This document shows positions 1 through 64,000 of a stretch of 64,000 nt of DNA, piece by piece. The position numbers and the translations under genes are program-made. Numbering within the stretch: the stretch's first letter is position 1; every line of letters begins with the position of its first letter. Source of the DNA: Selenomonas ruminantium subsp. lactilytica TAM6421 (GTDB taxonomy: Bacteria; Bacillota; Negativicutes; Selenomonadales; Selenomonadaceae); contig NC_017069.1 of the NCBI RefSeq assembly GCF_000284095.1, positions 1 to 64,000 on the forward strand. The letters run 5' to 3'. Below the pieces are notes generated by a model that did no database searches, was not told the origin of the DNA, and was given only the letters and a program-made list of their open reading frames with translations.

Positions 1-855
1 TTAGAATATATTCTGTGCTACCTTATGCAGATCGTCCTCGTCAAGATGGATATATCGCATCGAAGAGGCAATAGACTTGTGCCCCAGCGCGTATTTTATC
101 GTTGCCGCAGATGCCCCGGCTTTGGCGTATGCGGTGCCGCATCCATGTCGGAAGGAATGGCAATGCAGGTCAGGATAGCCAACCTTGGAACAAGCGTCTG
201 ATACCAACCTTTGAACGGAACGGACAGAAAGATGACCTCTCACGCCCAAAAACAGGAAGCTGTCCCCCCGTTGGTCATTTCGCCATCCGTTGATAATGTC
301 CTGCCGCTGACCGTTTACATACCGGCGAAAAGCGTTCTCTGCCTTGTCCACAAGGATGTAGTTGTGTATCTGTTTAGTTTTCTTGTCGCGTAAGCCCATA
401 ACGATGCCTTTTCCCGACTCGGCAAAGTCCGACACCTTCAGCTTGGTCACGTCCGAAACGCGAAGGCCGTGATAGAATAACAGGGAAACCAACAAAGCAG
501 TCCGGCTATCTGACTTCAGGATAACATCAGCTGCTTGCTCCGGTGTAGCCACTGACACATCAGGTTCAACCGTCTTTATCTCAGACATATAATTGATAGA
601 CTCCTGAACATCGACGGGGTCAAAACAGCGCGGGAAGTGTTTCATCAGCCATCTAATAGCTGCGTGTTTCTGCCTGATGGTAGTTCCCTTCTGCCCAGCG
701 GCCAGCCATTCGTTTGTATGTGCGATAATCGTAGAGCGAGTAGGAAAGTCGTCAAAGGTTCTCAGTGTAACCATGTATCGGTCGGCGGTGGTAGTTGCTT
801 TAATACGAAGTGTAGACTCTGCCTCTTCTAATATCTCCTTATACTTGTCGTTCAT
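1..855 (-). CDS. Tyrosine recombinase / integrase (XerC/D-like)
   Basis: A 284-residue site-specific recombinase that would cut and rejoin DNA through a tyrosine nucleophile. The N-terminal ~100 residues look like a SAM-like core-binding domain. The catalytic half shows box I around GLRVSD (first Arg), a Lys-containing beta hairpin near LRDKKTK, HSFRHG (His-x-x-Arg), LGHKS and the final Tyr in MRYIH. Short length and absence of an arm-binding domain resemble Xer-type enzymes more than lambda Int, so it may resolve plasmid dimers as well as integrate. Start is an ATG behind a weak GAGAGG site. The gene ends exactly at the window edge with its stop codon present. It is the last gene of the leftward operon. 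Family call is firm; the exact role is inferred. Confidence 0.93.
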   Translation of the reverse strand: MNDKYKEILEEAESTLRIKATTTADRYMVTLRTFDDFPTRSTIIAHTNEWLAAGQKGTTIRQKHAAIRWLMKHFPRCFDPVDVQESINYMSEIKTVEPDVSVATPEQAADVILKSDSRTALLVSLLFYHGLRVSDVTKLKVSDFAESGKGIVMGLRDKKTKQIHNYILVDKAENAFRRYVNGQRQDIINGWRNDQRGDSFLFLGVRGHLSVRSVQRLVSDACSKVGYPDLHCHSFRHGCGTAYAKAGASAATIKYALGHKSIASSMRYIHLDEDDLHKVAQNIF

Positions 856-962
856 ATCGTAAACCTCTCAATCTTTTCAAAATCACGAAACAGGGGAGGC
901 CAGCCCAGCTATAATCGGATGAGCCAGCCAGCCGGAAAATGCTCTGGTTCGTTTCTTGTCTG

Positions 963-1049
963 TCAGTCAAACATATCCCGCAGGAAGTCGTGCCCCTCTT
1001 TGGTGAACAACAGAACTAAAATCAGAATAAACCATGCCGCTGTCAGCAT
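963..1049 (-). CDS. 28-residue membrane microprotein
   Basis: A very small reading frame with a good AAGGAG ribosome site 9 bases before its ATG. The product is mostly one hydrophobic segment (WFILILVLLF) followed by a short charged tail ending in DMFD. It lies between the integrase and the next leftward gene, in the same direction. No family recognised. The case for it being real is the ribosome site plus a clean single transmembrane helix; its function is unknown. Confidence 0.5.
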   Translation of the reverse strand: MLTAAWFILILVLLFTKEGHDFLRDMFD

Positions 1050-1108
1050 AACAACCACTCCTTCTAAATGTCACAACACGAAAATTGTATGTTATTCACA
1101 CTTATATT

Positions 1109-1140
1109 TTACTATATCGGGAGAAAAAAAGGTATAGTAA
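1109..1140. repeat. Inverted repeat between leftward genes
   Basis: TTACTATA at 1109-1116 is repeated inverted as TATAGTAA at 1133-1140, with a purine-rich 16-base centre (pyrimidine-rich on the leftward strand). It lies upstream of the 28-residue gene and downstream of the gene ending at 1153. Read leftward it includes a TAAAAT hexamer that could be a -10 box. It could be an operator or a weak hairpin; no T-tract follows, so a terminator is unlikely. Confidence 0.45.
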
Positions 1141-1152
1141 CAGACAATTTAT

Positions 1153-1659
1153 TTAACATAACCAGTTCAACTTGCAACTACTCCTGAACCCCTCACGAGC
1201 CACAGAAGAAAACTTGCGCCACTGGCTCTCATAGTAGGTTTTTATCTTTTGCAGTTCCTCGAAACGCTCCCAGCCGTCAAGACGATCGCGCTCCAGTTCG
1301 GCCAAACATTTTCTGTAGCTTTGAACCTCGCTATTTATCCATTTGATGGCCTTTTCACTGTCCACCCGTTTGCCAGTTTCGTCCAGCAGGTGCTCATCGG
1401 TAAAGCTGATGAAGTCGCGCTCCTCGTAACCGTGGATGTCCTCGCGATATACTCTGAAAAGACACCATGAACTCTCATAACAATCAATATCGGGTAATTC
1501 GTTGATGGCTCGGCGTATTCTTACGTTGTAGATTTTGCCGTCTACGGAAGGAAAAAACTCCCGCAGGGTATATAACCCCACGAGATATTTTTCGATTGTC
1601 TGTTTGCGCTCGTCTATTTTTTTCAGTAGCGTTTCCTTATCGTTAATATCATTCCACAT
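1153..1659 (-). CDS. Hypothetical protein, 168 aa
   Basis: Start chosen at an ATG with an AAAGGAGGTG site just upstream, inside a longer open frame. The protein is soluble and charged, rich in Glu, Lys and Trp, with a helical N-terminus (about residues 5-30) and a helical C-terminal stretch with many Glu/Arg. No signal peptide or membrane segment. It begins one base after the stop of the neighbouring gene at 1661, so the two are translationally coupled. I do not recognise the family. Confidence 0.75.
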   Translation of the reverse strand: MWNDINDKETLLKKIDERKQTIEKYLVGLYTLREFFPSVDGKIYNVRIRRAINELPDIDCYESSWCLFRVYREDIHGYEERDFISFTDEHLLDETGKRVDSEKAIKWINSEVQSYRKCLAELERDRLDGWERFEELQKIKTYYESQWRKFSSVAREGFRSSCKLNWLC

Positions 1660-1660
1660 A

Positions 1661-2017
1661 TTACAGTGCACCTCCTTTGAAATAAACTCTCGGCATCCGT
1701 GTAACCAGCCCTGTAACCTCGGTAAATACTTCCTGCAGCTGGTCGCAATAAACACCCTCGCGTTTGGCAATGAGCGTTTCTTTGTATTCACTGTATGTCC
1801 ACGTTTTCCGGCTCAGTCGCGGCGTCGTGATTCTCTTGAACTCCACGGTGTAGGTGTCCATCGGAGTCAGGGTAATCTTCACATAATTTGCCTTACTGCC
1901 ATTTCTGCCGATTCGGAAGGAAAGCCAGTTATCGTGCGTCAGGAAGTGCTTTGCTCCTGTGATATAGGCGAACTGATTGCCACCTAACTGTTTGTAGATT
2001 TCTTTTCCAATACTCAT
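1661..2017 (-). CDS. Conserved mobile-element protein (GNxF..TGAKxF type), 118 aa
   Basis: Start set at MSIGKEI, 9 bases after an AAGGAG site; an upstream in-frame ATG lacks such spacing. The sequence has the recognisable pattern LGGNQFAYITGAKHF, SFRIGRNG, ITLTPMDTYTVEF and LQEVFTEVTGL, which I recall from a widespread hypothetical family on plasmids, phages and conjugative elements of gut Bacillota. Function is unknown to me. It is coupled to the downstream gene (stop and next start nearly touching). It supports the view that this left arm is an accessory region shared with plasmids. Confidence 0.82.
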   Translation of the reverse strand: MSIGKEIYKQLGGNQFAYITGAKHFLTHDNWLSFRIGRNGSKANYVKITLTPMDTYTVEFKRITTPRLSRKTWTYSEYKETLIAKREGVYCDQLQEVFTEVTGLVTRMPRVYFKGGAL

Positions 2018-2049
2018 AACTAACAACTCCTTAAATATTTTTTAGCACC

Positions 2050-2110
2050 AATATAGGCACAATAAAGGACACCATATCGGAAAACATGATGCCCTCAATC
2101 TGTCTATATT
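2050..2110 (-). ncRNA. Nested intergenic hairpin A (leftward transcript)
   Basis: Outer arms AATATAG (2050-2056) and CTATATT (2104-2110) enclose an inner hairpin, which on the leftward RNA reads GGGCATCATG, loop, ATGGTGTCC. The inner stem needs a U-G pair that exists only on the leftward strand, which argues for an RNA structure. It fills the gap between the genes ending at 2111 and starting at 2017. Related hairpins lie at 4482-4535, 5091-5144 and 6946-7004. It could be an RNA processing or attenuation site. Confidence 0.5.
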
Positions 2111-2362
2111 TTAGTCACGATAGCAAAGGCCACCGCTTTTCTTGGCTCTTGCCATACAACGCAGGAAACACTCTGTCAGGTCTTTTACATCGTCCGTGTC
2201 GAAGTAGTCAGCAATTTCCTCGTCTGTGGTGGTTGGTTTAATGAACCGGTCAGGCACTCCGCACATAAGCCAGCCCTCGAATACACGCTCATCATTGATG
2301 TGTCTTGCTACGGTTTCCATAGCTCGGATAAATTCAACTCTCTTTTTTACTTTTACATCCAT
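2111..2362 (-). CDS. Conserved mobile-element protein, 83 aa
   Basis: ATG is 9 bases behind a GGAGG site. The pattern KKRVEFIRAMETVARHIND, FEGWLMCGVPD and a C-terminal CMARAKKSGGL matches a small conserved family that I have seen next to the GNxF/TGAKxF gene on gut mobile elements. Acidic centre (DEEIADYFDTDDVKD). Likely a soluble accessory protein; no function known. Shares the leftward operon. Confidence 0.8.
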   Translation of the reverse strand: MDVKVKKRVEFIRAMETVARHINDERVFEGWLMCGVPDRFIKPTTTDEEIADYFDTDDVKDLTECFLRCMARAKKSGGLCYRD

Positions 2363-2377
2363 TTTCAGATACCTCCA

Positions 2378-3013
2378 TTACATCGTGATTGTTTTTCTGC
2401 CTGCGGCTGACCGTCCATCCCGCACTCCCGCGTTATATGCGCCTGATACTGTCGCTCGAATCCCTGCCCCTTTTTTAAGACTGGGGAATAACTCGTGCGT
2501 TTTTTCTTTTACATCCTCGGGAACAACCAACATCAAAGCCCTGCACTGTTCTCCCATAGCACTCTCTACAGCATTGATGAACCCTGAAGCATAACTGTTC
2601 TCAACGCCTTTGGTCGTACCATACATATCCCTGTATTTTTTTCTCTGCTCACTGATCCCCCGCGCACACGCCCACATCAGGCGGTCGAACATCTGAAGGA
2701 CTGCGGTGCGGTCTGTTTCGCGTCCGATAAAGGTCAGCGTCGCTTTGCCTCGCCCCCTTACTGTGCGAATAACCTTGCAACATGTATTTTTGGCAATGAC
2801 ATGAGCCAGTATCGCTTGCCACGGCTTCTGTACAGTGTCCTTGTCAGTTCCAACCTCCTCCGACTCGTTGTACTCTCTCATATCGACATGGTGTTTTGCA
2901 ATTAGCCTCTGCGCCATAGCTGCTGCTGATGCTGCTTCCTGCGGTGTGCATCCGTTTTCCACGGTCTTGCTCAGTAAGTTATTGATGCGCTCCATGATTT
3001 TCTTGTTATCCAT
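2378..3013 (-). CDS. DUF2786-type protein, 211 aa
   Basis: The N-terminus (MERINNLLSKTVENG..., then EAASAAAMAQRLIAKHHVDM) is the typical DUF2786 helical motif found in many phage and plasmid proteins. The rest has VIRTVRGRGKATLTFIGRETD and a long charged region ending in DGRSAAGRKTITM, as in two-domain relatives. Start set at MDNKKIME, behind GGAGG with 9-base spacing; an upstream ATG has no site. Function unknown; possibly nucleic-acid related from its basic character (inference). Confidence 0.82.
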   Translation of the reverse strand: MDNKKIMERINNLLSKTVENGCTPQEAASAAAMAQRLIAKHHVDMREYNESEEVGTDKDTVQKPWQAILAHVIAKNTCCKVIRTVRGRGKATLTFIGRETDRTAVLQMFDRLMWACARGISEQRKKYRDMYGTTKGVENSYASGFINAVESAMGEQCRALMLVVPEDVKEKTHELFPSLKKGAGIRATVSGAYNAGVRDGRSAAGRKTITM

Positions 3014-3014
3014 C

Positions 3015-3191
3015 TTATTCTTCCTCCAGTTCATAATCAGTCATTTCAAAGCGGTCTGCTCCGACGTATAAATCCATATCACTGTGTTCTCGCTCGGCAA
3101 TTTCTCGATAATCACAGGTCGGCGTATCGTCAGGAACATCAATCACGACATCGCCCTCGGTTATCTTTTTAAAATACACTCTTATCTTCAT
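3015..3191 (-). CDS. Hypothetical small protein, 58 aa
   Basis: Open frame with AGGAGG seven or so bases before ATG. It begins MKIRVYFKK, then an acidic stretch and a TDYELEEE end. Its stop sits one base before the next gene's start, and that gene's ribosome site lies inside this frame, so the pair is coupled. Strongly acidic, no membrane segment. Family not recognised. Confidence 0.7.
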   Translation of the reverse strand: MKIRVYFKKITEGDVVIDVPDDTPTCDYREIAEREHSDMDLYVGADRFEMTDYELEEE

Positions 3192-3210
3192 CCAAACCTC
3201 CTACAGTTTA

Positions 3211-3549
3211 TCATTCGTATTTTTTCAGAAACGAGATTAGCCTACGAATTACAGAGCCGCGCCATCGAGAAATGGTCAGTTTCAGCGCAGGCCACCAGCC
3301 GTCCGTTCGCTTGACTTTGAACACTTGACACTGGCTCTCCCCATAGTCCTCGCTAAAGATAACAAAACAAGAGTCGTTCAAAATTTCCTCATAGGTCTGC
3401 CCCCAGCCGCACTCGTCGGCATACTCCATAACGGTATCTTTTTTCCATCTTTTTACAAAGTCACGATAAAGAGCCATCATTTGCTCTTTTGTTCCGAACC
3501 GATTGGTCAGTTCGCAGGTTTCGGGATTCCATGAAACAAAACAGTACAT
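3211..3549 (-). CDS. Hypothetical protein, 112 aa
   Basis: Preceded by AAGGAGAG. Soluble protein with many aromatic residues (YCFVSWNPE, GWWPALKL) and a basic C-terminus (SRWRGSVIRRLISFLKKYE). The basic amphipathic end could bind nucleic acid or membrane; that is a guess. Leftward operon member. Not recognised. Confidence 0.72.
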   Translation of the reverse strand: MYCFVSWNPETCELTNRFGTKEQMMALYRDFVKRWKKDTVMEYADECGWGQTYEEILNDSCFVIFSEDYGESQCQVFKVKRTDGWWPALKLTISRWRGSVIRRLISFLKKYE

Positions 3550-3560
3550 AATATCTCTCC

Positions 3561-3836
3561 TTAAATTTGTATCATTCTAACAGGGAATTTACGCACACGC
3601 CCGAATTTTTGCATGGTGTAATATATATCCCAGTAATTCTCGCCAGTCACCATCTTGCCGTCCTCGTTCACTTCACAATCATAACCATTGTTATTGAAGA
3701 ACTCGCAGAACTCTTTTGTTTGATAAGGCCACGGAGAAAACGAATCCTCACTGCCATTATCGTCGTATACTTTTACGGTATAACCTACTGTTTCGCCGTC
3801 ATCGTCGGGGATTGACTTTACAACAAATAATAACAT
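3561..3836 (-). CDS. Hypothetical protein, 91 aa
   Basis: Start set at MLLFVV, seven bases after GGAGG; an ATG two codons upstream overlaps the spacing. Acidic protein with beta-rich character (GYTVKVYDDNGSED) and NGYDCEVNEDGK. Ends with RKFPVRMIQI. No family recognised. Same operon. Confidence 0.7.
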   Translation of the reverse strand: MLLFVVKSIPDDDGETVGYTVKVYDDNGSEDSFSPWPYQTKEFCEFFNNNGYDCEVNEDGKMVTGENYWDIYYTMQKFGRVRKFPVRMIQI

Positions 3837-3849
3837 AATCAAACCTCCA

Positions 3850-4305
3850 TTACCGATTGAAAAGGTGGGGGTGAGTACCCTTTAAACTTCTGTGGTGCTC
3901 CCCTCCGATTATGATGTGGTCGAGTACACGAATGTTCATAATTTTTCCGACCTTGCAAAGCCGTTCTGTTGCTCGCAAATCCTCGATACTTGGCTCAGTA
4001 ATACCACTGGGGTGATTATGAAAAACAATCAGCGCCGAGGCATTATGCAACAGTGCCCCTTTGAATATTTCGCGAGGGTCAGCCATGCTTGCATCCACAG
4101 TCCCTCTGCTTGTTTCCATAACTCCTGCGACGTGGTTTTTTACGTTCATGTAAATACAGGCCAATACTTCCTGCGCCTCGTCCTTCAAGTTTAGGGCATC
4201 GTTTATCGTATCAACTGCAGTCTGTGGGGAGTTTATGCTCCGCATTTTTAAATAAGCAGGTGCGGTTTCTCTAACAAGTGCAATTTTACTAACAGTGATA
4301 TTCAT
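3850..4305 (-). CDS. RadC-like JAB/MPN+ domain protein
   Basis: A 151-residue protein that is almost only the JAB domain of the RadC family. It shows the metal-binding signature HNHPSG followed by ...S-x-x-D (EPSIEDLRAT), the GTVDAS strand that precedes it, and the DHIIIGG motif near the end. Full-length chromosomal RadC has an extra N-terminal helix-hairpin-helix region that is missing here, as is usual for plasmid and phage copies. Predicted zinc-dependent isopeptidase/DNA-repair associated fold; the substrate is not known for this family. ATG follows AGGAGG. The leader upstream carries the repeated GAAAAGTGAGCATTTT element. Confidence 0.92.
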   Translation of the reverse strand: MNITVSKIALVRETAPAYLKMRSINSPQTAVDTINDALNLKDEAQEVLACIYMNVKNHVAGVMETSRGTVDASMADPREIFKGALLHNASALIVFHNHPSGITEPSIEDLRATERLCKVGKIMNIRVLDHIIIGGEHHRSLKGTHPHLFNR

Positions 4306-4385
4306 GGTTCAAACCTCCTGTGATTTTCGTTTTGTTCAAATCAGACAGAGCCATCTGCGGTGTAATTAAACAGACAACCCGCGCC

Positions 4386-4403
4386 CAAAATGCTCACTTT
4401 TCG
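4386..4403 (-). repeat. Leader repeat element, copy H
   Basis: On the leftward strand reads CGAAAAGTGAGCATTTTG. Near-identical copies lie at 5719-5737 and 6887-6906, each in the gap before a leftward gene. The GAAAA/TTTTC arms can pair around GTGASCA. This copy differs by G for C in the centre. Likely a regulatory site of the left operon. Confidence 0.5.
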
Positions 4404-4481
4404 CCGTTGTACCTGTTGGCAAAGTGAATACTGTTCGGTGTCACAAGCATCATTCCCTTCATTTTTATTTTTTCAGTGTTT

Positions 4482-4535
4482 AGTTAACACCATGAGGGAT
4501 ATTATCCCGCGATAATATCCCCTGTGCTATCAACT
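4482..4535 (-). ncRNA. Nested intergenic hairpin D
   Basis: A perfect 11-base inverted repeat (GGGATATTATC 4496-4506, GATAATATCCC 4511-4521) with a 4-base loop, flanked by short complementary outer arms AGTT (4482-4485) and AACT (4532-4535). It lies just after the stop of the gene at 4534 and shares GATAGCAC at its 5' side with hairpin B. No T-tract, so a simple terminator is unlikely; a processing or stabilising hairpin is more likely. Confidence 0.55.
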
Positions 4536-4776
4536 AATTAAACGGTAGACTCCAGCGCATAACATCGTTGAACGAAACAGACATCCCTCGCGTTTTGAAA
4601 AACGGCTCCCCCTGCTCGTCATAACGAATTTTTGATTTTGTGAGTCTGCTCGATTCGCCAGAAGTTACCCATCTAAATACCACCTTGTCATCTATACCGT
4701 GCTCAATGTCCCAAACTTCAAGGGAACAAAACGGCCCCATAGGGTAATAGCCGATAAAATTATTGTACTGTTTCAT
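4534..4776 (-). CDS. Hypothetical protein, 80 aa
   Basis: Two ATGs compete: one at 4782 overlaps the upstream stop (ATGA), one at 4776 has proper seven-base spacing from GGAGG and is chosen. The product has a GYYPMGPFCSLEVWDIEHG start and a VSFNDVMRWSLPFN end. Likely translationally coupled to the gene at 4779. Not recognised. Confidence 0.68.
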   Translation of the reverse strand: MKQYNNFIGYYPMGPFCSLEVWDIEHGIDDKVVFRWVTSGESSRLTKSKIRYDEQGEPFFKTRGMSVSFNDVMRWSLPFN

Positions 4777-4778
4777 TG

Positions 4779-5054
4779 TCATGCCTCCATATAGCTCAAG
4801 GTGTTCTTTAATACCCGCAAGGTGTTTTTTTCGTTCTCAATCATAAACGCCTGTGCTTGCAACTGCTCGATTTGTTGTTTCATATCGGACAGTAGGGCAG
4901 GGGAGGGATTGAAAAAATCCTCTTTGATTTGTACCCCAACTGCTGCCTGAGTTACCTGCATTTTGTTCCAAAGTACCCGCATGGATTCCTCAAGCGTCCA
5001 CACTCGGTGCATTGCCTTTTCCTTCTCCTGTTGTACCATAAATGTGTCAATCAT
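4779..5054 (-). CDS. Hypothetical coiled-coil protein, 91 aa
   Basis: Start set at MIDTFMVQQ, nine bases behind AGGAG. The longer open frame upstream would run through the hairpin at 5091-5144 and reads as low-quality sequence, so it was rejected. The product is almost all helix, with two heptad-like stretches (residues ~8-30 and ~50-88) rich in Gln, Glu and Leu. Probably a coiled-coil dimer. Function unknown. Confidence 0.7.
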   Translation of the reverse strand: MIDTFMVQQEKEKAMHRVWTLEESMRVLWNKMQVTQAAVGVQIKEDFFNPSPALLSDMKQQIEQLQAQAFMIENEKNTLRVLKNTLSYMEA

Positions 5055-5090
5055 AAACAACATCTCCTTTTGATTGTTTTTTGCTGGTAG

Positions 5091-5144
5091 TTGATACCAT
5101 GAAGGACACCATGATGCGAACCATGATGCCCTCGGTGCTATCAA
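5091..5144 (-). ncRNA. Nested intergenic hairpin B
   Basis: Outer arms TTGATA (5091-5096) and TATCAA (5139-5144) surround an inner hairpin whose leftward RNA reads GGCATCATG, short loop, CATGGTGTCC (one bulge, one U-G pair valid only on this strand). It sits between the J-domain gene and the coiled-coil gene. Member of the same family as those at 2050, 4482 and 6946. Confidence 0.5.
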
Positions 5145-5147
5145 ATA

Positions 5148-5639
5148 TCAATCGGTCAATTCGGGTTTGAACCGGCTACTATAACCGCTCACATGAATAC
5201 TGCCGTATTTTGCGCGTATCGCGTCCATATCCTTCCCGCCTTTTCTGCCTGTGCTTTTCATCCATGCTGGTCTCCAGTACCACATGTGCTTTTTACTTGC
5301 CCAGCGGCATCCTATGTTTTTCAATTCATCCTTGTGCTCCTTCGTGTTGCCGCTTATCCATAGCCACTCGCCGCACAACTCTACATCTACCTCGATATTT
5401 AACAGGGCGTTGATGACATCCCTGTAACCATCGTCCACATCGTCAAGGTTAATATTTTCAGAATGGGTTTTACGTTTGATGCCCGCTTTGATGTCCTTGA
5501 AACACAGTTCATATTCGGCTGACATTGCCTTAAACTCTTCCTCCGAACCGCCGAGGTCGGGGTGCAGTTTCATTGCCCACTGTTTGTATGCTTTTTTCAG
5601 TTCCTTCATATCCACGATGTTCTTGAAATATTTAAACAT
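5148..5639 (-). CDS. J-domain (DnaJ-like) protein
   Basis: A 163-residue protein with an N-terminal J domain (residues ~1-50): helix II is LKKAYKQWAMKLHPDLGGS, with the essential HPD motif intact, followed by EEFKAMSAEYE. Such domains stimulate the ATPase of DnaK-type Hsp70. The C-terminal part (residues ~75-163) has ELCGEWLWISGNTKEHKDEL and KHMWYWRPAW, a pattern shared by other phage and plasmid J-domain proteins. It probably recruits host DnaK for a phage or plasmid task such as replication-complex remodelling (inference). ATG follows AGGGGG. The leader includes the repeated element at 5719-5737. Confidence 0.9.
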   Translation of the reverse strand: MFKYFKNIVDMKELKKAYKQWAMKLHPDLGGSEEEFKAMSAEYELCFKDIKAGIKRKTHSENINLDDVDDGYRDVINALLNIEVDVELCGEWLWISGNTKEHKDELKNIGCRWASKKHMWYWRPAWMKSTGRKGGKDMDAIRAKYGSIHVSGYSSRFKPELTD

Positions 5640-5718
5640 TGTTCAAACCCCCTGTGATTTTCAAATCGGATAAAACAGGCAAGACCATCCGACTATATTT
5701 CAAGACGGACGGCCAGCC

Positions 5719-5737
5719 CGAAAATGGTCACTTTTCG
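5719..5737 (-). repeat. Leader repeat element, copy F
   Basis: Leftward strand reads CGAAAAGTGACCATTTTCG, a 6-base stem around a 7-base centre. It overlaps the stop codon of the gene at 5728 and precedes the J-domain gene. Matches 6887-6906 almost exactly. Confidence 0.55.
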
Positions 5738-5913
5738 ACTGCGGCAAATACCATGTGATGCAGATCAACGGTTTTTCCGAACACATAACACTCGCCGTTA
5801 TAGTAGGTCGGCACGTTGTAGCCATCGTTGTTGGCATCGTGGTAGTTATCAAAGACTTTTTCAATCTTTACTGTGCAGAAACGTGGTGTAAAAACTTTGT
5901 CTCCGATATTCAC
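5728..5913 (-). CDS. Hypothetical protein, 61 aa
   Basis: GTG start overlapping the stop of the upstream gene (GTGA), with GGAGG seven bases before it. Product begins MNIGDKVFTPRF and has YNVPTYYNGECYVFGKTVDL, suggesting a small beta-barrel. Not recognised. Coupled to the gene at 5910. Confidence 0.72.
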   Translation of the reverse strand: MNIGDKVFTPRFCTVKIEKVFDNYHDANNDGYNVPTYYNGECYVFGKTVDLHHMVFAAVEK

Positions 5914-6839
5914 GCTACGGCCTCCTTTTTCTTTGCAGTGGTCTTCTTAGTGGCGGCCTTTTTCGTCGTGGATTTTTTCGCAGTGGTCTTCTTTGTCGTG
6001 GTCTTTTTCTTTGTTTTGGGGCTGGTGTTTTTCTTTTCGATTTCTTTAGCCTCGGCCTGTAATTTTTCGATGTAATCTGCGTCAATCACAACCACTTCAG
6101 GCTCCTCGGTCTTGTCCTCGGTCGGCAGGTTTTCAAGCCACCATGCTTCGTCAGCGTGTTCGCCGTCAATATTCACCCCATACTGTGAGCGTTTGTCGTA
6201 ACTAACAAACCAGTCGTGAACCATTTCGGCGGTGCAAGTGTAGACAGGCAAGCACATCGGAAGGTTCGGAACAGGCGCGGTTGGTTCGTTCTGTTCTTTT
6301 TGTGCCATCTTTGCAAGGATAGCCTCCCTCGACAGGCCGAACTCCTTCTCAAGCAGATCAAGCATTGCCTCGTTGATTTTGGCCTTGCGGGTGCGGGTCT
6401 TGCGCGGGGGGATAATGCCCGCCTTGCGCATCTCCTTTTCCTTTTGGTATTGCTCCATGTGTGTTTTCCAGTCGCGTGCAGGCCGTCCTTCGATTGGTTC
6501 AATCTCGGTGTAACCTTCCCCACAGGCGAGGTCGCGATACATCATAAGCGTCTGCGTCGTTGTTTTCGGCCATTCGCCCTCCTTGACTTCGCCAGTTGCC
6601 TTGTCAGTCGCATATATTCCGGCGTGGGACAAACGGAAGGTCTTTGCGTTATCATTCACAACACAGATGGGGTGCTCGAAGAAATAGAACACGCGCGTTG
6701 CTTCAAAGGTTTCGGCTTCAAGGTCTTTGTCTGCGATGATGGTCACAGGCAGGGGACGCGGTTTAATGGTCACCGCATGATTCCCCAGCTTCATGATGGT
6801 TTCTTTAGATTCCCATACCTTCAGTACACTCTTTTTCAT
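5910..6839 (-). CDS. Hypothetical protein with Lys/Thr/Ala-rich tail, 309 aa
   Basis: A good AAGGAGCG site precedes the ATG. Residues 1-110 are beta-rich (FEATRVFYFFEHPICVV, FRLSHAGIYATD) and include KTTTQTLMMYRDLACG. The middle is charged, with helices (EAMLDLLEKEFGLSREAILAKM). The last ~45 residues are a histone-H1-like repeat of KKTT, AKKS and KKAA units. Such tails bind DNA or RNA without sequence preference, so a nucleoid-associated or nucleic-acid-tethered role is possible (inference). Family not recognised. Confidence 0.8.
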   Translation of the reverse strand: MKKSVLKVWESKETIMKLGNHAVTIKPRPLPVTIIADKDLEAETFEATRVFYFFEHPICVVNDNAKTFRLSHAGIYATDKATGEVKEGEWPKTTTQTLMMYRDLACGEGYTEIEPIEGRPARDWKTHMEQYQKEKEMRKAGIIPPRKTRTRKAKINEAMLDLLEKEFGLSREAILAKMAQKEQNEPTAPVPNLPMCLPVYTCTAEMVHDWFVSYDKRSQYGVNIDGEHADEAWWLENLPTEDKTEEPEVVVIDADYIEKLQAEAKEIEKKNTSPKTKKKTTTKKTTAKKSTTKKAATKKTTAKKKEAVA

Positions 6840-6886
6840 GTAAATTCGCTCCTTTTCTTTTCACATAGATTCGACAGTTCACGGTT

Positions 6887-6906
6887 CGGAAAATGGTCAC
6901 TTTTCG
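6887..6906 (-). repeat. Leader repeat element, copy G
   Basis: Leftward strand reads CGAAAAGTGACCATTTTCCG, about 50 bases before the ATG of the gene at 6839. Same element as 5719-5737 and 4386-4403. Confidence 0.55.
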
Positions 6907-6945
6907 CCTATAATTTTTCGCCTCGCTTGTTGTTTATTTGTATCA

Positions 6946-7004
6946 TTCGTAGACACAAGACAAGGCACAATTCGGAAATTATGCCCTGTGTTTCTATCTA
7001 CGAA
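6946..7004 (-). ncRNA. Nested intergenic hairpin C
   Basis: Outer arms TTCGTAGA (6946-6953) and TCTACGAA (6997-7004) are perfectly complementary. The inner hairpin pairs GGCA-AATT with AATT-TGCC around a 4-base loop (6964-6985). It lies just after the gene ending at 7008. Fourth member of the left-arm hairpin family; the outer arm sequences differ in each member while pairing is kept. Confidence 0.55.
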
Positions 7005-7007
7005 CTT

Positions 7008-7256
7008 TTAAATTTCGTATAAGTCGCTACTCCAAAAATCGGCTTCGCCTTTTGCCGTTTCGCCAAAATAGATTGACGCAGGTAAAATGTTATCGAAGTA
7101 GTGACCTTGTGCCCAATCAGGTTTAGGTATTTCAAAGTCTTTTTCGTACTTTTCTTTGAAGTCAGGCCACCACGCGACGACATACGGTTCAACGGTGTTA
7201 TCGGTTCTAAGTAAAACGTATTCGCCTTTAGTTGCATAAATCATTTTAATTTCCAT
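7008..7256 (-). CDS. Hypothetical protein, 82 aa
   Basis: ATG overlaps the stop of the upstream gene (TAATG) with GGAGG close by. Beta-rich start (YATKGEYVLLRTDNTVEPYVVAWW) and acidic end (GEADFWSSDLYEI). Not recognised. Left operon. Confidence 0.72.
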   Translation of the reverse strand: MEIKMIYATKGEYVLLRTDNTVEPYVVAWWPDFKEKYEKDFEIPKPDWAQGHYFDNILPASIYFGETAKGEADFWSSDLYEI

Positions 7257-7423
7257 TATTTACCTCCATAAAAATATTCAAGGGCCTCACTGGTCTTGTC
7301 AAATTTAATCTTTTTTTCTCCTTCATTCGGCCAGTTAGAAATAACAATCCATTTGTTAGGATTATTACGGTGTTGCCAAAGATTACTCCAGCCGATTTTT
7401 GCGACAAGTTGATAATGTAACAT
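7256..7423 (-). CDS. Hypothetical protein, 55 aa
   Basis: Start set at MLHYQLVAKIGW, behind AAAGGAGG; a longer frame from 7465 overlaps the gene upstream and lacks a site. Aromatic-rich (WSNLWQHRNNPNKWIVISNW). Coupled to the next gene by TAATG. Not recognised. Confidence 0.7.
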   Translation of the reverse strand: MLHYQLVAKIGWSNLWQHRNNPNKWIVISNWPNEGEKKIKFDKTSEALEYFYGGK

Positions 7424-7433
7424 AGTGCCTCCT

Positions 7434-7553
7434 TTATCGCGTCCAACGCTCAAAAATACTTGCATAAAACAACGCTGGAACTAAGACGGCCAACGCCTTT
7501 TGGATGTTTGGATGTAAGCGGCGTTTCGGAAGAGTTTGGATAAATTTTTGCAT
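7434..7553 (-). CDS. 39-residue putative membrane peptide
   Basis: First gene of the leftward operon. A strong TAGGAGG site lies eight bases before the ATG. The product has a basic start (LPKRRLHPN) and a hydrophobic stretch (ALAVLVPALFYASIF). The next gene's ribosome site overlaps its stop. Probably real on ribosome site and position; function unknown. Confidence 0.55.
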   Translation of the reverse strand: MQKFIQTLPKRRLHPNIQKALAVLVPALFYASIFERWTR

Positions 7554-8356
7554 AAATACAACCTCCTAAAATGTGATTTTGTTTCGTGTGGTGTTAGCGC
7601 CACAAGTCAAGGCACATTTAACGATTTCAACTCGCTCGGCTGACTTTATCCATGAAGGAAAATGCGAACAAGAGATTTTTTTACGAATCGGAAAACGTGC
7701 CTATCATTCTGACGCGAACAAATAAGAACAATTCACCTTGAGCCTTTTTGTATTAGAATTATTGCTACGATTGGTCTACTATATACCCCATCAGGCTATA
7801 GATTTCGGTTGTTTCGTTGCTTCTTCACAACTTTGTAGGGCGTATAGAGCGCACTTCATCCGCTTACTTGCGTACACTTTTTACACGCACTCTCCCTATT
7901 TTGCAGATACCGTAACTGCGGGCTATATTGTGACAAATGAGCCACCTTGTCTTTACAAGTTCTTGACTATCAGCCTGCGTATGGCAAATGAGCCACAGGC
8001 CGGGGGTACAGGTATACCACACAAACGACTAACTATGGTCTGACAATTTTCAGAGGTTCGGCGTATGCAAGCTACTCCGCATGTTTCACAACATTCGTTG
8101 ACCGAACATTCAAGGGAATGTGCCTAACACAGTTTCGATGCCTTTTGCATGGTATGGGGTTTTTAGGGTACAAAGTTCCCGACAACATACGACACACAAC
8201 AAAAATTGTATGACAAAGATAGTTATGACTTTTGCTTTTGCCGTATGTTATGGAATTGGTATGGAAAGGGAAATAGATACACTGGTCATATTTTGGGCCG
8301 TGGTCGCTACCAACTGGTGCGCCTGACGTTCGTGCTCGTTGCCTCGCCACGCTTAT

Positions 8357-8385
8357 ATCATAACAAATGGCTTTTTGCTTGTCAA
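8357..8385 (-). promoter_or_regulatory. Leftward promoter PL1
   Basis: On the leftward strand TTGACA (8380-8385), 17 bases, then TATGAT (8357-8362): a near-perfect housekeeping promoter. The 20 bases upstream of the -35 (AAAATTCTTTTCAAAAAGAG) are nearly the same as upstream of PL2. It would drive the left operon from about 8350, giving a leader of about 800 bases. Confidence 0.75.
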
Positions 8386-8499
8386 CTCTTTTTGAAAAGA
8401 ATTTTTCGTGCTTGTCGTATGTAATTGTCAAAGAACAATATCCGTTGGGATAGGGTAGCAAGCCTTTCGGCTTCGCGCCCGTCCCTCAAGGACAAATAC

Positions 8500-8528
8500 A
8501 TCATACAACGAACGCGGGATAATGTCAA
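8500..8528 (-). promoter_or_regulatory. Leftward promoter PL2
   Basis: TTGACA (8523-8528), 17 bases, TATGAT (8500-8505) on the leftward strand. Same hexamers, spacing and upstream A/T element as PL1, 143 bases away, so the two appear to be a duplicated promoter. Likely drives the same left operon. Confidence 0.75.
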
Positions 8529-8722
8529 CACTTTTTTAAAAGAATTTTTCACACATACGCGGGCACGCTTATATATTTTTACTAATAGAAGGAATGTGAC
8601 CAGGTACTAAATAAAACAAAAGTGGCCTCCGGCCTTATGTAACAAGGGCTGGCGGCGTGTTTCGATAGGTAAAAAACAAAGCATGGAAAAAATCACGGCT
8701 GGGGCGCGATTCGTGCTGATAC

Positions 8723-8769
8723 TTGACATAGGTCAACTAACTAATAATGATTAACAAAGGTCAACTAAC
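8723..8769. repeat. GGTCAACTAAC direct repeats and TTGAC/GTCAA palindrome
   Basis: GGTCAACTAAC occurs at 8731-8741 and again at 8759-8769, 28 bases apart. The first copy overlaps a TTGAC-ATAG-GTCAA palindrome (8723-8736). Spacing near three helical turns suggests an operator pair for a dimeric regulator. A TTGACA is present but no good -10 follows at normal spacing. Confidence 0.45.
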
Positions 8770-8852
8770 AATCGAAACAGGACAAATAAATTACTAAAAC
8801 ATGATAAACAAATAAATAGCAATAGGAAAACACGATATACGTATACACAATA

Positions 8853-9903
8853 TAATTGCATACAATTAAACTATACACAAAATAATAGATAAAACAAAGA
8901 AAATGTATACAGATAATAATTATCAATTAGCAAGTATGGCGGGATGACGGCTTATAGTAGGGTATAAACGATAATAAATGTAATACAAGCAATAGAAAAT
9001 ACAAGATAAAATAAAAATAATAGAATAGTATGACAATTGATAGGTAGGTGGTAGAATAGAAATATTTGACACAATAGAAAATGCAAGAACAATAAGAAAA
9101 ACGATAATAGAAATCTGATAACATAATACAATTAAATTGCATACAACTGAATGTTTGCAGCTTGTCGATTTGTATAGATAAATAAAGGGAGAATGATTAT
9201 CGAGATAACAAAATATAATTGCACACAATGAAAATAAAATATAAATTTTTTTGCGCGTATTATAGCAAATTTTGTTGTAACAGAACAGGGCACAAGACAA
9301 AACAAGAAAAGGGCGTGACCACTATATAAAGACAAAATACGGCGAACGTCCTGCATAAAACCATGTAAATAGCGTATAGCCTTAGAGCCGCAAGGGTTCA
9401 TGGTGTTTCTATTGCGTAAAATACGGAGTGACGAGCAAGGCAAATCGAAAACACTTGTAATGCACGATATATAAGGGCTGAGCGGGATTTTAAGGACAGT
9501 TTAAAAAACAGTATACGACAAAACAATTATACATGTGCTTGTATAAAATTACACGACCTATATAGCATGTAATATCTATTCCGCGACCGTGTTACGTGTT
9601 GGTGTTCCATTGTTTCAAAGTAACAGGTACACGGGGCAATTTTTCACAAACCTATTGGACACAACAGAACAGGCTTCGCCCCCTTTGATTGGTTCATGCA
9701 TCTTGGCCATATTTTTATTTTTTTCAATCCAAATCGGAGAAACTGTCATTAGCTCCAACAGTGCGACCAGGGCAGCTCCATTGATGTGATTGGCCGGAGG
9801 GCAGTTTTTGATATGCCTGTTTTTGTTTATATTTTTATATTGTCAGGGAGATTTTGCGGCAAAAATTTTTCTATATCCCTATATATTCGATTGTATACAA
9901 TTA
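8853..9903. repeat. Dispersed TAATTG-YAYA-CAATTA palindromes
   Basis: Copies: 8853-8868 (TAATTG CATA CAATTA, perfect), 9135-9147 (AATTG CATA CAACT), 9216-9231 (TAATTG CACA CAATGA) and 9889-9903 (GATTG TATA CAATT). A half-site (TAATTGTATA) lies on the -10 box of the promoter at 50083-50112. The shape fits a dimeric DNA-binding protein, so these may be operators. Confidence 0.5.
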
Positions 9904-10042
9904 AATTTATTAGCTGAAAAAGCGGCGTTTCATCCAGCATCTATGCGGTGTTACAGGCTCGTCGGGAAATCTTGTTACAGCTGATACAAGTTTGTTCCGG
10001 CCCGGCGTTTGGACAGAAATATTTTGATTTGGGCGTTGGAAA

Positions 10043-10077
10043 GTGTCGATTTTCACTGTAGGTAAAAAGTAGAGAGA
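10043..10077 (+). promoter_or_regulatory. Shared promoter-like element, copy 1
   Basis: GTGTCGATTTTCACTGTAGG then TAAAAAGTAGAGAGAG. It aligns with 11496-11527 and 30192-30223 over more than 30 bases, keeping TGTCGA, TCAC, GTAA and a purine-rich end. It lies 35-70 bases before the first rightward gene (10113). TAAAAA would be the -10 position. Probably a phage-specific promoter needing an activator, as no consensus -35 is present. Confidence 0.6.
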
Positions 10078-10112
10078 GTTTGCGTCGCGTTCATCAGGAG
10101 GGAGGTGGATGT

Positions 10113-10427
10113 ATGGGGGCAAATATTGTGACTGGCTGGCAGTTGGTAAGCTACGCTATCAAATCGGGTAAGGTAAGTCATTCGGCGGCGGTTTTGTTGT
10201 TTGTTTTGATTGATAAGTGGAACGCACTTCACAGGCCGTTTAGCTTGAATATGACCAATGCTGCGCTTATGCAGATGGCTCATTTTGGCAGTCATGTTTC
10301 TTTGGACAAGGCGAAGCACGAACTGGAGGCCACTGGGTTTATCGTCATCAAGGCAAGCAAGAAGCGGTTCGGGACGGAGTATAAGATCTGTTTTGGGGCA
10401 TGGCCGGGAATGGCTGATGGTGTCTGA
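10113..10427 (+). CDS. Winged-helix DNA-binding protein, 104 aa
   Basis: Start set at MGANIVTGWQL, behind GGAGGTGG. The sequence has the layout of a short winged helix: SHSAAVLLFVLIDKWNALHRP, then NAALMQMAHFGSHVSLDKAKHELEATGFI (recognition helix plus wing) and KRFGTEYKICF. This resembles the N-terminal domain of phage and plasmid replication proteins and of small regulators. It is the first rightward gene after the control region, so a regulator is a natural reading, but a replication role is possible. Confidence 0.75.
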   Translation: MGANIVTGWQLVSYAIKSGKVSHSAAVLLFVLIDKWNALHRPFSLNMTNAALMQMAHFGSHVSLDKAKHELEATGFIVIKASKKRFGTEYKICFGAWPGMADGV

Positions 10428-10990
10428 ATCAGACCAACAACAGAAGAGTATTATATTTATCTAATACTAACGTATTATCTAAATATAAAGGTGAGTGGGT
10501 TCTTCAAAGGTGAATCCTTCCGATTTGGCAATCGGTTCAGGCAAAGCCTGAATGTCTTGCAAGCAAGCCAACCTTCGGTCTTTTAGTTTTCTCTTTTCTC
10601 TCCACATCGGAGGAATGGTCAGGCAAAAAGAGAGCAGCGCGAGGCTGGCGCCGGGCATGGATAAGCCTTTCCGATTTGGTGACCATCGCGAATAAGTGGT
10701 ATTGATGACCTGCCACGGTCTGAAATTGCCGTATAAGCGGCTGTTTCTCATATTGGTTTTGTGCAATCAAAAAAGTGACCGCGAGAAACGCCGTCTAAGG
10801 CCGTTGAAAAAGGAAACGCATATAAACTATCGCATCGGAGTGTAAAAGGCGGCTACGCCGCGAATAGAGCCGTTAGGCTTAATTTCTCCGATTTGCAATA
10901 AAAATTACCCGCAATGGTGGCTTAGATGGCCAACATGGGGGGAATATGGTGCAGGCAACTGCCAAACCATACATGAAGGAGGTGGAAAAT
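10428..10990. other. Gene-poor stretch with hairpins
   Basis: No convincing gene. At 10452-10488 TTATATTTATCTAATAC and GTATTATCTAAATATAA form a 17-base inverted repeat with two mismatches and a TAAC loop, just after the winged-helix gene. CCGAT-ATCGG forms a small hairpin at 10520. TCCGATTTG recurs at about 10519, 10668 and 10885, and ATCGGAG at about 10609 and 10832. A leftward frame (10479-10766) exists but has no ribosome site. Possibly an RNA leader or cis-acting region. Confidence 0.45.
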
Positions 10991-11272
10991 ATGTATATCC
11001 CAGTCAAAGAACAGGAAACTGTTATTCAGATTGACCGCACTGGCGACATTGCTCGGGTGTATTCCACGGATGCAACCATGATCTGCAAGCTGGACAAAAA
11101 ATATGAGCGATACCAAGTCCACAAGCAGAACAGGAAAATCGTTGGTGTCGAGTATCGCGTTGATAAGCGGCTTCTTTCGTGGCGGTCTGCTCCGGCTGTA
11201 AGTCACATGACGGACGAGCAGAAAAAGGCTGCAGGGGAGCGATTGAAAAAAGCTCGGCAAAAGAAGAAGTAA
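10991..11272 (+). CDS. Conserved phage hypothetical protein, 93 aa
   Basis: Start set at MYIPVKEQE behind GAAGGAGGTG; an upstream ATG at 10946 has no such site. Beta-rich N-terminus (ETVIQIDRTGDIARVYSTDATMICKLDKKY) then VEYRVDKRLLSWRS and a basic helical tail (KKAAGERLKKARQKKK). I recall proteins of this pattern just before terminase genes in Bacillota phages. Function unknown; the basic tail suggests nucleic-acid binding. Confidence 0.8.
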   Translation: MYIPVKEQETVIQIDRTGDIARVYSTDATMICKLDKKYERYQVHKQNRKIVGVEYRVDKRLLSWRSAPAVSHMTDEQKKAAGERLKKARQKKK

Positions 11273-11394
11273 AGCATCGATTCTAAGCCCGATTTTCTAC
11301 ACCGCACGGTGTACCTGACATCTGAGCACTATCAGGTGCGATAACTTATTAGGGAGTCCATCTAAACGCACTGAACTCAAAATTTACCAAACAG

Positions 11395-11430
11395 GCCGTG
11401 AAGCCACATCGCAGTAGGGCTTACGGCTAT
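11395..11430 (+). terminator. Probable terminator upstream of terminase
   Basis: GCCGT-g-AAGCC pairs with GGCTT-ACGGC (11395-11427), followed by TATTTTG. It would stop transcription from the early-right unit just before the second promoter-like element. Confidence 0.6.
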
Positions 11431-11495
11431 TTTGTTTGCTGTTTTTGTGTTTTTTTGTAATTTTTTTTGAGATTTTTCCATTTCAGCCTCTGAAA

Positions 11496-11527
11496 ATGTC
11501 GAATCTCACTATGAGTAATATATGGGG
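11496..11527 (+). promoter_or_regulatory. Shared promoter-like element, copy 2
   Basis: Begins ATGTCGAATCTCAC and continues TATGAGTAATATATGG. About 27 of 34 positions match the copy at 30192. TAATAT (11516-11521) is the likely -10. It lies after a terminator and 40 bases before the small terminase gene, as expected for the late promoter. Confidence 0.65.
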
Positions 11528-11565
11528 GGATAAATTTAGAGTCCTCCTAGAAAGGGGGCTGGCAC

Positions 11566-12111
11566 ATGGCAGGACAGTCCAAGATTGATAAACTGGGGCT
11601 GGGAGCCAAGGTTCTCGCCCTTCGACAAGACCTCACCTGTGAAGAGATTGCCGACGAGATCAACAATCGGTATCTTCCTGCAGGTGCAGAGCCTGTCAAC
11701 AAAATGACGATTTCGAGATACTGTACTTCCCACGGTATGACTGATATGAACCGAAACGACATTTCCAAGAGCGTCACCAACTTTGATGCGCTGGGCGAAG
11801 CCTGTAAGGTTAGGGACAGACTGGTCAAGCGCACCAACAAAATGGAGCGATTCCTCGATGAAATCAAAGAGGATGAGGAAAAGTTGTCGGAGTATGCAAG
11901 TATCAATAACGCATACCTGAACTGCTTACGACAGTTGAATGACCTCAATGAGTCGGTATCGAAAATCCAAAAAGAACAGCTGGGAATGAGCAAAGTGCGT
12001 CAGGTTTTGGGAGTAGTCCTGACAACGCTGAACAAGTACCCATCTGTTCGAGCAGAGATTTTTGAGCAGCTTCGCAATTCGGAAGTATACGAAACCATCA
12101 GAGCAATTTAG
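11566..12111 (+). CDS. terS: Terminase small subunit
   Basis: A 181-residue protein directly before the large terminase. N-terminal helix-turn-helix: LGAKVLALRQDLTCEEIADEIN then MTISRYCTSHGM, which would recognise the packaging site. The middle (residues ~85-150) is helical and likely the oligomerisation region of the ring. ATG follows AAAGGGGGC. It recruits concatemeric DNA to the large subunit. No direct family hit is claimed beyond the fold and position. Confidence 0.82.
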   Translation: MAGQSKIDKLGLGAKVLALRQDLTCEEIADEINNRYLPAGAEPVNKMTISRYCTSHGMTDMNRNDISKSVTNFDALGEACKVRDRLVKRTNKMERFLDEIKEDEEKLSEYASINNAYLNCLRQLNDLNESVSKIQKEQLGMSKVRQVLGVVLTTLNKYPSVRAEIFEQLRNSEVYETIRAI

Positions 12112-12119
12112 AGGTATTC

Positions 12120-13748
12120 ATGGCAAAGAAAAATCAGCTTAGATTCTTTGATGAACTTGCTGAGGCTATGGATAAGACCTCGAAAAAGGGGAATGGCACA
12201 GAAGCATTGCGGGTGCGGGTTCGGGACTGCGCCACATCACTGGAACTGTTTGCGAAAACCTATTTCCCGGATGTTTTTACATCTGAGTTCTCCGAACTGC
12301 ACAAAGAAATTTTCAAATCAGCGGAGGAAATGATTTTAAGGCGTAAACGCCGGAAGAATTACTATGTACGAGCCGCTCCGCGTGGCCACGGCAAAAGTCA
12401 GGTAATCAGCTACCTGTTGATTATTTGGTGCATTTGCTATAAGTACAAACAGAATATTCTACTCGTTTCTGATACGCTCGACCAGGCCAAGTCCTTCATT
12501 TCTGCCATTAAGACAGAACTGGAAGAAAATGAGCGTATTAAAGCCGACTTCGGCGACTTATCCTCTGAGGAGAAATGGGCACAGGACAAAATCATCACAT
12601 CCAACAAAGTTCAGGTTTATGGGCGCGGTGCTGGGCAGAAATTGCGCGGTAACAAATACGGCTCTATTCGCCCCGAGTTGGTCATCATTGACGATCTCGA
12701 GAACGATGAAGCTGTTGAAACTGAGGCACAACGCCGCAAACTATTCAACTGGTTTATGAAAGCCCTGCTGCCAGTAGGAACGCCGACCACCGACTATATC
12801 TTTATCGGGACAGTTTTGCATTATGAAGCATTACTGCAAAAGTTACTTACAGAGCCAACCTTCTCGATGTGGGACAGAAAGCGGTATCAGGCGGTCACAA
12901 AGTTTTCTGATTCTCCCTTGTGGGATGAATGGGAAACTATCATGCTGGACGAAAACAACGATAACGCTGGCGAGGATGCTTACAAGTTCTACAAAAAGAA
13001 CAGAGCGGAAATGCTAGAGGGCGTTGAGAGTCTATGGCCTGCAAGCGGTGCTGACTACTACGAAAACATGATGGAGCTTAGGGTGTCAGATCCTAGTTCC
13101 TTCGCGTCCGAGTATCAGAATGAACCGATTGATCCCTCGCAAGCAGAATTTTTGCCGGAATGGTTTGATTATTACTATGAACTTCCTGAAATTGTGGAGG
13201 TTTATGGTGCGTGTGATCCATCTTTGGGTAAAGCGAAATCAGACCGAGCGGCAATCATTTGGGCTGGCAAGGATAAGCAAGGCTACCTTTACATACTGGA
13301 TGTGCTAATGGGAAGGTATAAACCTGACCGAATCATTGACCTCATTATTGCAGGTTCTATGAAATATCAAAGCCACCTGAAAAGTGTGGTCATTGAAACA
13401 GTACAATTTCAGGCTATGTTCAAGGACGAGGTGGCCAAGCGTGGACTCAATGCGGGTATTCAAATTCCCATAACTGAGTTTAACGACAAAACCCCGAAAG
13501 AGGTTAGACTGCGCGGCCTTATCCCGCGTATCAAAAATAAATATATCAAATTCCGCAAAGACCAAACGGTGCTTGTAAATGAGTTCCTGCGGTTTCCAAA
13601 AGCGTCTGATGACGGCATGGATGCGGTAAATATGATTTGCTCTGCGGCTTTTCCGGTAACAGGGCAGAAACTTGTTTTTGGAGGTATATCCTCTAATATT
13701 AGACCAAAATTCAACCCGATGGGGGGTATATTCGCCAGATGGAGATAA
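12120..13748 (+). CDS. terL: Terminase large subunit
   Basis: 542 residues, normal size for the family. ATPase domain: Walker A RGHGKSQ near residue 87, Walker B LVIIDDLEND near residue 190, coupling motif around YIFIGTVLHYE. Nuclease domain (RNase H fold) begins near residue 360 with YGACDPSLGKAKSDRAAI, giving the first catalytic Asp; further acids follow (VVIETVQFQ, and DDGMDAVNM near the end). It pumps DNA into proheads and cuts it. Starts 9 bases after terS and overlaps the portal start. Confidence 0.96.
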   Translation: MAKKNQLRFFDELAEAMDKTSKKGNGTEALRVRVRDCATSLELFAKTYFPDVFTSEFSELHKEIFKSAEEMILRRKRRKNYYVRAAPRGHGKSQVISYLLIIWCICYKYKQNILLVSDTLDQAKSFISAIKTELEENERIKADFGDLSSEEKWAQDKIITSNKVQVYGRGAGQKLRGNKYGSIRPELVIIDDLENDEAVETEAQRRKLFNWFMKALLPVGTPTTDYIFIGTVLHYEALLQKLLTEPTFSMWDRKRYQAVTKFSDSPLWDEWETIMLDENNDNAGEDAYKFYKKNRAEMLEGVESLWPASGADYYENMMELRVSDPSSFASEYQNEPIDPSQAEFLPEWFDYYYELPEIVEVYGACDPSLGKAKSDRAAIIWAGKDKQGYLYILDVLMGRYKPDRIIDLIIAGSMKYQSHLKSVVIETVQFQAMFKDEVAKRGLNAGIQIPITEFNDKTPKEVRLRGLIPRIKNKYIKFRKDQTVLVNEFLRFPKASDDGMDAVNMICSAAFPVTGQKLVFGGISSNIRPKFNPMGGIFARWR

Positions 13749-15058
13749 AGGCATTTGGCAGGGTGTTTCAAATGAGATTCGGCAAGCACTCGGACAGGGA
13801 GACGCGCTCAACGATTTTTGCGTTCGCGCAGACTGTTCCTAAAGCGTCAACGCCGAAACCCACAGAGAGAATGCTCCGAGATTTTTCTCGTTCTGCTATC
13901 CCTCACCGTGCGATTTCCCTTATCCGGGACGGTGTACTCGCACAGAATTGGAGGGTAGTACCTGCGAAAGCAGGTGATGGCCGGTCTTATAAACAGGCTA
14001 TCAGGGCGATTGAGAACATTATCAAGCACCCTAATGAAACAGACGATTACAGAACCTTTTGGGGACAGATTGTAAACGAAACATTGATAGGGGACAACGG
14101 TGCTGCAGAGATTGTTTTTACAGGCAATCCGACACAGCCCATGAAACTTTATCCTGTCAATGGCTTTTCGCTGGAGTATTGCCACGGATTCTTTGAAAAT
14201 CCGAAGCAGCCGCGATTCTGCCAGCGTCAAAATCAGTACAATCCTGTCTATCTTTATGACGAAGATGTTCTGTATATCCAACATAATAAAACAACCGACA
14301 GTGCTTTTGGATTGTCCCCGCTGGAGTCAGCGTATCGGCAGTTAATGGCACTGGGTTCGGCAGAAGAATACGCCGCTTTGCAGGCTTCACAGGCCATGCC
14401 CCGAAATGCCTTAAACTTGGGTGAGGGCGTGTCCGAGAATGATCTGAAAGCGTTCCGAAAATACTTTGCCGAAGAGGTTTATGGTAGCGGTCGTTCCCCG
14501 ATTATCGGCGGCACAAAAGGTGCGGGGAGTCTTAAAATTGGTGCTGAAGGTGACTCTGAACTGTTCCTCGAATGGCAGAAACACCTCATTACCATTATTG
14601 CCCTGTCGTTCGGCATCGATCCGAAGAAGCTGGGGCAAGGCTCTAACACTGACCGCTCAACCGTTGAAGAACAGAATGAGTCTATGCAGAACGAGGCTAT
14701 TCGCCCCATTTGCTTACTGATTCAGGACGCTATCAACGAAAAAATCATTCGCCGTTTGGGACTGTCCGATGCGGTAAAATTCGAGTTCTACTACGAAGAT
14801 ACGCACGACCAAAAGATGAAAGCCCAGCAAATAATCGTAGACCAATGGAACACCAACGCCTTAACCTTTGCGGAATACCGCGAGAAACTAGGCTTACCCT
14901 ATATTGACAGCCCATACAACGACATGACTCAGGCCGAGATGAAATCTGCTTTGAACAAAAAATACGCAGTTCAAACAGGCGGTTTTAATGGCGTGGGTAA
15001 AAACCAAAAAGATGGAGTTGACAAAAAGACCAATGGAGAAAAAAACACAAAGTCTTAG
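13739..15058 (+). CDS. Portal protein
   Basis: 439 residues, HK97-type portal (PF04860-like). Recognisable parts are AIPHRAISLIRDGVLAQNW, a long strand region (GAAEIVFTGNPTQPMKLYPV), DVLYIQHNKTTDSAFGLSPLESA, the GLSPLE signature, and LITIIALSFGIDPKKLG. It forms the dodecameric ring through which DNA enters. The start at 13739 overlaps terL by 10 bases; a second in-frame ATG (MRFGKHSD, 13772) is possible. Confidence 0.95.
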   Translation: MEIKAFGRVFQMRFGKHSDRETRSTIFAFAQTVPKASTPKPTERMLRDFSRSAIPHRAISLIRDGVLAQNWRVVPAKAGDGRSYKQAIRAIENIIKHPNETDDYRTFWGQIVNETLIGDNGAAEIVFTGNPTQPMKLYPVNGFSLEYCHGFFENPKQPRFCQRQNQYNPVYLYDEDVLYIQHNKTTDSAFGLSPLESAYRQLMALGSAEEYAALQASQAMPRNALNLGEGVSENDLKAFRKYFAEEVYGSGRSPIIGGTKGAGSLKIGAEGDSELFLEWQKHLITIIALSFGIDPKKLGQGSNTDRSTVEEQNESMQNEAIRPICLLIQDAINEKIIRRLGLSDAVKFEFYYEDTHDQKMKAQQIIVDQWNTNALTFAEYREKLGLPYIDSPYNDMTQAEMKSALNKKYAVQTGGFNGVGKNQKDGVDKKTNGEKNTKS

Positions 15059-16016
15059 TGTAATCAGCTTCTCTTCCATGCAAGATGCGAGTAATCCCGA
15101 TGTACTACCGTTTGAGGCAGTCCTGGGGTATGTAGATACTCCTACGGACGCAACGCCCTGCGGCGGTTATAGTGGTTACAAAACTACGCTTAGTTCTGAA
15201 AATATTGACCTTGATTCCCTCGTGGGTAGCGGTGTCAATGTCTGCTGGTCTTACTGGCCGGAAGATAATATGACTCGGCACAACCCGCGTTTTAAGGTTG
15301 GAGTAATCGATGCTGCCGAATTGGACGGTACGGCAATTAAGGCAAAAGGGCACCTGTGGAAATCTGATTTTCCCGATGTGTGCGAGGTCGTGGAAAACGC
15401 CAAAGACAGCCTCGGTTTCTCTGTCGAAGTATATTCTGACGGAATTAAGATAGACCACAGCGAGAAAAACGCAACTTGCTTGGGAGTCCATTTTACTGGG
15501 GCTTCTATTCTGTATAAGTCGAAAGCGGCTTTTCAGAAAACCAAAATCATGTGCTCTATCATGGGCAACGAAAAGGAGATTGACGAAGTGAACGAAGAAG
15601 TACAGAAAGCTCTTGACGAGCAGAATAAGGCTTTTGAAGAAAAGTTCGGTGCTCTCAATGAAACGGTTGGTAAGCTGACCGCAGCAGTTGAAAAGCTCTC
15701 TGCAAAGCCTGAAGAAAAGGAACCCGAACAGAAGGACGAGCCGCAGGCTATGGATTTTTCTGCTATGACGGATGCCATCAAGTCTGCAATCGCTGACGGT
15801 TTCAAGGCACAGAATTTCGGTGTACAGGAAAAGGCTCCGGAAGGTCGTAAGACTGAACAGAACCCCGGCACGGAAAAACAGCTGGATAACCACGAAAAAA
15901 CGGCTATGGAACTTTCCGCAGAAGTTCAGAAGGATGACAGCCTGACTCCCGCTCAGAAGTGGAGCAAGCAGCTGAGCATTTGGAACGAACATCGCGACGA
16001 GTTCGAGTCTAAGTAA
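14988..16016 (+). CDS. Prohead protease fused to scaffold
   Basis: 342 residues. The first ~190 residues contain VLGYVDTPTDATPCGGYSGY, GTAIKAKGHLWKSDFPDVCEVVENAK and SLGFSVEVYSDG, the pattern of the protease-like head maturation proteins next to portals. Residues ~205-260 are a coiled coil (EVQKALDEQNKAFEEKFGALNE), then an acidic, Glu/Pro-rich linker and helical end, typical of a scaffold. So protease and scaffold seem joined in one chain. Start is uncertain: 14988 follows AGGCGG and overlaps the portal by 70 bases; 15012 and 15033 are alternatives. Confidence 0.8.
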   Translation: MAWVKTKKMELTKRPMEKKTQSLSVISFSSMQDASNPDVLPFEAVLGYVDTPTDATPCGGYSGYKTTLSSENIDLDSLVGSGVNVCWSYWPEDNMTRHNPRFKVGVIDAAELDGTAIKAKGHLWKSDFPDVCEVVENAKDSLGFSVEVYSDGIKIDHSEKNATCLGVHFTGASILYKSKAAFQKTKIMCSIMGNEKEIDEVNEEVQKALDEQNKAFEEKFGALNETVGKLTAAVEKLSAKPEEKEPEQKDEPQAMDFSAMTDAIKSAIADGFKAQNFGVQEKAPEGRKTEQNPGTEKQLDNHEKTAMELSAEVQKDDSLTPAQKWSKQLSIWNEHRDEFESK

Positions 16017-16373
16017 TTAGGCAAACAAAGGGTAGGGGTTATTTATTAGGTGCACGCCTCAGCCCTGTGGAGGTTTTGATACAACTCCATGAACTGAAAA
16101 AATAAAAACACCTAGTCGTGTGAGCAAAGAGAAACGAGACTCTTTCCATCACTTTTCTCATGGGTGTTCCGTCTTATCGTGGATGTTGAAAAATCCCGCT
16201 AAGTATCTATAAGCGTTGTGGAAATACTTGTTCTTATCCAAGAGGTGTAAAACACTGCTCCGATAAAGAGGTATGGTAGTTGATTCCGAATACTACTCAC
16301 GAAAGATAAAACATGAGAGCCGCTTTTGCGGTCTTTTTTTATGCGATTTTTTATTTCAAAGGAGAAAAAATAA
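16017..16373 (+). ncRNA. Gene-free, structured leader before the capsid gene
   Basis: About 330 bases without a reading frame, unusual inside a packed morphogenesis block. Several helices can form: AAAGAG/CTCTTT near 16125, CGCT/AGCG near 16200, GTAGT/ACTAC near 16280, and the terminator-like hairpin at 16319. It ends at the capsid ribosome site. It may be a regulatory or packaged RNA; its class is unknown. Confidence 0.45.
16319..16340 (+). terminator. Hairpin and T-tract just before the capsid gene
   Basis: GCCGC-TTTT-GCGGT followed by C and seven T. Only 34 bases separate it from the capsid ATG and no promoter is visible between, so it must be leaky, antiterminated or a processing site. 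Confidence 0.65.
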
Positions 16374-17375
16374 ATGGAACGTCTTTTTAACGGCGTAAGC
16401 CGTCAGATGAGTTTCGGCGCAGTAACTGCTGACTATATCGGCACTGGTGCTATCCATGTACCTGTTTTCGATAAGCCGATTCTCGACAACACCCGCAAGC
16501 GTGGTGTACTGCTTCAGCGTGTACCTGTAAAGGCAGCAACCGGCCACCCGACCCGCTATTTCGAGAAGGAGCCGCATGACAGCAAGCACCAGTTCATCAA
16601 TCCTCGCAACATTGACCACAACCTCGATACGACTCTGGACTACACGGAAAAAAGTGCTCTCGTGCGTGGTTTGGTCGATGGTATCACGTTCTCCAAGTTC
16701 GACCGCGAGGTGTACTACGATTCCCAAGGCGCTGGCTTTGGTGACCTGCAGGCTGATGCCCTGAATGAAATGGTTACGGATATGCTGGATGCCCAAGACC
16801 GCGCTGTGTGGACTGGTAACGCAACCGACCTGATGGACACCAAGAACCCCGAGTATTGCTCTGTTCTCACTCAGGTTAAAAAGAAGGGCACGATTGCTAA
16901 GGACTCCCGCATTGTTCTCGGTATCATTCAGAACGTGGCTGAACTGATGTACAACAAAAAGTACAATGTTCGCCCCAGCGCCATCTACATGAACCCGCTG
17001 GATAAGGCATTGCTCGACGAACAAGAAATGCTGGAGAAGGACAAGCTCAAGACTTTCACGATGGAAGTCGTTCCCGGCATTAAGGTAGACGCTATTATGA
17101 CTGCTGCTGGCATCCTGCCCATCATCTGCGACATCTACTGCCCGGTCGGCAAGATTCTCGTTGTTGATGAGAAACAGCTCGAACGTCGTTATGTGGCCTC
17201 TGCTGCACCGCGTGTGTACCAGCTGGGCACGGAAAAAGACCTCGCAACCCGCTTTATCGCTGTTCTGTTCGATACGTTCATCGTTAAGGCTGGCGAGTAT
17301 GGCCACAAGGTCATCACCATCGAAGGCCGCACCGAGGAAACTGTTACTCCGGCACAAGCTGCTGCTGGTAACTAA
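16374..17375 (+). CDS. Major capsid protein (HK97-fold)
   Basis: 333 residues with the E-loop-like N-terminal part (MERLFNGVSRQMSFGAVTADYIG) and the long helix and P-domain pattern: DMLDAQDRAVWTGNATDLM, PSAIYMNPLDKALLDEQEM, and the late strand SAAPRVYQLGTEKDLATRF. Position after the scaffold and before the connectors fits. The leader TTTCAAAGGAGAAAAAATAA is nearly identical to that of the tail tube gene, the second most abundant structural protein. No cleaved delta domain is obvious, consistent with a separate scaffold. Confidence 0.92.
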   Translation: MERLFNGVSRQMSFGAVTADYIGTGAIHVPVFDKPILDNTRKRGVLLQRVPVKAATGHPTRYFEKEPHDSKHQFINPRNIDHNLDTTLDYTEKSALVRGLVDGITFSKFDREVYYDSQGAGFGDLQADALNEMVTDMLDAQDRAVWTGNATDLMDTKNPEYCSVLTQVKKKGTIAKDSRIVLGIIQNVAELMYNKKYNVRPSAIYMNPLDKALLDEQEMLEKDKLKTFTMEVVPGIKVDAIMTAAGILPIICDIYCPVGKILVVDEKQLERRYVASAAPRVYQLGTEKDLATRFIAVLFDTFIVKAGEYGHKVITIEGRTEETVTPAQAAAGN

Positions 17376-17386
17376 GATTAGTAAAC

Positions 17387-17422
17387 AGGCTGGCTCTTCC
17401 CGATAGGGAGGGGCTGGCTTTT
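17387..17422 (+). terminator. Terminator after the capsid gene
   Basis: AGGCTGG-CTCTTCCC, GATA loop, GGGAGGGG-CTGGCTT, then TTTG: about 15 pairs including G-T wobbles. With 16319-16340 it brackets the capsid cistron. Confidence 0.7.
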
Positions 17423-17444
17423 GTTACTGAAAAGGGGTGTATAA

Positions 17445-17612
17445 ATGGCAAGAAAGAAAAAGGAAGAAATCACGGAAGATGGTTATGTAAACATCGTTGA
17501 TGGAGTGCATAGCATTACGCTGAAACACCGTACAATTCACTGTCCGAATGGCGTTGCTTATGTGACACCCGAGGAAAAGGAAACTATCAAGGCTATGGGG
17601 CTGATTAAATGA
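17445..17612 (+). CDS. Small head protein, 55 aa
   Basis: Preceded by AAAGGGGTG. Basic start (MARKKKEEITEDGY), then VNIVDGVHSITLKHRTIHCPNG and a short C-terminal helix. It overlaps the next gene by ATGA. Small genes at this place often encode decoration or connector accessory proteins; here the function is not shown. Confidence 0.75.
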   Translation: MARKKKEEITEDGYVNIVDGVHSITLKHRTIHCPNGVAYVTPEEKETIKAMGLIK

Positions 17613-18184
17613 ACTGCTATCTGACGGAACAGGAGTTATTGCCGTATCAGAACATCATGGATGAACTCACGATGGAAGATGCGCAAATGGCTTCAAGTCT
17701 GATTGACGGTTATTTAGGACGGTCTTTCGCTTTATCGCAGTTCACAGACCGCATTAAATTGCGGAAGGGCAGAGGAAAACTCAGTCATTCGCCTGTGGCG
17801 AGTGTAGACAAGGTGGTGGGAGTTTCCCGCTCCATGTTTGGCAAGGTGAAGTCCGAAATGTCCCCTGAAGTGATTGATCTTGATCCCGAAATGGATGGTT
17901 ATTTCACGCTCGAGAATGATTCAACAGACCTGACGGCAATGGTATTCAACACAGTTCCCGAAATGCTGCTTGTTACCTATACCAGCGGTTTTGCTGAGTA
18001 TCCTCAACGACTGAAAGACGCTTGCGGGATGCTTGCTTGCAACATTCGTCAGGCAAAATCCTTCGCTGGGGCAAAGCAATTAACCTCTTTGGACTTTCAG
18101 GTGCTTATGACGGATGATAGCTTCTTTACATCTGACATAAAACTGCTTTTGAAAGGGCTGAGTTACGATGTTCGCAATGTTTAA
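17609..18184 (+). CDS. Head-tail connector (adaptor) protein
   Basis: 191 residues, starting MNCYLTEQELLPYQNIMDELTMEDAQMASSLIDGYLGRSF, the helical start common in gp6/gp15-type adaptors, followed by beta strands with VLLVTYTSGFAEYPQRLKDACGMLACNIRQA. This is the ring that docks below the portal. Position right after the capsid genes agrees. Confidence 0.8.
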   Translation: MNCYLTEQELLPYQNIMDELTMEDAQMASSLIDGYLGRSFALSQFTDRIKLRKGRGKLSHSPVASVDKVVGVSRSMFGKVKSEMSPEVIDLDPEMDGYFTLENDSTDLTAMVFNTVPEMLLVTYTSGFAEYPQRLKDACGMLACNIRQAKSFAGAKQLTSLDFQVLMTDDSFFTSDIKLLLKGLSYDVRNV

Positions 18185-18740
18185 TCGGTTCAAAACACCC
18201 ATCAACATATACGGCAAAGAGCCGGAAAAGGCTGTTTTTGCTCGTGTGGGCAAGACTGGCTCATCCAATTTCAAATCCAATTTTGTGTATTCTGTCCTGC
18301 TTTCCGAAAAGACGAAACTGGAGAACGGCGATATTTTTACGGCAAAGACAGGTCTGCAGAAAAAAGAAAGCACATTTCTCGTTATATCGGTACGCCGCGC
18401 TGACGAGTCAATCCAAGCAACGGTATACAGGTGTAATGGTGTGGCCGATATTTACCGCGCAACACCCGAGTATGATGAGTTCGACCAGGTCATTGGCAAT
18501 ACCATAAAACTGGTTGATTCCGTAGCTGTAAACCATACTACAGTCAATGCCCAAATGCGACTACTGAACGCTGGCTTGTTGCCTAGCACTACAAAGGAAT
18601 TTCGGATGCCCAAATGCGACATCAAAGAAATGGACAGGATTATTCTCGATGGGGAAAAATACTGCGTAGATGCTATCGACAAGACCAAATTTGATGGTCT
18701 ACTGGCGGTTCAGACTTCTAACGACAACAGAACGCTGTGA
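18168..18740 (+). CDS. Head closure / head-tail joining protein
   Basis: 190 residues, beta-rich: FKTPINIYGKEPEKAVFARVG, NGDIFTAKTG, STFLVISVRRADESIQATVYRCNG, and MDRIILDGEKYCVDAID near the end. This resembles the stopper proteins of siphophages in size and strand content. Overlaps the adaptor by 17 bases. Family not firmly recognised; call rests on order and size. Confidence 0.65.
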   Translation: MFAMFNRFKTPINIYGKEPEKAVFARVGKTGSSNFKSNFVYSVLLSEKTKLENGDIFTAKTGLQKKESTFLVISVRRADESIQATVYRCNGVADIYRATPEYDEFDQVIGNTIKLVDSVAVNHTTVNAQMRLLNAGLLPSTTKEFRMPKCDIKEMDRIILDGEKYCVDAIDKTKFDGLLAVQTSNDNRTL

Positions 18741-19321
18741 GGAAGGACTACCAAAAGCACCTCCTGAACAAAATGCGGAAGATCCTCCGTAAATACTGCA
18801 GGTTGGCTTGTGATGAAGTCCGGCAACAGTGGGGAGCATTGGACACGATTGATGGTGAAGCAGCCATCGAACAAAAAGAACTGGAGATAACGCAAGATAC
18901 GGTGGCTAGAGCCTTGTGCGCTTATGGGCAGAAAGCATGGATAGCCGAGTTTGGTAAGGGTTCGCTGATGGACAAGTCCACAGAGGAAAATCCTTTCCTG
19001 CAAGATTACCTGCGCAACAATCCTGATGTGAACTGGGACAGAATGGCCCACAATATGGCTGTTGTCGGTAGACCGTATGGTTACTATTCCGACATTGACG
19101 GCAATAAGCATTTTTCCCACGGCACATTAAAGGGTGTTCCCATCGAAACATGGTACGGCCAGCCGTTGTTTACTCCGATTCGGGGAAAGCACATTATCAG
19201 CAATATCCTCGAAAAAAGCGGCCTGATTGATGAAATGAACGAAGAAATACAGACCGCAGTCATGGATATTTTGTATGAGCTAGTGGGCAGGTTCCCAAAG
19301 GAGATAAAAATTGTTAAGTAG
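18737..19321 (+). CDS. HK97 gp10-like tail completion protein
   Basis: 194 residues. GTG start overlapping the previous stop. Helical start with basic residues (KHLLNKMRKILRKYCR), a middle with WIAEFGKGSLMDKS and YGYYSDIDGNKHFSHGTLKG, and SNILEKSGLIDEMNEE near the end, which fits proteins between the stopper and tail terminator. Call based on position and general pattern. Confidence 0.62.
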   Translation: MRKDYQKHLLNKMRKILRKYCRLACDEVRQQWGALDTIDGEAAIEQKELEITQDTVARALCAYGQKAWIAEFGKGSLMDKSTEENPFLQDYLRNNPDVNWDRMAHNMAVVGRPYGYYSDIDGNKHFSHGTLKGVPIETWYGQPLFTPIRGKHIISNILEKSGLIDEMNEEIQTAVMDILYELVGRFPKEIKIVK

Positions 19322-19712
19322 GCGAGAGTTATTTGGCAAGATATATCAGGAACTATGGAAGGACGCAGATCTTGCGAAGTTGCTGGGCAACCCTAAAACC
19401 CCCCAGGAACGCAGTGAGCGCATCCGAATGGGTATCACCCCGCTTTCCTATGCTACTGCAGATAAAGTAAATTTTATCAGTATGTATTTGTCCTCTACGA
19501 CAGAGACTGAAAATATTTATGCAGTCAGGGCTTTCCTGAATGTTGACTACTACGGCAAAAGCTACTCCGATTTGTTACAAATGAGTGAAATCGTGGGGAG
19601 AGTTATGGAGCGGCTGGGTATTCTATGTGATAGTTCCTATGATGTGGCTTCAAACACCAAGGGTGTATACATTTATACCCAAAAATATAGACCTATTATA
19701 TGGTCGCAATAA
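19311..19712 (+). CDS. Tail terminator protein
   Basis: 133 residues. TTG start overlapping the previous gene. Pattern: helix (RRELFGKIYQELWKDADLAKLLG), strand (NFISMYLSSTTETENIYAVRAFLNVDYYG), helix (SYSDLLQMSEIVGRVMERLG), strand (VYIYTQKYRPIIW). This alternation and size match gpU-type terminators that cap the tail tube. Confidence 0.7.
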   Translation: MLSRRELFGKIYQELWKDADLAKLLGNPKTPQERSERIRMGITPLSYATADKVNFISMYLSSTTETENIYAVRAFLNVDYYGKSYSDLLQMSEIVGRVMERLGILCDSSYDVASNTKGVYIYTQKYRPIIWSQ

Positions 19713-19741
19713 CCCGATGGGGTATCAATATGAAATAGACA

Positions 19742-19765
19742 GCTCTCTAACGAGAGCGTTTTTTT
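19742..19765 (+). terminator. Hairpin and T-tract before the tail tube gene
   Basis: GCTCTC-TAAC-GAGAGC followed by G and seven T, 31 bases before the ATG. No promoter visible between. Same arrangement as the hairpin before the capsid gene. Confidence 0.7.
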
Positions 19766-19795
19766 ATTATCAATTTTTTCAAAGGAGAAAAATAA

Positions 19796-20575
19796 ATGGC
19801 AGAAGTAAAACTCAATCGTAATTTCTTTGTCGAAGGTACTGGCAAGGCAGTAGTCGGCGGCAAGAACGGCAAGGTCGGTTATATCCACCTGCAAAACGCA
19901 ACTTTCGAGTTCAGCTCCAAGATGGAAAATATCGAAGGCGGCGAATCCAATGCAAGCCTGTTCTCTTATCAGACCGAAAAGGACGGTAAGGTCACGTTCC
20001 AAAACGCTTCCATGGATGCGCAGACCGTGGCTCTTACGCAGGGCGTGACGGCTTCCAAAAAGGCTGTTGTGTTCGCAATGGAGGAAAAAGTTAAGGTTGA
20101 CACCGATGGTACGGCTACGCTGGCTCACGCTGCTACTGCTGACCTTGAAACGCTGGTTCTCTCCACGGACGAGGGCGAGTATGTTCCGTATAAGGATGGC
20201 AAAGTTGACGCTAAGTATGCCAATCAGACGCTGGTTGCTACTTATGCGTACAGTGTAAATCAGAACGCAGTGGGCGTTGACGTTAAGACGACCTCTGTAC
20301 CGGGCTATGTGACGATTTTCTTCCGTTCTAAGCCTGTAAAGCAGAAGGACGGCCGCATCCTCCGCCAGTTCTTGACGATTTACAAGGCACGTTCTGACGG
20401 TTCCCTGAAGGTTGACTTCAAGCACAAGAACGCCTTTGCTCCCGAGCTGACCTTCAACATCGTTGATCCGGAACGCACTGACGAGAAGTTCTGGGCATAT
20501 TCCTGGCAGGATGTGACCGAGGAAGAGGCTGGCAACCCGGACGTGGTTGTGCCGACTGAATCTGCTGGCGAATAA
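19796..20575 (+). CDS. Major tail tube protein
   Basis: 259 residues, beta-rich: LNRNFFVEGTGKAVVGGKNGKVG, a long loop, SVPGYVTIFFRSKPVKQKDGRILRQFLTIYKAR. Position before the tail chaperones and tape measure identifies it. The leader TTCAAAGGAGAAAAATAA is almost the same as that of the capsid gene. The tube conducts DNA to the cell. The C-terminus is acidic (TEEEAGNPDVVVPTESAGE), perhaps an exposed extension. Confidence 0.88.
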   Translation: MAEVKLNRNFFVEGTGKAVVGGKNGKVGYIHLQNATFEFSSKMENIEGGESNASLFSYQTEKDGKVTFQNASMDAQTVALTQGVTASKKAVVFAMEEKVKVDTDGTATLAHAATADLETLVLSTDEGEYVPYKDGKVDAKYANQTLVATYAYSVNQNAVGVDVKTTSVPGYVTIFFRSKPVKQKDGRILRQFLTIYKARSDGSLKVDFKHKNAFAPELTFNIVDPERTDEKFWAYSWQDVTEEEAGNPDVVVPTESAGE

Positions 20576-20595
20576 GCCACTGAGTAAAAAGAAAA

Positions 20596-20636
20596 GGGGT
20601 GTCCAATCTTTTATGGTTGGATGCCCCGTCTTTTTT
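20596..20636 (+). terminator. Terminator after the tail tube gene
   Basis: GGGGTGTCCAA and TTGGATGCCCC pair over 11 bases with two wobbles, followed by GTC and six T. With 19742-19765 it brackets the tube cistron. Confidence 0.75.
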
Positions 20637-20664
20637 GGTGTACGAACAGAAAGGAGTTTAACTT

Positions 20665-21030
20665 ATGACTGATAATTTTATTAAATGCCGCGATGGCAAA
20701 GACCGTGAAATTTTTCCGGCACTGATTAAAGACCGCAAGCGCATCCAACACTTTATTGTAAAGTTCCGTACCGATATGGCTATTCTTAATCTGCTGTCCC
20801 CTGACCTCGCAAAAGTGGCAGAGATTGGAGATTTTGAAGCAGCTTCGGCTTTCTCCGATGAGCCATATGACGCAATGATGGAAATGCTGGTAATGGCGTT
20901 TGGCAATAAATACACCGCAGAGCAGCTGGAGGAATTTGTCGATGTGGCAATGGTTCCCAAAATCTTTGATGTATTCTTTGCTATCAGCGGCTACAAAGAT
21001 ACAAAAAAAAAGACCAGCAAGAGCAAGTAA
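20665..21030 (+). CDS. Tail assembly chaperone, short form (gpG-like)
   Basis: 121 residues, helical, behind AAAGGAGT. Middle has FRTDMAILNLLSPDLAKVAEIGDFEAASAFSDEPYDAMMEMLVM, end is a basic KDTKKKTSKSK. It lies between the tube and tape-measure genes, where gpG/gpGT chaperones always sit. It would bind the tape measure and tube subunits during tail growth. Confidence 0.85.
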   Translation: MTDNFIKCRDGKDREIFPALIKDRKRIQHFIVKFRTDMAILNLLSPDLAKVAEIGDFEAASAFSDEPYDAMMEMLVMAFGNKYTAEQLEEFVDVAMVPKIFDVFFAISGYKDTKKKTSKSK

Positions 21031-21242
21031 GCTGGGACGAGCTGGTCGCAAGTATCGTAAAAAACACCAGTATGACTGTAAAAGATATAGGCGAAATGAG
21101 CTACCCTGAACTTGAGGGGCTTATGGACGGCATGGCCACCAACGCTAAAAAGGAAGAAGCCTACCTGAAGGGCGAGGAAGAAATCACTGAGAATGGTGAC
21201 GCTAATGACTTCATGCAGTTTATGATGAACGGCGGGATGTAA
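20665..21242 (+). CDS. Tail assembly chaperone, -1 frameshift long form (gpGT-like)
   Basis: Near the end of the short form the codons AAA AAA AAG form the slippery site A-AAA-AAG at 21006-21012 inside a run of nine A. A -1 slip continues in an open frame reading KKDQQEQVSWDELVASIVKN to a stop at 21240-21242, adding about 75 residues. The extension is acidic and Met-rich (DFMQFMMNGGM). This is the standard G/GT arrangement of siphophages. The efficiency is not known. Confidence 0.85.
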
Positions 21243-21890
21243 TCAGCCCCATTTTTGGGAGTGTTTGTATATTTCTTGTTTTATCTCGTATTCGTGTTTG
21301 GGTTCAAAAAAAGCGAGTTTTCCCGTTTCGTGGTCTTTAATCGAGTTGTAATATCCAAAGGCAACTGTTTTTATTGCGAGCAGTATCAAAGCTATGAGAG
21401 AGTAGTCTATGATGTCCAGTAAGGCTCGCTGAGCCTCTATGAATGTCTCGCATCTTGCTTGTTGGTCAGCTATTTGCGCCCACATTATAGATTGCTCACG
21501 CGGCGGGACATTAACTGCCCAGCTGGTTGCCGAATTGGGGTCTAGGCAGTTTGTCACAAAAAGGTATGCCGCGAAAGACGTGAACGGCAGAAGTAACACA
21601 AGGCTCATTGTCATCGCCTTTGCCAGTTCTTTCCAATCGACTTTATATTTCAATTTATTTTTAATCAATAAAAGCCAAAAAGCAACAATGGGAGCCGTAA
21701 CAAGCGCTAGTGATAGGTGTTTTAGGTTTGCAACTCTTAACAAAACGTGCTGAGTCCCAGTTGCTAGCGTCCCTAACCCTAGACCTGCCCAAACTGCAGG
21801 AATACTAAAACACACTGTTATCCCTATGCAGGAAAAGACAAAGATTGTAGCACCCAAACTCATGGGAAACAGAAAAAACATATCAATCAA
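21243..21890 (-). CDS. Leftward membrane protein (moron, possible superinfection exclusion)
   Basis: 215 residues on the opposite strand to all neighbours, inserted between the chaperone and tape measure. About five hydrophobic segments: residues ~2-30, ~30-52, ~60-80, ~92-112 and ~165-185, with a cytoplasmic-looking charged C-terminus. Starts behind GGGAG and has its own extended -10 promoter (21912-21920). Single opposite genes like this are usually expressed in the lysogen, for example to block infection by related phages. Function not shown; no family recognised. Confidence 0.82.
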   Translation of the reverse strand: MIDMFFLFPMSLGATIFVFSCIGITVCFSIPAVWAGLGLGTLATGTQHVLLRVANLKHLSLALVTAPIVAFWLLLIKNKLKYKVDWKELAKAMTMSLVLLLPFTSFAAYLFVTNCLDPNSATSWAVNVPPREQSIMWAQIADQQARCETFIEAQRALLDIIDYSLIALILLAIKTVAFGYYNSIKDHETGKLAFFEPKHEYEIKQEIYKHSQKWG

Positions 21891-21911
21891 CTCCCTAAAT
21901 TTTCTGTCTAT

Positions 21912-21920
21912 ATTATACCA
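21912..21920 (-). promoter_or_regulatory. Extended -10 promoter of the moron
   Basis: Leftward strand reads TGGTATAAT (TG-n-TATAAT), about 20 bases before the ATG of the membrane gene. No good -35 at 17 bases, which an extended -10 can tolerate. Confidence 0.65.
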
Positions 21921-21959
21921 TACTGCCTTTTAATAACTCTACAATACAGGAGGTAAAAT

Positions 21960-24900
21960 TTGGATAAAAACCAAGAACTACGGACAAATCTCGTGCTTGA
22001 GGCCAACTCTGCATTAACCGCAATCAGAGAGCTTTCCGATGGGCTGGACAAAATCAGCAAATTGAAGTTTGATAACGTAAAAAGCGGTTTCGATTCGCTG
22101 ACCAAGGCTTTTCAGGCGGCTCAGAAAATGTCCTCTAAGGTGGCTAAGACTCAGGTAAAAGAGGAAGAAGAACTGCAGAACTTAATGCAAAAGCGAAAGA
22201 AAATTATCGCTGACATGATGAACCAGTTTTCAAAAGAAAAGACTGGCTTATCTGTAAAGGTCGATATGTCTGCCGCTCAAAAGGAACTGCAGAAAACCAC
22301 CCGCATGGTTGCCGATATGTACGATGCACTGGGGCAAACGGGAAAAGCTAAAACCCTGATGGGCGAGGCTCTTAATGTTCTCGCGAAACTCAGTAATGGG
22401 GGAGCGAAAGGGATAGGTCTAGAGTCTGCAAAAAGAGAATACAAGGACTTTGAGCGACAACTCCAAGAAAACAAGGCCATGAGGGCTGAACTCGATCGAC
22501 AGGTAGCCAACGGCATAGCCGAACAACACCGCCAAGAAGCTGTGAAAAAAGGGAAAGACCCGTATTCCGACCCGGTTTATGCAAATTCTGAGGCTGGCAA
22601 AAAGGCAAAAAAAATAAAAGACCAGCAAGAGGCCGAGGCCAAGGCCAAGGCGGAGCAGCAGAAAAAAGATACTGAAGCTCTGCAGAAATACCTCGAACAA
22701 AAAGAAAAGGCGTATGCAAGAGAGCTGGAAGCAGAAGCTGCGCTGGCTCGAAAACGCAAAGAAAATGAAAACCAACGGATTGAGGCCACCAAAAAACGCC
22801 AAGAGCTAAACAAGGATGAGTGGGCTGCTGTCCAAAAGGCTCTCGGGGAAAAGGAACGTGACCCACACCGTAACGACCTCTACAAAACCACTGGCACATA
22901 TTATCCCGAAATGAATCGCAGGGAACGGTTATCGGCTACTCCGTCCGAAGCGGATGAGTTAGCTAAAATGCGAGCGGAGGACATCAATAATCGTCGTTTG
23001 GCCAGAGAATCGGCTGAGAAAAAACGTCAGGCACAAGCCGAGGAAAAGGCTGAGCTTGACAGAATGAAAGCCCAAGAGATTAACAACAATCGACTGGCTC
23101 GGGAGCGACTGGAACGAGAGCAACAACTTACCAATGCTAGGTTAGATAATGAGAAACGTGTTCAAGCTGAAATAAAGCAAAATGAAGACCGCATCAAAAA
23201 GAACCGCGCAGATGCTCAAAGCGGTTTTACGAAATATTTTAACCTTCAGGATAAGCTGGGTAAATTTACGAGAGATATAAACTTCCTTAGCGGGAAAGAA
23301 GTTTCCGAAACGAAAATGCACCAACTCCTCGAGGAAATGGAAAAAATTAGGCGCAAGGCGCTTGATATTGGTGCCACGGATATTGCCAGCAAGCTGACCA
23401 AAAACATGCTGAGTGGCGTTAAGGTAGTTACTGAGGCCGAAAAAGAGGCAGCTAGAGAGAAAAAGAAAGCTGACAATGAAGCTCAGAAACGCCTTAAAGA
23501 GCAAGCAAAACTCATAGAAGATATTGCAAAGCTCTGGAAGGACATTGAAAAATACCGAGGCGCAGATGGCCAGAGTTTGTCTAAAAAGGGCTATGACAAT
23601 ATGCTGGGCAGAATTAGCAACCTGCGTGACAGGGCAGTGGAGCAAGGTTTACATGGCGATGCAACATTACTGAACCCTTCCCTGCTGAACGGCGTAAACA
23701 CAAAGCTGGGGCAGTTTAATAATCGCCTGTCCGAAGCGAAAGACAAAGCGCAACAGCTCTATATGAGGTTTCGAGAAACTGGCAAAGAGGCCGACAAATT
23801 GAACTTCTTGAAAGCCAAGGCAGACCTCAAAGAAATGAACAACCTCGCTGAGGATTTTGATCGAGCCATCAGCAAGGCTAGACGGCATGAGCTGACGCTG
23901 GGGAATATTGCTAAAAGGGCGCGAGAGTCTGCTAACTGGCAAATCGGTGGCCGAATCGAAAACACCGTCGTTGATTTTCCGAGCGAAGTTATCTCGTCTG
24001 TTAGTAAATATGAGCTGGCTATGGCTGGTATTGCACAGGTGTTGCCAAAAGTTGAAGAAGGGCAGTCTGCTGCTAACGCTCAATTCGGTAAATTTGCAGA
24101 TATTGCCGCTCGTTATGGGCAGTCTCTCGATAGTGCTCTCGAATCGGCAAAATCAATAGGTAGAATGTATGGTCAGGCCGACGGAAACCACAACAAAGGA
24201 GCAGAGAATACCTCTCTTTTGACCGCACAAGCAATGAAAATGGCAACGGTCGACAACTTTGACCCCATTGAAGCTACTCGCGGTCTCGAGTCTGCGTTAT
24301 CACAGTTTAACTTACAGACCGAGGACACTAACCTTTTGATGGAACGCTCGGGAAAAATCCTTGACGTTTGGACAAAGCTGGCACACAATTCGGGTGCTTC
24401 TGCTCAGGATTTGGTTCAAGGTGTAAACCAAGCAGGCGCGGCTGCTCATCAGTGTGGTGTGTCTTTCGAGACACTGAACTCGCTCGTGGCTGTGGGTATT
24501 CGCTCCACTGGCAAGACAGGCAACGAGATAGGCACGACTCTAAAAAGTATGTTCTCTTCTATCCTTTCCGATAAGAACATCAAAAGCATGGAGCAGTTTG
24601 GCGTTAGAGTGTACGACATTGGAGAAAACGGTAGCAGAAAACTTCGAGATATGAAGGATATTATTCTGGATATTTCTCGCGTTCTAAGTACTGGCGGCAA
24701 AGACGCCAAAGAACTCCGTGACTTTATGATGCCTATTGCTGGTGGTAAACAGCAGTATTCAAAAATCGATGCTATTCTTGCGAACTACAAAGAGTTACAG
24801 CGTACCATGGGAGAAGCTAGTGACTCTGCAGGTTTTACGGATAAGCAGTTGGAACTTCAGCTCAATACAATTTCTCGTAAGTGGGAAACCCTAAAAACTA

Positions 24901-27900
24901 ATGTCTCTCACTGGTTTGCTAATAGCGGCGCGGATGGGTTGGCCAACGATCTGAAGTGGATTCTCGATACGCTAAATAGAATTGTAAATGCCGTTATGGA
25001 CGCAGATACTCATTTTTATCAATGGGCAAAGTTGGGAGTTCAAATTGTTATCGCGTGGAAAGCTATCCCTGCTCTTATAAACATGGCGGCTCGTGCGGCT
25101 GGACGCTTTGCAGCTGCTAGTACGTTTAAGGGTGGAGCCTCTGCTGGAGTTGCTTCGTTAGGCAGTGGGTTAGCAACACAATTTAGCGCAGCAAAGTATG
25201 GCGAGATGAGAAAGCAATTACAAGCGGGAAATGTCCAAATTGCTAAGGCCAATAGCCTTATGACAATATGGAACGGCTTGATGACCAAAGGTGCTAGGGC
25301 ATCTTCGGTTGCCGCTTTTGGGGTAAAATTGTTTTCCGGCGCGATAGGTACTCTTCGGGGAATAGTTGCCGCGTTAGGCGGCCCTATGGGGCTGGCGATT
25401 ACGGCTGCGATGTTACTAAGTGAACAGTTCATAGCAAGTGCTAACGATGCGGAGGTTTTAAAAGAGAAGCAGGAAGATATAATTCAAAAATCTGAAGAAG
25501 TGGCTACCACCACCGCTCTAGAGCTGGAGAAGCACGATGAAGCCGCAAAAAAAGCGCAAGAGCTCGCAGACCAATACAATATGCTGGTTGATTCTTTGAA
25601 CGCTTTAAAAGCCGCTGATGACGGTTCTGCTGAGTCTGCACAACGGCAAGCAGACGTTCGTAAACAAATGGGGGCGATTAGTGACGAGGTTCAACAAATA
25701 CTCCATGCCAACGCTATTGAGTTCGACAAAGACGGAAAAATAAACAAAGACACCATTGAGAGCCTAGCTGAAGCCGATAAGGCTAAAACGATAGAGAAAA
25801 TAGATAATGCTCAGTCTGAAATAACAGCAGAAAAAGACCGCCTTGATGCTAAAATCGAATCAGCAAAGATCATCTTGGAGGCTCAAAAGGCTGAAATCAA
25901 CAGTACCTATGCCGTTGCGACTGCATATAAAGCTCTGTACGCCACCGTTACTGCCCTTGAAGGGTTGATGGCTGGTTTTGATTTCGGGATGCAAGGAGCT
26001 CTGGAGTCTACCATGATTGGTGGAGCTTCTCGTTTTGTTTTCGGTGATGCTAAAACAGATGAATGGATTGCGTCTTTTAAAAGCTCCGCTCAATCTCATG
26101 CTCAAAACTTTGCTAATAGGTTGGATTTTTTAAGCTCTGGCAAAAATATTCTTGCTCTGCAAAATGTAATTGAACAACAGAAAATTATAGACAGTCTCCA
26201 ACCTCAAGTTGACCGTTTAAGTGACAGGTGGAATAGTCTTGAGGCCGTAAAGCGTGGAGTCGGATATGACCAAGATAAACATGAGTATTATGAGAAAAGG
26301 GAAGATATAGACACTTCCGGCAGAATCCCCGGTGGAGGCAAAGAGCATCCTCTGTCAGAAGCAGAGAAGAAGGCTGCTGCCAAAGAAGCCGCTAAGGCCA
26401 AACGCGAGGCTGCAAAAGCTGCTAGAGAACAGGCTAAACTTGAACGACAGAAAGAGATTGTCTCTTTCCGTAATGACGAGCCTATGGACTATGTAAATAC
26501 TGTGTCTAAAGAAACTGGCGCTCTTACTATCGGTCAGTTACTGTCGTTTGCGGCGGCTCTTAATGGTCATAACGACCCGTGGAAGGTTCATGCGGACTAT
26601 TTCTCCGATAAGAATATTTTCAAGGTTCCCGAGGCACTGACAAACCAATATGCCGATGGAAAGACCGATGAGGAGTCTCGTTTTTGGGCGTTCTCTAAAT
26701 GGTTACAGAATAACCAGGCGCGATTTGGCGGATATGAAGGGGCACTTGAGGCTTATTACAAAACTATCCATCCGCAAACCAGTGATGAGGAACTGAAGCG
26801 TAAGGCAGAGGCGTGGATGAACGAGGGCGAGTATTTCGACTCCAAACACGATTACAACAAAAACAAATCTGTGCTGACTCATCATAGTGCCTATGGTACT
26901 GGCTATGCAAGCGGGGACGTTATTACTGGCTCCCAGTATGACGATTATATTAACCGCATGGCCGAGCGGTATGGTGTCGATAAGGTGCTGGCTCATCAAA
27001 TCGCAGAACGAGAATCAACGCATGGTCAATATTCCAGTAATGTAATGCAGGTTGAATCCGCGACAGGTAGAGAAATGGGCTTCTCCGATATGAGTGACCC
27101 TTTCCAGTCTATCGAGGCCGGACTCAAATATTTTGCGAAGATGTTAAACGACAACAACGGCAACATCGAAGCGGCGCTTAGGGCGTACAATGGCGGCGGA
27201 GACCCGAACTATGTTGAAAATGTTTTGAAGCACAAATATACTCCTGTAGGTGTAACAGGCAATAGTTCTATTTGGGATAAGGCGGCAGAACATCTTAGCG
27301 ACCAAGGACTTTTGGACTACGGAGCCGGGGCAGAAAACCTCGGTCTGCAATGCGCTGCCTTTGTTTCCAAGGTGCTTGTAGAGGCCGGGGTAAAAGGACT
27401 TAACTCTATCAATGTAGACGAATTGGCCAGACAGGCTGATGCGCAGGGGCTTTATCATTCGGCAGACAGTGGCTACCAACCACAAAAGGGCGATATTTAC
27501 ATTTGGGGACATCACACTGGATTTGCTGATGGACAAGGTAACTATATAGCCCGTAACTCCACTGAGGGGGTTCACTTCGGGAATGAGCTTGACTACCGGG
27601 CAAATTTTGGCGGTCTTAGGGGATATATCTCCACTGGCTCTGCACTTGGTGGCAGCAGCAAGCAAGCGGCTTTCCAATGGAAAAATAGCGAGTCGGATGG
27701 ACAGCCTACTTTATTGAATTGGAGACCAAACCAGCAAAATGTTGTACAGAATTGGTATGAACGCCAGCAAGACCTGTTTAAACTTCAAGAACAAGAAGTA
27801 AAAATGCTAGAAGATGCTGGTCAAATGGCCGAGTCAATCAAAGAGCAGTCTCAAACGGCTAGAGACAAAGCTAATACGCAGGCTACTTATCTTGCGATTA

Positions 27901-29432
27901 CAAAGCGGAATGTGCTAGAAGCCTATAAACTGTTCATTAAGAAAATGTCTGAGGACAGTGATGTACAGGCTGCGTTGAAGCGGAATGGCACGACCATTAC
28001 CAATATTTCTCCTTCCGATATGGATGACCTTATCCAGCGCATGAAAAATGCCAAAAAGAACACCGAGGAGCTGGAGCGATTGTGGAAGGTTGTCAAAGAG
28101 TTTAAGTTCGACTCTAACGGCAACAGTACAAAGCTACAAGAAATTGACCTCAACGAAAAGCAACAGCGAATCGAAGCGGCAAAAGCATCCGGGTATATGA
28201 CACCCCAAGAGGAAGAAGATTATGCTCTGAACTCGTTGGACTTGTGGTATCAGCAAGAATCCAGCGGCAAAATATTCCAAGACCCTCGCATGGAAGAGGA
28301 ATATCACAGACAAAGAGCCACTGTTTATCAGACACGGCTGGAACGTCTGCAGGTAGAAGCTGAAAAGGCTGACGAGGATGCCCCAGCTGTCAAGGAGGAA
28401 TTACGTCAAAAGGTATTAGCTGCCAAGAACAATGTTGACAGTAAAGAAGCCGCTCTCCATAACGCCAGTACGCCAGAGGAAATCGCAAAGGCCAAAAAGG
28501 AACTTGACGAAGCGCAAAATGCACTTGACCTGCAGAGCGAAACGTGGCGAAATGTTGAGCAACACGGCACCGATGCGCAGCGCAAAATTGCGCAGGAAAC
28601 GTCAAAGACAATAGCCAACCTAAACAAAGAAACTAAGGCCGCCGACAAAGTGGGTACGGAGATAAAGCAGAAAATTGGTAATGGTATAAAAACCATGTTC
28701 TCCGATGTGCTTATCGAGGGTAATAACTTCAAGGACGCATGGAAAAACCTTTGGACAGATATAGGCAAGTTTGCACTTGACCGTCTGTTGGAAATCCAAA
28801 TGTCGAAATGGTTCACCCCAATCGGCAAAGCCACAGGTGGCTCTGTTAAGGCTGGTGCCACTGGTGGCATGGTTACTAATCTCTCCGGCATTGCTCGTTT
28901 TGCCAACGGTGGTTATACTTATACAAATGGCCTGATCCAAGGGGCAGGGACAGGGACTTCCGACAGTATCCTGACATACCTTGCGCACAGAGGACAGTTC
29001 ATCGCTACCTCCAACGGCGAATACATCATCAAAAAATCCTCGGTAGACAAGCTGGGTGTTGGTTTCCTCGACACGTTGAACAATAACCCTGAAGCAATCG
29101 GGGCATTGAACGGCCTTAAACGATACGCCAACGGCGGCAACCTCGGGGAGTCTTATGCGCCTTCTATGAGTCTGAAAGGAATCAACGGCTATAAGACCTT
29201 CAACAAGTCCAATATGGAAAAGCAAATGAGTTTCTCTACCCGAAAAATGGAAACGCTTCTGCAGGGACTCCGGCAAGACGTACAGGATGGCAACAAGTCT
29301 GATGGTTCGGTCGCACAGCCGATTATCCTGAACACGCAAGCTGACAGCGCATCCGTGATGAAAGCTATTGCAAAGAACCCGAGAGCATTACAGGCCATCT
29401 TGGGGAATAACCAGCGAAGGGGGTTTAGATAA
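21960..29432 (+). CDS. Tape measure protein with transglycosylase and NlpC/P60 domains
   Basis: 2490 residues, TTG start with AGGAGGT before it. Residues ~1-640 are long coiled coil rich in Lys/Glu/Ala. Residues ~660-1000 carry the TP901-type core (YELAMAGIAQVLPKVEEGQ, GNEIGTTLKSMFSSIL). Hydrophobic stretches follow near 1020-1160. A lytic transglycosylase (SLT) domain lies at about 1655-1765 with the catalytic Glu in AERESTHGQ, then MQVESATG and RAYNGGG. An NlpC/P60-like peptidase follows at ~1780-1890 with Cys in LQCAAF and His in GHHTGF. The C-terminus has DAWKNLWTDIGKFALDRLLE as in other tape measures. It sets tail length and digests peptidoglycan during entry. Confidence 0.95.
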   Translation: MDKNQELRTNLVLEANSALTAIRELSDGLDKISKLKFDNVKSGFDSLTKAFQAAQKMSSKVAKTQVKEEEELQNLMQKRKKIIADMMNQFSKEKTGLSVKVDMSAAQKELQKTTRMVADMYDALGQTGKAKTLMGEALNVLAKLSNGGAKGIGLESAKREYKDFERQLQENKAMRAELDRQVANGIAEQHRQEAVKKGKDPYSDPVYANSEAGKKAKKIKDQQEAEAKAKAEQQKKDTEALQKYLEQKEKAYARELEAEAALARKRKENENQRIEATKKRQELNKDEWAAVQKALGEKERDPHRNDLYKTTGTYYPEMNRRERLSATPSEADELAKMRAEDINNRRLARESAEKKRQAQAEEKAELDRMKAQEINNNRLARERLEREQQLTNARLDNEKRVQAEIKQNEDRIKKNRADAQSGFTKYFNLQDKLGKFTRDINFLSGKEVSETKMHQLLEEMEKIRRKALDIGATDIASKLTKNMLSGVKVVTEAEKEAAREKKKADNEAQKRLKEQAKLIEDIAKLWKDIEKYRGADGQSLSKKGYDNMLGRISNLRDRAVEQGLHGDATLLNPSLLNGVNTKLGQFNNRLSEAKDKAQQLYMRFRETGKEADKLNFLKAKADLKEMNNLAEDFDRAISKARRHELTLGNIAKRARESANWQIGGRIENTVVDFPSEVISSVSKYELAMAGIAQVLPKVEEGQSAANAQFGKFADIAARYGQSLDSALESAKSIGRMYGQADGNHNKGAENTSLLTAQAMKMATVDNFDPIEATRGLESALSQFNLQTEDTNLLMERSGKILDVWTKLAHNSGASAQDLVQGVNQAGAAAHQCGVSFETLNSLVAVGIRSTGKTGNEIGTTLKSMFSSILSDKNIKSMEQFGVRVYDIGENGSRKLRDMKDIILDISRVLSTGGKDAKELRDFMMPIAGGKQQYSKIDAILANYKELQRTMGEASDSAGFTDKQLELQLNTISRKWETLKTNVSHWFANSGADGLANDLKWILDTLNRIVNAVMDADTHFYQWAKLGVQIVIAWKAIPALINMAARAAGRFAAASTFKGGASAGVASLGSGLATQFSAAKYGEMRKQLQAGNVQIAKANSLMTIWNGLMTKGARASSVAAFGVKLFSGAIGTLRGIVAALGGPMGLAITAAMLLSEQFIASANDAEVLKEKQEDIIQKSEEVATTTALELEKHDEAAKKAQELADQYNMLVDSLNALKAADDGSAESAQRQADVRKQMGAISDEVQQILHANAIEFDKDGKINKDTIESLAEADKAKTIEKIDNAQSEITAEKDRLDAKIESAKIILEAQKAEINSTYAVATAYKALYATVTALEGLMAGFDFGMQGALESTMIGGASRFVFGDAKTDEWIASFKSSAQSHAQNFANRLDFLSSGKNILALQNVIEQQKIIDSLQPQVDRLSDRWNSLEAVKRGVGYDQDKHEYYEKREDIDTSGRIPGGGKEHPLSEAEKKAAAKEAAKAKREAAKAAREQAKLERQKEIVSFRNDEPMDYVNTVSKETGALTIGQLLSFAAALNGHNDPWKVHADYFSDKNIFKVPEALTNQYADGKTDEESRFWAFSKWLQNNQARFGGYEGALEAYYKTIHPQTSDEELKRKAEAWMNEGEYFDSKHDYNKNKSVLTHHSAYGTGYASGDVITGSQYDDYINRMAERYGVDKVLAHQIAERESTHGQYSSNVMQVESATGREMGFSDMSDPFQSIEAGLKYFAKMLNDNNGNIEAALRAYNGGGDPNYVENVLKHKYTPVGVTGNSSIWDKAAEHLSDQGLLDYGAGAENLGLQCAAFVSKVLVEAGVKGLNSINVDELARQADAQGLYHSADSGYQPQKGDIYIWGHHTGFADGQGNYIARNSTEGVHFGNELDYRANFGGLRGYISTGSALGGSSKQAAFQWKNSESDGQPTLLNWRPNQQNVVQNWYERQQDLFKLQEQEVKMLEDAGQMAESIKEQSQTARDKANTQATYLAITKRNVLEAYKLFIKKMSEDSDVQAALKRNGTTITNISPSDMDDLIQRMKNAKKNTEELERLWKVVKEFKFDSNGNSTKLQEIDLNEKQQRIEAAKASGYMTPQEEEDYALNSLDLWYQQESSGKIFQDPRMEEEYHRQRATVYQTRLERLQVEAEKADEDAPAVKEELRQKVLAAKNNVDSKEAALHNASTPEEIAKAKKELDEAQNALDLQSETWRNVEQHGTDAQRKIAQETSKTIANLNKETKAADKVGTEIKQKIGNGIKTMFSDVLIEGNNFKDAWKNLWTDIGKFALDRLLEIQMSKWFTPIGKATGGSVKAGATGGMVTNLSGIARFANGGYTYTNGLIQGAGTGTSDSILTYLAHRGQFIATSNGEYIIKKSSVDKLGVGFLDTLNNNPEAIGALNGLKRYANGGNLGESYAPSMSLKGINGYKTFNKSNMEKQMSFSTRKMETLLQGLRQDVQDGNKSDGSVAQPIILNTQADSASVMKAIAKNPRALQAILGNNQRRGFR

Positions 29433-30133
29433 TGGAGGATTTACAGACTTTTAAACTGAACCCCAAAGGGCAGGTAAAGATTTCCCTCGCATGGGCACCG
29501 AAACGGACTGATTTTATGTCAGGCAAATCCCAGTTCCAACGCAGGAGAATTAACGCAAAAAAAGCCTACTCGTTCACGGTCTGCGGAGGTCGCAAGGATT
29601 ATGACTACCTGATGGAGTTTTATAATTCCCACTTCGGACAGTTAAAGCCCTTCTACTTCGACTATGACGGCAAGACGGAAAAGGTTTATTTTGGCTCGGC
29701 TCTGCAGGTAAAAATCAAAAGGGAGGTCGGCAAGATCGTCGGCTTCTCTGCTAATATTTCACTGGACATTGACAAGCGCGGAAAAATCGACAAGATTACA
29801 CCGTCAGAAAGCGATGTACTCCCAAAGGCAACCCCGGCTGTTACCTATTCTTCCGATTGGAATACAAAGGTGTATAGCAGCTCCCCAGCGGTCAATCGCC
29901 GTAAAGAGTACAACAAGCCTCGGGAGAAACTGTCTGTCAAATTCAAGGGGCTGAAGAAAGAACGTGACAGGGTCATTGATCTGTATGAGTCCCATGCCGA
30001 TTTACCGTGCCTATTCCCTTTCGATGGAAAAAAGGTAAAAGTGCGACTCCCCGACTCCATAACCATCACAGATTACAGGGAGGTCAAGAAAATTGTTGGC
30101 TATGAGTGCCAAATGGATTTAGAAATAGTGTAA
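29432..30133 (+). CDS. Tail-tip protein (DUF2460/gpM-like)
   Basis: 233 residues; ATG overlaps the tape measure stop (TAATG). Two similar halves: AKKAYSFTVCGGRKDYDYLMEFYNSHFGQLKPFYFDYDGK near residue 45, and EKLSVKFKGLKKERDRVIDLYESHADLPCLFPFDGKKV near 170. Each half looks like a tail-hub strand-helix-strand unit. It probably forms the first ring below the tape measure, as gpM does in lambda. The duplication is visible by eye. Confidence 0.78.
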   Translation: MEDLQTFKLNPKGQVKISLAWAPKRTDFMSGKSQFQRRRINAKKAYSFTVCGGRKDYDYLMEFYNSHFGQLKPFYFDYDGKTEKVYFGSALQVKIKREVGKIVGFSANISLDIDKRGKIDKITPSESDVLPKATPAVTYSSDWNTKVYSSSPAVNRRKEYNKPREKLSVKFKGLKKERDRVIDLYESHADLPCLFPFDGKKVKVRLPDSITITDYREVKKIVGYECQMDLEIV

Positions 30134-30140
30134 GGATCAA

Positions 30141-30174
30141 GGCTCGTTTCCGATATGGAGGCGAGTCTTTTTTT
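30141..30174 (+). terminator. Terminator before the tail-tip operon
   Basis: GGCTCGTTTCC, loop, GGAGGCGAGTC followed by seven T: 11 pairs with wobbles. Immediately followed by the third copy of the promoter-like element. Confidence 0.78.
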
Positions 30175-30191
30175 GTTTTCGCCTGTTTTTT

Positions 30192-30223
30192 ATGTCGATA
30201 TTCACCATGAGTAAAATATAGAG
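30192..30223 (+). promoter_or_regulatory. Shared promoter-like element, copy 3
   Basis: Begins ATGTCGATATTCACC and continues ATGAGTAAAATATAG. TAAAAT (30212-30217) is the likely -10. Lies between a terminator and the NlpC/P60 gene. It matches 11496 and 10043. Confidence 0.65.
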
Positions 30224-30233
30224 GAGTGTTTAA

Positions 30234-30650
30234 ATGAGTTTTGACACAGATAAATATATAGGAATCGTGCATCGAACCAACGGTGACACCTTCAAGGAGT
30301 GCGACTGTGTGGGGCTTGCCCGATTGTTTTATAGAGAAAATGGCTGGCCGGAGACCTTTTGGGATGACGGCGAACCAATAACCCATGAAAACTTCAACAC
30401 AGGAGCGACGTGGAAGCGCTTATTAAGATACCTCAATGGACATATGGAAAAAACCAAGGACATAAATTCCTTGCGATATGGGGCGTGTGTGGTGTTCGTT
30501 GTCAACGGGGACATGCACTTAGGCGTATATGTTGGAAAAGGTATGGTGCTGGCTATGGCCGTGCCTGTCAAAGAAGGAAAAAGCACGTCGACACTCTATC
30601 ATAAGCGTGTATGGGCTTTGGCGTTCAAAAGGGGGTATAACCGATGTTAG
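30234..30650 (+). CDS. Tail-tip NlpC/P60 peptidase
   Basis: 138 residues. Catalytic Cys in ECDCVGLARLFYRENGW, His in DMHLGVYVGKGMV, as in the NlpC/P60 subunit (gpK-like) of siphophage tail tips. It would cut peptide bonds in peptidoglycan during DNA entry. ATG behind GAGGAG. Overlaps the next gene by seven bases. Confidence 0.88.
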   Translation: MSFDTDKYIGIVHRTNGDTFKECDCVGLARLFYRENGWPETFWDDGEPITHENFNTGATWKRLLRYLNGHMEKTKDINSLRYGACVVFVVNGDMHLGVYVGKGMVLAMAVPVKEGKSTSTLYHKRVWALAFKRGYNRC

Positions 30651-31435
30651 TTTTACCTGTAAGCATGAAAGAGGCTGCGTCTAGTGGCAATCCGTTTTTT
30701 ATCGAGTTATATATCATCACTCTGCGTACCGCAACGCTGTTTTTAGCAGCAGCAGACGAGGACATAGAGTTTGCTGGACAGAAATATATCGCCGTACCTA
30801 TCAAGAGGGACGAGTTGAATAGGTCTCTGGACAGTATAACCAATGATTGCTCCTTGGAGGTCTCGGACTGCTCTGATGACCTTTTGCGATACCTTCTTAG
30901 CGGCTACGATTTTAGATCCTGCCGTTGCAATATTATTCGCATCCAATACCCTGACAGTTTGGAGGACGAAACAAACTTCTCTTGGGTGTTCTCGGGCGAG
31001 ATTGATGAGCCGTCTTTTTCCGATGGGGTATTTACCTGCAAGGTTGTTCGGGAGTTCCCACAGATACAAGTCCCTTCGCGGGATTTTAGATTGGCCTGTA
31101 ACAGCGAGTTTGGCGATGAAGATTGCCGTATGGACATAGGCAAAGAGCAGCTGACTGTAACCAAGGTCACTCCGAATACACTGCGCCTTCCCAATTCTTA
31201 TGACAAGAATTACTGGAAGCACGGCACGATTACGATGGAGGGTGAGTCGCGAACCATCACCAAGTCAGACGGCAACGAGATAACCATTAACCTGAACTTC
31301 CTGCAAGAGTTTTCTTCACGTTCTGCGGAGCTGGTAAGGGGTTGCGACAAAACCAAAACCATGTGCCAAAAATACAAGAACATGATGCATTTCAGCGGAT
31401 TCCCCGCGATTCCGTTTGAAAATGTTTATAGATAG
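30644..31435 (+). CDS. Tail-tip protein (DUF2163 / BR0599 type)
   Basis: 263 residues. N-terminal half: YIITLRTATLFLAAADEDIEFAGQKYIAVPIKRDEL. C-terminal half has LACNSEFGDEDCRMDIGKEQLTV and RGCDKTKTMCQKYKNMMHFSGFPAIP, the Cys-rich ending of BR0599/gpL-like proteins, which in lambda gpL binds an iron-sulphur cluster. Part of the tail tip between gpM-like and gpJ-like proteins. Confidence 0.88.
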   Translation: MLVLPVSMKEAASSGNPFFIELYIITLRTATLFLAAADEDIEFAGQKYIAVPIKRDELNRSLDSITNDCSLEVSDCSDDLLRYLLSGYDFRSCRCNIIRIQYPDSLEDETNFSWVFSGEIDEPSFSDGVFTCKVVREFPQIQVPSRDFRLACNSEFGDEDCRMDIGKEQLTVTKVTPNTLRLPNSYDKNYWKHGTITMEGESRTITKSDGNEITINLNFLQEFSSRSAELVRGCDKTKTMCQKYKNMMHFSGFPAIPFENVYR

Positions 31436-31446
31436 GTGGTGAGAGA

Positions 31447-34400
31447 TTGAATTTTGATGCAAAAAACACCATATCGGACGAAAGATTTGCAGAAGAACTT
31501 TTAAAACCTTTTGTTCCCGGAGAGTTTAAAATCGACCTCCAGTTGTTTGGTAAGTCCAAAGGTAAGACTGTGGGTAAGATTTTGATTACGGCTGCAGCAT
31601 TCGCTTTTGGTGCTGGCCATGTGGGCATGAAGCTGTTTGGTGTAACCAAGTCATTGGTTGGCGGCATTATGGCATCTTCCTTGGTTGGCTCGATTTGGAT
31701 GATGGCTTCCTCTCGAAAAATGAACCAAAGTAGCCCTTCTATTCAGCGATTCGACAAAGCTCAAGAGAGCATGAGTAGCACGGCTCAAATCCCGGTTGTG
31801 TATGGTATGCGTAAAATTAGCGGAAATCAGACGTACCATGAAACCAACGCGAAACAGAACACCCTTCATAAACACGTTGTCCTTTGTGAAGGTGGCATCG
31901 AGGGCATTGTGTCTGTGTGTGCCAATGATTTGCTTATCCCGACCGGAGAGCAAGTTAAAGGCACTGTTTTTACAATTCAAAACGTCAAGTATGAGGACGC
32001 ACAAGCATGGAAAGACGGGAAAAACTTGCACCTGTATGCCAACGGAAAGGACGAGGTTATTTATCTGTGTAACAAGAAAGACGCAGACAAGTCTGACACG
32101 TTTTATGAATGGCAAGCAAGCACTAGCTCTTTGATTTCGTATATCAACCGTATGCGCATGGGCTGGCAGGCGTTTCCTTATGCAACGTCCTCAAAGTACC
32201 CGGGAGACCTGAAAGTTGAAACTCCTCAGCGTGAGCGGAGAGTTACCATTGGTACTTCCGAGGATTGCGATGAAAAAATATCAAAAGACCAGTTGACCAC
32301 TTATGAAAATTTGTGGAATGGGAGCTATAAGGTTTCTTTTGGTGAAGGTTCTGTCGGTGTTGCGATTGGCAGGTCTATTTTAAAGAAAAAGTATCACATC
32401 ACGGGGCGTTTGTCCGATGAGGTCTTTTATCGGGATGAGACATATTATGACCGTGGCTGCTACATGAATCCCCTTAGCGTAACTGCTAGCACCGTAACAG
32501 GCGGCACAAAATATACCTTTCACGATTGCGAAGCTCCCGATAACTACGAGGAGGTCGGCGGTTATCCGCATATGGCGTGGCTGGACATGACATTCCAGAC
32601 TTCCAACGAGTTGAACGGCAATCCGTCTGTGGACTGTATCGTCAAAGGGCGCAAGGTTTATGACCCCCGCTCAAAAACAACCGCATACAGTAATAACCCA
32701 GCCTTATGTGTGTTAGACTTTCTCACTAACAGGCGATATGGTTTAGGCGAGTGGGTAACAGAGGCTGACATTGACATTGATTCCTTTATTGAAGCTGCGA
32801 ATTACTGCGATGAGGAAATCACGGTCTACGATGCTGACGATACTCCGTTGAGGTCTAAGCGTTATGAGCTGAACATGATTGTTGACGAAAGGCAAGACGC
32901 TTCTCAGTGGCTTCAGGATATGTTGGCGAATTTCTGTGCATGGCTTGTAATATCCAAGGATAAAATCAAGCTGATGGTGGAGCAAGAATCTCCTGTCGTT
33001 CACAAGTTCGACGATGACAGTATTACCAGTATGACCATCACACCGATCAAAGCTAGCGATGTTCCTAATCATTATGAGATTTCCTTGTGTAATCCTGAAT
33101 CGAACTGGCGCGTAATTCAGGTTGTCTGTGACGATTATGCTGACCAAAAGCAACGAGGGAAAGTAATTTCCAAGACTGTTGAACTTAGTGGCGTAACTTC
33201 GCAGTCCCAAGCCCTCCGATTGGCAAGATTTTACAGTGACTATAACCTGAGCTGTCCTATCGTGGTCAGCTTTACCACTGGCATTGAGGCTATGGCACTG
33301 GAGCCGGGGGATGTAATCTCTGTTTCTTATCGGGATGCCTTAAAAGACATGCCTGTACGCATATCGGAAATCAGGGAAACGGACGAGAACGAGTTTGAAA
33401 TAACGGCGCGGCAGTATAACGGCGATATATACAGTGACGAACTCGGCGGCGGAATACAGACAAAGAGCTACACCATTGCAAAAGACATATCCGACGAGGA
33501 CTCTCCTTATTTTGTATTGACCAATGTCACGAACCTCAAGGCAATATCCCAACATCGAAAAAAAGAAGATGGCACAGTCGCATACGACATAGTTGTTTCC
33601 TTCGATCTGCCAACTCAGTATACGGTAAAATCCGCCAATGTCTATTATAAGCAAAACAACGCCCCTGTGAGCGAATCAGGCGTTATCCCAGAGGGGGTTG
33701 CTGCAGACGAGATAGGGTATCAATCGGAGTGGCGATGTGCGGGAGAATCTACTGGAACACTCAAAATCCCCAATGCGAAAATAGGCGATGTGTATAAAAT
33801 CCGAGTGGCCACCATAAGTAAAAGCGGGAAAGAACAGGACATCGAAGACTGCCCCGAGGTGTTGTGCAGGGTTACTGCGAGAGAAACAATTCCCTCTCAA
33901 CCGTATAATCTGACCTTTGATTTTACGAACGACTTTAGCTTTTCATGGAGCGACGTAGTGGATTCAGATGTGGTTTATTACGAACTGCGTTCTGACACCA
34001 ATAAAGGGAACCCAGTCGGTCTACTTGTAAAAACTGCTGCTCCTACTGCCACTGTGAAGCTGACCAGCAGGTCTGGTAAGGCTTATGTATATGCAGTTAA
34101 CCAGCAAGGAAAATACAGCTATCCTGCAGAATGTGAGTGGAACTACCCGAAGCCCGAAGCTCCCGACAAGATTACATTTAGTGAAACTCCCCGGGGTGTG
34201 CGAATCACTACACCGTTCTTCCCTGCAGGGATAAAAAAGGCAAGGCTTTACATTACGGGGGCGTCGTCTTCCGATGTGATTGACACTTTAAATCCTGTGT
34301 ATGATTTCAAGGGGTCTCCGTCTGTCTACTCTATTAGAGCGTGTTGGATTGACCTAATCGGAGAAGGATATGTTTCCCAGGAGTATTCGTTTACGGTAAA

Positions 34401-36225
34401 TCCCACGTTCAACCCTGACTGGATAGCCGATGGGAGCATGTCACTGGAAAAGATGGACGGTGTTATCAAAGGCGCTGTTAAGGACGCTCAAGACTCCGTT
34501 CCTCGCTTGAAAGAGATTACAGAAAACATTGACTCCATTGGAGTTGACATAACCGGTATCAACACCAGCATAGAAGGAATCAGCACAGACATAACCGGTA
34601 TCAACACCAACATAGAGGGAATTAACACCAATATTCTAAGCATTGAGGGGAATATAACGGAGCTGAAGAAGGCTGACGGCGAAATAACTGCTACTATCAC
34701 CAAAACAAATACTGAAACGCAGGAAAAATTTGCCAGTCAGCTGACACAGAAGGCCGAATCCATCATGGCCACTGTTGCAGCCAATAAAAAAGACCAAGAG
34801 TCAGAAGACGCTGCTCTTGCGTCACAAATCAAGCAAACGGCTGATAACATTAGTTCTGCGGTTGAAAAGAAAATCAGCGGTGTGAGAACTGACCTCTCTA
34901 AGTTAGACCAGAAGGCCGAATCCATCATGGCCACTGTTACCAAAAACAAAAACGAACAGGCCAAGACAAATGAAGACCTGGCTTCTCAAATTTCGCAAAC
35001 GGCAGAAAGTATCAGTGCTACTGTCGAGACAAAAATAAAGGGCGTAACCAGCGATATTTCCAAAGTAGACCAAAAGGCTGACGGTATCAGTGCCACGGTC
35101 GCTGCTAACAAGAAGGCACAGGATACTAAGAACGCTGAGCTGACTTCTCAAATCAAGCAGTCTGCCGATTCGGTAACTTCTGCTGTCCAAAAGAAGATTG
35201 ACGGTGTTGTAGGTGACATCTCAAAAGTAAGTCAACGTGCTGATTCCATAGAGTCTACTGTCTCCAAGAACAAAAAGGATTTCGACGAACAGCTGGCCAG
35301 TCAGCTCAAGCAAACGTCAGACTCTATCCTTTCGACGGTCGCTGCTAACAAGAAGGCACAGGATACTAAGAACGCTGAGCTGACTTCTCAAATCAAGCAG
35401 TCTGCCGATTCGGTAACTTCTGCTGTCCAAAAGAAGATTGACGGACTTACTTCCGATATTTCCAAAGTAGACCAAAAGGCTGACGGTATCAGTACCACTG
35501 TACAGAACCGCTTAGACGGCGAGGTCAACCCTAAAACTGGAAAGCGCGAAGGCGGCATAGTTGCTAGTATTTCCAAAGTAGACCAAAAAGCTGATGGGAT
35601 TAGCTCCACTGTACAAAAGAACAAGAAAGATACCGATTCGGAAATATCCCAAATAAAGCAAACCGCAAGCGCTCTTAGCACAACAGTGCAAACCAATAAG
35701 ACGAACACAGACAAAAGCATATCGGGGTTATCGTCAACAATCACTCAGCAGGCCAATTCAATCACTGCTATTGTTACGAACCTCGGCAAATCGCCTACAG
35801 CAAGCGGATATAGCGCCCTGACTCAGCTTCAAAATGGTATTAATGCGCGTGTAGTCAAAACGGATTTCAACGGCAAAAACATCATCAACCAAATCAACCT
35901 CACGGAAAAAGGTACAACCATTGATGGCCAATATCTGCATATTACAGGAACTACTCAAATCGAAAAAGATGTTATTGTGGGGGGCATGATAAAAGCCGGT
36001 TCAATTTCTACGCAAAAAATAGCCGCCGAGGCTGTTACATCTGACAAAATATCGTCAAGAGCTATTACTGCTGACAAATTGAATGTTAGCTCTTTATCAG
36101 CTATTAGCGCCAATATTGGTACGTTAAGAACAAAAGAAAGCGGTGCTCGTGTTGAAATTAGTAACAACTTAATACAGGTGTTTGATGAAAACGATAGATT
36201 GCGTGTTAAATTGGGGGTATGGTGA
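31447..36225 (+). CDS. Tail tip attachment / central fibre protein (gpJ-like)
   Basis: 1592 residues, TTG start behind AGGTGGTGAG. Residues ~35-90 are Gly-rich and hydrophobic (GKILITAAAFAFGAG). Then the conserved SSTAQIPVVYGMRKISG and the hub region with CVLDFLTNRRYGLGEW, MLANFCAWLVISKDKIKL and IVVSFTTGIEAMALEPGDVISV. Fibronectin-like repeats follow (~700-1000). Residues ~1015-1440 are coiled-coil repeats (SQIKQTADNISS, DQKAESIMATV), with a 110-bp exact duplication. The end resembles central fibre tips (GTTIDGQYLHITG). It joins tail to receptor. Confidence 0.92.
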   Translation: MNFDAKNTISDERFAEELLKPFVPGEFKIDLQLFGKSKGKTVGKILITAAAFAFGAGHVGMKLFGVTKSLVGGIMASSLVGSIWMMASSRKMNQSSPSIQRFDKAQESMSSTAQIPVVYGMRKISGNQTYHETNAKQNTLHKHVVLCEGGIEGIVSVCANDLLIPTGEQVKGTVFTIQNVKYEDAQAWKDGKNLHLYANGKDEVIYLCNKKDADKSDTFYEWQASTSSLISYINRMRMGWQAFPYATSSKYPGDLKVETPQRERRVTIGTSEDCDEKISKDQLTTYENLWNGSYKVSFGEGSVGVAIGRSILKKKYHITGRLSDEVFYRDETYYDRGCYMNPLSVTASTVTGGTKYTFHDCEAPDNYEEVGGYPHMAWLDMTFQTSNELNGNPSVDCIVKGRKVYDPRSKTTAYSNNPALCVLDFLTNRRYGLGEWVTEADIDIDSFIEAANYCDEEITVYDADDTPLRSKRYELNMIVDERQDASQWLQDMLANFCAWLVISKDKIKLMVEQESPVVHKFDDDSITSMTITPIKASDVPNHYEISLCNPESNWRVIQVVCDDYADQKQRGKVISKTVELSGVTSQSQALRLARFYSDYNLSCPIVVSFTTGIEAMALEPGDVISVSYRDALKDMPVRISEIRETDENEFEITARQYNGDIYSDELGGGIQTKSYTIAKDISDEDSPYFVLTNVTNLKAISQHRKKEDGTVAYDIVVSFDLPTQYTVKSANVYYKQNNAPVSESGVIPEGVAADEIGYQSEWRCAGESTGTLKIPNAKIGDVYKIRVATISKSGKEQDIEDCPEVLCRVTARETIPSQPYNLTFDFTNDFSFSWSDVVDSDVVYYELRSDTNKGNPVGLLVKTAAPTATVKLTSRSGKAYVYAVNQQGKYSYPAECEWNYPKPEAPDKITFSETPRGVRITTPFFPAGIKKARLYITGASSSDVIDTLNPVYDFKGSPSVYSIRACWIDLIGEGYVSQEYSFTVNPTFNPDWIADGSMSLEKMDGVIKGAVKDAQDSVPRLKEITENIDSIGVDITGINTSIEGISTDITGINTNIEGINTNILSIEGNITELKKADGEITATITKTNTETQEKFASQLTQKAESIMATVAANKKDQESEDAALASQIKQTADNISSAVEKKISGVRTDLSKLDQKAESIMATVTKNKNEQAKTNEDLASQISQTAESISATVETKIKGVTSDISKVDQKADGISATVAANKKAQDTKNAELTSQIKQSADSVTSAVQKKIDGVVGDISKVSQRADSIESTVSKNKKDFDEQLASQLKQTSDSILSTVAANKKAQDTKNAELTSQIKQSADSVTSAVQKKIDGLTSDISKVDQKADGISTTVQNRLDGEVNPKTGKREGGIVASISKVDQKADGISSTVQKNKKDTDSEISQIKQTASALSTTVQTNKTNTDKSISGLSSTITQQANSITAIVTNLGKSPTASGYSALTQLQNGINARVVKTDFNGKNIINQINLTEKGTTIDGQYLHITGTTQIEKDVIVGGMIKAGSISTQKIAAEAVTSDKISSRAITADKLNVSSLSAISANIGTLRTKESGARVEISNNLIQVFDENDRLRVKLGVW
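35095..35444 (+). repeat. 110-bp exact duplication in the fibre stalk
   Basis: 35095-35204 and 35335-35444 are identical, 240 bases (80 codons) apart. A further ~40-base block (CGATATTTCC...GGTATCAGT) also recurs at 35052 and 35453. The unit encodes about 36 residues of stalk coiled coil. This looks like recent recombination. Confidence 0.85.
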
Positions 36226-36563
36226 TGCCAGCGGGATTGTCTGTTTTTGACGATAAAGGAAATAGTCGCCTGTGTTCGTCAAACTTTATTTTTAATGAAA
36301 TAGGTACATTTGTGGCACAACACGGCCTCCCCCAAGAGATTACCGACGATAGAATTATAGGAAAAAGGATTGCATGTTTTATAAAGTCCGTTGAGCAGAT
36401 ACAAGACGGCGCGTATATATCTTATGCTTATCCAAATGGCATATCCATTGACAACAACAAAATACAATGGAGTTATAATGGTAATTTCAGCTACGACAAA
36501 CGCGCAGGTCTTTCCGAATCGTATAAAATTTATAGAGTTATTTATTCTTATGGGTGGTATTGA
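36225..36563 (+). CDS. Tail-tip accessory protein, 112 aa
   Basis: Start set at MPAGLSVFDDKGN, overlapping the gpJ stop; GGGGGT is seven bases upstream. The sequence starts like DUF6453-type proteins beside gpJ (GLSVFDDKGNSRLCSS) and is beta-rich. Probably a small receptor-binding or fibre-associated protein. Family name is from memory, so it is tentative. Confidence 0.65.
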   Translation: MPAGLSVFDDKGNSRLCSSNFIFNEIGTFVAQHGLPQEITDDRIIGKRIACFIKSVEQIQDGAYISYAYPNGISIDNNKIQWSYNGNFSYDKRAGLSESYKIYRVIYSYGWY

Positions 36564-37379
36564 ATGAGCACATACTTAGAAGTAAAAAACGATCTTGACA
36601 TCGTACAGGTAGATGATACTCATAAAACTTTAAAAATAATCAGAGAGGGAACGCTGTCTGCCTCTTATTCTCGAGGAGAAATGTGCGGCTTTGCCTTAGA
36701 GGAAAATGAGTGTTTTGCTGTTTTTGCTGTTGCGTCAGGAGTGCTGTTGTGTGTCTCTCCCTTAATTTACGATGGCAAGTTGGTATACTACGTGTCAAGC
36801 GATGGCGCCCCAATATCATATAAGACAATAGGGTATTTGTGCTCATCCGATAAAATGCTTCACGGGGCCGGCATAGAGGTATACACCGATAAGGGCGAAT
36901 TGACTTATAGTTCTTTTTTCAAGTCAATGAATTATGTCTTATATAAAAACATCCCCCCTAGTTCTAAAATATGGTCAGGGACAGGACGTGACACCCCAGA
37001 GTCAAAGGCACAATCTCGACTGATAGATAATGGCAATTATTGGGAAAGCTACGCTTACAATGGGCAATCTCCTTTTGTCTTACCGCAGTCTATTCCCTGT
37101 GTTCACAGTGGCTCTATAAACCCATTTTATACAGGGTGGCAAGGGGCTAACCCCAACTATGGAGCATTTACCTGTGGAGGCTTTCGTTTTACCGATAGAA
37201 ACAAAATCGAAATTCTTTCTCCTCTCATTGAGTTTGGCGCTCAAAAAATAATCGGAGTTGGCGATTTTAGTCAGCTCACTTACAGAGATTACCATTCTGG
37301 AAGTGGAATGAACGAGGTAAACCATTATAGCGGGGCTATGGCAATATACTATGATTTTCATATTTTTGAACCCATATAG
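36564..37379 (+). CDS. Hypothetical tail protein, 271 aa
   Basis: ATG directly follows the previous stop (TGAATG). Beta-rich and aromatic: SYSRGEMCGFALEENECFAVFAVASGVLLCVSPL, WSGTGRDTPESKAQ, QGANPNYGAFTCGGFRFTDRNKIEI. Ends AIYYDFHIFEPI. It lies between the central fibre and side fibre genes, so it is likely part of the adsorption apparatus. Not recognised. Confidence 0.68.
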   Translation: MSTYLEVKNDLDIVQVDDTHKTLKIIREGTLSASYSRGEMCGFALEENECFAVFAVASGVLLCVSPLIYDGKLVYYVSSDGAPISYKTIGYLCSSDKMLHGAGIEVYTDKGELTYSSFFKSMNYVLYKNIPPSSKIWSGTGRDTPESKAQSRLIDNGNYWESYAYNGQSPFVLPQSIPCVHSGSINPFYTGWQGANPNYGAFTCGGFRFTDRNKIEILSPLIEFGAQKIIGVGDFSQLTYRDYHSGSGMNEVNHYSGAMAIYYDFHIFEPI

Positions 37380-37395
37380 TAAGGAGTGATTTGTT

Positions 37396-40300
37396 ATTTA
37401 CAATCAGGGATTTCAATTCTTAGAGCAAAGAGATTCTGACGATACTATCCAGCGGGAAGGCGTCGTTTCTAAAAAAAGCCCATTTAGTACATCAGATAAC
37501 AAAGGTATTTATGATGTGATTGCGGAAAATTTGCGCTGGTTGAAAGATACACTGGATAGCGTAAGCAATTCGGATGAGCTTTCTGCCATCCGTGATGACA
37601 TTCAAAACATGTATAACGACATGAGAACCAATGAGAAATTCGGTTCGATTGAAGCTACGGAACAGGCTAAGATTGCTACGGAACAGGCCAGCGTTGCAAC
37701 AGAAAAGGCTGTCGAAGCGGCTCAGGCTTTGTCCGATATGAAAGCGGAAACATCGTCTGTGGCCGACAATATGCGGGTAATCAAAAACAACATCGCAGAC
37801 ATAAAGAAATATCTTGAAGAAATTGCGGCATTGCAAAAGGACGTTGCGGATAATGCTCAGGTCGCCACCAATCATGCTGGGGTTGCAAAAACCAAAGCAG
37901 CTGAGGCTGCTGTCTCCGAGACCAATGCAAAAAATTCTGCGGATAACGCATCTTTGTCTGAAGCTAATGCGAAAACGTCTGAAAACAAGGCTCTTGCTAG
38001 TGAAAAGGCAGCCAAAACTTCCGAGACCAATGCTAAAGCCTCCGAAACGGCTAGTAAAGCCAGTGAAACCAACGCAAAAAACTCTGAAACGGCTAGTAAG
38101 GCTAGCGAAACGGCCAGCTCCTCCAGTGCGTCTGCGGCCAAAACTTCCGAGACCAATGCTAAAGCCTCTGAAACGGCTAGTAAAGCCAGTGAAACGGCGG
38201 CTAAAGCATCCGAGGCCAACGCTAAAGCCAGCGAACAGGCAGCAAGTGCCAGCGAGAGCAAGTCAAAAACCAGTGAGGCTAATGCGCGAAACGCCGAGGC
38301 CGGGGCCAAAACATCCGAAACTAACGCAAAAAACTCCGAAACGGCTAGTAAGGCTAGCGAGAAAGCGGCTAAGACCAGCGAAGAAAACGCCCAAAAATGG
38401 AGCGAGGGCACGCCTGATAGCACTATAGACAGTGACGGCAATGTGATTAATCATTATTCCTCTAAGCACCATGCAGAGCAGTCTACCTTGAGTGCAAGTG
38501 AAGCTAAGGCTTCTGCAACCAACGCCAAAACGGCGGAGGCCAACGCCAAAAGCCATGAGCAAAAATCACTGGAATATAGAGATAGCGCTGGAATGCAAGC
38601 AAAAAACGCAAAAGATAGCGCAAAAAACGCAAAAGATAGTGAAACCAACGCCAAGGAATACGAGTCGAAGTCTAAGGAGCATAGAGATGATGCTATGAAC
38701 TGGGCTGAAGGTTCTATCCCCGACTCCGTGGACGAAAACGGCAATCCTGTAAAACATTGCTCTGCCAAACATTATGCTGAAAGCGCTAACGACTGCTCCG
38801 ACAAGGCAAAAGCCAGTGAGACGCAGGCTAAAGCCTCCGAAACAAAAGCGGCGGCATCAGAGTCCAGCGCCAAAAAAAGCGAGACTAATTCCAAAACATC
38901 CGAGACCAACGCAAAAAACTCCGAAGCAAAAGCGCGGAGCTGGGCAGAATCTTCCGATGTCGTGGAAACAGAAACGGTGTCTGGTGAAACTATTAACCAC
39001 TATTCCTCTAAACATTATGCTCTTGAGGCCGAGAAGTCTTATAATAGCGCGTCTGCAAGTGAAACGGCTGCACAGTCCTCTATGAACAAATCGAAAGAGT
39101 ATATGGAGAAAGCGGCAAAATCCGAGACTAACGCAAAGGCCAGCGAAAATCTTGTAAAAGGTTATTCCGATAGTGCCACTGCTTCGGCAAACACTGCTAG
39201 CGAACAGGCTTCCGCTGCCAAGACTTCCGAGACTAATGCGGCAAACAGCGCAAGTTTAGCAAAAAAATGGGCTATGTCTGATACATCTCCAGACGGAGGG
39301 TTCGACGCTGTTGGGACTGGTGGTAAAACGCAATCAGCAAAAACATGGGCGACTCAAGCCAAGGAACAGGCTGTATCGGCAACAAACAAAGCCGCAGAAG
39401 CGTCCGAATATACCAAAACGGTAAAAGACGTACTAAAGCAAGCGCAAAGTATTCAGGCCACAATCGCCTCATCAAAAAGCGCAATGGAGTCATTAGCAGA
39501 ACAAACTAAAAATGCTCTTTCTGAGTCAAAATCCATTCGGGACAGCCTCTCCGACGTGGTGAAATACAAGGGGTCTGTCGAAAATTACTCCGATTTGCCG
39601 AAGGAAAATAATAAAATTGGCGACATGTATAACGTAAAAAACGCCGACAAAGCCAATGGTTGTAATGCCGGGGACAATGTTGTCTGGAACGGCACTGGCT
39701 GGGATAACCTGGGGGGCTTTATTGATGTTGATGACATTCTGAACGGTGGTAAAAATGCCAAGCTCGGTGAAGTAATAGCAACGTCTTTTACTGGTAAACT
39801 TATCGGCAACGCCGATACAGCTACCACGGCTGACAGTGCAAAGTCGGTCGCATGGGCAAATGTAAGCGGAAAACCAACCTCTATGCCCGCAAACGGCGGT
39901 ACTGCTGACAGAGCGTTAAAAGCTGACGTATGTACAGGCAACGCGGCCAGTGCTTCGAGTGTCGCGTGGGCTAATGTATCAGGTAAGCCTACTTCGTTCA
40001 CCCCTGCTTCTCATAACCACGATTCTTCTTACCCATCAACAACTGGAACAAGAGCAAGCGGAACGTGGGAAATTAGTATCACAGGTAAAGCGGCTACTGC
40101 TGGAACAGCCGACACCGCAACCGCATTGAAAATGAACGAGGGGACAAATGATAAATATCGCCCTGTTTGGTTTGAAGATGGTGTCACAAAATATAGAACG
40201 AATTATAACGACAAATTCCAATACAATCCCGCAACTGATTCTCTAAAAGTCGGTAGTATCACAGGTAAAGCGGCTACTGCTGGCACTGCCGACTCAGCTA

Positions 40301-42600
40301 AAGCTGTAGCGTGGGGCAATGTTAGTGGTAAACCGAGCACTTATCCTGCAACGGCACATAACCATGATAGTTCTTATCCGTCTACCACAGGAACAAGAGC
40401 AACAGGCACTTGGGGAATTTCCATCAGTGGCAAGGCAGCTACGGCTGGCACGGCCGATGTGGCGAACAGTGTCTCTTGGGCTAATGTGTCAGGTAAGCCA
40501 TCCTCTATGGCCGCAAATGGAGGCACATCGTCTTATACCAACAACATCAATATAACCCGAGGAAACGAAATTGTTCTGAATAAAAACGGTCAGAATGACG
40601 GAGGAGACTACTGGTTTGGCTATAGAAACGATGGAGCAACAAAAGCAACAACAAGTTATATATTTGGCGACGGACTTGCAAAAGGCGGTTTAGCTAACCT
40701 CAAAGCAAAAACCTTTATTGGTAGTCTGCAGGGCAACGCGACCAGCGCCTCTAGTGTCGCATGGGGGAACGTAACGGGTAAGCCGTCCTCTTTCACGCCA
40801 GCTTCTCACAACCATGACGGCAGTTATCCCTCGAAAACAGGCTCGGGCGCATCGGGGACATGGGGTATCAATGTAACCGGTTCGGCTGGCTCTGTGGCTT
40901 GGGGTAACGTGAGCGGTAGACCGAGCAGCCTTCCTGCGAACGGCGGTACATCCGATGTGGCAAACAAAATCGCTGGCACTTACTCTGGTAGCGGTGGCTG
41001 TCAAGGGCCGGGGTATTATGGCCGGTATCGTGCAGGATTTCTTATGTCCAACCAGTCAATTAATGGTGATAGCAGCTATAAGAACTGGCTCTATATGGAC
41101 AACTACGGCAGTGATGATGCTGGTGGTACGTCTGCAATCGGCGTTTCTCGGGCAGCAGCAAGAGCCTTTATTATGTCTTCCGATAAGAACCGCACGTCAT
41201 GGAACTGGTCAGCAGAACTTCTGAGCACGGCAAACTATAATAGCTACGCTCCTACGAAAACAGGCTCGGGCGCATCGGGGACTTGGGGTATCAGTATCAG
41301 TGGCAAAGCCGCTACGGCTGGCACTGCTGATAAAGCTAATGCTGTCGCATGGGGAGCTGTGTCTGACAAACCAGCGACTGCCACAAGGTGGCCGAGCTGG
41401 GGAGAAGTAACAGGAAAGCCTTCTACTTATACCCCCTCTAGCCATACCCACGCATGGAGTCAAGTAACAGGCGCTCCTGCAACTGCCACAAGATGGCCTA
41501 GCTGGTCGGAGGTAACAGGAAAGCCATCTGTAATGACTACAGGTGGTGGCACTTTTACAGGAAATATTGTAGTTCCCACGGCAAGCTCCTCTTGGAGGGA
41601 CGGACGCACAAAAGCAGCTATTCGCACGACAAGCATAAATGGTTATACGCCTGTTCTTTCTGCGAAAACAACCAATGGCTCTTGGGACTACGGTGTGTAC
41701 GATGGGAATATTGCTCATTTCACATATTTCACTGACGATAACTATAACAAAAATAACAACACACAAACGGTCGATGTTCAACTGAAGCCAAACGGTGAGG
41801 TGCAAGCTCCTGCTTTTAGAGGTCGTTTGTATGGCACAGCGGATGCCGCTAACAGCGTCGCTTGGGCTAACGTATCGGGAAAACCCAGCACCTTTACTCC
41901 AGCTAGCCACACCCACGCATGGTCGCAAGTCACAGGCGCTCCTGCTACTGCTACGCGGTGGCCTTCATGGGGCGAGGTGACCGGAAAACCTAGCTCGTTT
42001 ACACCAGCGTCACATAATCAGGCATGGAGTACGATTACAGATAAACCAGCACAGGCTACAAGATGGCCGAGTTGGAGTGAAGTTACCGGCAAGCCTACGT
42101 CTCTCCCCGCTAATGGTGGCAACGCTGACAGTGTAGGCGGTGTAACACTTAATGACCTTTATCGCACACTTTCAGGAAGAAAAAGACCCCAGATGACTGA
42201 TATCTTAAAAACAATAGTGAAGTCTAGCTTCAGCGGCACAAATGTAACACCAGGAACGCAAACAGATGCGAAGCATGTACAAACTGACAGCGGGAGAAAT
42301 ATAGTTTATTATACAAACTGGAATCACATCCAGCTGACGCAGCCTTTCACGAATTTTGATAAGATATTGATTATAACAAGTAATGGTGGTGATTACGGTC
42401 AGCATGTATTGTGGGAAAGCTGGGAATTGGCACACGCAATCAGCTGGCATTATCGATTTGCGTTATTGAAAGACACGAACATATATTGGTGGTGCTGGGG
42501 GGCACAAGGAACAAACCACCCACATAGTGATACTACTAACTTCTATTGTCAAAACAGCAATATCAATATTTCGGGAATATTCGGCATAAACTATGCATAA
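37396..42600 (+). CDS. Side tail fibre / receptor-binding protein
   Basis: A repeat-rich fibre of 1734 residues if started at the ATT codon at 37396 (AAGGAG nine bases before), or 1694 from GTG at 37516, which has no ribosome site. The extra 40 residues (YNQGFQFLEQRDSDDTIQREG) read as real protein. N-terminal third: SETNAKAS/SETASKAS repeats as in lambda-type Stf stalks. Middle: repeats of GKAATAGTAD, VAWGNVSGKP and HNHDSSYPST. C-terminus is unique (NWNHIQLTQPFTNFDKILII... NISGIFGINYA), likely the receptor-binding head. No chaperone gene is evident after it. Confidence 0.88.
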   Translation: MYNQGFQFLEQRDSDDTIQREGVVSKKSPFSTSDNKGIYDVIAENLRWLKDTLDSVSNSDELSAIRDDIQNMYNDMRTNEKFGSIEATEQAKIATEQASVATEKAVEAAQALSDMKAETSSVADNMRVIKNNIADIKKYLEEIAALQKDVADNAQVATNHAGVAKTKAAEAAVSETNAKNSADNASLSEANAKTSENKALASEKAAKTSETNAKASETASKASETNAKNSETASKASETASSSSASAAKTSETNAKASETASKASETAAKASEANAKASEQAASASESKSKTSEANARNAEAGAKTSETNAKNSETASKASEKAAKTSEENAQKWSEGTPDSTIDSDGNVINHYSSKHHAEQSTLSASEAKASATNAKTAEANAKSHEQKSLEYRDSAGMQAKNAKDSAKNAKDSETNAKEYESKSKEHRDDAMNWAEGSIPDSVDENGNPVKHCSAKHYAESANDCSDKAKASETQAKASETKAAASESSAKKSETNSKTSETNAKNSEAKARSWAESSDVVETETVSGETINHYSSKHYALEAEKSYNSASASETAAQSSMNKSKEYMEKAAKSETNAKASENLVKGYSDSATASANTASEQASAAKTSETNAANSASLAKKWAMSDTSPDGGFDAVGTGGKTQSAKTWATQAKEQAVSATNKAAEASEYTKTVKDVLKQAQSIQATIASSKSAMESLAEQTKNALSESKSIRDSLSDVVKYKGSVENYSDLPKENNKIGDMYNVKNADKANGCNAGDNVVWNGTGWDNLGGFIDVDDILNGGKNAKLGEVIATSFTGKLIGNADTATTADSAKSVAWANVSGKPTSMPANGGTADRALKADVCTGNAASASSVAWANVSGKPTSFTPASHNHDSSYPSTTGTRASGTWEISITGKAATAGTADTATALKMNEGTNDKYRPVWFEDGVTKYRTNYNDKFQYNPATDSLKVGSITGKAATAGTADSAKAVAWGNVSGKPSTYPATAHNHDSSYPSTTGTRATGTWGISISGKAATAGTADVANSVSWANVSGKPSSMAANGGTSSYTNNINITRGNEIVLNKNGQNDGGDYWFGYRNDGATKATTSYIFGDGLAKGGLANLKAKTFIGSLQGNATSASSVAWGNVTGKPSSFTPASHNHDGSYPSKTGSGASGTWGINVTGSAGSVAWGNVSGRPSSLPANGGTSDVANKIAGTYSGSGGCQGPGYYGRYRAGFLMSNQSINGDSSYKNWLYMDNYGSDDAGGTSAIGVSRAAARAFIMSSDKNRTSWNWSAELLSTANYNSYAPTKTGSGASGTWGISISGKAATAGTADKANAVAWGAVSDKPATATRWPSWGEVTGKPSTYTPSSHTHAWSQVTGAPATATRWPSWSEVTGKPSVMTTGGGTFTGNIVVPTASSSWRDGRTKAAIRTTSINGYTPVLSAKTTNGSWDYGVYDGNIAHFTYFTDDNYNKNNNTQTVDVQLKPNGEVQAPAFRGRLYGTADAANSVAWANVSGKPSTFTPASHTHAWSQVTGAPATATRWPSWGEVTGKPSSFTPASHNQAWSTITDKPAQATRWPSWSEVTGKPTSLPANGGNADSVGGVTLNDLYRTLSGRKRPQMTDILKTIVKSSFSGTNVTPGTQTDAKHVQTDSGRNIVYYTNWNHIQLTQPFTNFDKILIITSNGGDYGQHVLWESWELAHAISWHYRFALLKDTNIYWWCWGAQGTNHPHSDTTNFYCQNSNINISGIFGINYA

Positions 42601-42649
42601 ATCAATTCGTATGCAGACTAAATCTATGTGAAGAAAAGGTGGTGGTATT

Positions 42650-42904
42650 TTGAATGGCGAAACCTTAGAATTTGCTCTTGCCAAAATTGACAAGCAGTTG
42701 ACCAGCATATCGGAGGAATTAAAAGACCTTAAAAATAATTTGCCAAACCTGTATATATCAAAAGAGGTATACCGCAGTGAGTTGTCCGATTTGGAGCGGC
42801 GTGTGGCTGTCCTAGAAGCCAATTCGTCGAAAGTGACCTGGGCAGTCCTCGGCGCAGCAGGTAGCGTTTTGTTCACAGTCGTAAAAGCGTTTTTAGGTAT
42901 ATGA
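42650..42904 (+). CDS. XhlA-like membrane protein
   Basis: 84 residues, TTG start behind AGGTGGTGG. Coiled coil (EFALAKIDKQLTSISEELKDL, then SELSDLERRVAVLE) followed by one C-terminal membrane helix (VTWAVLGAAGSVLFTVVKAFLG). This is the XhlA/haemolysin layout seen in lysis cassettes, where it acts with a holin. Confidence 0.85.
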   Translation: MNGETLEFALAKIDKQLTSISEELKDLKNNLPNLYISKEVYRSELSDLERRVAVLEANSSKVTWAVLGAAGSVLFTVVKAFLGI

Positions 42905-42986
42905 GCAGGAGAAATCACGACGATATAGAATTATATCAATACGGGTAATTCTGCCCGAATATTTCTAAATAAATTATCTCGCATTA

Positions 42987-43032
42987 GGCTGGTTTGAGAG
43001 CATCCCCCATGGACTCTTGGACTGGCCTTTTT
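42987..43032 (+). terminator. Terminator after the XhlA-like gene
   Basis: GGCTGGTTTGAGAG (42987-43000) pairs with CTCTTGGACTGGCC (43014-43027) over 14 bases including G-T pairs, followed by five T. Confidence 0.72.
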
Positions 43033-43049
43033 GCGTTGGGGGTGAAAAT

Positions 43050-43286
43050 TTGAGAGAAGTAATAGAAGGTCTGAAAGGGTTATGGCAGAGGCTTAAAAAG
43101 GAGCCGCTTATCGTAAGAATCAAAGTGCTAGTCTGTTTTATCCCTGCTCTGATTCTTTTTGCAATCACCTGCATGGGCGAGTTTGCTGAAAGTGCTGGCA
43201 TGAAAATGGTTGGCTGGGCATGGCGTGACCCTCGGTTCGGTAAAAACCTTGCGGGGGAGAAACCGTATTGTCCGAAGGAGGTATGA
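43050..43286 (+). CDS. Small membrane protein of the lysis cassette, 78 aa
   Basis: TTG start set behind GGGGGTG; an earlier ATG at 43017 lies inside the terminator. Basic N-terminus (LWQRLKKEPLIVRIK), one membrane helix (VLVCFIPALILFAITCM), then a soluble end WAWRDPRFGKNLAGEKPYC. Could be a holin partner. Not recognised. Confidence 0.65.
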   Translation: MREVIEGLKGLWQRLKKEPLIVRIKVLVCFIPALILFAITCMGEFAESAGMKMVGWAWRDPRFGKNLAGEKPYCPKEV

Positions 43287-43287
43287 G

Positions 43288-43506
43288 TTGAAAGTATTAG
43301 AGAAAATTGTAGATTGGTCTTTGGACAAGGTTTTAGGGGTTGGCTTAGTGCTGACCCTTTTAATTTCCCTGTTTTTAGGCTATGACACAACGATACAAAC
43401 AAACATCATAAGCGGTTTGATTGGCTATATGTCAAAAACTGTAGTACAAGAAAGGAAAGTTGAAAATGAAAAAAGTAAAAAATCTCATCGAGAAAGTAGC
43501 AGGTAA
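43288..43506 (+). CDS. Small membrane protein, 72 aa
   Basis: TTG start two bases after the previous stop, with AAGGAGG just before. Helix (LEKIVDWSLDKVLGVGLVLTLLISLFLGY) then a second weakly hydrophobic stretch and a charged end (QERKVENEKSKKSHRESSR). Lysis cassette member; possibly a holin. Confidence 0.65.
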   Translation: MKVLEKIVDWSLDKVLGVGLVLTLLISLFLGYDTTIQTNIISGLIGYMSKTVVQERKVENEKSKKSHRESSR

Positions 43507-43747
43507 AGCCGAAAGCGGCTGTAAGAAAGTCGCTAAGTTTGGCTATGGACTTGTAGGTGCGATCGTGGGTGCTATCGTACTAACGGCAGTGGTTATGCTT
43601 ATCCTAGCTGGTGCGCTGGCTGTTGCTTGCGGTCTACTGACAATCGTTGCGTGTGCGGCAGTATTTTTGGCTCATATCCTCGGTTTATCCACTGGCTGGG
43701 CTATCGCGTTTTTCTTAGCTATGATTTGGCTCTTTTGGCGTAAATAA
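43466..43747 (+). CDS. Putative holin, 93 aa
   Basis: Start set at MKKVKNLIEKV (AGGAAAG nine bases before); overlaps the previous gene. Basic start, then two or three closely spaced membrane helices (GLVGAIVGAIVLTAVVMLIL, LAVACGLLTIVACAAVFLAHIL, WAIAFFLAMIWLF). Size, hydrophobicity and place before the endolysin fit a holin. The helices are Gly/Ala-rich. Confidence 0.7.
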   Translation: MKKVKNLIEKVAGKAESGCKKVAKFGYGLVGAIVGAIVLTAVVMLILAGALAVACGLLTIVACAAVFLAHILGLSTGWAIAFFLAMIWLFWRK

Positions 43748-43941
43748 TGGAGCTGTATATCAAAGACGTAGCCGGGAAAGAGGTAACTGTGGGGACGAGA
43801 GTTGCTTTTATCGTTCCTCAGTTCCGTTTCCTGAAAGTAGGTATTGTTGATGCAGTAACCCCGCGGGGGGTAAAGATTCTCTACGATGGGCACTGGGTAA
43901 CACATCGGAAAAGGAATCAGATTTCAAGGATTGAGGTGTAA
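43747..43941 (+). CDS. Hypothetical protein, 64 aa
   Basis: ATG overlaps the holin stop (TAATGG). Small beta-barrel pattern (ELYIKDVAGKEVTVGTRVAFIVPQF, VDAVTPRGVKILYDGHWV), SH3-like in appearance. Not recognised. Confidence 0.7.
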   Translation: MELYIKDVAGKEVTVGTRVAFIVPQFRFLKVGIVDAVTPRGVKILYDGHWVTHRKRNQISRIEV

Positions 43942-43943
43942 AA

Positions 43944-44141
43944 ATGCAAGGTATTGTGGAATGTCCTGATTGTCATGTACGGCATGTTCGCCTGATTAAA
44001 AAGGACATCAGTAAAAGCGTGATTGATATTCACTGCGGTGGATGCGATAAAGTTCTCGGCAGTATCCATGACTACATGGTGGATGAGCCGTCTGTAAAGC
44101 AGGTTGCGACTTTGGACGAACTGGAGGCAGATAATGCGTAA
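43944..44141 (+). CDS. Zinc-ribbon protein, 65 aa
   Basis: CPDC near the start and CGGC 27 residues later form a likely four-Cys zinc site. The rest is acidic. Overlaps the endolysin gene start. Function unknown. Confidence 0.72.
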   Translation: MQGIVECPDCHVRHVRLIKKDISKSVIDIHCGGCDKVLGSIHDYMVDEPSVKQVATLDELEADNA

Positions 44142-44727
44142 GGTCACATTGGACGAATTAAGACAGATTGCCGAAGAACAGCGTGAGGCTGTTTGGGCAG
44201 AGGCGCGTTCCGTAGGGCGTGAACCGAAGGTGTATCTTCATTGGACGGCAGGTCACTACTTCCAAAAATTTGATGATTACCATATCAACATCACTGCCAA
44301 CGGCGACATATGGCTGGCTACGGATGACTTGTCCGAAGTGTTAGCGCATACATGGCGCAGAAACACTGGCTCTATCGGCGTAACGCTCTGTTGTTGTGCA
44401 GGTGCTACGAGTGCCGACTTGGGCGATGAACCTCCGACTCCCCAGCAAATCGAGTGCATGGCTCAGGTTATTGCTACACTCTGTAATGCTCTGTGGCTGA
44501 CTATCGACCGCGAAAGAGTTCTGACTCATGGCGAGGCCGCAGATAACGCAGACGGATGCTGGTGTCACGAGGAATATGGCTGCTTGTCTACTGTCGAGCG
44601 TTGGGATTTGCAGTATCTCGGAACAGAGGAAAGCCCTGTTTATCTCAAAACCTATGACGATGAGCGCACCGGGGGTAACATCCTGCGCGGAAAAGCGAAC
44701 TGGTACGCCTCCGAATGGGCTGACTAA
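44134..44727 (+). CDS. Endolysin: N-acetylmuramoyl-L-alanine amidase
   Basis: 197 residues. Start set at MRKVTLDEL behind CTGGAGGC. Amidase_2 signature: VYLHWTAGHY (first zinc His), YHINITANGDIWLA, LAHTWRRNTGSIGVTLC (second His region) and RVLTHGEAAD. It cuts the bond between muramic acid and the stem peptide to lyse the cell. No cell-wall binding domain and no signal peptide, so it needs a holin. The domain call is clear. Confidence 0.9.
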   Translation: MRKVTLDELRQIAEEQREAVWAEARSVGREPKVYLHWTAGHYFQKFDDYHINITANGDIWLATDDLSEVLAHTWRRNTGSIGVTLCCCAGATSADLGDEPPTPQQIECMAQVIATLCNALWLTIDRERVLTHGEAADNADGCWCHEEYGCLSTVERWDLQYLGTEESPVYLKTYDDERTGGNILRGKANWYASEWAD

Positions 44728-44746
44728 AAGAAAGGAAGATTGACGA

Positions 44747-45319
44747 ATGAATAAAATCAAACAGCTTGTAAACTGGATCACCTTGAATAGCAAATATGCC
44801 CTGATGTTGCTGGTAGCTGGCGTGGCGTTCTACGCTGGCTTTTTTGTTTGTCAGCACTACAACAAGAACGTGGTGGAGGTGCCAGTGGAGATTGAAAAGA
44901 CCATTGAAAAAACTGTCCCCATTGAGGTTCCAGTGGAGGTCAAAGGAGATACTGTTATCCGATATGTGGAGAAACAGACTCCATCGGACGCTGATGTAGA
45001 GATTACGAATCCTGCCCCTGTGGTATCGGTGGCCTATAACGGTGAAAAGACCGAACTTGCTGGCAACGTATCGGAAAAGCAGAAATTTGAAAACGGCAAG
45101 CTGCAGGTCGAACAAAAGACCGAAACTGTTTTAGATGTGACACCTATCGTAGAGCGTGAGGTCAACACTGCAGTAAACAAAGCAGTACAGGAAAACACCG
45201 ACAAACTGAATACCGAACATCAAGCAGAATTGAAACAGGAAAAGCACAAACGGCATAAACGAGAGATTGAAACATACCTCGCCGGATTGGGGACGGCTGG
45301 CCTGTTGTTGTTGTTCTGA
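44747..45319 (+). CDS. Membrane-anchored coiled-coil protein (possible spanin-like)
   Basis: 190 residues behind AAAGGAAG. One N-terminal helix (YALMLLVAGVAFYAGFFVC), then a repetitive exported region (VEVPVEIEKTIEKTVPIEVPVEVKG), a coiled coil (NTAVNKAVQENTDKLNTEHQAEL) and a hydrophobic C-terminus (LAGLGTAGLLLLF). Sits just after the endolysin. If the host has an outer membrane this could be a unimolecular spanin that fuses the two membranes; otherwise its role is unclear. Confidence 0.65.
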   Translation: MNKIKQLVNWITLNSKYALMLLVAGVAFYAGFFVCQHYNKNVVEVPVEIEKTIEKTVPIEVPVEVKGDTVIRYVEKQTPSDADVEITNPAPVVSVAYNGEKTELAGNVSEKQKFENGKLQVEQKTETVLDVTPIVEREVNTAVNKAVQENTDKLNTEHQAELKQEKHKRHKREIETYLAGLGTAGLLLLF

Positions 45320-45489
45320 TGAGTAAGAAAGACATTTGGGTGCGGGCGCAGCCTTCGGCTGTGTCTGTGCCTATTTTGTTGAACGATACTCCAGCAGAGG
45401 GTGATCCGCCGTGTTCGGAATGTCCCGATGCGGAAATGTGCGAGAGATACCTTGAACAGTTCGGTTGTGGCTTGTGTGGTGGTAACTGA
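45319..45489 (+). CDS. Cys-rich small protein, 56 aa
   Basis: ATG overlaps the previous stop (TGATGA). Contains CSECPDAEMCERYLEQFGCGLCGGN, five or six Cys likely binding metal. Overlaps the next gene by one base (TGATG). Confidence 0.7.
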   Translation: MSKKDIWVRAQPSAVSVPILLNDTPAEGDPPCSECPDAEMCERYLEQFGCGLCGGN

Positions 45490-45686
45490 TGTTTAAGTGC
45501 TCTCTAAAAAAACTCTGCCGTAAATGTCGCGAGGTTGCCTGTGACAAGTGGTGTTTGTGCTTGGCCTGTGTCTATTGGATTGACGGAAAATGTACAGGCG
45601 AACCATTCAAACGCTGGAAAGGTTGGAAATCCTGCAGACAAGGCAGACGTTGGCGAGATATGTATGAAATGTTGCACGACTTATAA
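45489..45686 (+). CDS. Cys-rich basic protein, 65 aa
   Basis: Seven or more Cys in the first 55 residues (CSLKKLCRKCREVACDKW, LACVYW) with many Lys/Arg, suggesting a zinc-binding nucleic-acid protein. Not recognised. Confidence 0.68.
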   Translation: MFKCSLKKLCRKCREVACDKWCLCLACVYWIDGKCTGEPFKRWKGWKSCRQGRRWRDMYEMLHDL

Positions 45687-45715
45687 TCAGATTTTATAAC
45701 AGGAGTTGATTGAAA

Positions 45716-45892
45716 ATGCGTAAAGACGGCGTAATTTGGTACGACAACGAGCGACGTAAATTCCGCGTTGCTATTGGTATCGGACAGAAACACCATATCG
45801 GACGATATAACACCATGAAAGAGGCCAAGGCTGCGCTCCATGCGGCTATCCGTGGTTATCGGTACGGCTGGAATATGGGTGTAGTTTGCTGA
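45716..45892 (+). CDS. AP2-like DNA-binding domain protein, 58 aa
   Basis: Start set at MRKDGVIWYDNERRKF behind CAGGAG. FRVAIGIGQKHHIGRYNTMKEAKAALHAAIRG matches the strand-strand-strand-helix of AP2-like domains seen in phage endonucleases and integrases. Alone it may be a small DNA-binding factor. Overlaps the methyltransferase. Confidence 0.65.
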   Translation: MRKDGVIWYDNERRKFRVAIGIGQKHHIGRYNTMKEAKAALHAAIRGYRYGWNMGVVC

Positions 45893-46572
45893 TAAACAAG
45901 ATTGTGAAGGGCGATTGCGTAAAGGGCATGAGGGAAACCATCAAAGATGCGTCTATTGACCTTATCGTGACCGATCCTCCGTATCTTGTTAGCTATAAAA
46001 CGAACTACCGCAAGAACAAAGAGCATAAATTTTGCAGTGAAATAAAAAACGACAACAACCCCGATTTGATAAACGATTATATCAAGGAGTGTTATCGTAT
46101 CTTAAAGCCTAATTCGGCTATGTATATGTTCTGTTCCTGTGTCCACATCGACAAATTCATGCAGATGGCTCGGGATGCAGGTTTCAATATCAAAAATAAT
46201 ATCGTATGGGTAAAAAACAACTGGACGGCGGGGGATTTACAGGCAGCTTTCGGCAGACAACACGAGTATATCCTGCTCCTGAACAAAGGCCGTAAAAAAT
46301 TCCACGGCAAACGCCTGACCGATGTATGGTACTTTGACAGGGTAGCTGGCTCTGAACAAGTCCACCAAAACCAAAAGCCCATAGAACTGATAAAACGGTG
46401 CATTGAGTATCACAGTGAACCAGGGCAGGTTATCTTTGACGGCTTCATGGGTTCAGGGACTACTGCAGTAGCGGCTCTTGAAACACACCGCAATTTCGTG
46501 GGCTTTGAGCTGGATGACGAATACCACAAGGTGGCCACTGCTCGTATTGATGAATGTAAGAAAATGAGTTAG
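45886..46572 (+). CDS. DNA methyltransferase (N4-cytosine/N6-adenine type)
   Basis: 228 residues. Catalytic motif IV DPPY in LIVTDPPYLVSY near residue 30, and the AdoMet-binding motif FDGFMGSGTTAVAAL near residue 190, in the beta-class order. No restriction gene lies beside it, so it is probably a solitary enzyme that protects phage DNA from host restriction. Start is likely TTG at 45886; the ribosome site is weak. Confidence 0.92.
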   Translation: MLINKIVKGDCVKGMRETIKDASIDLIVTDPPYLVSYKTNYRKNKEHKFCSEIKNDNNPDLINDYIKECYRILKPNSAMYMFCSCVHIDKFMQMARDAGFNIKNNIVWVKNNWTAGDLQAAFGRQHEYILLLNKGRKKFHGKRLTDVWYFDRVAGSEQVHQNQKPIELIKRCIEYHSEPGQVIFDGFMGSGTTAVAALETHRNFVGFELDDEYHKVATARIDECKKMS

Positions 46573-46626
46573 AATATATATCGTGGTTGGTGTCGTTAGT
46601 GCTTTCCCTTCGGGGAGGTGAGGCGC

Positions 46627-46707
46627 ATGACGCTATATGAGATGTTATCCCTATTACTGGGTACTCTGACGCTGATTGTGGCAATCCTTGGACTGCTGAA
46701 AAAATAA
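46627..46707 (+). CDS. Holin-like toxin peptide, 26 aa
   Basis: MTLYEMLSLLLGTLTLIVAI ending in LGLLKK. This is the pattern of the 'putative holin-like toxin' family (short hydrophobic peptides of type I toxin-antitoxin loci in Bacillota). A strong GGGGAGGTGAGG site precedes it. The 3' side has AAAAAAGCCGCC and further pyrimidine-rich stretches that could encode or pair with an antisense RNA; I could not fix one. Confidence 0.68.
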   Translation: MTLYEMLSLLLGTLTLIVAILGLLKK

Positions 46708-46857
46708 ACGCATGAAAAAAGCCGCCTAGCCTTCTGCTCGACAGCCCTTTTCTAACACTAATTTCGTTTTGGGAAGGTGCCAGCGGGTCGAAACGCCAGC
46801 CACTTCTTTTGTCAATATTATAACTCTTTCGTATAGATTTTTCAAGGTAAACCATCA

Positions 46858-46887
46858 GACCGCTCCGCAAGGGGTGGTCTTTTTTTG
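46858..46887 (+). terminator. Terminator before the polymerase gene
   Basis: GACCGCTCC-GCAA-GGGGTGGTC followed by eight T. Nine pairs with a GNRA-like loop. Confidence 0.82.
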
Positions 46888-46909
46888 TATGCAGGAAAGG
46901 ATGATTATT

Positions 46910-49900
46910 TTGTTTATCGGCTTACACAGACACAGCCATTATAGCAAGCGTGATGCCATCGCCAAGATTCCCGATATGGTAGAGCGCATCGGCGAATTAG
47001 GCCAATCAGCATGGGCACTCACAGACCACGGCACAACCTCGGGACTGATGGAGGCTTATAAAGTCACACAGAAATACAACAAACAGCACAACACCAATAT
47101 CAAGTTTATTTTCGGGTGTGAAATGTACTGGACACCAAACGTGTTCATCAAAGACCGCAAAGCCACCTGCCACCTGCTGGTACTGGCAAGAAACGAGGTC
47201 GGCTACAAAAACCTGCTGCGGCTTACGACTATCGGTTACGGTGACAAAGGAAAGAGACCGGATCAATATTTTTACAATATGCGGGTAACGACCGAGGACA
47301 TGGTGGAATGTAAAGATGGCCTTATTTTCACTTCAGCGTGCATGGGAGGCGTCCTAAATCCAAAGGTATATGATGGTATAGACTGGGATAAAAACCTCGC
47401 CTACGAGCGTGCCACGAAGTTTAAGGGGCTATTCGGAGATAGTTTTTACCTTGAAATTCAATGCTCCGATACGCCAACCCAGCGGGAATACAACAGGAAC
47501 ATCATTCAGATGGGCAAAGACCTCGACATTCCTGTAATCGTGACAGAGGACAGTCATTATGTAAACCAGCACGAGGCTGACATCCACCGCAAATGGCTGG
47601 GAGTAGAAATCGAACCCGACAACCCTGACGCATACTATCAGACCGATGATTATTTTATTCACTCCGAAGAACAGGTAAGAGAGGCTATTGGTTATCTTCC
47701 GGCTGATACTGTCGATATGCTGATAGACAACACGCTCAAACTGGCTGACTCCATCGAAACTGTCCACCTGAAATTCGGCGGCAAGAACTTCCCCGAACTG
47801 GATTTAGGCGGTAAGACTCCGCTGGAGGCCGTAAAGGAAAAGTGCAGGGCTGGCTGGAAAAAGAAAATGCAGAGCGTTCCCCGGTCGGAATGGCCTGTAT
47901 ATGTCGAACAGTTAGAGCATGAGTTCAAGGTACTGGAGAAGTGCGATTACTTGACATACTTTCTGATGACTGAGGACTTTATCAGCTGGGCGCGGTCGCA
48001 AAACATTCGTATGGGTATTGGGCGCGGTTCTGTTGGTGGCTGTCTAGTGGCGTATCTTATGGATATTACACGGATTGACCCCATCAAATATGGCCTGATT
48101 TTCGAGCGTTTCGCACATGACAAGAGAGTGTCCCTCCCTGATGTCGATATTGATATGCCAAACTCACGGCGGCAGGACTGTATTCAGTATCTTGTCGATA
48201 AGTATAAAGAGGTGTTCCACGTTCGCACCTTCGGTAAAATGGCCGAGAAAGCGTCTATCCAACGTGCAGCACGGTCGCTGAACTACACTCCCGAGGAAGT
48301 CAGGGCACTATCCAAAGCGGTTTCATCCATCGATGAGGTTTCAGATCCCGAGTTACGCCAGCTGGCAAAGTCGTATCAGGGCATTATCCAAAACTACGGC
48401 TGTCACGCATCGGCGGTAATGCTGTTCCCCAGTGACGCTAATCAGTGGACGGCGATTGAGAAGCAGGGTGATGACTATGTATGTGCGTATGAATACCACG
48501 ACCTCGAAGCTATGGGGCTTTTAAAAGAAGATTGCCTCGGGATTAAGACGCTGGATTGCATTGATGAGTGTGTACGGCTGGTAAAAGAACACCACGGTGT
48601 TGATGTTGATGTGGATGCGCTCCCCGACGATGACGAAAAGACCTTCAAAATGCTCCAAAAGCTGGATGTAAAAGGGTGTTTTCAGATTGAGTCCGGCGGC
48701 ATGATTAAACTGATTGACCAAATGAAACCGACCTCGGTCTTTGATTTAGTCCCCCTGGTCGCACTGTACAGACCTTCGACAATCCAATCAGGTATGCTTG
48801 ATAGCTTTGTGAACCGCAGGGCAGGGACAGAGAAAACAATCTATCTCCATGACAAACTGAAAGGGTGCTTATCGGAAACCTACGGCGTTCTGTTATATCA
48901 GGAACAGGCGATGAAGATTGTTCAAGTAATGGCTGGGTATGACTTGGGCGTTGCGGATATGTTCAGACGTGCCATAGGGCGCAAGATACCGTCCGAAATG
49001 GCTGAGCTTATCCCTAAATTCGTAAAGGACGGCGAAGCCCTCGGGATAGATGCGCGAACCATGAATAAGCTGGCTGAGTGGCTGACGAACTGTGCGGCGT
49101 ATCAGTTCAACAAATCCCATAGTGCTGCCTACGGCGTGACCTGTTATCAAACAGCATATCTTAAAGCCCATTATCCGGCAGAGTATCTGACGGCGTTTCT
49201 GAACGCATACAAAGGGGACAAGCAAGAAGATCTGCTCCCATACGTTCGCGATGCGAAAGAACACGGCATAAAGATTCTGCCACCTTCGGCTGACAGTGAT
49301 ACCTGTGGTTGGACTTGTGGTGTAGACGCTGACGGCCAGCCTTGGATTCGTGTTGCCTTGAATTTCATATCGGGCGTAGGAGATTTGCCAGTACCACTCG
49401 ACAAAGACAGCTACCTAAAACTCCCTCGGGACAAAGTGGAGAACCTAACCAAAGCCGGAGCGTTGGATTTTGTGGGGGACAGAGCCAAACTGCTGGAGAA
49501 GCTGTATAAAGGCGGTCAGCTGGAACGATTGCAGAAACAACTCGACACTGCTGCAGAACGGCAAGAAAAGAATCGTATCCTGTATGAATCAGCAAAAGAG
49601 GGCACAAAGAAAAAAGAGGATGCCAAACGCAAAATGCTGAAATATTCCGAGCAGAAGTGGGACATCCAGCAACGTATAGACGAGGTCAATGCGCTGAACT
49701 GCAAGGACTTTGACCAGTCAAAAGCAGAAATGGAAGTGCTGGGCATGACTTTTGTCGATGTGTTCGCCGGATATGACCTGTCCAAATACTCCACACCTGA
49801 AGTAGACGAGAACGGAAAACCAGTAGAGAGCACCCCAAATCGGAGGATTGTGCTAGGCTGTGTCAGACGCTGGAAACCGTGGAAACAGAAGAACGGAAAA

Positions 49901-50041
49901 CCTATGGCCTTTTTCTCCATAGAGTGTCCTGACGGTAGAACCTATGACCTTGTAATGTTTAACTATGTTTATGCGCAATTAGAGCTAAACAAGGTATATG
50001 GCTTTGTCTTGCAGGGCAATAAATTCAAAAAAACATTGTAA
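46910..50041 (+). CDS. dnaE: DNA polymerase III alpha subunit (DnaE type)
   Basis: About 1043 residues, near normal for phage DnaE. Start set at TTG behind AAAGG, giving MFIGLHRHSHYSKRDA, a normal PHP-domain start; upstream frame runs through a terminator. PHP domain ~1-260 (LHRHSHYS, LTDHGT, EDSHY). Palm with catalytic Asp in LPDVDIDMP near residue 408. GRGSVGGCLVAYLMDI and DMFRRAIGRK are conserved. C-terminal OB-fold near the end. No separate exonuclease domain, so not PolC. It would copy phage or plasmid DNA with host clamp and loader. Confidence 0.95.
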   Translation: MFIGLHRHSHYSKRDAIAKIPDMVERIGELGQSAWALTDHGTTSGLMEAYKVTQKYNKQHNTNIKFIFGCEMYWTPNVFIKDRKATCHLLVLARNEVGYKNLLRLTTIGYGDKGKRPDQYFYNMRVTTEDMVECKDGLIFTSACMGGVLNPKVYDGIDWDKNLAYERATKFKGLFGDSFYLEIQCSDTPTQREYNRNIIQMGKDLDIPVIVTEDSHYVNQHEADIHRKWLGVEIEPDNPDAYYQTDDYFIHSEEQVREAIGYLPADTVDMLIDNTLKLADSIETVHLKFGGKNFPELDLGGKTPLEAVKEKCRAGWKKKMQSVPRSEWPVYVEQLEHEFKVLEKCDYLTYFLMTEDFISWARSQNIRMGIGRGSVGGCLVAYLMDITRIDPIKYGLIFERFAHDKRVSLPDVDIDMPNSRRQDCIQYLVDKYKEVFHVRTFGKMAEKASIQRAARSLNYTPEEVRALSKAVSSIDEVSDPELRQLAKSYQGIIQNYGCHASAVMLFPSDANQWTAIEKQGDDYVCAYEYHDLEAMGLLKEDCLGIKTLDCIDECVRLVKEHHGVDVDVDALPDDDEKTFKMLQKLDVKGCFQIESGGMIKLIDQMKPTSVFDLVPLVALYRPSTIQSGMLDSFVNRRAGTEKTIYLHDKLKGCLSETYGVLLYQEQAMKIVQVMAGYDLGVADMFRRAIGRKIPSEMAELIPKFVKDGEALGIDARTMNKLAEWLTNCAAYQFNKSHSAAYGVTCYQTAYLKAHYPAEYLTAFLNAYKGDKQEDLLPYVRDAKEHGIKILPPSADSDTCGWTCGVDADGQPWIRVALNFISGVGDLPVPLDKDSYLKLPRDKVENLTKAGALDFVGDRAKLLEKLYKGGQLERLQKQLDTAAERQEKNRILYESAKEGTKKKEDAKRKMLKYSEQKWDIQQRIDEVNALNCKDFDQSKAEMEVLGMTFVDVFAGYDLSKYSTPEVDENGKPVESTPNRRIVLGCVRRWKPWKQKNGKPMAFFSIECPDGRTYDLVMFNYVYAQLELNKVYGFVLQGNKFKKTL

Positions 50042-50082
50042 AAACATACAAGAAAAACCATAACGACAGTGACCTGCTGTTA

Positions 50083-50112
50083 TTGACACACACATATAAA
50101 CGACCATATAAT
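50083..50112 (+). promoter_or_regulatory. Housekeeping promoter before the HTH gene
   Basis: TTGACA (50083-50088), 18 bases, TATAAT (50107-50112). TAATTGTATA overlaps the -10 and matches half of the palindromes at 8853-9903, so the same regulator may act here. Confidence 0.78.
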
Positions 50113-50156
50113 TGTATATAGAGCAAAAAGAAAGAATCACAAAAGGAGTGGTAACT

Positions 50157-50645
50157 ATGGCAAGGGGAAGAACCAAAGGTGACGTAGATTACGACAAAAT
50201 CCTCCAAAAATGGAATATCTCTTACGAACTTTATGATAAATGGGTATCGGCAAAAAAAGTCGTATACATTTTAGACCAGTATAAACAAGAACTTGGGATA
50301 GAAACAGATCGAGAACTGGCCGAAAAAACAGGGATACTAAAGCAAATTATCTCAGCCACTAGGAGCAAAGCCCGCAAGGGGAGCCGTTTGCAAGCGCTTG
50401 GAGCAATAACACTGATTGATGCATTAGGGATAGACCCTCGCGTTATCCTGGTTCAAAAGGTAAAGCCAATCGAACTGACACTCAATCCTTACGATGCGCT
50501 TTTTCTTGACTCTTTCCCCAGTGACGTAGACCGGGCAAACCTGATGAAATACAAAAACGAAATCCTGTCGTACCTGCACAAGCTGGTTGATGAATCCAAA
50601 AAGAAAAACATTGCCGAAATGGAAAGATATGTGAACTCAAACTAA
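50157..50645 (+). CDS. XRE-like helix-turn-helix protein, 162 aa
   Basis: Start set at MARGRTKGDVDY behind AAAGGAGT. HTH near residues 55-100: ETDRELAEKTGILKQIISATRSKARKGSRLQALGAITLIDALG, with a long loop. C-terminal helices (SDVDRANLMKYKNEILSYLHKLVDESKKK) could dimerise. A strong own promoter and terminator make it an independent transcript, as for repressors or plasmid copy-control genes. Which it is cannot be told. Confidence 0.78.
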   Translation: MARGRTKGDVDYDKILQKWNISYELYDKWVSAKKVVYILDQYKQELGIETDRELAEKTGILKQIISATRSKARKGSRLQALGAITLIDALGIDPRVILVQKVKPIELTLNPYDALFLDSFPSDVDRANLMKYKNEILSYLHKLVDESKKKNIAEMERYVNSN

Positions 50646-50673
50646 AAGCCGCCGAAAGGCGGTTTCTTTTTTT
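50646..50673 (+). terminator. Terminator of the HTH gene
   Basis: AAGCCGCC-GAAA-GGCGGTTT followed by a T-rich run. Convergent with the leftward terminator at 50884-50906. Confidence 0.85.
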
Positions 50674-50689
50674 ATGCCTTTTTCGTCTG

Positions 50690-50880
50690 TATTTATTTGT
50701 GTGTTTATATATTTACGTATTTTTATACTTGTTTATGTATGTGTATAACTACGTATTTATGCACGCCTACACATGCCCTTCTATGCGTTTATGCACGTTT
50801 GTATGCACCTGTGTTTTTATACTTATTTATGTATGTGTTTTATTGTGTACTTATGTATTTGCTTATATATACACATAAAA
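50690..50880. repeat. Centromere-like T/G-rich repeat array 1
   Basis: About 190 bases of recurring TTTATGTATGTGT, ACGTATTTAT and TATGCACG units at roughly 11-base steps, with strong T/G bias on the plus strand. It lies between two terminators, just after ParR. TTTATGTATGTG recurs at 50732 and 50825. Type II partition sites (parC) are arrays of about 11-base ParR sites, so this is a candidate centromere. Confidence 0.6.
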
Positions 50881-50883
50881 AAA

Positions 50884-50906
50884 GAGTGCCTTCCGGCACC
50901 CTTCGG
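50884..50906 (-). terminator. Terminator of the partition operon
   Basis: On the leftward strand GGGTGCC-GGAA-GGCACTC followed by seven or more T. One mismatch in the stem. Confidence 0.82.
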
Positions 50907-50914
50907 TCATTGGC

Positions 50915-51508
50915 TTATATCATTTTTATAGGTCTTCTCCGTTTGGACTTCCCGCTGTTTTTTATCACATCGGAAACATCCTCTGGCGTAGGGTCGTTCT
51001 CGGTCTGCTCGTTTTTTTCGGTCTTTTCTTTTTGCTGTGGCTTTGGCATATATTCAGGATGCGGAATATATTCTTCGTCGGGTTCTTCCGCTGGCTCGTC
51101 CACGGTGTCCACACCCGGCCCATCGTTCGCCTGGTCTGCCTGAGCTTCAGCAACCTTGGCTTCTTCCTCGGCCTTCTTCATCAGCTCTTTGCCTTTTTCG
51201 ACCTTAGCTCGTTTGCTCACTGCCTGACTTACGCTATCCTTGAAATCATCTTCCAACTCAAAAGCCGCCAGTGCGTCACCTTTATGCGTGGGGATGATGG
51301 TTCTTTTTGTTTCCTTCTTCATAGCTTTGATTCGAGCCACCTTCTCCGCCAGCATCTTGTCCTTTTCATCCCTCAGTATCTTGAAGAAATCCTCGCGCAG
51401 AACAAGCTCAGATATATAGGCCGACATATTAAGCCCCATCGCATCAGCCTGAACCTTCAGAAGCTCCTTTACTTCCGGCTCTATTGTGATTGTCATATTA
51501 ACTCGCAT
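50915..51508 (-). CDS. parR: ParR-like ribbon-helix-helix partition adaptor
   Basis: 197 residues. The N-terminus MRVNMTITIEPEVKELLKVQ followed by MGLNMSAYISELVLRED is a ribbon-helix-helix domain as in ParR and CopG. The rest is a long charged, disordered region (acidic with PEDEEYIPHPEYMPKP) ending in basic KSKRRRPIKMI. In type II systems the ParR tail contacts ParM filaments. It follows ParM by six bases, with AAAGG before the ATG. ParR should bind the repeat arrays. Larger than R1 ParR (117 residues). Confidence 0.82.
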   Translation of the reverse strand: MRVNMTITIEPEVKELLKVQADAMGLNMSAYISELVLREDFFKILRDEKDKMLAEKVARIKAMKKETKRTIIPTHKGDALAAFELEDDFKDSVSQAVSKRAKVEKGKELMKKAEEEAKVAEAQADQANDGPGVDTVDEPAEEPDEEYIPHPEYMPKPQQKEKTEKNEQTENDPTPEDVSDVIKNSGKSKRRRPIKMI

Positions 51509-51514
51509 ATTTTA

Positions 51515-52402
51515 TCAGTCCTTTTCTCCTGCATAATATCCGTAAGCATTTGCAAATACCGCTGTCATTTCGTCCAGTGGTTTATATGCAGTATCTTTAA
51601 AGTGGGGGGCAATGAAAGAGGTGCCACCGCCGACGATGTAAAGAGAGTCCATCAGTTCGAGATTCCAATGGTTAATTCTGAGATTGTTCTTGATAGTCTT
51701 TGCCATTCTCTCAAAGGCTTTGTCAGCCTCCTCGGGTACTTTGTCAATGTATAACTTCGCTTCATAGCTCTCAATATCATTGTAGCCGACATTTTCAAGA
51801 GCTTTCACAATATCCCGATAAGCATTGATAACGCCTTTCTCTAAGCTGCCGCTGTTCTCTGGGACGTAAGTGCCGCGCTTGAAGTAAGCAAAATCGACGG
51901 TTTTCTGTCCAATGTCAACGATGCCAATCACTTTTCTTTTGATGTCCTTATCGTCTTTGGCAATCAGTTTGTAGACAGCTTCCGACTGGGCATATACGGA
52001 GATTTTCTTGATGTCAACGGAGCACTTCTTGCCATTATAGGACACTTCATACTTGCCTTTTAGCTTCGTTAGAGCGTCTTTCATGGCCTTGTAATCGCTA
52101 ATGGGTAGTCCAACCGCAACCGAATCGGAGAAGCTCTCTGTGTCCGTCATAGCACAGATAGCAGTCAACATGAAAATCTTGTGACGTAACATATCAGTAC
52201 GGTCAAATGGAGCTTCGCCGCCACGGTTCAAGGCGGTCATACCAACATGGTACTTAACACCGTCCAATTCAAGCAGCTGATCGTCCGGATCAGTAGTGGG
52301 AATGTAATCCTCCGATGCTTCCATGTAAACAGACGGGAAAGCCGTAACCTCCTCGCCGTCATACACCTTCACATTACCAAATCCAACATCGATACTAAGC
52401 AT
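51515..52402 (-). CDS. parM: ParM-like actin-type partition ATPase
   Basis: 295 residues. Actin-fold motifs: phosphate-1 SIDVGFGNVKVY at the start, phosphate-2 GIVDIGQKTVDFAYF near residue 160, and adenosine motif LYIVGGGTSFIAPHF near 265. Closest in look to the ParM/StbA/Alp plasmid group. It would polymerise between two ParR-bound copies and push them apart. ATG follows AAAGGATG. Promoter at 52471-52500. Confidence 0.93.
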   Translation of the reverse strand: MLSIDVGFGNVKVYDGEEVTAFPSVYMEASEDYIPTTDPDDQLLELDGVKYHVGMTALNRGGEAPFDRTDMLRHKIFMLTAICAMTDTESFSDSVAVGLPISDYKAMKDALTKLKGKYEVSYNGKKCSVDIKKISVYAQSEAVYKLIAKDDKDIKRKVIGIVDIGQKTVDFAYFKRGTYVPENSGSLEKGVINAYRDIVKALENVGYNDIESYEAKLYIDKVPEEADKAFERMAKTIKNNLRINHWNLELMDSLYIVGGGTSFIAPHFKDTAYKPLDEMTAVFANAYGYYAGEKD

Positions 52403-52420
52403 AGATACAACATCCTTTCA

Positions 52421-52550
52421 ATATGTATTTGTTTATGTGCGGTTCCCGACTGGTTCCCCGCAACAACCATATTATAGCACACGTACATATTTATTTGCAA
52501 GCATATTTATTTTATATGTATGGTTATATTCGTTTACATACGTATTTGGA
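52421..52550. repeat. Centromere-like T/G-rich repeat array 2
   Basis: Repeats of ATATGTATTTGTTTATGTG, TACATATTTATTTGC and CATATTTATTTTATATG around the parMR promoter. In R1 and similar plasmids parC lies in this very position and ParR binding represses the operon, so this array may be the main centromere and operator. Confidence 0.55.
52471..52500 (-). promoter_or_regulatory. Promoter of parM-parR
   Basis: Leftward TTGCAA (52495-52500), 18 bases, TATAAT (52471-52476), with a TG before the -10 (TGCTATAAT). Lies inside repeat array 2, which suggests autoregulation by ParR. Confidence 0.65.
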
Positions 52551-52897
52551 AATTATAAAAACGAAGAGTGTATTATATTTATGAAAAACTTGGGCTTGAC
52601 TCCATCATATATGGTGTGTTATTCTTGATGCATAGACATTTTGAACACGGACAACAAAAAAGGACAACAAAAAAGGACTTCTCCCGCGCCAACGGTTGAA
52701 ATCCTTTAGTCCACATAGCCTGCAGCCACAGGCACTTGTAGGAAGCGACGCCAATCGCAAGACCTACTTTGAAAGCAACTACTGATTTGTGTACGGAATC
52801 AGCAGAGCATTGTTTTCTATTACTATATTATACAGTAATGGAGTAAATAATGCAAGAGTTATAGCTGTATTTTGCTATATTTCTATACGCATATTCG

Positions 52898-52943
52898 GGA
52901 GCATTTTCAGACCTGTGGTGTTGGTTTGAGGATGCTCCTTTTT
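52898..52943 (+). terminator. Attenuator-like terminator before the initiator gene
   Basis: GGAGCAT-TT-TCAGACC, 9-base loop, GGTTTGA-GG-ATGCTCC, then five T: 16 pairs with wobbles. It ends 34 bases before the initiator ATG, so it could control read-through into the initiator. Confidence 0.72.
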
Positions 52944-52976
52944 GGTATGTCTAAAACAGGAAAAGAGGTTATTGGT

Positions 52977-53678
52977 ATGGCATGGACAGTAAACGGTATA
53001 AAACTGAACAACACGCATCTCGCCGTATACAACTGCGTAAAACGCTTATCGAAGAAGCAAGGATACTGCTCTGCATGGAACGAGCAAATCGGGAAGGACT
53101 GGATGGTGAATCGTTCTCCTGATCGCGTGAGCCACATTTTAACCGACCTGCGTAGAGCTGGCCTGGTTGCCGTGCTTTGCATTTACGAGAAAGGCAGAAA
53201 CTTTGTGAAGCATCGTAAACTCACCATTGTTGGGGACTTCCTGAAGGCCGTAACCCCCAGTCTTTCCTCTATCGCTACAAATAACGAGGTACATTCCGTA
53301 GGATGTAATAATAAGACAAACAACAACGACGGCGAGCCACTCAAGAACCTGATGCGGTCTGCCATGAAGCTGGGTATATCCCCATATCGGGTAAGTGTTG
53401 CCATTAGAAAATGGGGCATTAAGTACGTTCAAGAAAAGATGGCCATTGTTGCCAACTCCCGCACGGTAAAGAATCCGGTGGCTTATTTCCTGAGAGCATT
53501 ACTCTCCGATTGGAAGCCCAATAAACGCGCATCTAAGCATATCGGACAACCCTGCGACTATACCCGCAAGACCGTATTCACTGTGAACTACGAAAACCAT
53601 GAAGCAGATGCCGTTGTCAAAACACGTTCCCTCGATGAAATAGCCAAGGACTCTCCATTTGCTAAGTTTCTGCGATAA
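52977..53678 (+). CDS. Winged-helix replication initiator-like protein
   Basis: 233 residues. Start set at MAWTVNGIKLNN behind AAAAGAGG. N-terminal winged helix: HLAVYNCVKRLSKKQGYCSAWNEQIGKDWMVNRSPDRVSHILTDLRRAGLV, like plasmid RepA/RepN and DnaD-type starts. C-terminal block SPYRVSVAIRKWGIKYVQEKMAIVANSRTVKNPVAYFLRALLSDW is typical of plasmid and phage initiators. It sits beside partition genes, so it likely starts plasmid-mode replication. Confidence 0.78.
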   Translation: MAWTVNGIKLNNTHLAVYNCVKRLSKKQGYCSAWNEQIGKDWMVNRSPDRVSHILTDLRRAGLVAVLCIYEKGRNFVKHRKLTIVGDFLKAVTPSLSSIATNNEVHSVGCNNKTNNNDGEPLKNLMRSAMKLGISPYRVSVAIRKWGIKYVQEKMAIVANSRTVKNPVAYFLRALLSDWKPNKRASKHIGQPCDYTRKTVFTVNYENHEADAVVKTRSLDEIAKDSPFAKFLR

Positions 53679-54210
53679 GAGCATAGATATTCCCTGACAA
53701 CTCCATACTCTACGCATCAGGCGTACTCTATTCATTTTTAGGGACTTTATGCCCATTATTTTAAATGCGGGTAATTTCTGAAAATAATTTCTTTGAGTAT
53801 TCGTCATACTTTCTAATGTGTCAATAGACACTGGCTCTCCTTGTATTTATTGGGGTCTTGCTTATGGTATTTCTTTACAGAGATAAAGCGACACAGGGAA
53901 TGCGACCAAAGTCATAATATCTTTGCTTGACATTACATTCGTCACAGTCTATTATTAAAATCACATTAGAAATTGAGGCAAAAAAAAAAAAAAACACCAA
54001 TTCTGACATTTTCCATCGGGGAAACACGTTTTACCATTCGTAGCTCACTTTTTTGCACATCTTCAACTATTCGGGAACGTAAACCACTTATAGTCTATTT
54101 GTAAAATGATACTTTTAATAAAAAGAATTTATTTTATAAAAATGTATTGTTTTTATGTGTATACTGTGGTAGACTGTATTTAGTTTACAAAACAGGAGGT
54201 TCTTTTCATC
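53679..54210. other. Intergenic region with promoter and A-tract
   Basis: 532 gene-free bases. GTGTC-AATA-GACAC hairpin at about 53817. A good promoter at 53927. A run of about 15 A near 53976. AT-rich up to the gene at 54211. I see no gene here. A long untranslated leader of about 250 bases is implied. Confidence 0.55.
53927..53955 (+). promoter_or_regulatory. Rightward promoter for the recombination-replication block
   Basis: TTGACA (53927-53932), 17 bases, TATTAT (53950-53955). Likely drives the overlapping genes from 54211 onward. Confidence 0.75.
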
Positions 54211-54393
54211 ATGCAAAAATTCCCCAAGATTTTCCGTTTTCTCGGTAAAGACATCAAGATTGACTCTCTCGAAGAAGAGAAGAAGATTTTAGACGGCTTA
54301 TCGAGGCTCGTTCGCGATAACTTTGAGTGCGGGTTCCAAGGGCATGACGGAAGAGAACTTCCCATTAGAATACAGATTGGAGATGCGTGTTAA
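54211..54393 (+). CDS. Hypothetical protein, 60 aa
   Basis: AGGAGG lies before the ATG. MQKFPKIFRFLGKDIKI, then a helical acidic part and PIRIQIGDAC at the end. First gene of the replication block; stop directly followed by the next TTG start. Not recognised. Confidence 0.72.
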   Translation: MQKFPKIFRFLGKDIKIDSLEEEKKILDGLSRLVRDNFECGFQGHDGRELPIRIQIGDAC

Positions 54394-55125
54394 TTGGCTA
54401 AAAAGAACGATGTCGAGGCTCAGCTGAAAGCTCCTTTTCCGCTGGCTGACCTTGAGTGGCGTGTTGGTTCCACTTTCAAAGAGGGTACAAAGGGGATTTT
54501 ATTGCCTTTTGTGACAGCCCGAGCAATTCAGGAACGGCTCGACCAGGTGTTCGGCGTTGAGGGTTGGAAGAACAAACCGGATATTTACGAGCAGGGTGTT
54601 GTGTGCACTCTGACGGCTACAACCGCCGATGGTAAGGTGATTGAGAAAGCTGATGGCGCAGAGTTCTCACAGGTTAGTGGCCTGAAGGGTGGCATCAGTG
54701 GTGCTCTGAAAAGGGCTGCTTCTGCAATGGGCATTGGCAGGTATCTGTATGATCTGCCGGTTATCAACGTAGAACTCGACCACAAGCGGTTCAAAGGCAA
54801 GGTCGTGGCTCTCCCCGATGAGTTTGTTCCCGAATCGGAGAAAACTGGGGCGACGGAAGTTAAGATTGAGTATTACGGTTTCGCTGGCTCTGACGGCGGT
54901 TACAACAATCATAGAGGCGCATCCAATAGTGCACCCTTAGGTAACGTATCGGAAGACGAAATCAAGGCCGCTATGGACTTTGTGGTGCGTAATGACAAAT
55001 ACAACGAGGGCAAGAAGATGTCCGAAGTGTGGGAGAAATCCCTGCGCTTCCTTGCAAATGGTCGCGACAAAGAACAGGCCAGAGCAGCTCGAATTGTAGC
55101 TCGGCATAAGGGCATCGCACTGTAA
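54394..55125 (+). CDS. Rad52/Rad22-type single-strand annealing protein
   Basis: 243 residues, TTG start. Domain pattern: LKAPFPLADLEWRVG, ILLPFVTARAIQERLDQVFGVEGWKN, CTLTATTADGKVIEKADGAEF and LKGGISGALKRAASAMGIGRYLYDLP. This is the Rad52/22 double-strand-break repair fold of phage proteins. It anneals complementary single strands during replication and repair, likely with the exonuclease at 58121. The C-terminal part is linker plus helix (KMSEVWEKSLRF). Confidence 0.9.
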   Translation: MAKKNDVEAQLKAPFPLADLEWRVGSTFKEGTKGILLPFVTARAIQERLDQVFGVEGWKNKPDIYEQGVVCTLTATTADGKVIEKADGAEFSQVSGLKGGISGALKRAASAMGIGRYLYDLPVINVELDHKRFKGKVVALPDEFVPESEKTGATEVKIEYYGFAGSDGGYNNHRGASNSAPLGNVSEDEIKAAMDFVVRNDKYNEGKKMSEVWEKSLRFLANGRDKEQARAARIVARHKGIAL

Positions 55126-55200
55126 GTATTTATGTATGTAAGTGCATATGTGTTTGTTTGTGTATGTAGTTATTTGTGTAAATATGTATAGTGGAGGTTT
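55126..55200. repeat. Centromere-like T/G-rich repeat array 3
   Basis: TATTTATGTATG, GTGCATATGTGTTTG, GTGTATGTAG, TATTTGTGTAAATATG follow one another between the Rad52-type gene and the next gene. They look like array 1 (TTTATGTATG) and may be extra ParR sites. Confidence 0.5.
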
Positions 55201-55203
55201 GCT

Positions 55204-55446
55204 GTGTTACGTTTAACAACCATATTTCTAGCCGGGTGCGGGGCCTATGTATTGGTTGGCACCTATATGGTACTGTGCCTCCTAAATCGTTGCACTCTTT
55301 CTTCAACAGATAGCTACAATATGTGCGACGTTATGCGTACTTGTGCTCATATTATAGGGTATCACCTGAAACTCATAGAGTGTGCAATATCCACACAAAC
55401 ACACAACAACATAAACAAATATGTGTGTAAATATGTATGTGCATAG
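55204..55446 (+). CDS. Small membrane protein, 80 aa
   Basis: GTG start behind GGAGG. N-terminal membrane helix (TTIFLAGCGAYVLVGTYMVLCLL), then a Cys-containing soluble region. The end overlaps repeat array 4 and so encodes THNNINKYVCKYVCA. Likely real but the C-terminus is shaped by the repeats. Confidence 0.55.
   Translation: MLRLTTIFLAGCGAYVLVGTYMVLCLLNRCTLSSTDSYNMCDVMRTCAHIIGYHLKLIECAISTQTHNNINKYVCKYVCA
55394..55442. repeat. Centromere-like repeat array 4
   Basis: CACACAAACACACAACAAC, CAAATATGTGTGTAAATATG and GTATGTGC, partly in the opposite orientation to array 3. Inside the end of the gene at 55204. Confidence 0.45.
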
Positions 55447-55799
55447 ATATTGAGAAATTCGTGGGGTTGCCTTTTAAGAGCCAGCTCCACCAATGTTGCC
55501 TGATGTACTGTCTAGCCAATGGCGTATCAGCATTTAAGAACAAAAAGCCCTCGCCTGATTACTTCAAGTGCAGAGCGTATCTGTTTAAACTGCCAACACA
55601 GGACATCAAAAACATTGCATTGATGCTCATGAAAGAGCGAAAACCTGTCTACCTCTATGACCTATTAAAAAAGGCACAGGAGTATGTAGAGCGGGAGCGT
55701 ACAGAGGAAAATAAAAATAAGATTGACCGTCTTGAGAAAGCGTGTAAAAACGGCAATTCTTACGACATGGATGCAGCTTTGTTAGATTTTTTAGGATAA
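55437..55799 (+). CDS. Hypothetical protein, 120 aa
   Basis: ATG overlaps the previous gene. Helical, with LHQCCLMYCLANGVSAFKNKKPS, DYFKCRAYLFKLP, and a coiled C-terminus (LLKKAQEYVERERTEENKNKIDRLEKACKNG). Ends AALLDFLG. Not recognised. Confidence 0.7.
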   Translation: MCIDIEKFVGLPFKSQLHQCCLMYCLANGVSAFKNKKPSPDYFKCRAYLFKLPTQDIKNIALMLMKERKPVYLYDLLKKAQEYVERERTEENKNKIDRLEKACKNGNSYDMDAALLDFLG

Positions 55800-55802
55800 C
55801 AT

Positions 55803-56153
55803 ATGTTAAGAAAAACGATAGCGACATTGACAGTGACAACGGTTCTAGGTGTCGGACTGTGGTTCATTGATGACTTTTACACAGAGAAAACATTAGAATG
55901 GTACGAAGACTCCTATGCTTATGCTTTTGAGAAGACCAACGAGAAGCCCGATGAGGATAACGAACTTGGTCGTATGACATGGCTTTTGTGCTGGCGTATA
56001 GCGAATAATTTTACGCCGTCGCTGTCAGATTGGCTCGACCCACCACCAAAAGTGGGAAAAAGAGAAACAGTTGAGTACATACAGAAACAGGGGTATTATT
56101 ACGATGCGTGGAAAGGAACTCTCGTAGAGATACCCGAATCGGAGGAAAAATAG
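55803..56153 (+). CDS. Single-pass membrane protein, 116 aa
   Basis: N-terminal anchor (TIATLTVTTVLGVGLWFI) then a charged region with WYEDSYAYAFEKTNEKPDED and a C-terminal VEYIQKQGYYYDAWKG. Its end carries the GGAGGAAAA ribosome site of the next gene. Function unknown. Confidence 0.7.
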   Translation: MLRKTIATLTVTTVLGVGLWFIDDFYTEKTLEWYEDSYAYAFEKTNEKPDEDNELGRMTWLLCWRIANNFTPSLSDWLDPPPKVGKRETVEYIQKQGYYYDAWKGTLVEIPESEEK

Positions 56154-58120
56154 ATGTAAAAACCCTTGTAGGTCAGGTCGATTTAGTCGAGTTCGCTGAG
56201 AAGTACACGGATTTACAGAAGCAAGGTGATGTGTACCGGGGAATATGCCCTGTTTGTCAGCACGATAACAACAGTGAATTTGTTATATACGACCACAAAA
56301 CCTACCATTGCTGGGCGTGCGGCTCATCGGGCGACGTTATCAATCTGTTGCGGGATAAGTATAAGCTGGACTTTTTCGCGGCGGCTGAGAAACTTGCCGA
56401 TATGATGAACGTAGATTTAACCCATGACAAAGGCTATAAGGCCAGAAAAGAAGCGGTAAATAAAAGACAGGAATGGGCGAGAGCCTGCCAGCGCAATCTG
56501 AAGGTAGTCAAGGACTATCTCACTAAGGTGCGCGGCCTGTCAGACAGCACAATAGACTATTTTCAGTTAGGTGCGGATGAGCACGGAAATGTATCTATCC
56601 CCCTGATCGACGCAAACGGTCGCTATGTAAGCTGGGCAGTTCGCCGCTTTGAAGGTCAGCCAAAATATTTGACTGGTAAGAATGACGAGATTTTTACTAA
56701 AGCGGAATTTCTCTTTAATATGCGTGGCGCAAAGGAGAGAATGACGAACACCCTCTACTTAGTGGAGGGCTTTTTTTGTGCCATGAGTTTGTATGAAGCT
56801 GGTTTTGCGGCAGTGGCATACAATAGCAGCCAACCCTCGAAACAGCATATACAGAAGATGGCAGCACTTTTGAAATATCATCCTGAGCTGACAGTGGTGC
56901 TGGTGCCGGATAATGACGGCGTGGCCTACCCGCTGGTCGAAAAAGTCAGGAAGAACCTTCTGCGATATGCTCCTGAGTTACCTGTGGAAGTGCTGATGTT
57001 GCCGGATGGCATGAAGGATGTCAATGACTTCTTTGTTGCTGGTGGCACATCGGAAGGATTTGCACAGTTGCCGAAAGAGCCGATTGACCTGTTTGTGTTG
57101 AAGCAGGAACTGCAGAAGTGCGGGAGTCGAACGGCAGAGCGCAAAATGGTGGAGTCATACGCCAAGACAGTCAAGGATAATCTTACCCTGCTGCAGATCG
57201 CGAGTTATCTTGCTGGCAAATGGGGAGTCACGACAGAGGCCGTAGACGACTTCCTGCAGGTGTCCCGGCAAGGCATGGATTTAGACAGTGATTTCAAAGA
57301 CCCCGACCAATGTATCGCGGAAACCGTGAAAATGCTGAAAGAGCCAGTTATGTCATATGGTGTCAAGACTCTTGATGATGGTATCAGGGGGGCTGGCCGG
57401 AGAAAAGATGTAACCATTGTTGGTGCGTGTTCCTCGGTCGGCAAGACATTCTTTGTTGTCTGTATGGCGGCAGATATGGTGGTGCGTCAGCGTAAGCGTA
57501 TTGTGTTCTTCTCGCTGGAAATGAGCGCGGGGGCGTTGTTTGAGCGTCTTATCGCCTGTTTGCTGGGGCGCAGTTCGGATATTGTCGATAAAATGCTCAT
57601 CGAAGGAGATCCGCTGGCCTATTCCGTACTGGAGAAGTTGCGCGAATACATCTATGTTGTCGATAAGAACGGCCTGACCATCGAGGAAATTGATGCCTAT
57701 GTCAAAACCGCGAACAGTAAAATGTTTGATGGCCAGTTAGACTGTGTGTTTATTGACTATCTGCAGTATATGAAAGGGTGTTCCGAGTATCAGGTGTTGG
57801 CTGAAACGGCGAAAGGGCTGAAACCACTGGCGAAAAACAACAACATCCATGTGGTGGCTCTCAGTCAGTTGAACCGTGGTGTTAATCCGTGGGAGCGTCC
57901 TGACATGGGCAAACTAAAAGGCGGTGGCGACATCGAAGCATCCGGGGATGAAATTCTGCTGCTTTGGAGGCCGGAAAAAGATCCGAACCTGTTACCAGAC
58001 GAACGAGAGTTAAAGAAAAACAAGGTTATGTGTGCGATAGGAAAGGCTCGTCATGGTGCTCGTATAGACGAAACAGAGCTGATTTTTGATCCAGCCACAT
58101 CGAGAATAAGAGGTGTATAG
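56108..58120 (+). CDS. Primase-helicase fusion (T7 gp4-like)
   Basis: About 670 residues from GTG 56108, or 656 from ATA at 56150, which follows GGAGGAAAA. The shorter form starts like DnaG (DVKTLVGQVDLVEF). Zinc finger: CPVC and CWAC near 50-72. TOPRIM primase ~195-290 with LVEGF and PDNDG. RecA-type helicase ~420-650: Walker A GACSSVGKT, FFSLEMSAG, Walker B VFIDYLQYM, then ALSQLNRGV. It would make primers and unwind DNA at the phage fork next to DnaE. Confidence 0.93.
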   Translation: MERNSRRDTRIGGKIDVKTLVGQVDLVEFAEKYTDLQKQGDVYRGICPVCQHDNNSEFVIYDHKTYHCWACGSSGDVINLLRDKYKLDFFAAAEKLADMMNVDLTHDKGYKARKEAVNKRQEWARACQRNLKVVKDYLTKVRGLSDSTIDYFQLGADEHGNVSIPLIDANGRYVSWAVRRFEGQPKYLTGKNDEIFTKAEFLFNMRGAKERMTNTLYLVEGFFCAMSLYEAGFAAVAYNSSQPSKQHIQKMAALLKYHPELTVVLVPDNDGVAYPLVEKVRKNLLRYAPELPVEVLMLPDGMKDVNDFFVAGGTSEGFAQLPKEPIDLFVLKQELQKCGSRTAERKMVESYAKTVKDNLTLLQIASYLAGKWGVTTEAVDDFLQVSRQGMDLDSDFKDPDQCIAETVKMLKEPVMSYGVKTLDDGIRGAGRRKDVTIVGACSSVGKTFFVVCMAADMVVRQRKRIVFFSLEMSAGALFERLIACLLGRSSDIVDKMLIEGDPLAYSVLEKLREYIYVVDKNGLTIEEIDAYVKTANSKMFDGQLDCVFIDYLQYMKGCSEYQVLAETAKGLKPLAKNNNIHVVALSQLNRGVNPWERPDMGKLKGGGDIEASGDEILLLWRPEKDPNLLPDERELKKNKVMCAIGKARHGARIDETELIFDPATSRIRGV

Positions 58121-59014
58121 TTGCCATACAACAAATATATCTGTCCTGATGGGCAGACTTGTGATATTGATAAATGCCTGAATGAGTGTCGTATTCCTGA
58201 AATGTTTGAGGCAGACCGTTGTTTATCTCATCGGACACTTAAAGCGATTTCCGAACAGAGAACATGGAACGGTCACCCCTCGGCTACCCAGTTACTGAGC
58301 GGCACTCGGGAAGAGTACCTGAAGATAAAGAAAAACTATGCCATTGACCCGCAGTCATCCATCTTTGCTATCTTTGGTACTGGCTGTCATGCGTTCCTCG
58401 AAGGATTCCTCGAGAATGACAAGATGATAGCGGAAAAACGACTGATGGACGCGACAGGGACTTACACAGGCCAGTTCGACTGCTACGATGGAAAAAGGCA
58501 GATTCTCTACGATGTGAAAACCTACGGTAGCTTCAAAACCGCGCATTTGATGGGGTTGGTCAAACATAGGGAGCCGATTTTAGATGAAAATGGAGTGCAG
58601 AAAAAATACAAAAACGGCAGGAAGATGTTTAAAACTTTCTTTACAGTCGGCCGGAGAAGCAATTTTGATGTTGCTGTTCAGCTTAATGCTTATCGGATGA
58701 TGGTTGAGCACGCTGGCTATCCTGTCAAAGATATGCAGGTTGAGGTGTTTACTCGTGACGCTGGGACGTTCGCGGCAAAAGACCGGGGCGTTATGACCAA
58801 CATGCAGCTGGTGCGTATCAACTTTATTTCTGACCGTTGGATTCAGCGGTTTATGCTGACCAAAGCCCACCGACTGATTGAGGCCGTTGAACAGGATAAG
58901 TTGCCCCCTCCGTGCTCGTATCGGGAATGTTGGGGAGGCCGGAAGTGTCAGGATTACTGCGCGGTGTGGAAGTGGTGCGATAAGGGCAGGGAGATTCATG
59001 GCGAAACGACCTGA
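58121..59014 (+). CDS. PD-(D/E)XK exonuclease with Cys cluster (RecB/Cas4-like)
   Basis: 297 residues, TTG start behind AGAGG. Nuclease core: GTGCHAFLEGFL, GQFDCYDGKRQILYDVKTYG (D...DxK) and VAVQLNAYRMMVE. C-terminal Cys (YRECWGGRKCQDYCAVW) and N-terminal Cys (ICPDGQTCDIDKC) may hold a 4Fe-4S cluster as in Cas4/AddB. Likely the 5'-3' exonuclease partner of the Rad52-type annealing protein. Confidence 0.85.
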   Translation: MPYNKYICPDGQTCDIDKCLNECRIPEMFEADRCLSHRTLKAISEQRTWNGHPSATQLLSGTREEYLKIKKNYAIDPQSSIFAIFGTGCHAFLEGFLENDKMIAEKRLMDATGTYTGQFDCYDGKRQILYDVKTYGSFKTAHLMGLVKHREPILDENGVQKKYKNGRKMFKTFFTVGRRSNFDVAVQLNAYRMMVEHAGYPVKDMQVEVFTRDAGTFAAKDRGVMTNMQLVRINFISDRWIQRFMLTKAHRLIEAVEQDKLPPPCSYRECWGGRKCQDYCAVWKWCDKGREIHGETT

Positions 59015-59528
59015 AACCCTTGAACTGGAAAACGCGTTGATGGCAAAGACGGTCGAGTTTAGGACGTTCGGATGCCCCGAAGTAACCATTGGCTGGTACG
59101 GTAGAAAGCGCGTAGACTTCATGCAAACGAATACGAAGGGTATTATATGGTGCTATGAAATCAAAGTGACTGTAAGCGATTTTCACAGTAAGCATGGCCA
59201 TAATTTTATGGGGCACTATAACTACTACGTTATGACACCTGAACTATACGAACAGGTCAAAGGCGAAATCCCCAGTGAGGTTGGTGTACTGGTTGGCAAA
59301 TACCTTGACTGTAAGAAGAAGTCCAAGCGTAAGAAGCTGACCGCAGAACAGGCCGAAATGATGCGGTTGTATCTGACCAGATCAATGGCTCGTGAAGTCA
59401 AAAAGAACTGGAAAAGCCACAATGGGGACATCATCAACGAATATGAGCGGCGAGTCGCATACTGGAAACGCGCATACGAAATCGAGCGAGAAAGAAACGC
59501 CGACAGAATACAATACAGAAGGAGATAA
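58998..59528 (+). CDS. MmcB-like PD-(D/E)XK protein, 176 aa
   Basis: Start set at MAKRPETLE behind GCAGGGAG; it overlaps the exonuclease by 17 bases. IIWCYEIKVTVSDFHSKHGHNFMGHYNYYVMTPELY has the ExK pattern and the FHS..H...MGHYN sequence of MmcB-type DNA-repair nuclease-fold proteins. C-terminus is basic and helical. Likely nuclease fold; substrate unknown. Confidence 0.75.
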   Translation: MAKRPETLELENALMAKTVEFRTFGCPEVTIGWYGRKRVDFMQTNTKGIIWCYEIKVTVSDFHSKHGHNFMGHYNYYVMTPELYEQVKGEIPSEVGVLVGKYLDCKKKSKRKKLTAEQAEMMRLYLTRSMAREVKKNWKSHNGDIINEYERRVAYWKRAYEIERERNADRIQYRRR

Positions 59529-59530
59529 CG

Positions 59531-59731
59531 ATGGAATTTCCCAAAACAGTGATTATAAACATTGACCATCCACAGGGGCTGCCCGACGTGGAGTGCAGAG
59601 GACAGATGGGCACTGCTCTCAGACCAATCGACAACGGCGATTATTGGGAGGTGCGCTTCTATGGCTTTGGTGAGCCTGACAGATATTATGAGGCGGCATT
59701 TCACAAAAACAGCTTGGAGGTGGTAGCGTGA
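59531..59731 (+). CDS. Hypothetical protein, 66 aa
   Basis: AAGGAG lies before the ATG. Beta-rich (TVIINIDHPQGLPDVECRGQMG, DNGDYWEVRFYGFGEPD). Ends by overlapping the next GTG start. Not recognised. Confidence 0.72.
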   Translation: MEFPKTVIINIDHPQGLPDVECRGQMGTALRPIDNGDYWEVRFYGFGEPDRYYEAAFHKNSLEVVA

Positions 59732-60423
59732 AAAAAAGATTTGAAAATGGCAATACATACGCAAGCAAACTGTATCAGCTTTTGACAAGTTCCAGTAAGA
59801 CAATCAGGGTTTATTCTGTAAAGACGCTCCGAATGTTGCTGGGAGTTCCTGCGGGTTCTTATCAGACAGGAAGTGTGCAGTTGCTTCTGAAGTCTATTGT
59901 CTACGAGCCGGTGGAAACAATCAACCAAAAGACAGCCCTGAAGGTGTGCTATGAAAGCATCAAAGTAAAGGGCGAGGTTGTTGCAGTCAAGTTTACTGTA
60001 AAATACCCCACAGCCAAGGCCGAGCAGCCGCGACAGATGGAGTTTAGTGCAGCACCCAATTCGCATATTGTTCCCACAGTAGACGAAAAAGGGAAAATGT
60101 GTTTTGCGACCGTTTCGGAAAATCCGATTATCAACAAGACAACCACGAAGGAAGAAGTGCCAAAATTCCTTGCTATTGAAGGTAAGCCCTTGACTATTGA
60201 TGATGCAGTTTCTCATCCCAGTCACTATACAGATGGGCGCATCGAGGTTATCGAATTTATACAAGACAAGAAGCTGGACTTCTGCAGAGGCAACATTGTT
60301 AAGTATGTCAGCAGAGCCGGGAAGAAGGGGGACAAATCGAAGGAGCTGGAGGATCTGAAGAAGGCTCGTCAGTATTGCGATTTCGCTATCAATCAGTTGG
60401 AGGGCAGAATATGGAATACTTAA
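59728..60423 (+). CDS. DUF3310 protein, 231 aa
   Basis: GTG start behind GGAGGTGG. C-terminal ~70 residues are the DUF3310 domain: SHPSHYTDGRIEVIEFIQ, CRGNIVKYVSRAGKKGDKSKELEDLKKARQYCDFAI, found alone in many phages. The N-terminal half is a separate region (KLYQLLTSSSKTIRVYSVKTLR). Function unsettled in the literature I know; possibly nucleotide metabolism. Confidence 0.88.
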   Translation: MKKRFENGNTYASKLYQLLTSSSKTIRVYSVKTLRMLLGVPAGSYQTGSVQLLLKSIVYEPVETINQKTALKVCYESIKVKGEVVAVKFTVKYPTAKAEQPRQMEFSAAPNSHIVPTVDEKGKMCFATVSENPIINKTTTKEEVPKFLAIEGKPLTIDDAVSHPSHYTDGRIEVIEFIQDKKLDFCRGNIVKYVSRAGKKGDKSKELEDLKKARQYCDFAINQLEGRIWNT

Positions 60424-60635
60424 AACTGCAAACTCTTATCGAAAGCAAATTCGGTAAAAGCCAGCATGTGCGTTGTTATATGGAAGGACAGATTGGTAAG
60501 GTCGTAAAAATCAAACTCGACACAGACGAAGAAAACAAGCGCACCTTCTACTATCTGTTGGAGTTAGACAACGAAGAGCGGAGCTGGTACGCAGAGAGCG
60601 AATTGGAGGGACTTCCGGGGGACAGGGCAATATGA
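60411..60635 (+). CDS. Hypothetical protein, 74 aa
   Basis: Start set at MEYLKLQTLIESKFG behind GGAGGGC, inside the end of the DUF3310 gene. Beta-rich GQIGKVVKIKLDTDEENKRTFYYLLELD. Not recognised. Confidence 0.75.
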   Translation: MEYLKLQTLIESKFGKSQHVRCYMEGQIGKVVKIKLDTDEENKRTFYYLLELDNEERSWYAESELEGLPGDRAI

Positions 60636-60811
60636 TTCATATTTCGATTTATGATGGAAGTCTGAAAACGCCCTTTCGAGAAATCGGAACAAATATTAGT
60701 AGCACCGCAACGAAGGAAGAAATTGCTTCTGAAGTGATGGGGCTGTTAAAGTCTCACGACAAATTAAGACATGGCGAAACGGCTATGCAGAAAGCGTATC
60801 GCGATGAATAA
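60632..60811 (+). CDS. Hypothetical protein, 59 aa
   Basis: ATG overlaps the previous stop (ATGA). Reads MIHISIYDGSLKTPFREIG then EEIASEVMGLLKSHD. Overlaps the start of the next gene. Small soluble protein, not recognised. Confidence 0.6.
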   Translation: MIHISIYDGSLKTPFREIGTNISSTATKEEIASEVMGLLKSHDKLRHGETAMQKAYRDE

Positions 60812-61037
60812 AATTACAGACTTCTACGGCACGGGACTTAACAGCGAGCATATCTCTTTTGCGAATAGATTTCATATCAGAGGCGTTCACAAAGAGGGTA
60901 TGACTGTACGCCAACTTATTCACGAGTTGCAATTACAGAACATGGACAGCAAGGTTATCTGGTATGACAAGGACGGCTGTACTCACAAGGTAATTGATGT
61001 AGTTCAAGACGGTAAAAGAGTGGTGGCGATATTTTGA
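60804..61037 (+). CDS. Hypothetical protein, 77 aa
   Basis: Start at MNKITDFYG chosen because it overlaps the previous stop; an in-frame ATG at 60771 is possible. Contains SFANRFHIRGVHKEGMTVRQLIHELQLQ and WYDKDGCTHKVIDV. Not recognised. Confidence 0.65.
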   Translation: MNKITDFYGTGLNSEHISFANRFHIRGVHKEGMTVRQLIHELQLQNMDSKVIWYDKDGCTHKVIDVVQDGKRVVAIF

Positions 61038-61189
61038 CGGACATACAATTCTTGGCTGTTTGGTTCGGAGCATGGGCGTTGGGCTATCCCACTCTTATGT
61101 CGCTGTTTACTTGCCAGTGGAGAGATTTTGGCTACATTCTGCTTATTGATTATTTGTATATTTTTATTTGCGGGGTGGTGCTGTTTTGA
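61034..61189 (+). CDS. Small membrane protein, 51 aa
   Basis: TTG start overlapping the previous stop (TTGA). Two hydrophobic segments (LAVWFGAWALGYPTLMSLF, YILLIDYLYIFICGVVLF). Overlaps the next TTG by four bases. One of a row of tiny coupled genes. Confidence 0.6.
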   Translation: MTDIQFLAVWFGAWALGYPTLMSLFTCQWRDFGYILLIDYLYIFICGVVLF

Positions 61190-61335
61190 CGCAGGGCGAT
61201 TTGTTTTGCTGGGTAGTGACGGTCTGTGCGTGTATTGGCTTAACGGGCTTCACAGGCTGGGCGATAACCTGTTTGGCTTCCGATGTGAAAAAACGCATTG
61301 AAGAAATGATAAGCGGTAAGAAGGATAGGTGGTAA
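61186..61335 (+). CDS. Small membrane protein, 49 aa
   Basis: TTG start by TTGA overlap. One membrane helix (CWVVTVCACIGLTGFTGWAI) and a basic helical tail (VKKRIEEMISGKKDRW). Confidence 0.6.
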   Translation: MTQGDLFCWVVTVCACIGLTGFTGWAITCLASDVKKRIEEMISGKKDRW

Positions 61336-61340
61336 GGTCA

Positions 61341-61499
61341 GTGAATGAGTTTGTTAATTTTCTTACAACGACAGACCCAAAACTTGTTATGGATTGGGCG
61401 ATGGCTATATTCATTTCGGTGCTTTCCCTGTTCTTAGTGATTTTAGTGGGTTCGCTGGTGGCAAAAGAGTTCATTGAGATATGGGGGTTAGACGAATGA
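61341..61499 (+). CDS. Small membrane protein, 52 aa
   Basis: GTG start behind GGTGGTAAGG. Long hydrophobic helix (WAMAIFISVLSLFLVILVGSLVA) then KEFIEIWGLDE. Overlaps the next gene by ATGA. Confidence 0.6.
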   Translation: MNEFVNFLTTTDPKLVMDWAMAIFISVLSLFLVILVGSLVAKEFIEIWGLDE

Positions 61500-61642
61500 C
61501 TGTAGATGAACTTATAGCAGAACTACTGGAACAAAACCCCGAAGCAGAAGTGCGTTTCCTGAACTGGGGAAGAACAGAAGGATTTGAACCTATGCCAATC
61601 GAGGGTGTAGGCAAGGACGATAAAGGAGTTGTTATCTATTGA
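61496..61642 (+). CDS. Hypothetical protein, 48 aa
   Basis: Soluble, MTVDELIAELLEQNPEAEVRF then WGRTEGFEPMPIEGV. Its start resembles small phage proteins with a 'TVDELI..L' opening. Overlaps the next gene by TTGA. Confidence 0.62.
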   Translation: MTVDELIAELLEQNPEAEVRFLNWGRTEGFEPMPIEGVGKDDKGVVIY

Positions 61643-61815
61643 ATCACATCAAACTTAAACCCGAGGACGTATCGCGGGAACCCCCGTGTATCAGGTGTCA
61701 TAGACCAGCCTACGAGCATTGCTACTCGGATGCCGGACGGCGGGAAGTGAGTATCAGCGGCCTGTGCGAAGAGTGCTTTGACGAGATTTGCGACGCGATG
61801 GAGGCTGAAGATTGA
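61639..61815 (+). CDS. Zinc-ribbon protein, 58 aa
   Basis: CIRCHRPAYEHCYSD then ISGLCEECFDEICDAME: a CxxC-CxxC zinc ribbon as in common small phage proteins. Acidic end. TTG start by overlap. Confidence 0.68.
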   Translation: MNHIKLKPEDVSREPPCIRCHRPAYEHCYSDAGRREVSISGLCEECFDEICDAMEAED

Positions 61816-62039
61816 TGAAAAAATATGTTATTGGGCTGATTTTTGGCCTTATCATGGGGATGGCTGGAGCGGCGTATGCGAGTAGTTACGAGGTTAATTA
61901 CTGGACTGACCCCGACACGAAGGTGCAGTATTTGGTCGTGAGAGAATATTGGGACGGAGTAGCCATTGGTATTTGCCCTCGCTATACATCTAACGGAAAC
62001 ATCATGTATGTTGGTTCTGAAATTGTAGAAGGAGATTAA
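61815..62039 (+). CDS. Secreted small protein, 74 aa
   Basis: ATG by TGATG overlap. Clear signal peptide (MKKYVIGLIFGLIMGMAGAAYAS, cleavage after AYA). The mature part is about 53 residues: YEVNYWTDPDTKVQYLVVREYW, then GVAIGICPRYTSNGNIMYV. An exported phage protein; could act at the envelope. Unknown. Confidence 0.75.
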   Translation: MKKYVIGLIFGLIMGMAGAAYASSYEVNYWTDPDTKVQYLVVREYWDGVAIGICPRYTSNGNIMYVGSEIVEGD

Positions 62040-62040
62040 G

Positions 62041-62166
62041 ATGGATTTTGGTTTATTTATTTACGGTTTGACGATTGGTGCTGGTCTGTGTACTGGCGTT
62101 ATTGTAGCAGATACGATTTTCTACTGCGGTAAAAAACTCATCGGGAAGTATATCCATATTGGCTGA
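62041..62166 (+). CDS. Small membrane protein, 41 aa
   Basis: One base after the previous stop; GAAGGAG before it. Hydrophobic helix (FGLFIYGLTIGAGLCTGVIVADTIF). Overlaps the next gene. Confidence 0.6.
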   Translation: MDFGLFIYGLTIGAGLCTGVIVADTIFYCGKKLIGKYIHIG

Positions 62167-62794
62167 TTGCGTGGTTAAACAGTATTGTTTGACTGGCGAA
62201 AAACGTGGTGAGTGCAGAAAATGCAAGGAGTACAACAAGTTTGAACGCAAAAAGTCAAAGTCCCGACAGGCAACTGGTAGGGCAAACAAACGGAAGGGGA
62301 AGGAGTCAGAGAAAAAACTGTTACTTCACTTCCAAAGACAGGGACTCGAGAGCCGCATTATTGAGGGTTCGGGAGCGTATAAGAAAAGCAAGGGAGAAGG
62401 GTTTGATTCAGATCTGAGAGTCACCATTCTCGATAAAGAGCGCAAGGTGGAGAATAAGAAGTATGCGTCCAAGGCATCGGCTCTCCATCGGATTAGACGG
62501 CTCATCGGAGAAACGGACATCCTTTATATCACAGGCTTTTGTTATATCATGGATGAAAATATTTTTTACGATGTGGTCAAGAACAGTGAAAATTATAGCG
62601 TGGGCGAGGCTGCCAATATTAAAGCCATTCACACCGCAGAGAACACTTACAAAATTCGGGAGGTGTCTGACCGCGACTTTGGCTGGCTTCACAAGTTCTT
62701 TGAACAAGACTATGCCGACATTGTGTCGTTGGATGAGTCATACCGGGATTTCCTGTTCTGCTTACAGACTGGGTTCTTCAAAGAGATTATCTAA
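62159..62794 (+). CDS. PD-(D/E)XK endonuclease (Holliday-resolvase-like)
   Basis: 211 residues, TTG start. N-terminal four-Cys zinc knuckle (CVVKQYCLTGEKRGECRKC). Then RANKRKGKESEKKLLLHFQRQGLESRIIEGSGAYKKSKG, FDSDLRVTILDKERKVENKKYAS with D and ExK active-site residues, the order seen in Hjc/RecU-type and phage putative resolvases. It may cut branched DNA before packaging. Confidence 0.82.
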   Translation: MADCVVKQYCLTGEKRGECRKCKEYNKFERKKSKSRQATGRANKRKGKESEKKLLLHFQRQGLESRIIEGSGAYKKSKGEGFDSDLRVTILDKERKVENKKYASKASALHRIRRLIGETDILYITGFCYIMDENIFYDVVKNSENYSVGEAANIKAIHTAENTYKIREVSDRDFGWLHKFFEQDYADIVSLDESYRDFLFCLQTGFFKEII

Positions 62795-63131
62795 CTATAC
62801 ACATATAAACAATACAAATAAAAATAAGAATTTATTTTATATAAAAGTATTGACAACACATATAAAAAGGTGTACTATAATCAAGGATTAAAAAAAAACA
62901 GTTTCTACATTGTTTATATCTTCTAATTTAATCATTGTTACTGTTGTTTTTGATTTCCTCTTTTCACAGCATAGGGTTTACTGCCCTGTGTACCGTTCCT
63001 GATGGTTTTGAGTCGCTTCTTTCCTTCGGGTTCGGTATAGAGTGCAGTAAGATTTGTCTTTCTTAGGCAGTTGTTGCACCTCCTTATAATTTCTTTTCAC
63101 ATATACGAGGCCACCAACTGGTGGTTCTCAC
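62795..63131 (+). other. Leader of the tRNA/ncRNA transcript
   Basis: Gene-free. AT-rich with a promoter at 62850, a run of nine A at 62890, then a mixed region with CCACCA-AC-TGGTGG palindrome at about 63112 and a possible CACAG...CTGTG stem near 62968. Probably untranslated leader or part of a larger RNA. Confidence 0.45.
62850..62881 (+). promoter_or_regulatory. Probable promoter of the tRNA region
   Basis: TTGACA at 62850-62855. TATAAT at 62876-62881 is 20 bases away, longer than usual; TACTAT at 62873-62878 gives 17. Either way a promoter is likely here. Confidence 0.55.
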
Positions 63132-63206
63132 AGGGGTATAGCCAAGTGGTTAAGGCATCGGACTTTGACTCCGACATCGGTGGTTCAACTCCACCTGCCC
63201 CTGCCA
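63132..63206 (+). tRNA. tRNA-Gln (TTG)
   Basis: Acceptor AGGGGTA/TGCCCCT, anticodon stem TCGGA/TCCGA with loop CTTTGAC (anticodon TTG), T arm GGTGG-TTCAACT-CCACC, discriminator G, encoded CCA. All arms pair. Confidence 0.92.
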
Positions 63207-63250
63207 ATATGCACTCCAGCGGGTTAACGCCTGTCTTGCGGGTGCTCCAA
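63207..63250 (+). pseudogene. tRNA-like remnant
   Basis: GCACTC and GGGTGC can pair across about 35 bases containing GGGTTAACGCCTGTC, which looks like a tRNA D-loop and anticodon arm, and TCCA follows. Too short for a full tRNA. May be debris of a deleted tRNA. Confidence 0.3.
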
Positions 63251-63253
63251 ATC

Positions 63254-63420
63254 ACCGTATTAGTTCAAAGGTAGAACAGTGTTTTTCCGTATTATGTACT
63301 ACGGCTTTTTCGATAACGTCGTTGATACGTCCGTCAACCATAGTCATCTTGTTTTCCGCATAGCCACGGTATAAAGCAAAGAAAAAACGCAAGCACGGGG
63401 TTCGATTCCCCGATACGGTG
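63254..63420 (+). tRNA. Interrupted Gly-like tRNA with ~95-base insert in the anticodon loop
   Basis: 5' half: acceptor ACCGTAT (63254-63260), D arm GTTC-AAAGGTA-GAAC, anticodon-stem strand GTGTT (63279-63283), then TTTCC. 3' half: AACGC (63386-63390), variable AAGCA, T arm CGGGG-TTCGATT-CCCCG, acceptor ATACGGT (63413-63419), G. Both halves pair perfectly, but 95 or so bases separate them. The D arm and TCC suggest Gly, though discriminator G is unusual and CCA is not encoded. The insert is too short for a group I intron. Confidence 0.6.
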
Positions 63421-63426
63421 CTCCTT

Positions 63427-63510
63427 GGGCGAGTAGCGAAGTGGTTAAACGCAGCAGACTGTAAATCTGCTCCTTCGGGTTCGGTGGTTCAAATCCACCC
63501 TCTCCCACCA
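63427..63510 (+). tRNA. tRNA-Tyr (GTA)
   Basis: Class II tRNA with long variable arm (CTCCTTCGGGTTCGG region), anticodon stem GCAGA/TCTGC with loop CTGTAAA (anticodon GTA), T arm GGTGG-TTCAAAT-CCACC, discriminator A and encoded CCA. Acceptor GGGCGAG/CTCTCCC has one C-U mismatch at pair 4-69. Confidence 0.9.
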
Positions 63511-64000
63511 TATCATCAGAGTGCGACTCCTTTCAAATCCCTTTGGATATGTCTGATGTGTCTGCGCTGCATTAGATAATTCTTTCTTCATCCCCTATGA
63601 AGTTTCTTATCAGCACTCTGGCCAGAATGAATTACATACCGACAGTGCCGTGTTAACCAATGGTTTACTGATGTCGTAACAACTGTTGGAATGTATTCAG
63701 ATAGACTAGAGCCTGTCAACAATTTGGTGAAGAACTCTTACATACTACAATGAGTTGGCATGGTTCAAATCAAAAAAATGGAATATCTGTAGTCGCATGA
63801 ACAACCCGTCAGGGGTGCGTGGTGAATGTTGCAGATGTTCCGAAGTCTAGCTAGACAAAACTACCTAACTTATTTACGGCTATCTCCAACCGGCAGACCT
63901 CTTTGGATGAGTTGAGGCGAGGCAAATCGAGAGTCCTGAACATGACATAACTGTTCCGACAAGGGCCAGTCGTTAAAAACCAGCGGGGAGACCAACCAAT
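63511..64000 (+). ncRNA. Large structured RNA candidate (ROOL/GOLLD-like setting), cut by window end
   Basis: No reading frame. Helices: CAGAGTGC 63517-63524 with GCACTCTG 63613-63620 (8 pairs), enclosing TCTGATG/CATTAGA (63552-63558/63570-63576) and CTTCAT/ATGAAG (63586-63591/63597-63602). GGAATATCTGT 63780-63790 pairs with GCAGATGTTCC 63831-63841 (11 pairs, two G-T), enclosing ACCC/GGGT. GAACA/TGTTC pair near 63940. Lies right after phage tRNAs, where ROOL and GOLLD RNAs are typically found. Class not proven. Confidence 0.55.

Follow-up and report, generated by a model that had tools for sequence, protein, structure and literature searches.

The 548 nt between positions 63511 and 64058 of this Selenomonas ruminantium contig may well be a free phage noncoding RNA, released from a tRNA-led precursor and resembling the large phage RNAs ROOL and GOLLD by place, size and fold; on the analysis presented here we hold this reading at about even confidence. 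It draws on a gene-free gap in a phage context with tRNAs directly upstream, on a putative promoter element common to the gap's operon and the replication block, on a hairpin with a U7 run at the far end, and on fold z-scores in the ROOL range with helices that stay steady across seven folds. It is weakened by the failure to find a relative, by other windows of the contig that fold as well, by closing stems that depend on the ends folded, by uneven folding along the RNA, by an ordinary helix count, by a terminator that competes with other pairings, and by a related phage fragment (L009) that carries another ORF at the same place.

The window, i.e., the whole stretch of DNA that was analysed, covers bases 1-64,000 of a contig that is 72,893 bases long and belongs to a genome of 3.63 Mb in 10 contigs. 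Sequence past the window edge was included by way of contig positions 60001-72893 (L004, in which 4001-4058 is the end of the RNA lying outside the window). The contig carries genes that by their PHROGs names encode an integrase, terminase, portal and Erf-like annealing protein, as well as a primase/helicase, exonuclease, SSB, dUTPase and DNA methyltransferase. Judged by this gene content, the contig, and with it the DNA around the gap, is phage or prophage. An IMG/VR viral contig of equal size encodes the same proteins at 100% identity. As a separate observation on this contig, four + strand windows at 13055-14946, where the terminase and portal genes lie, fold unusually well (z -5.3, -3.7, -3.3 and -3.0).

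Features of the putative tRNA/RNA operon and its surroundings, numbered as in the window and continued past its edge
Feature	Position	Strand	Basis or remark
Putative early promoter of the tRNA/RNA operon	62826-62878	+	AT-rich element plus promoter-like site
AT-rich element	62826-62845	+	First noticed by self-blast
TTGACA-17-TACTAT promoter-like site	62850-62878	+	Consensus scan
Structured leader before tRNA-Gln	62895-63131	+	No credible gene; fold against shuffles
tRNA-Gln (TTG)	63132-63206	+	ARAGORN, Rfam
Interrupted tRNA with cloverleaf arms, anticodon loop carrying a 95-nt insert	63254-63421	+	ARAGORN
tRNA-Tyr (GTA)	63427-63510	+	ARAGORN, Rfam; its 3' end would set the 5' end of the RNA
Candidate large noncoding RNA, part in the window	63511-64000	+	No credible gene; fold z; continues to ~64058
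5' domain, 9-pair closing stem	63516-63621	+	P 0.95 in the fold of 63511-64065
Middle domain, branched, with a 17-pair interrupted stem	63628-63699	+	63627-63700 folds at z -3.11
3' domain	63701-64000 in the window, end ~64058 outside	+	Possible closing pair 63708-63718/64042-64051
13-pair hairpin stem, steadiest helix	63780-63841 (63780-63792/63829-63841)	+	Folds
Intrinsic-terminator-like hairpin with U7	64019-64050, T run 64051-64057	+	-14.1 kcal/mol
73-aa ORF, 3' of the gap	starts at 64085		AGGAGG site 64071-64076

The gap on the 3' side of tRNA-Tyr is 574 bases long (63511-64084), extends beyond the window edge and contains no credible gene. Reading frames within or overlapping 63511-64000 are 30-53 aa long, with one 55-aa frame that merely touches base 63511, and the five of these short ORFs that were searched gave no Pfam match at E<=1; a protein gene in the gap was rejected on these grounds. 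The first-pass annotation had claimed at least 490 gene-free bases (63511-64000) located after phage tRNAs, and both points hold, the gap lying directly 3' of tRNA-Tyr on a contig with phage genes. DNA-level repeats were likewise rejected as an explanation of the gap, which contains no direct repeat and a single 12-nt palindrome (63614-63629), as were tRNA remains, since no tRNA similarity was found inside 63511-64090 at E<=10. An antisense relation to another gene of the contig is unsupported; outside its own locus, the RNA has at best a 25-nt match on the contig, with an E of 0.12. The 73-aa ORF that ends the gap is followed by the early genes for dUTPase and SSB, and a search for its relatives found only itself.

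Upstream of the tRNAs, the AT-rich element draws attention by its second copy at 54123-54142, ahead of the replication block's Erf-like gene. Two sites with <=3 mismatches occur in the window versus 0.02 expected, for a pattern that was chosen after the match, and perhaps the replication block and the tRNA/RNA operon, with this element before each of them, belong to one phage regulon. Promoter-like sites of the type listed in the table were found five times in the region, versus 2.9 +/- 2.1 by chance. The leader before tRNA-Gln folds far better than its shuffles (z -4.47; 0 of 300 as good) and may itself be a separate structured RNA; Rfam gave chance matches only, at E 0.38 and above. Pairing between this leader and the downstream RNA was considered and is unsupported, with 170 of 200 shuffled leaders doing equally well.

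The tRNA stretch itself has some irregular elements. A hairpin of 40 nt lies next to tRNA-Gln at 63207-63248; it has a stem of 63211-63218 with 63237-63245, ends in GGTGCTCCA, and resembles the acceptor minihelix of a tRNA or what remains of one. The interrupted tRNA is called by ARAGORN as tRNA-Leu(TAA) only when introns are allowed and is otherwise uncalled, and the boundary of its insert appears ambiguous, as a Gly TCC reading would fit too. The insert contains one terminator-like hairpin, versus 1.3 by chance; a search of the rest of the genome for similar sequence gave nothing significant, the lowest E being 1.27. Group I introns are far longer than an insert of this size.

When folded and compared with shuffled sequence, 63511-64058 reaches a z of -3.24, with 1 of 300 shuffles as good, and its reverse complement a z of +0.09, i.e., the excess folding is on the + strand only. 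The 490 nt that lie in the window fold more weakly (z -1.70; 3 of 100 shuffles as good), and the whole gap is at z -2.76 (60 shuffles). Better folding than in shuffles is seen in each of three parts, namely the 5' part at 63511-63626 (z -2.78; 2 of 300 as good), the middle part (1 of 300 shuffles; z in the table) and the 3' part at 63701-64058 (z -3.66; 0 of 200). Two true ROOL RNAs of the same bacterial class, treated alike, gave z-scores of -2.66 and -5.08, and the 548-nt RNA falls within this range. On the wrong strand, one of these controls folds as well as on the right strand (z -5.01) and the other does not (z -0.79), and strand asymmetry is therefore no firm mark. Among same-length + strand windows of the contig, 5 of 162 fold at least as well as the RNA (12 shuffles a window, one pooled standard deviation), and one of those five (62783) overlaps the leader and tRNAs of the same operon. 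Inside the RNA, 150-nt windows range from z -2.8 to +0.9, the latter at 63801-63950.

The impression of unusually many helices in the first-pass annotation did not survive comparison with shuffles: helices of at least 8 pairs (G-U allowed) number 24, versus 27.2 +/- 5.1 in 60 shuffles, 44 of which reach as many. The longest helix, of 15 pairs (about 63779-63793 with 63828-63842), was matched or beaten in 6 of 200 shuffles. Its broader claim of a large structured noncoding RNA accounts best for the tRNAs, the possible promoter, the + strand fold and the terminator taken together, with the ordinary helix count against it, and overall the evidence for structure is modest.

To judge the stability of individual helices, seven folds with differing ends were compared. 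The 13-pair stem at 63780-63841 is complete in all seven (P 0.98), the outer pairs of the middle stem likewise occur in seven of seven (P 0.81-0.89), helix 63982-63991/64003-64012 is kept in every fold whose stretch contains it, and helix 63867-63913 is present in six of the seven lowest-energy folds. The stem closing the 5' domain varies with the ends folded (P 0.29-1.00), and 18 of 1000 shuffles reach such a stem. An 8-pair closing stem had been proposed here at the outset; its complementarity is real (63517-63524 with 63613-63620) and its P is 1.00 in the 548-nt RNA, but it is end-dependent, with a P of 0.29 in the 490 nt originally considered and 0.34-0.46 in a longer transcript. In the 63511-64065 fold, the partner of the 5' end lies near 63613-63621 and that of the last strand is 63708-63718, predictions that again depend on the ends.

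The far end of the RNA is placed by the terminator-like hairpin, which in the predicted structure suggests an RNA of about 548 nt. The hairpin competes with other pairings (P 0.29-0.53 in longer folds) and was not listed by the consensus scan, presumably on account of its internal loop.

ROOL and GOLLD, both of which had been put forward for this locus, are phage or prophage RNAs of unknown function that form RNA-only cages and often lie near tRNA islands, according to excerpts of PMC12286853; the ROOL cage is an octamer. ROOL is described as matching 16S rRNA in abundance in a strain of Ligilactobacillus salivarius, and GOLLD as rising during phage lysis (excerpts of PMC12286853; PMC5643018; PMC12515178). 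Location in a phage or prophage near tRNAs, a trait of both, is also found for the RNA described here. At gathering scores, Rfam detects nothing but tRNAs in the window. Around the RNA, the only matches besides tRNAs were an antisense look-alike over tRNA-Gln at E<=5 and two animal snoRNA models at E<=10, and the 3' part alone had no match at E<=10; a known Rfam family was thus rejected as the identity of the RNA. The ROOL model (RF03087; cut-off 99.1 bits) gave no match at gathering, at E<=5 or at E<=10, and a scan of the entire genome at E<=0.001 was negative as well. This search works here, since the same model finds ROOLs of 320 and 158 bits in 2 of 379 class genomes. The GOLLD model (RF02032; cut-off 150 bits, conserved 3' region) matched nothing here at E<=5 or E<=10, and its scan of the entire genome at E<=10 was negative too, with control genomes yielding sub-cut-off matches only (5 of 14). 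Assignment to ROOL is therefore not borne out by the covariance-model search up to E<=10, nor is assignment to GOLLD, for which the search has no strong positive control.

Like ROOL, the RNA would be a large noncoding phage or prophage RNA of the kind often near tRNA islands (PMC12286853, in excerpt), of similar length and with a fold z in the same range by the same method. In contrast to ROOL, it has no score with the covariance model. RF03087 is drawn with a stem closing the 5' end on the 3' end; the predicted pairing of the ends here varies with the stretch folded. Nine ROOL strings were compared with the RNA, of which five are absent and four are matched loosely (up to two changes); among the true ROOLs, L017 misses one of the nine and L018 two. 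These ROOLs of the same class lie at 1501-2040 of L017 and 1501-2112 of L018; the latter is from the same family and has a tRNA-Phe about 800 bases upstream. GOLLD, too, is a large noncoding RNA of phages; it often lies close to tRNAs and sometimes carries tRNAs within its linker, but many GOLLDs exceed 800 nt (both from excerpts of PMC12286853), whereas the RNA here measures about 548 nt without leader and tRNAs and has no covariance-model score.

Relatives were sought in several collections. A blastn query containing the tRNAs retrieved 889 records, the best 20 of which cover the tRNA stretch and reach <=14 bases beyond tRNA-Tyr, and the RNA was then searched alone. Among 50,697 phage records, 7 had matches of 20-35 nt at E 2 or worse; among 72,556 plasmid records, 4 had matches of 21-38 nt at E 7. 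In 189 genomes of the family, two besides its own had 25-nt matches (L006 and L007; E 0.006-0.008), which we take as chance, and in 380 genomes of the class only its own was found at E<=0.001. Two covariance models, each built from one sequence entered twice and covering 153 and 128 nt of the RNA, were also used. In 379 genomes one model detected nothing but the window, and in 378 genomes the other detected the window and one 22-bit match (L044). The L044 match was rejected as a relative, as it sits inside a reading frame, dnaG-like from its translation. Three exact DNA patterns in IMG/VR returned the contig itself and four others (L028, L033-L035) that share 17-19 bases with the RNA and were rejected, neither covariance model matching them; L032 resembles the tRNA-Tyr part and was rejected on the same ground. 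One exact pattern in the GTDB contigs gave no match. Such patterns detect close relatives only, and the collections may omit records of the genome itself. With a single sequence and no relatives, covariation could not be tested, and no description of the 63511-64058 RNA was found in a limited library of literature on large phage RNAs.

The flanking protein was followed as well. In phage fragment L009, the upstream protein is 76% identical, the sequence runs into another ORF at the place of the RNA, and no tRNA occurs in the 210 bases seen after the upstream gene, where the fragment ends; this comparison makes it probable that the tRNA/RNA module is a cassette of an optional kind. Five further sequences (L011-L015), with a flanking protein 32-41% identical, have no tRNA and only chance Rfam matches in the stretches covered, and L029, another flanking-protein relative, ends before the RNA's place. 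The upstream protein gave 315 pattern matches in the GTDB contigs, none confirmed as a relative, and no relative was found in 99 other genomes.

What else could the gap be? Because the 3' arm of the terminator has competing partners, pairing either within its hairpin or with 63708-63718 as in attenuators, the region could be an extended 5' leader whose terminator is conditional and which controls the 73-aa ORF, dUTPase and SSB, an explanation that we consider unlikely. As in attenuators, the terminator-like hairpin stands just before a gene, and the T run ends 13 bases before the AGGAGG site, which leaves little room for another promoter. The long-range pair 63708-63718/64042-64051 reaches a P of 0.84-0.90 in 63511-64058 and 63511-64065, against 0.29-0.53 for the hairpin, and the balance of the two shifts with the ends folded; such a duplex is reached by 33 of 1000 shuffles. 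However, its P falls to 0.00-0.17 in the other four folds containing it, once the leader or bases after 64065 are included. The RNA is far longer than attenuators and lies behind tRNA genes, where leaders of 550 nt are unusual, and Rfam matched no riboswitch or leader family up to E<=10.

The gap could instead be a non-functional, decaying spacer or what is left of a tRNA array, its good folding being due to chance, and to this we give a similarly low probability. The interrupted tRNA and the 40-nt tRNA-like hairpin adjoin the RNA, relatives were not found, and the contig windows that fold as well would fit such filler; it would leave unexplained the lack of tRNA similarity inside the gap, the terminator-like hairpin at its end and the three parts that each fold better than shuffles. 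Very improbable, finally, is a ROOL so divergent that Rfam cannot score it. The setting and size are those of ROOL, ROOL is present in the same bacterial family (L018), and GGCGAAAGTC starts 29 bases from the inferred 3' end, compared with 30 for the same ten bases in the L017 ROOL. Yet neither the whole RNA nor its 3' part scores with ROOL at E<=10, the string comparison leaves loose matches, and about 0.2 ten-base matches with two changes are expected in 548 bases, with nine strings tried.

The computations show the gap, the tRNAs, the terminator-like hairpin and a + strand fold that beats shuffles. For the reading as a free phage noncoding RNA, we infer promoter use, processing, stability, function and assembly as follows. 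An early-type promoter at about 62850-62878 would drive one transcript comprising the leader, tRNA-Gln, the interrupted tRNA, tRNA-Tyr and the RNA, ending at the intrinsic terminator at about 64058. When the 3' end of tRNA-Tyr is matured, the RNA of about 548 nt would be set free and would fold into several domains. The RNA itself would then act, accumulating during phage development as a stable structural or assembling RNA beside the phage tRNA supply, like ROOL and GOLLD. It may thus be an orphan tRNA-linked large phage RNA that works like these two without belonging to either.

As a single sequence without found relatives, the RNA may represent a new kind of large phage RNA. Somewhat more specifically, and tentatively, it could be a third, sequence-unrelated kind of large RNA of phage tRNA islands, with a tRNA-led precursor, a structured leader and perhaps self-assembly. 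If so, large tRNA-linked RNAs would have arisen in phages on more than two occasions. An unrelated RNA at a place of the ROOL and GOLLD type would offer an independent case for finding the reason behind that location, and its presence in the same place, in a family that also has ROOL, would point to a demand for such an RNA that comes from the place itself.
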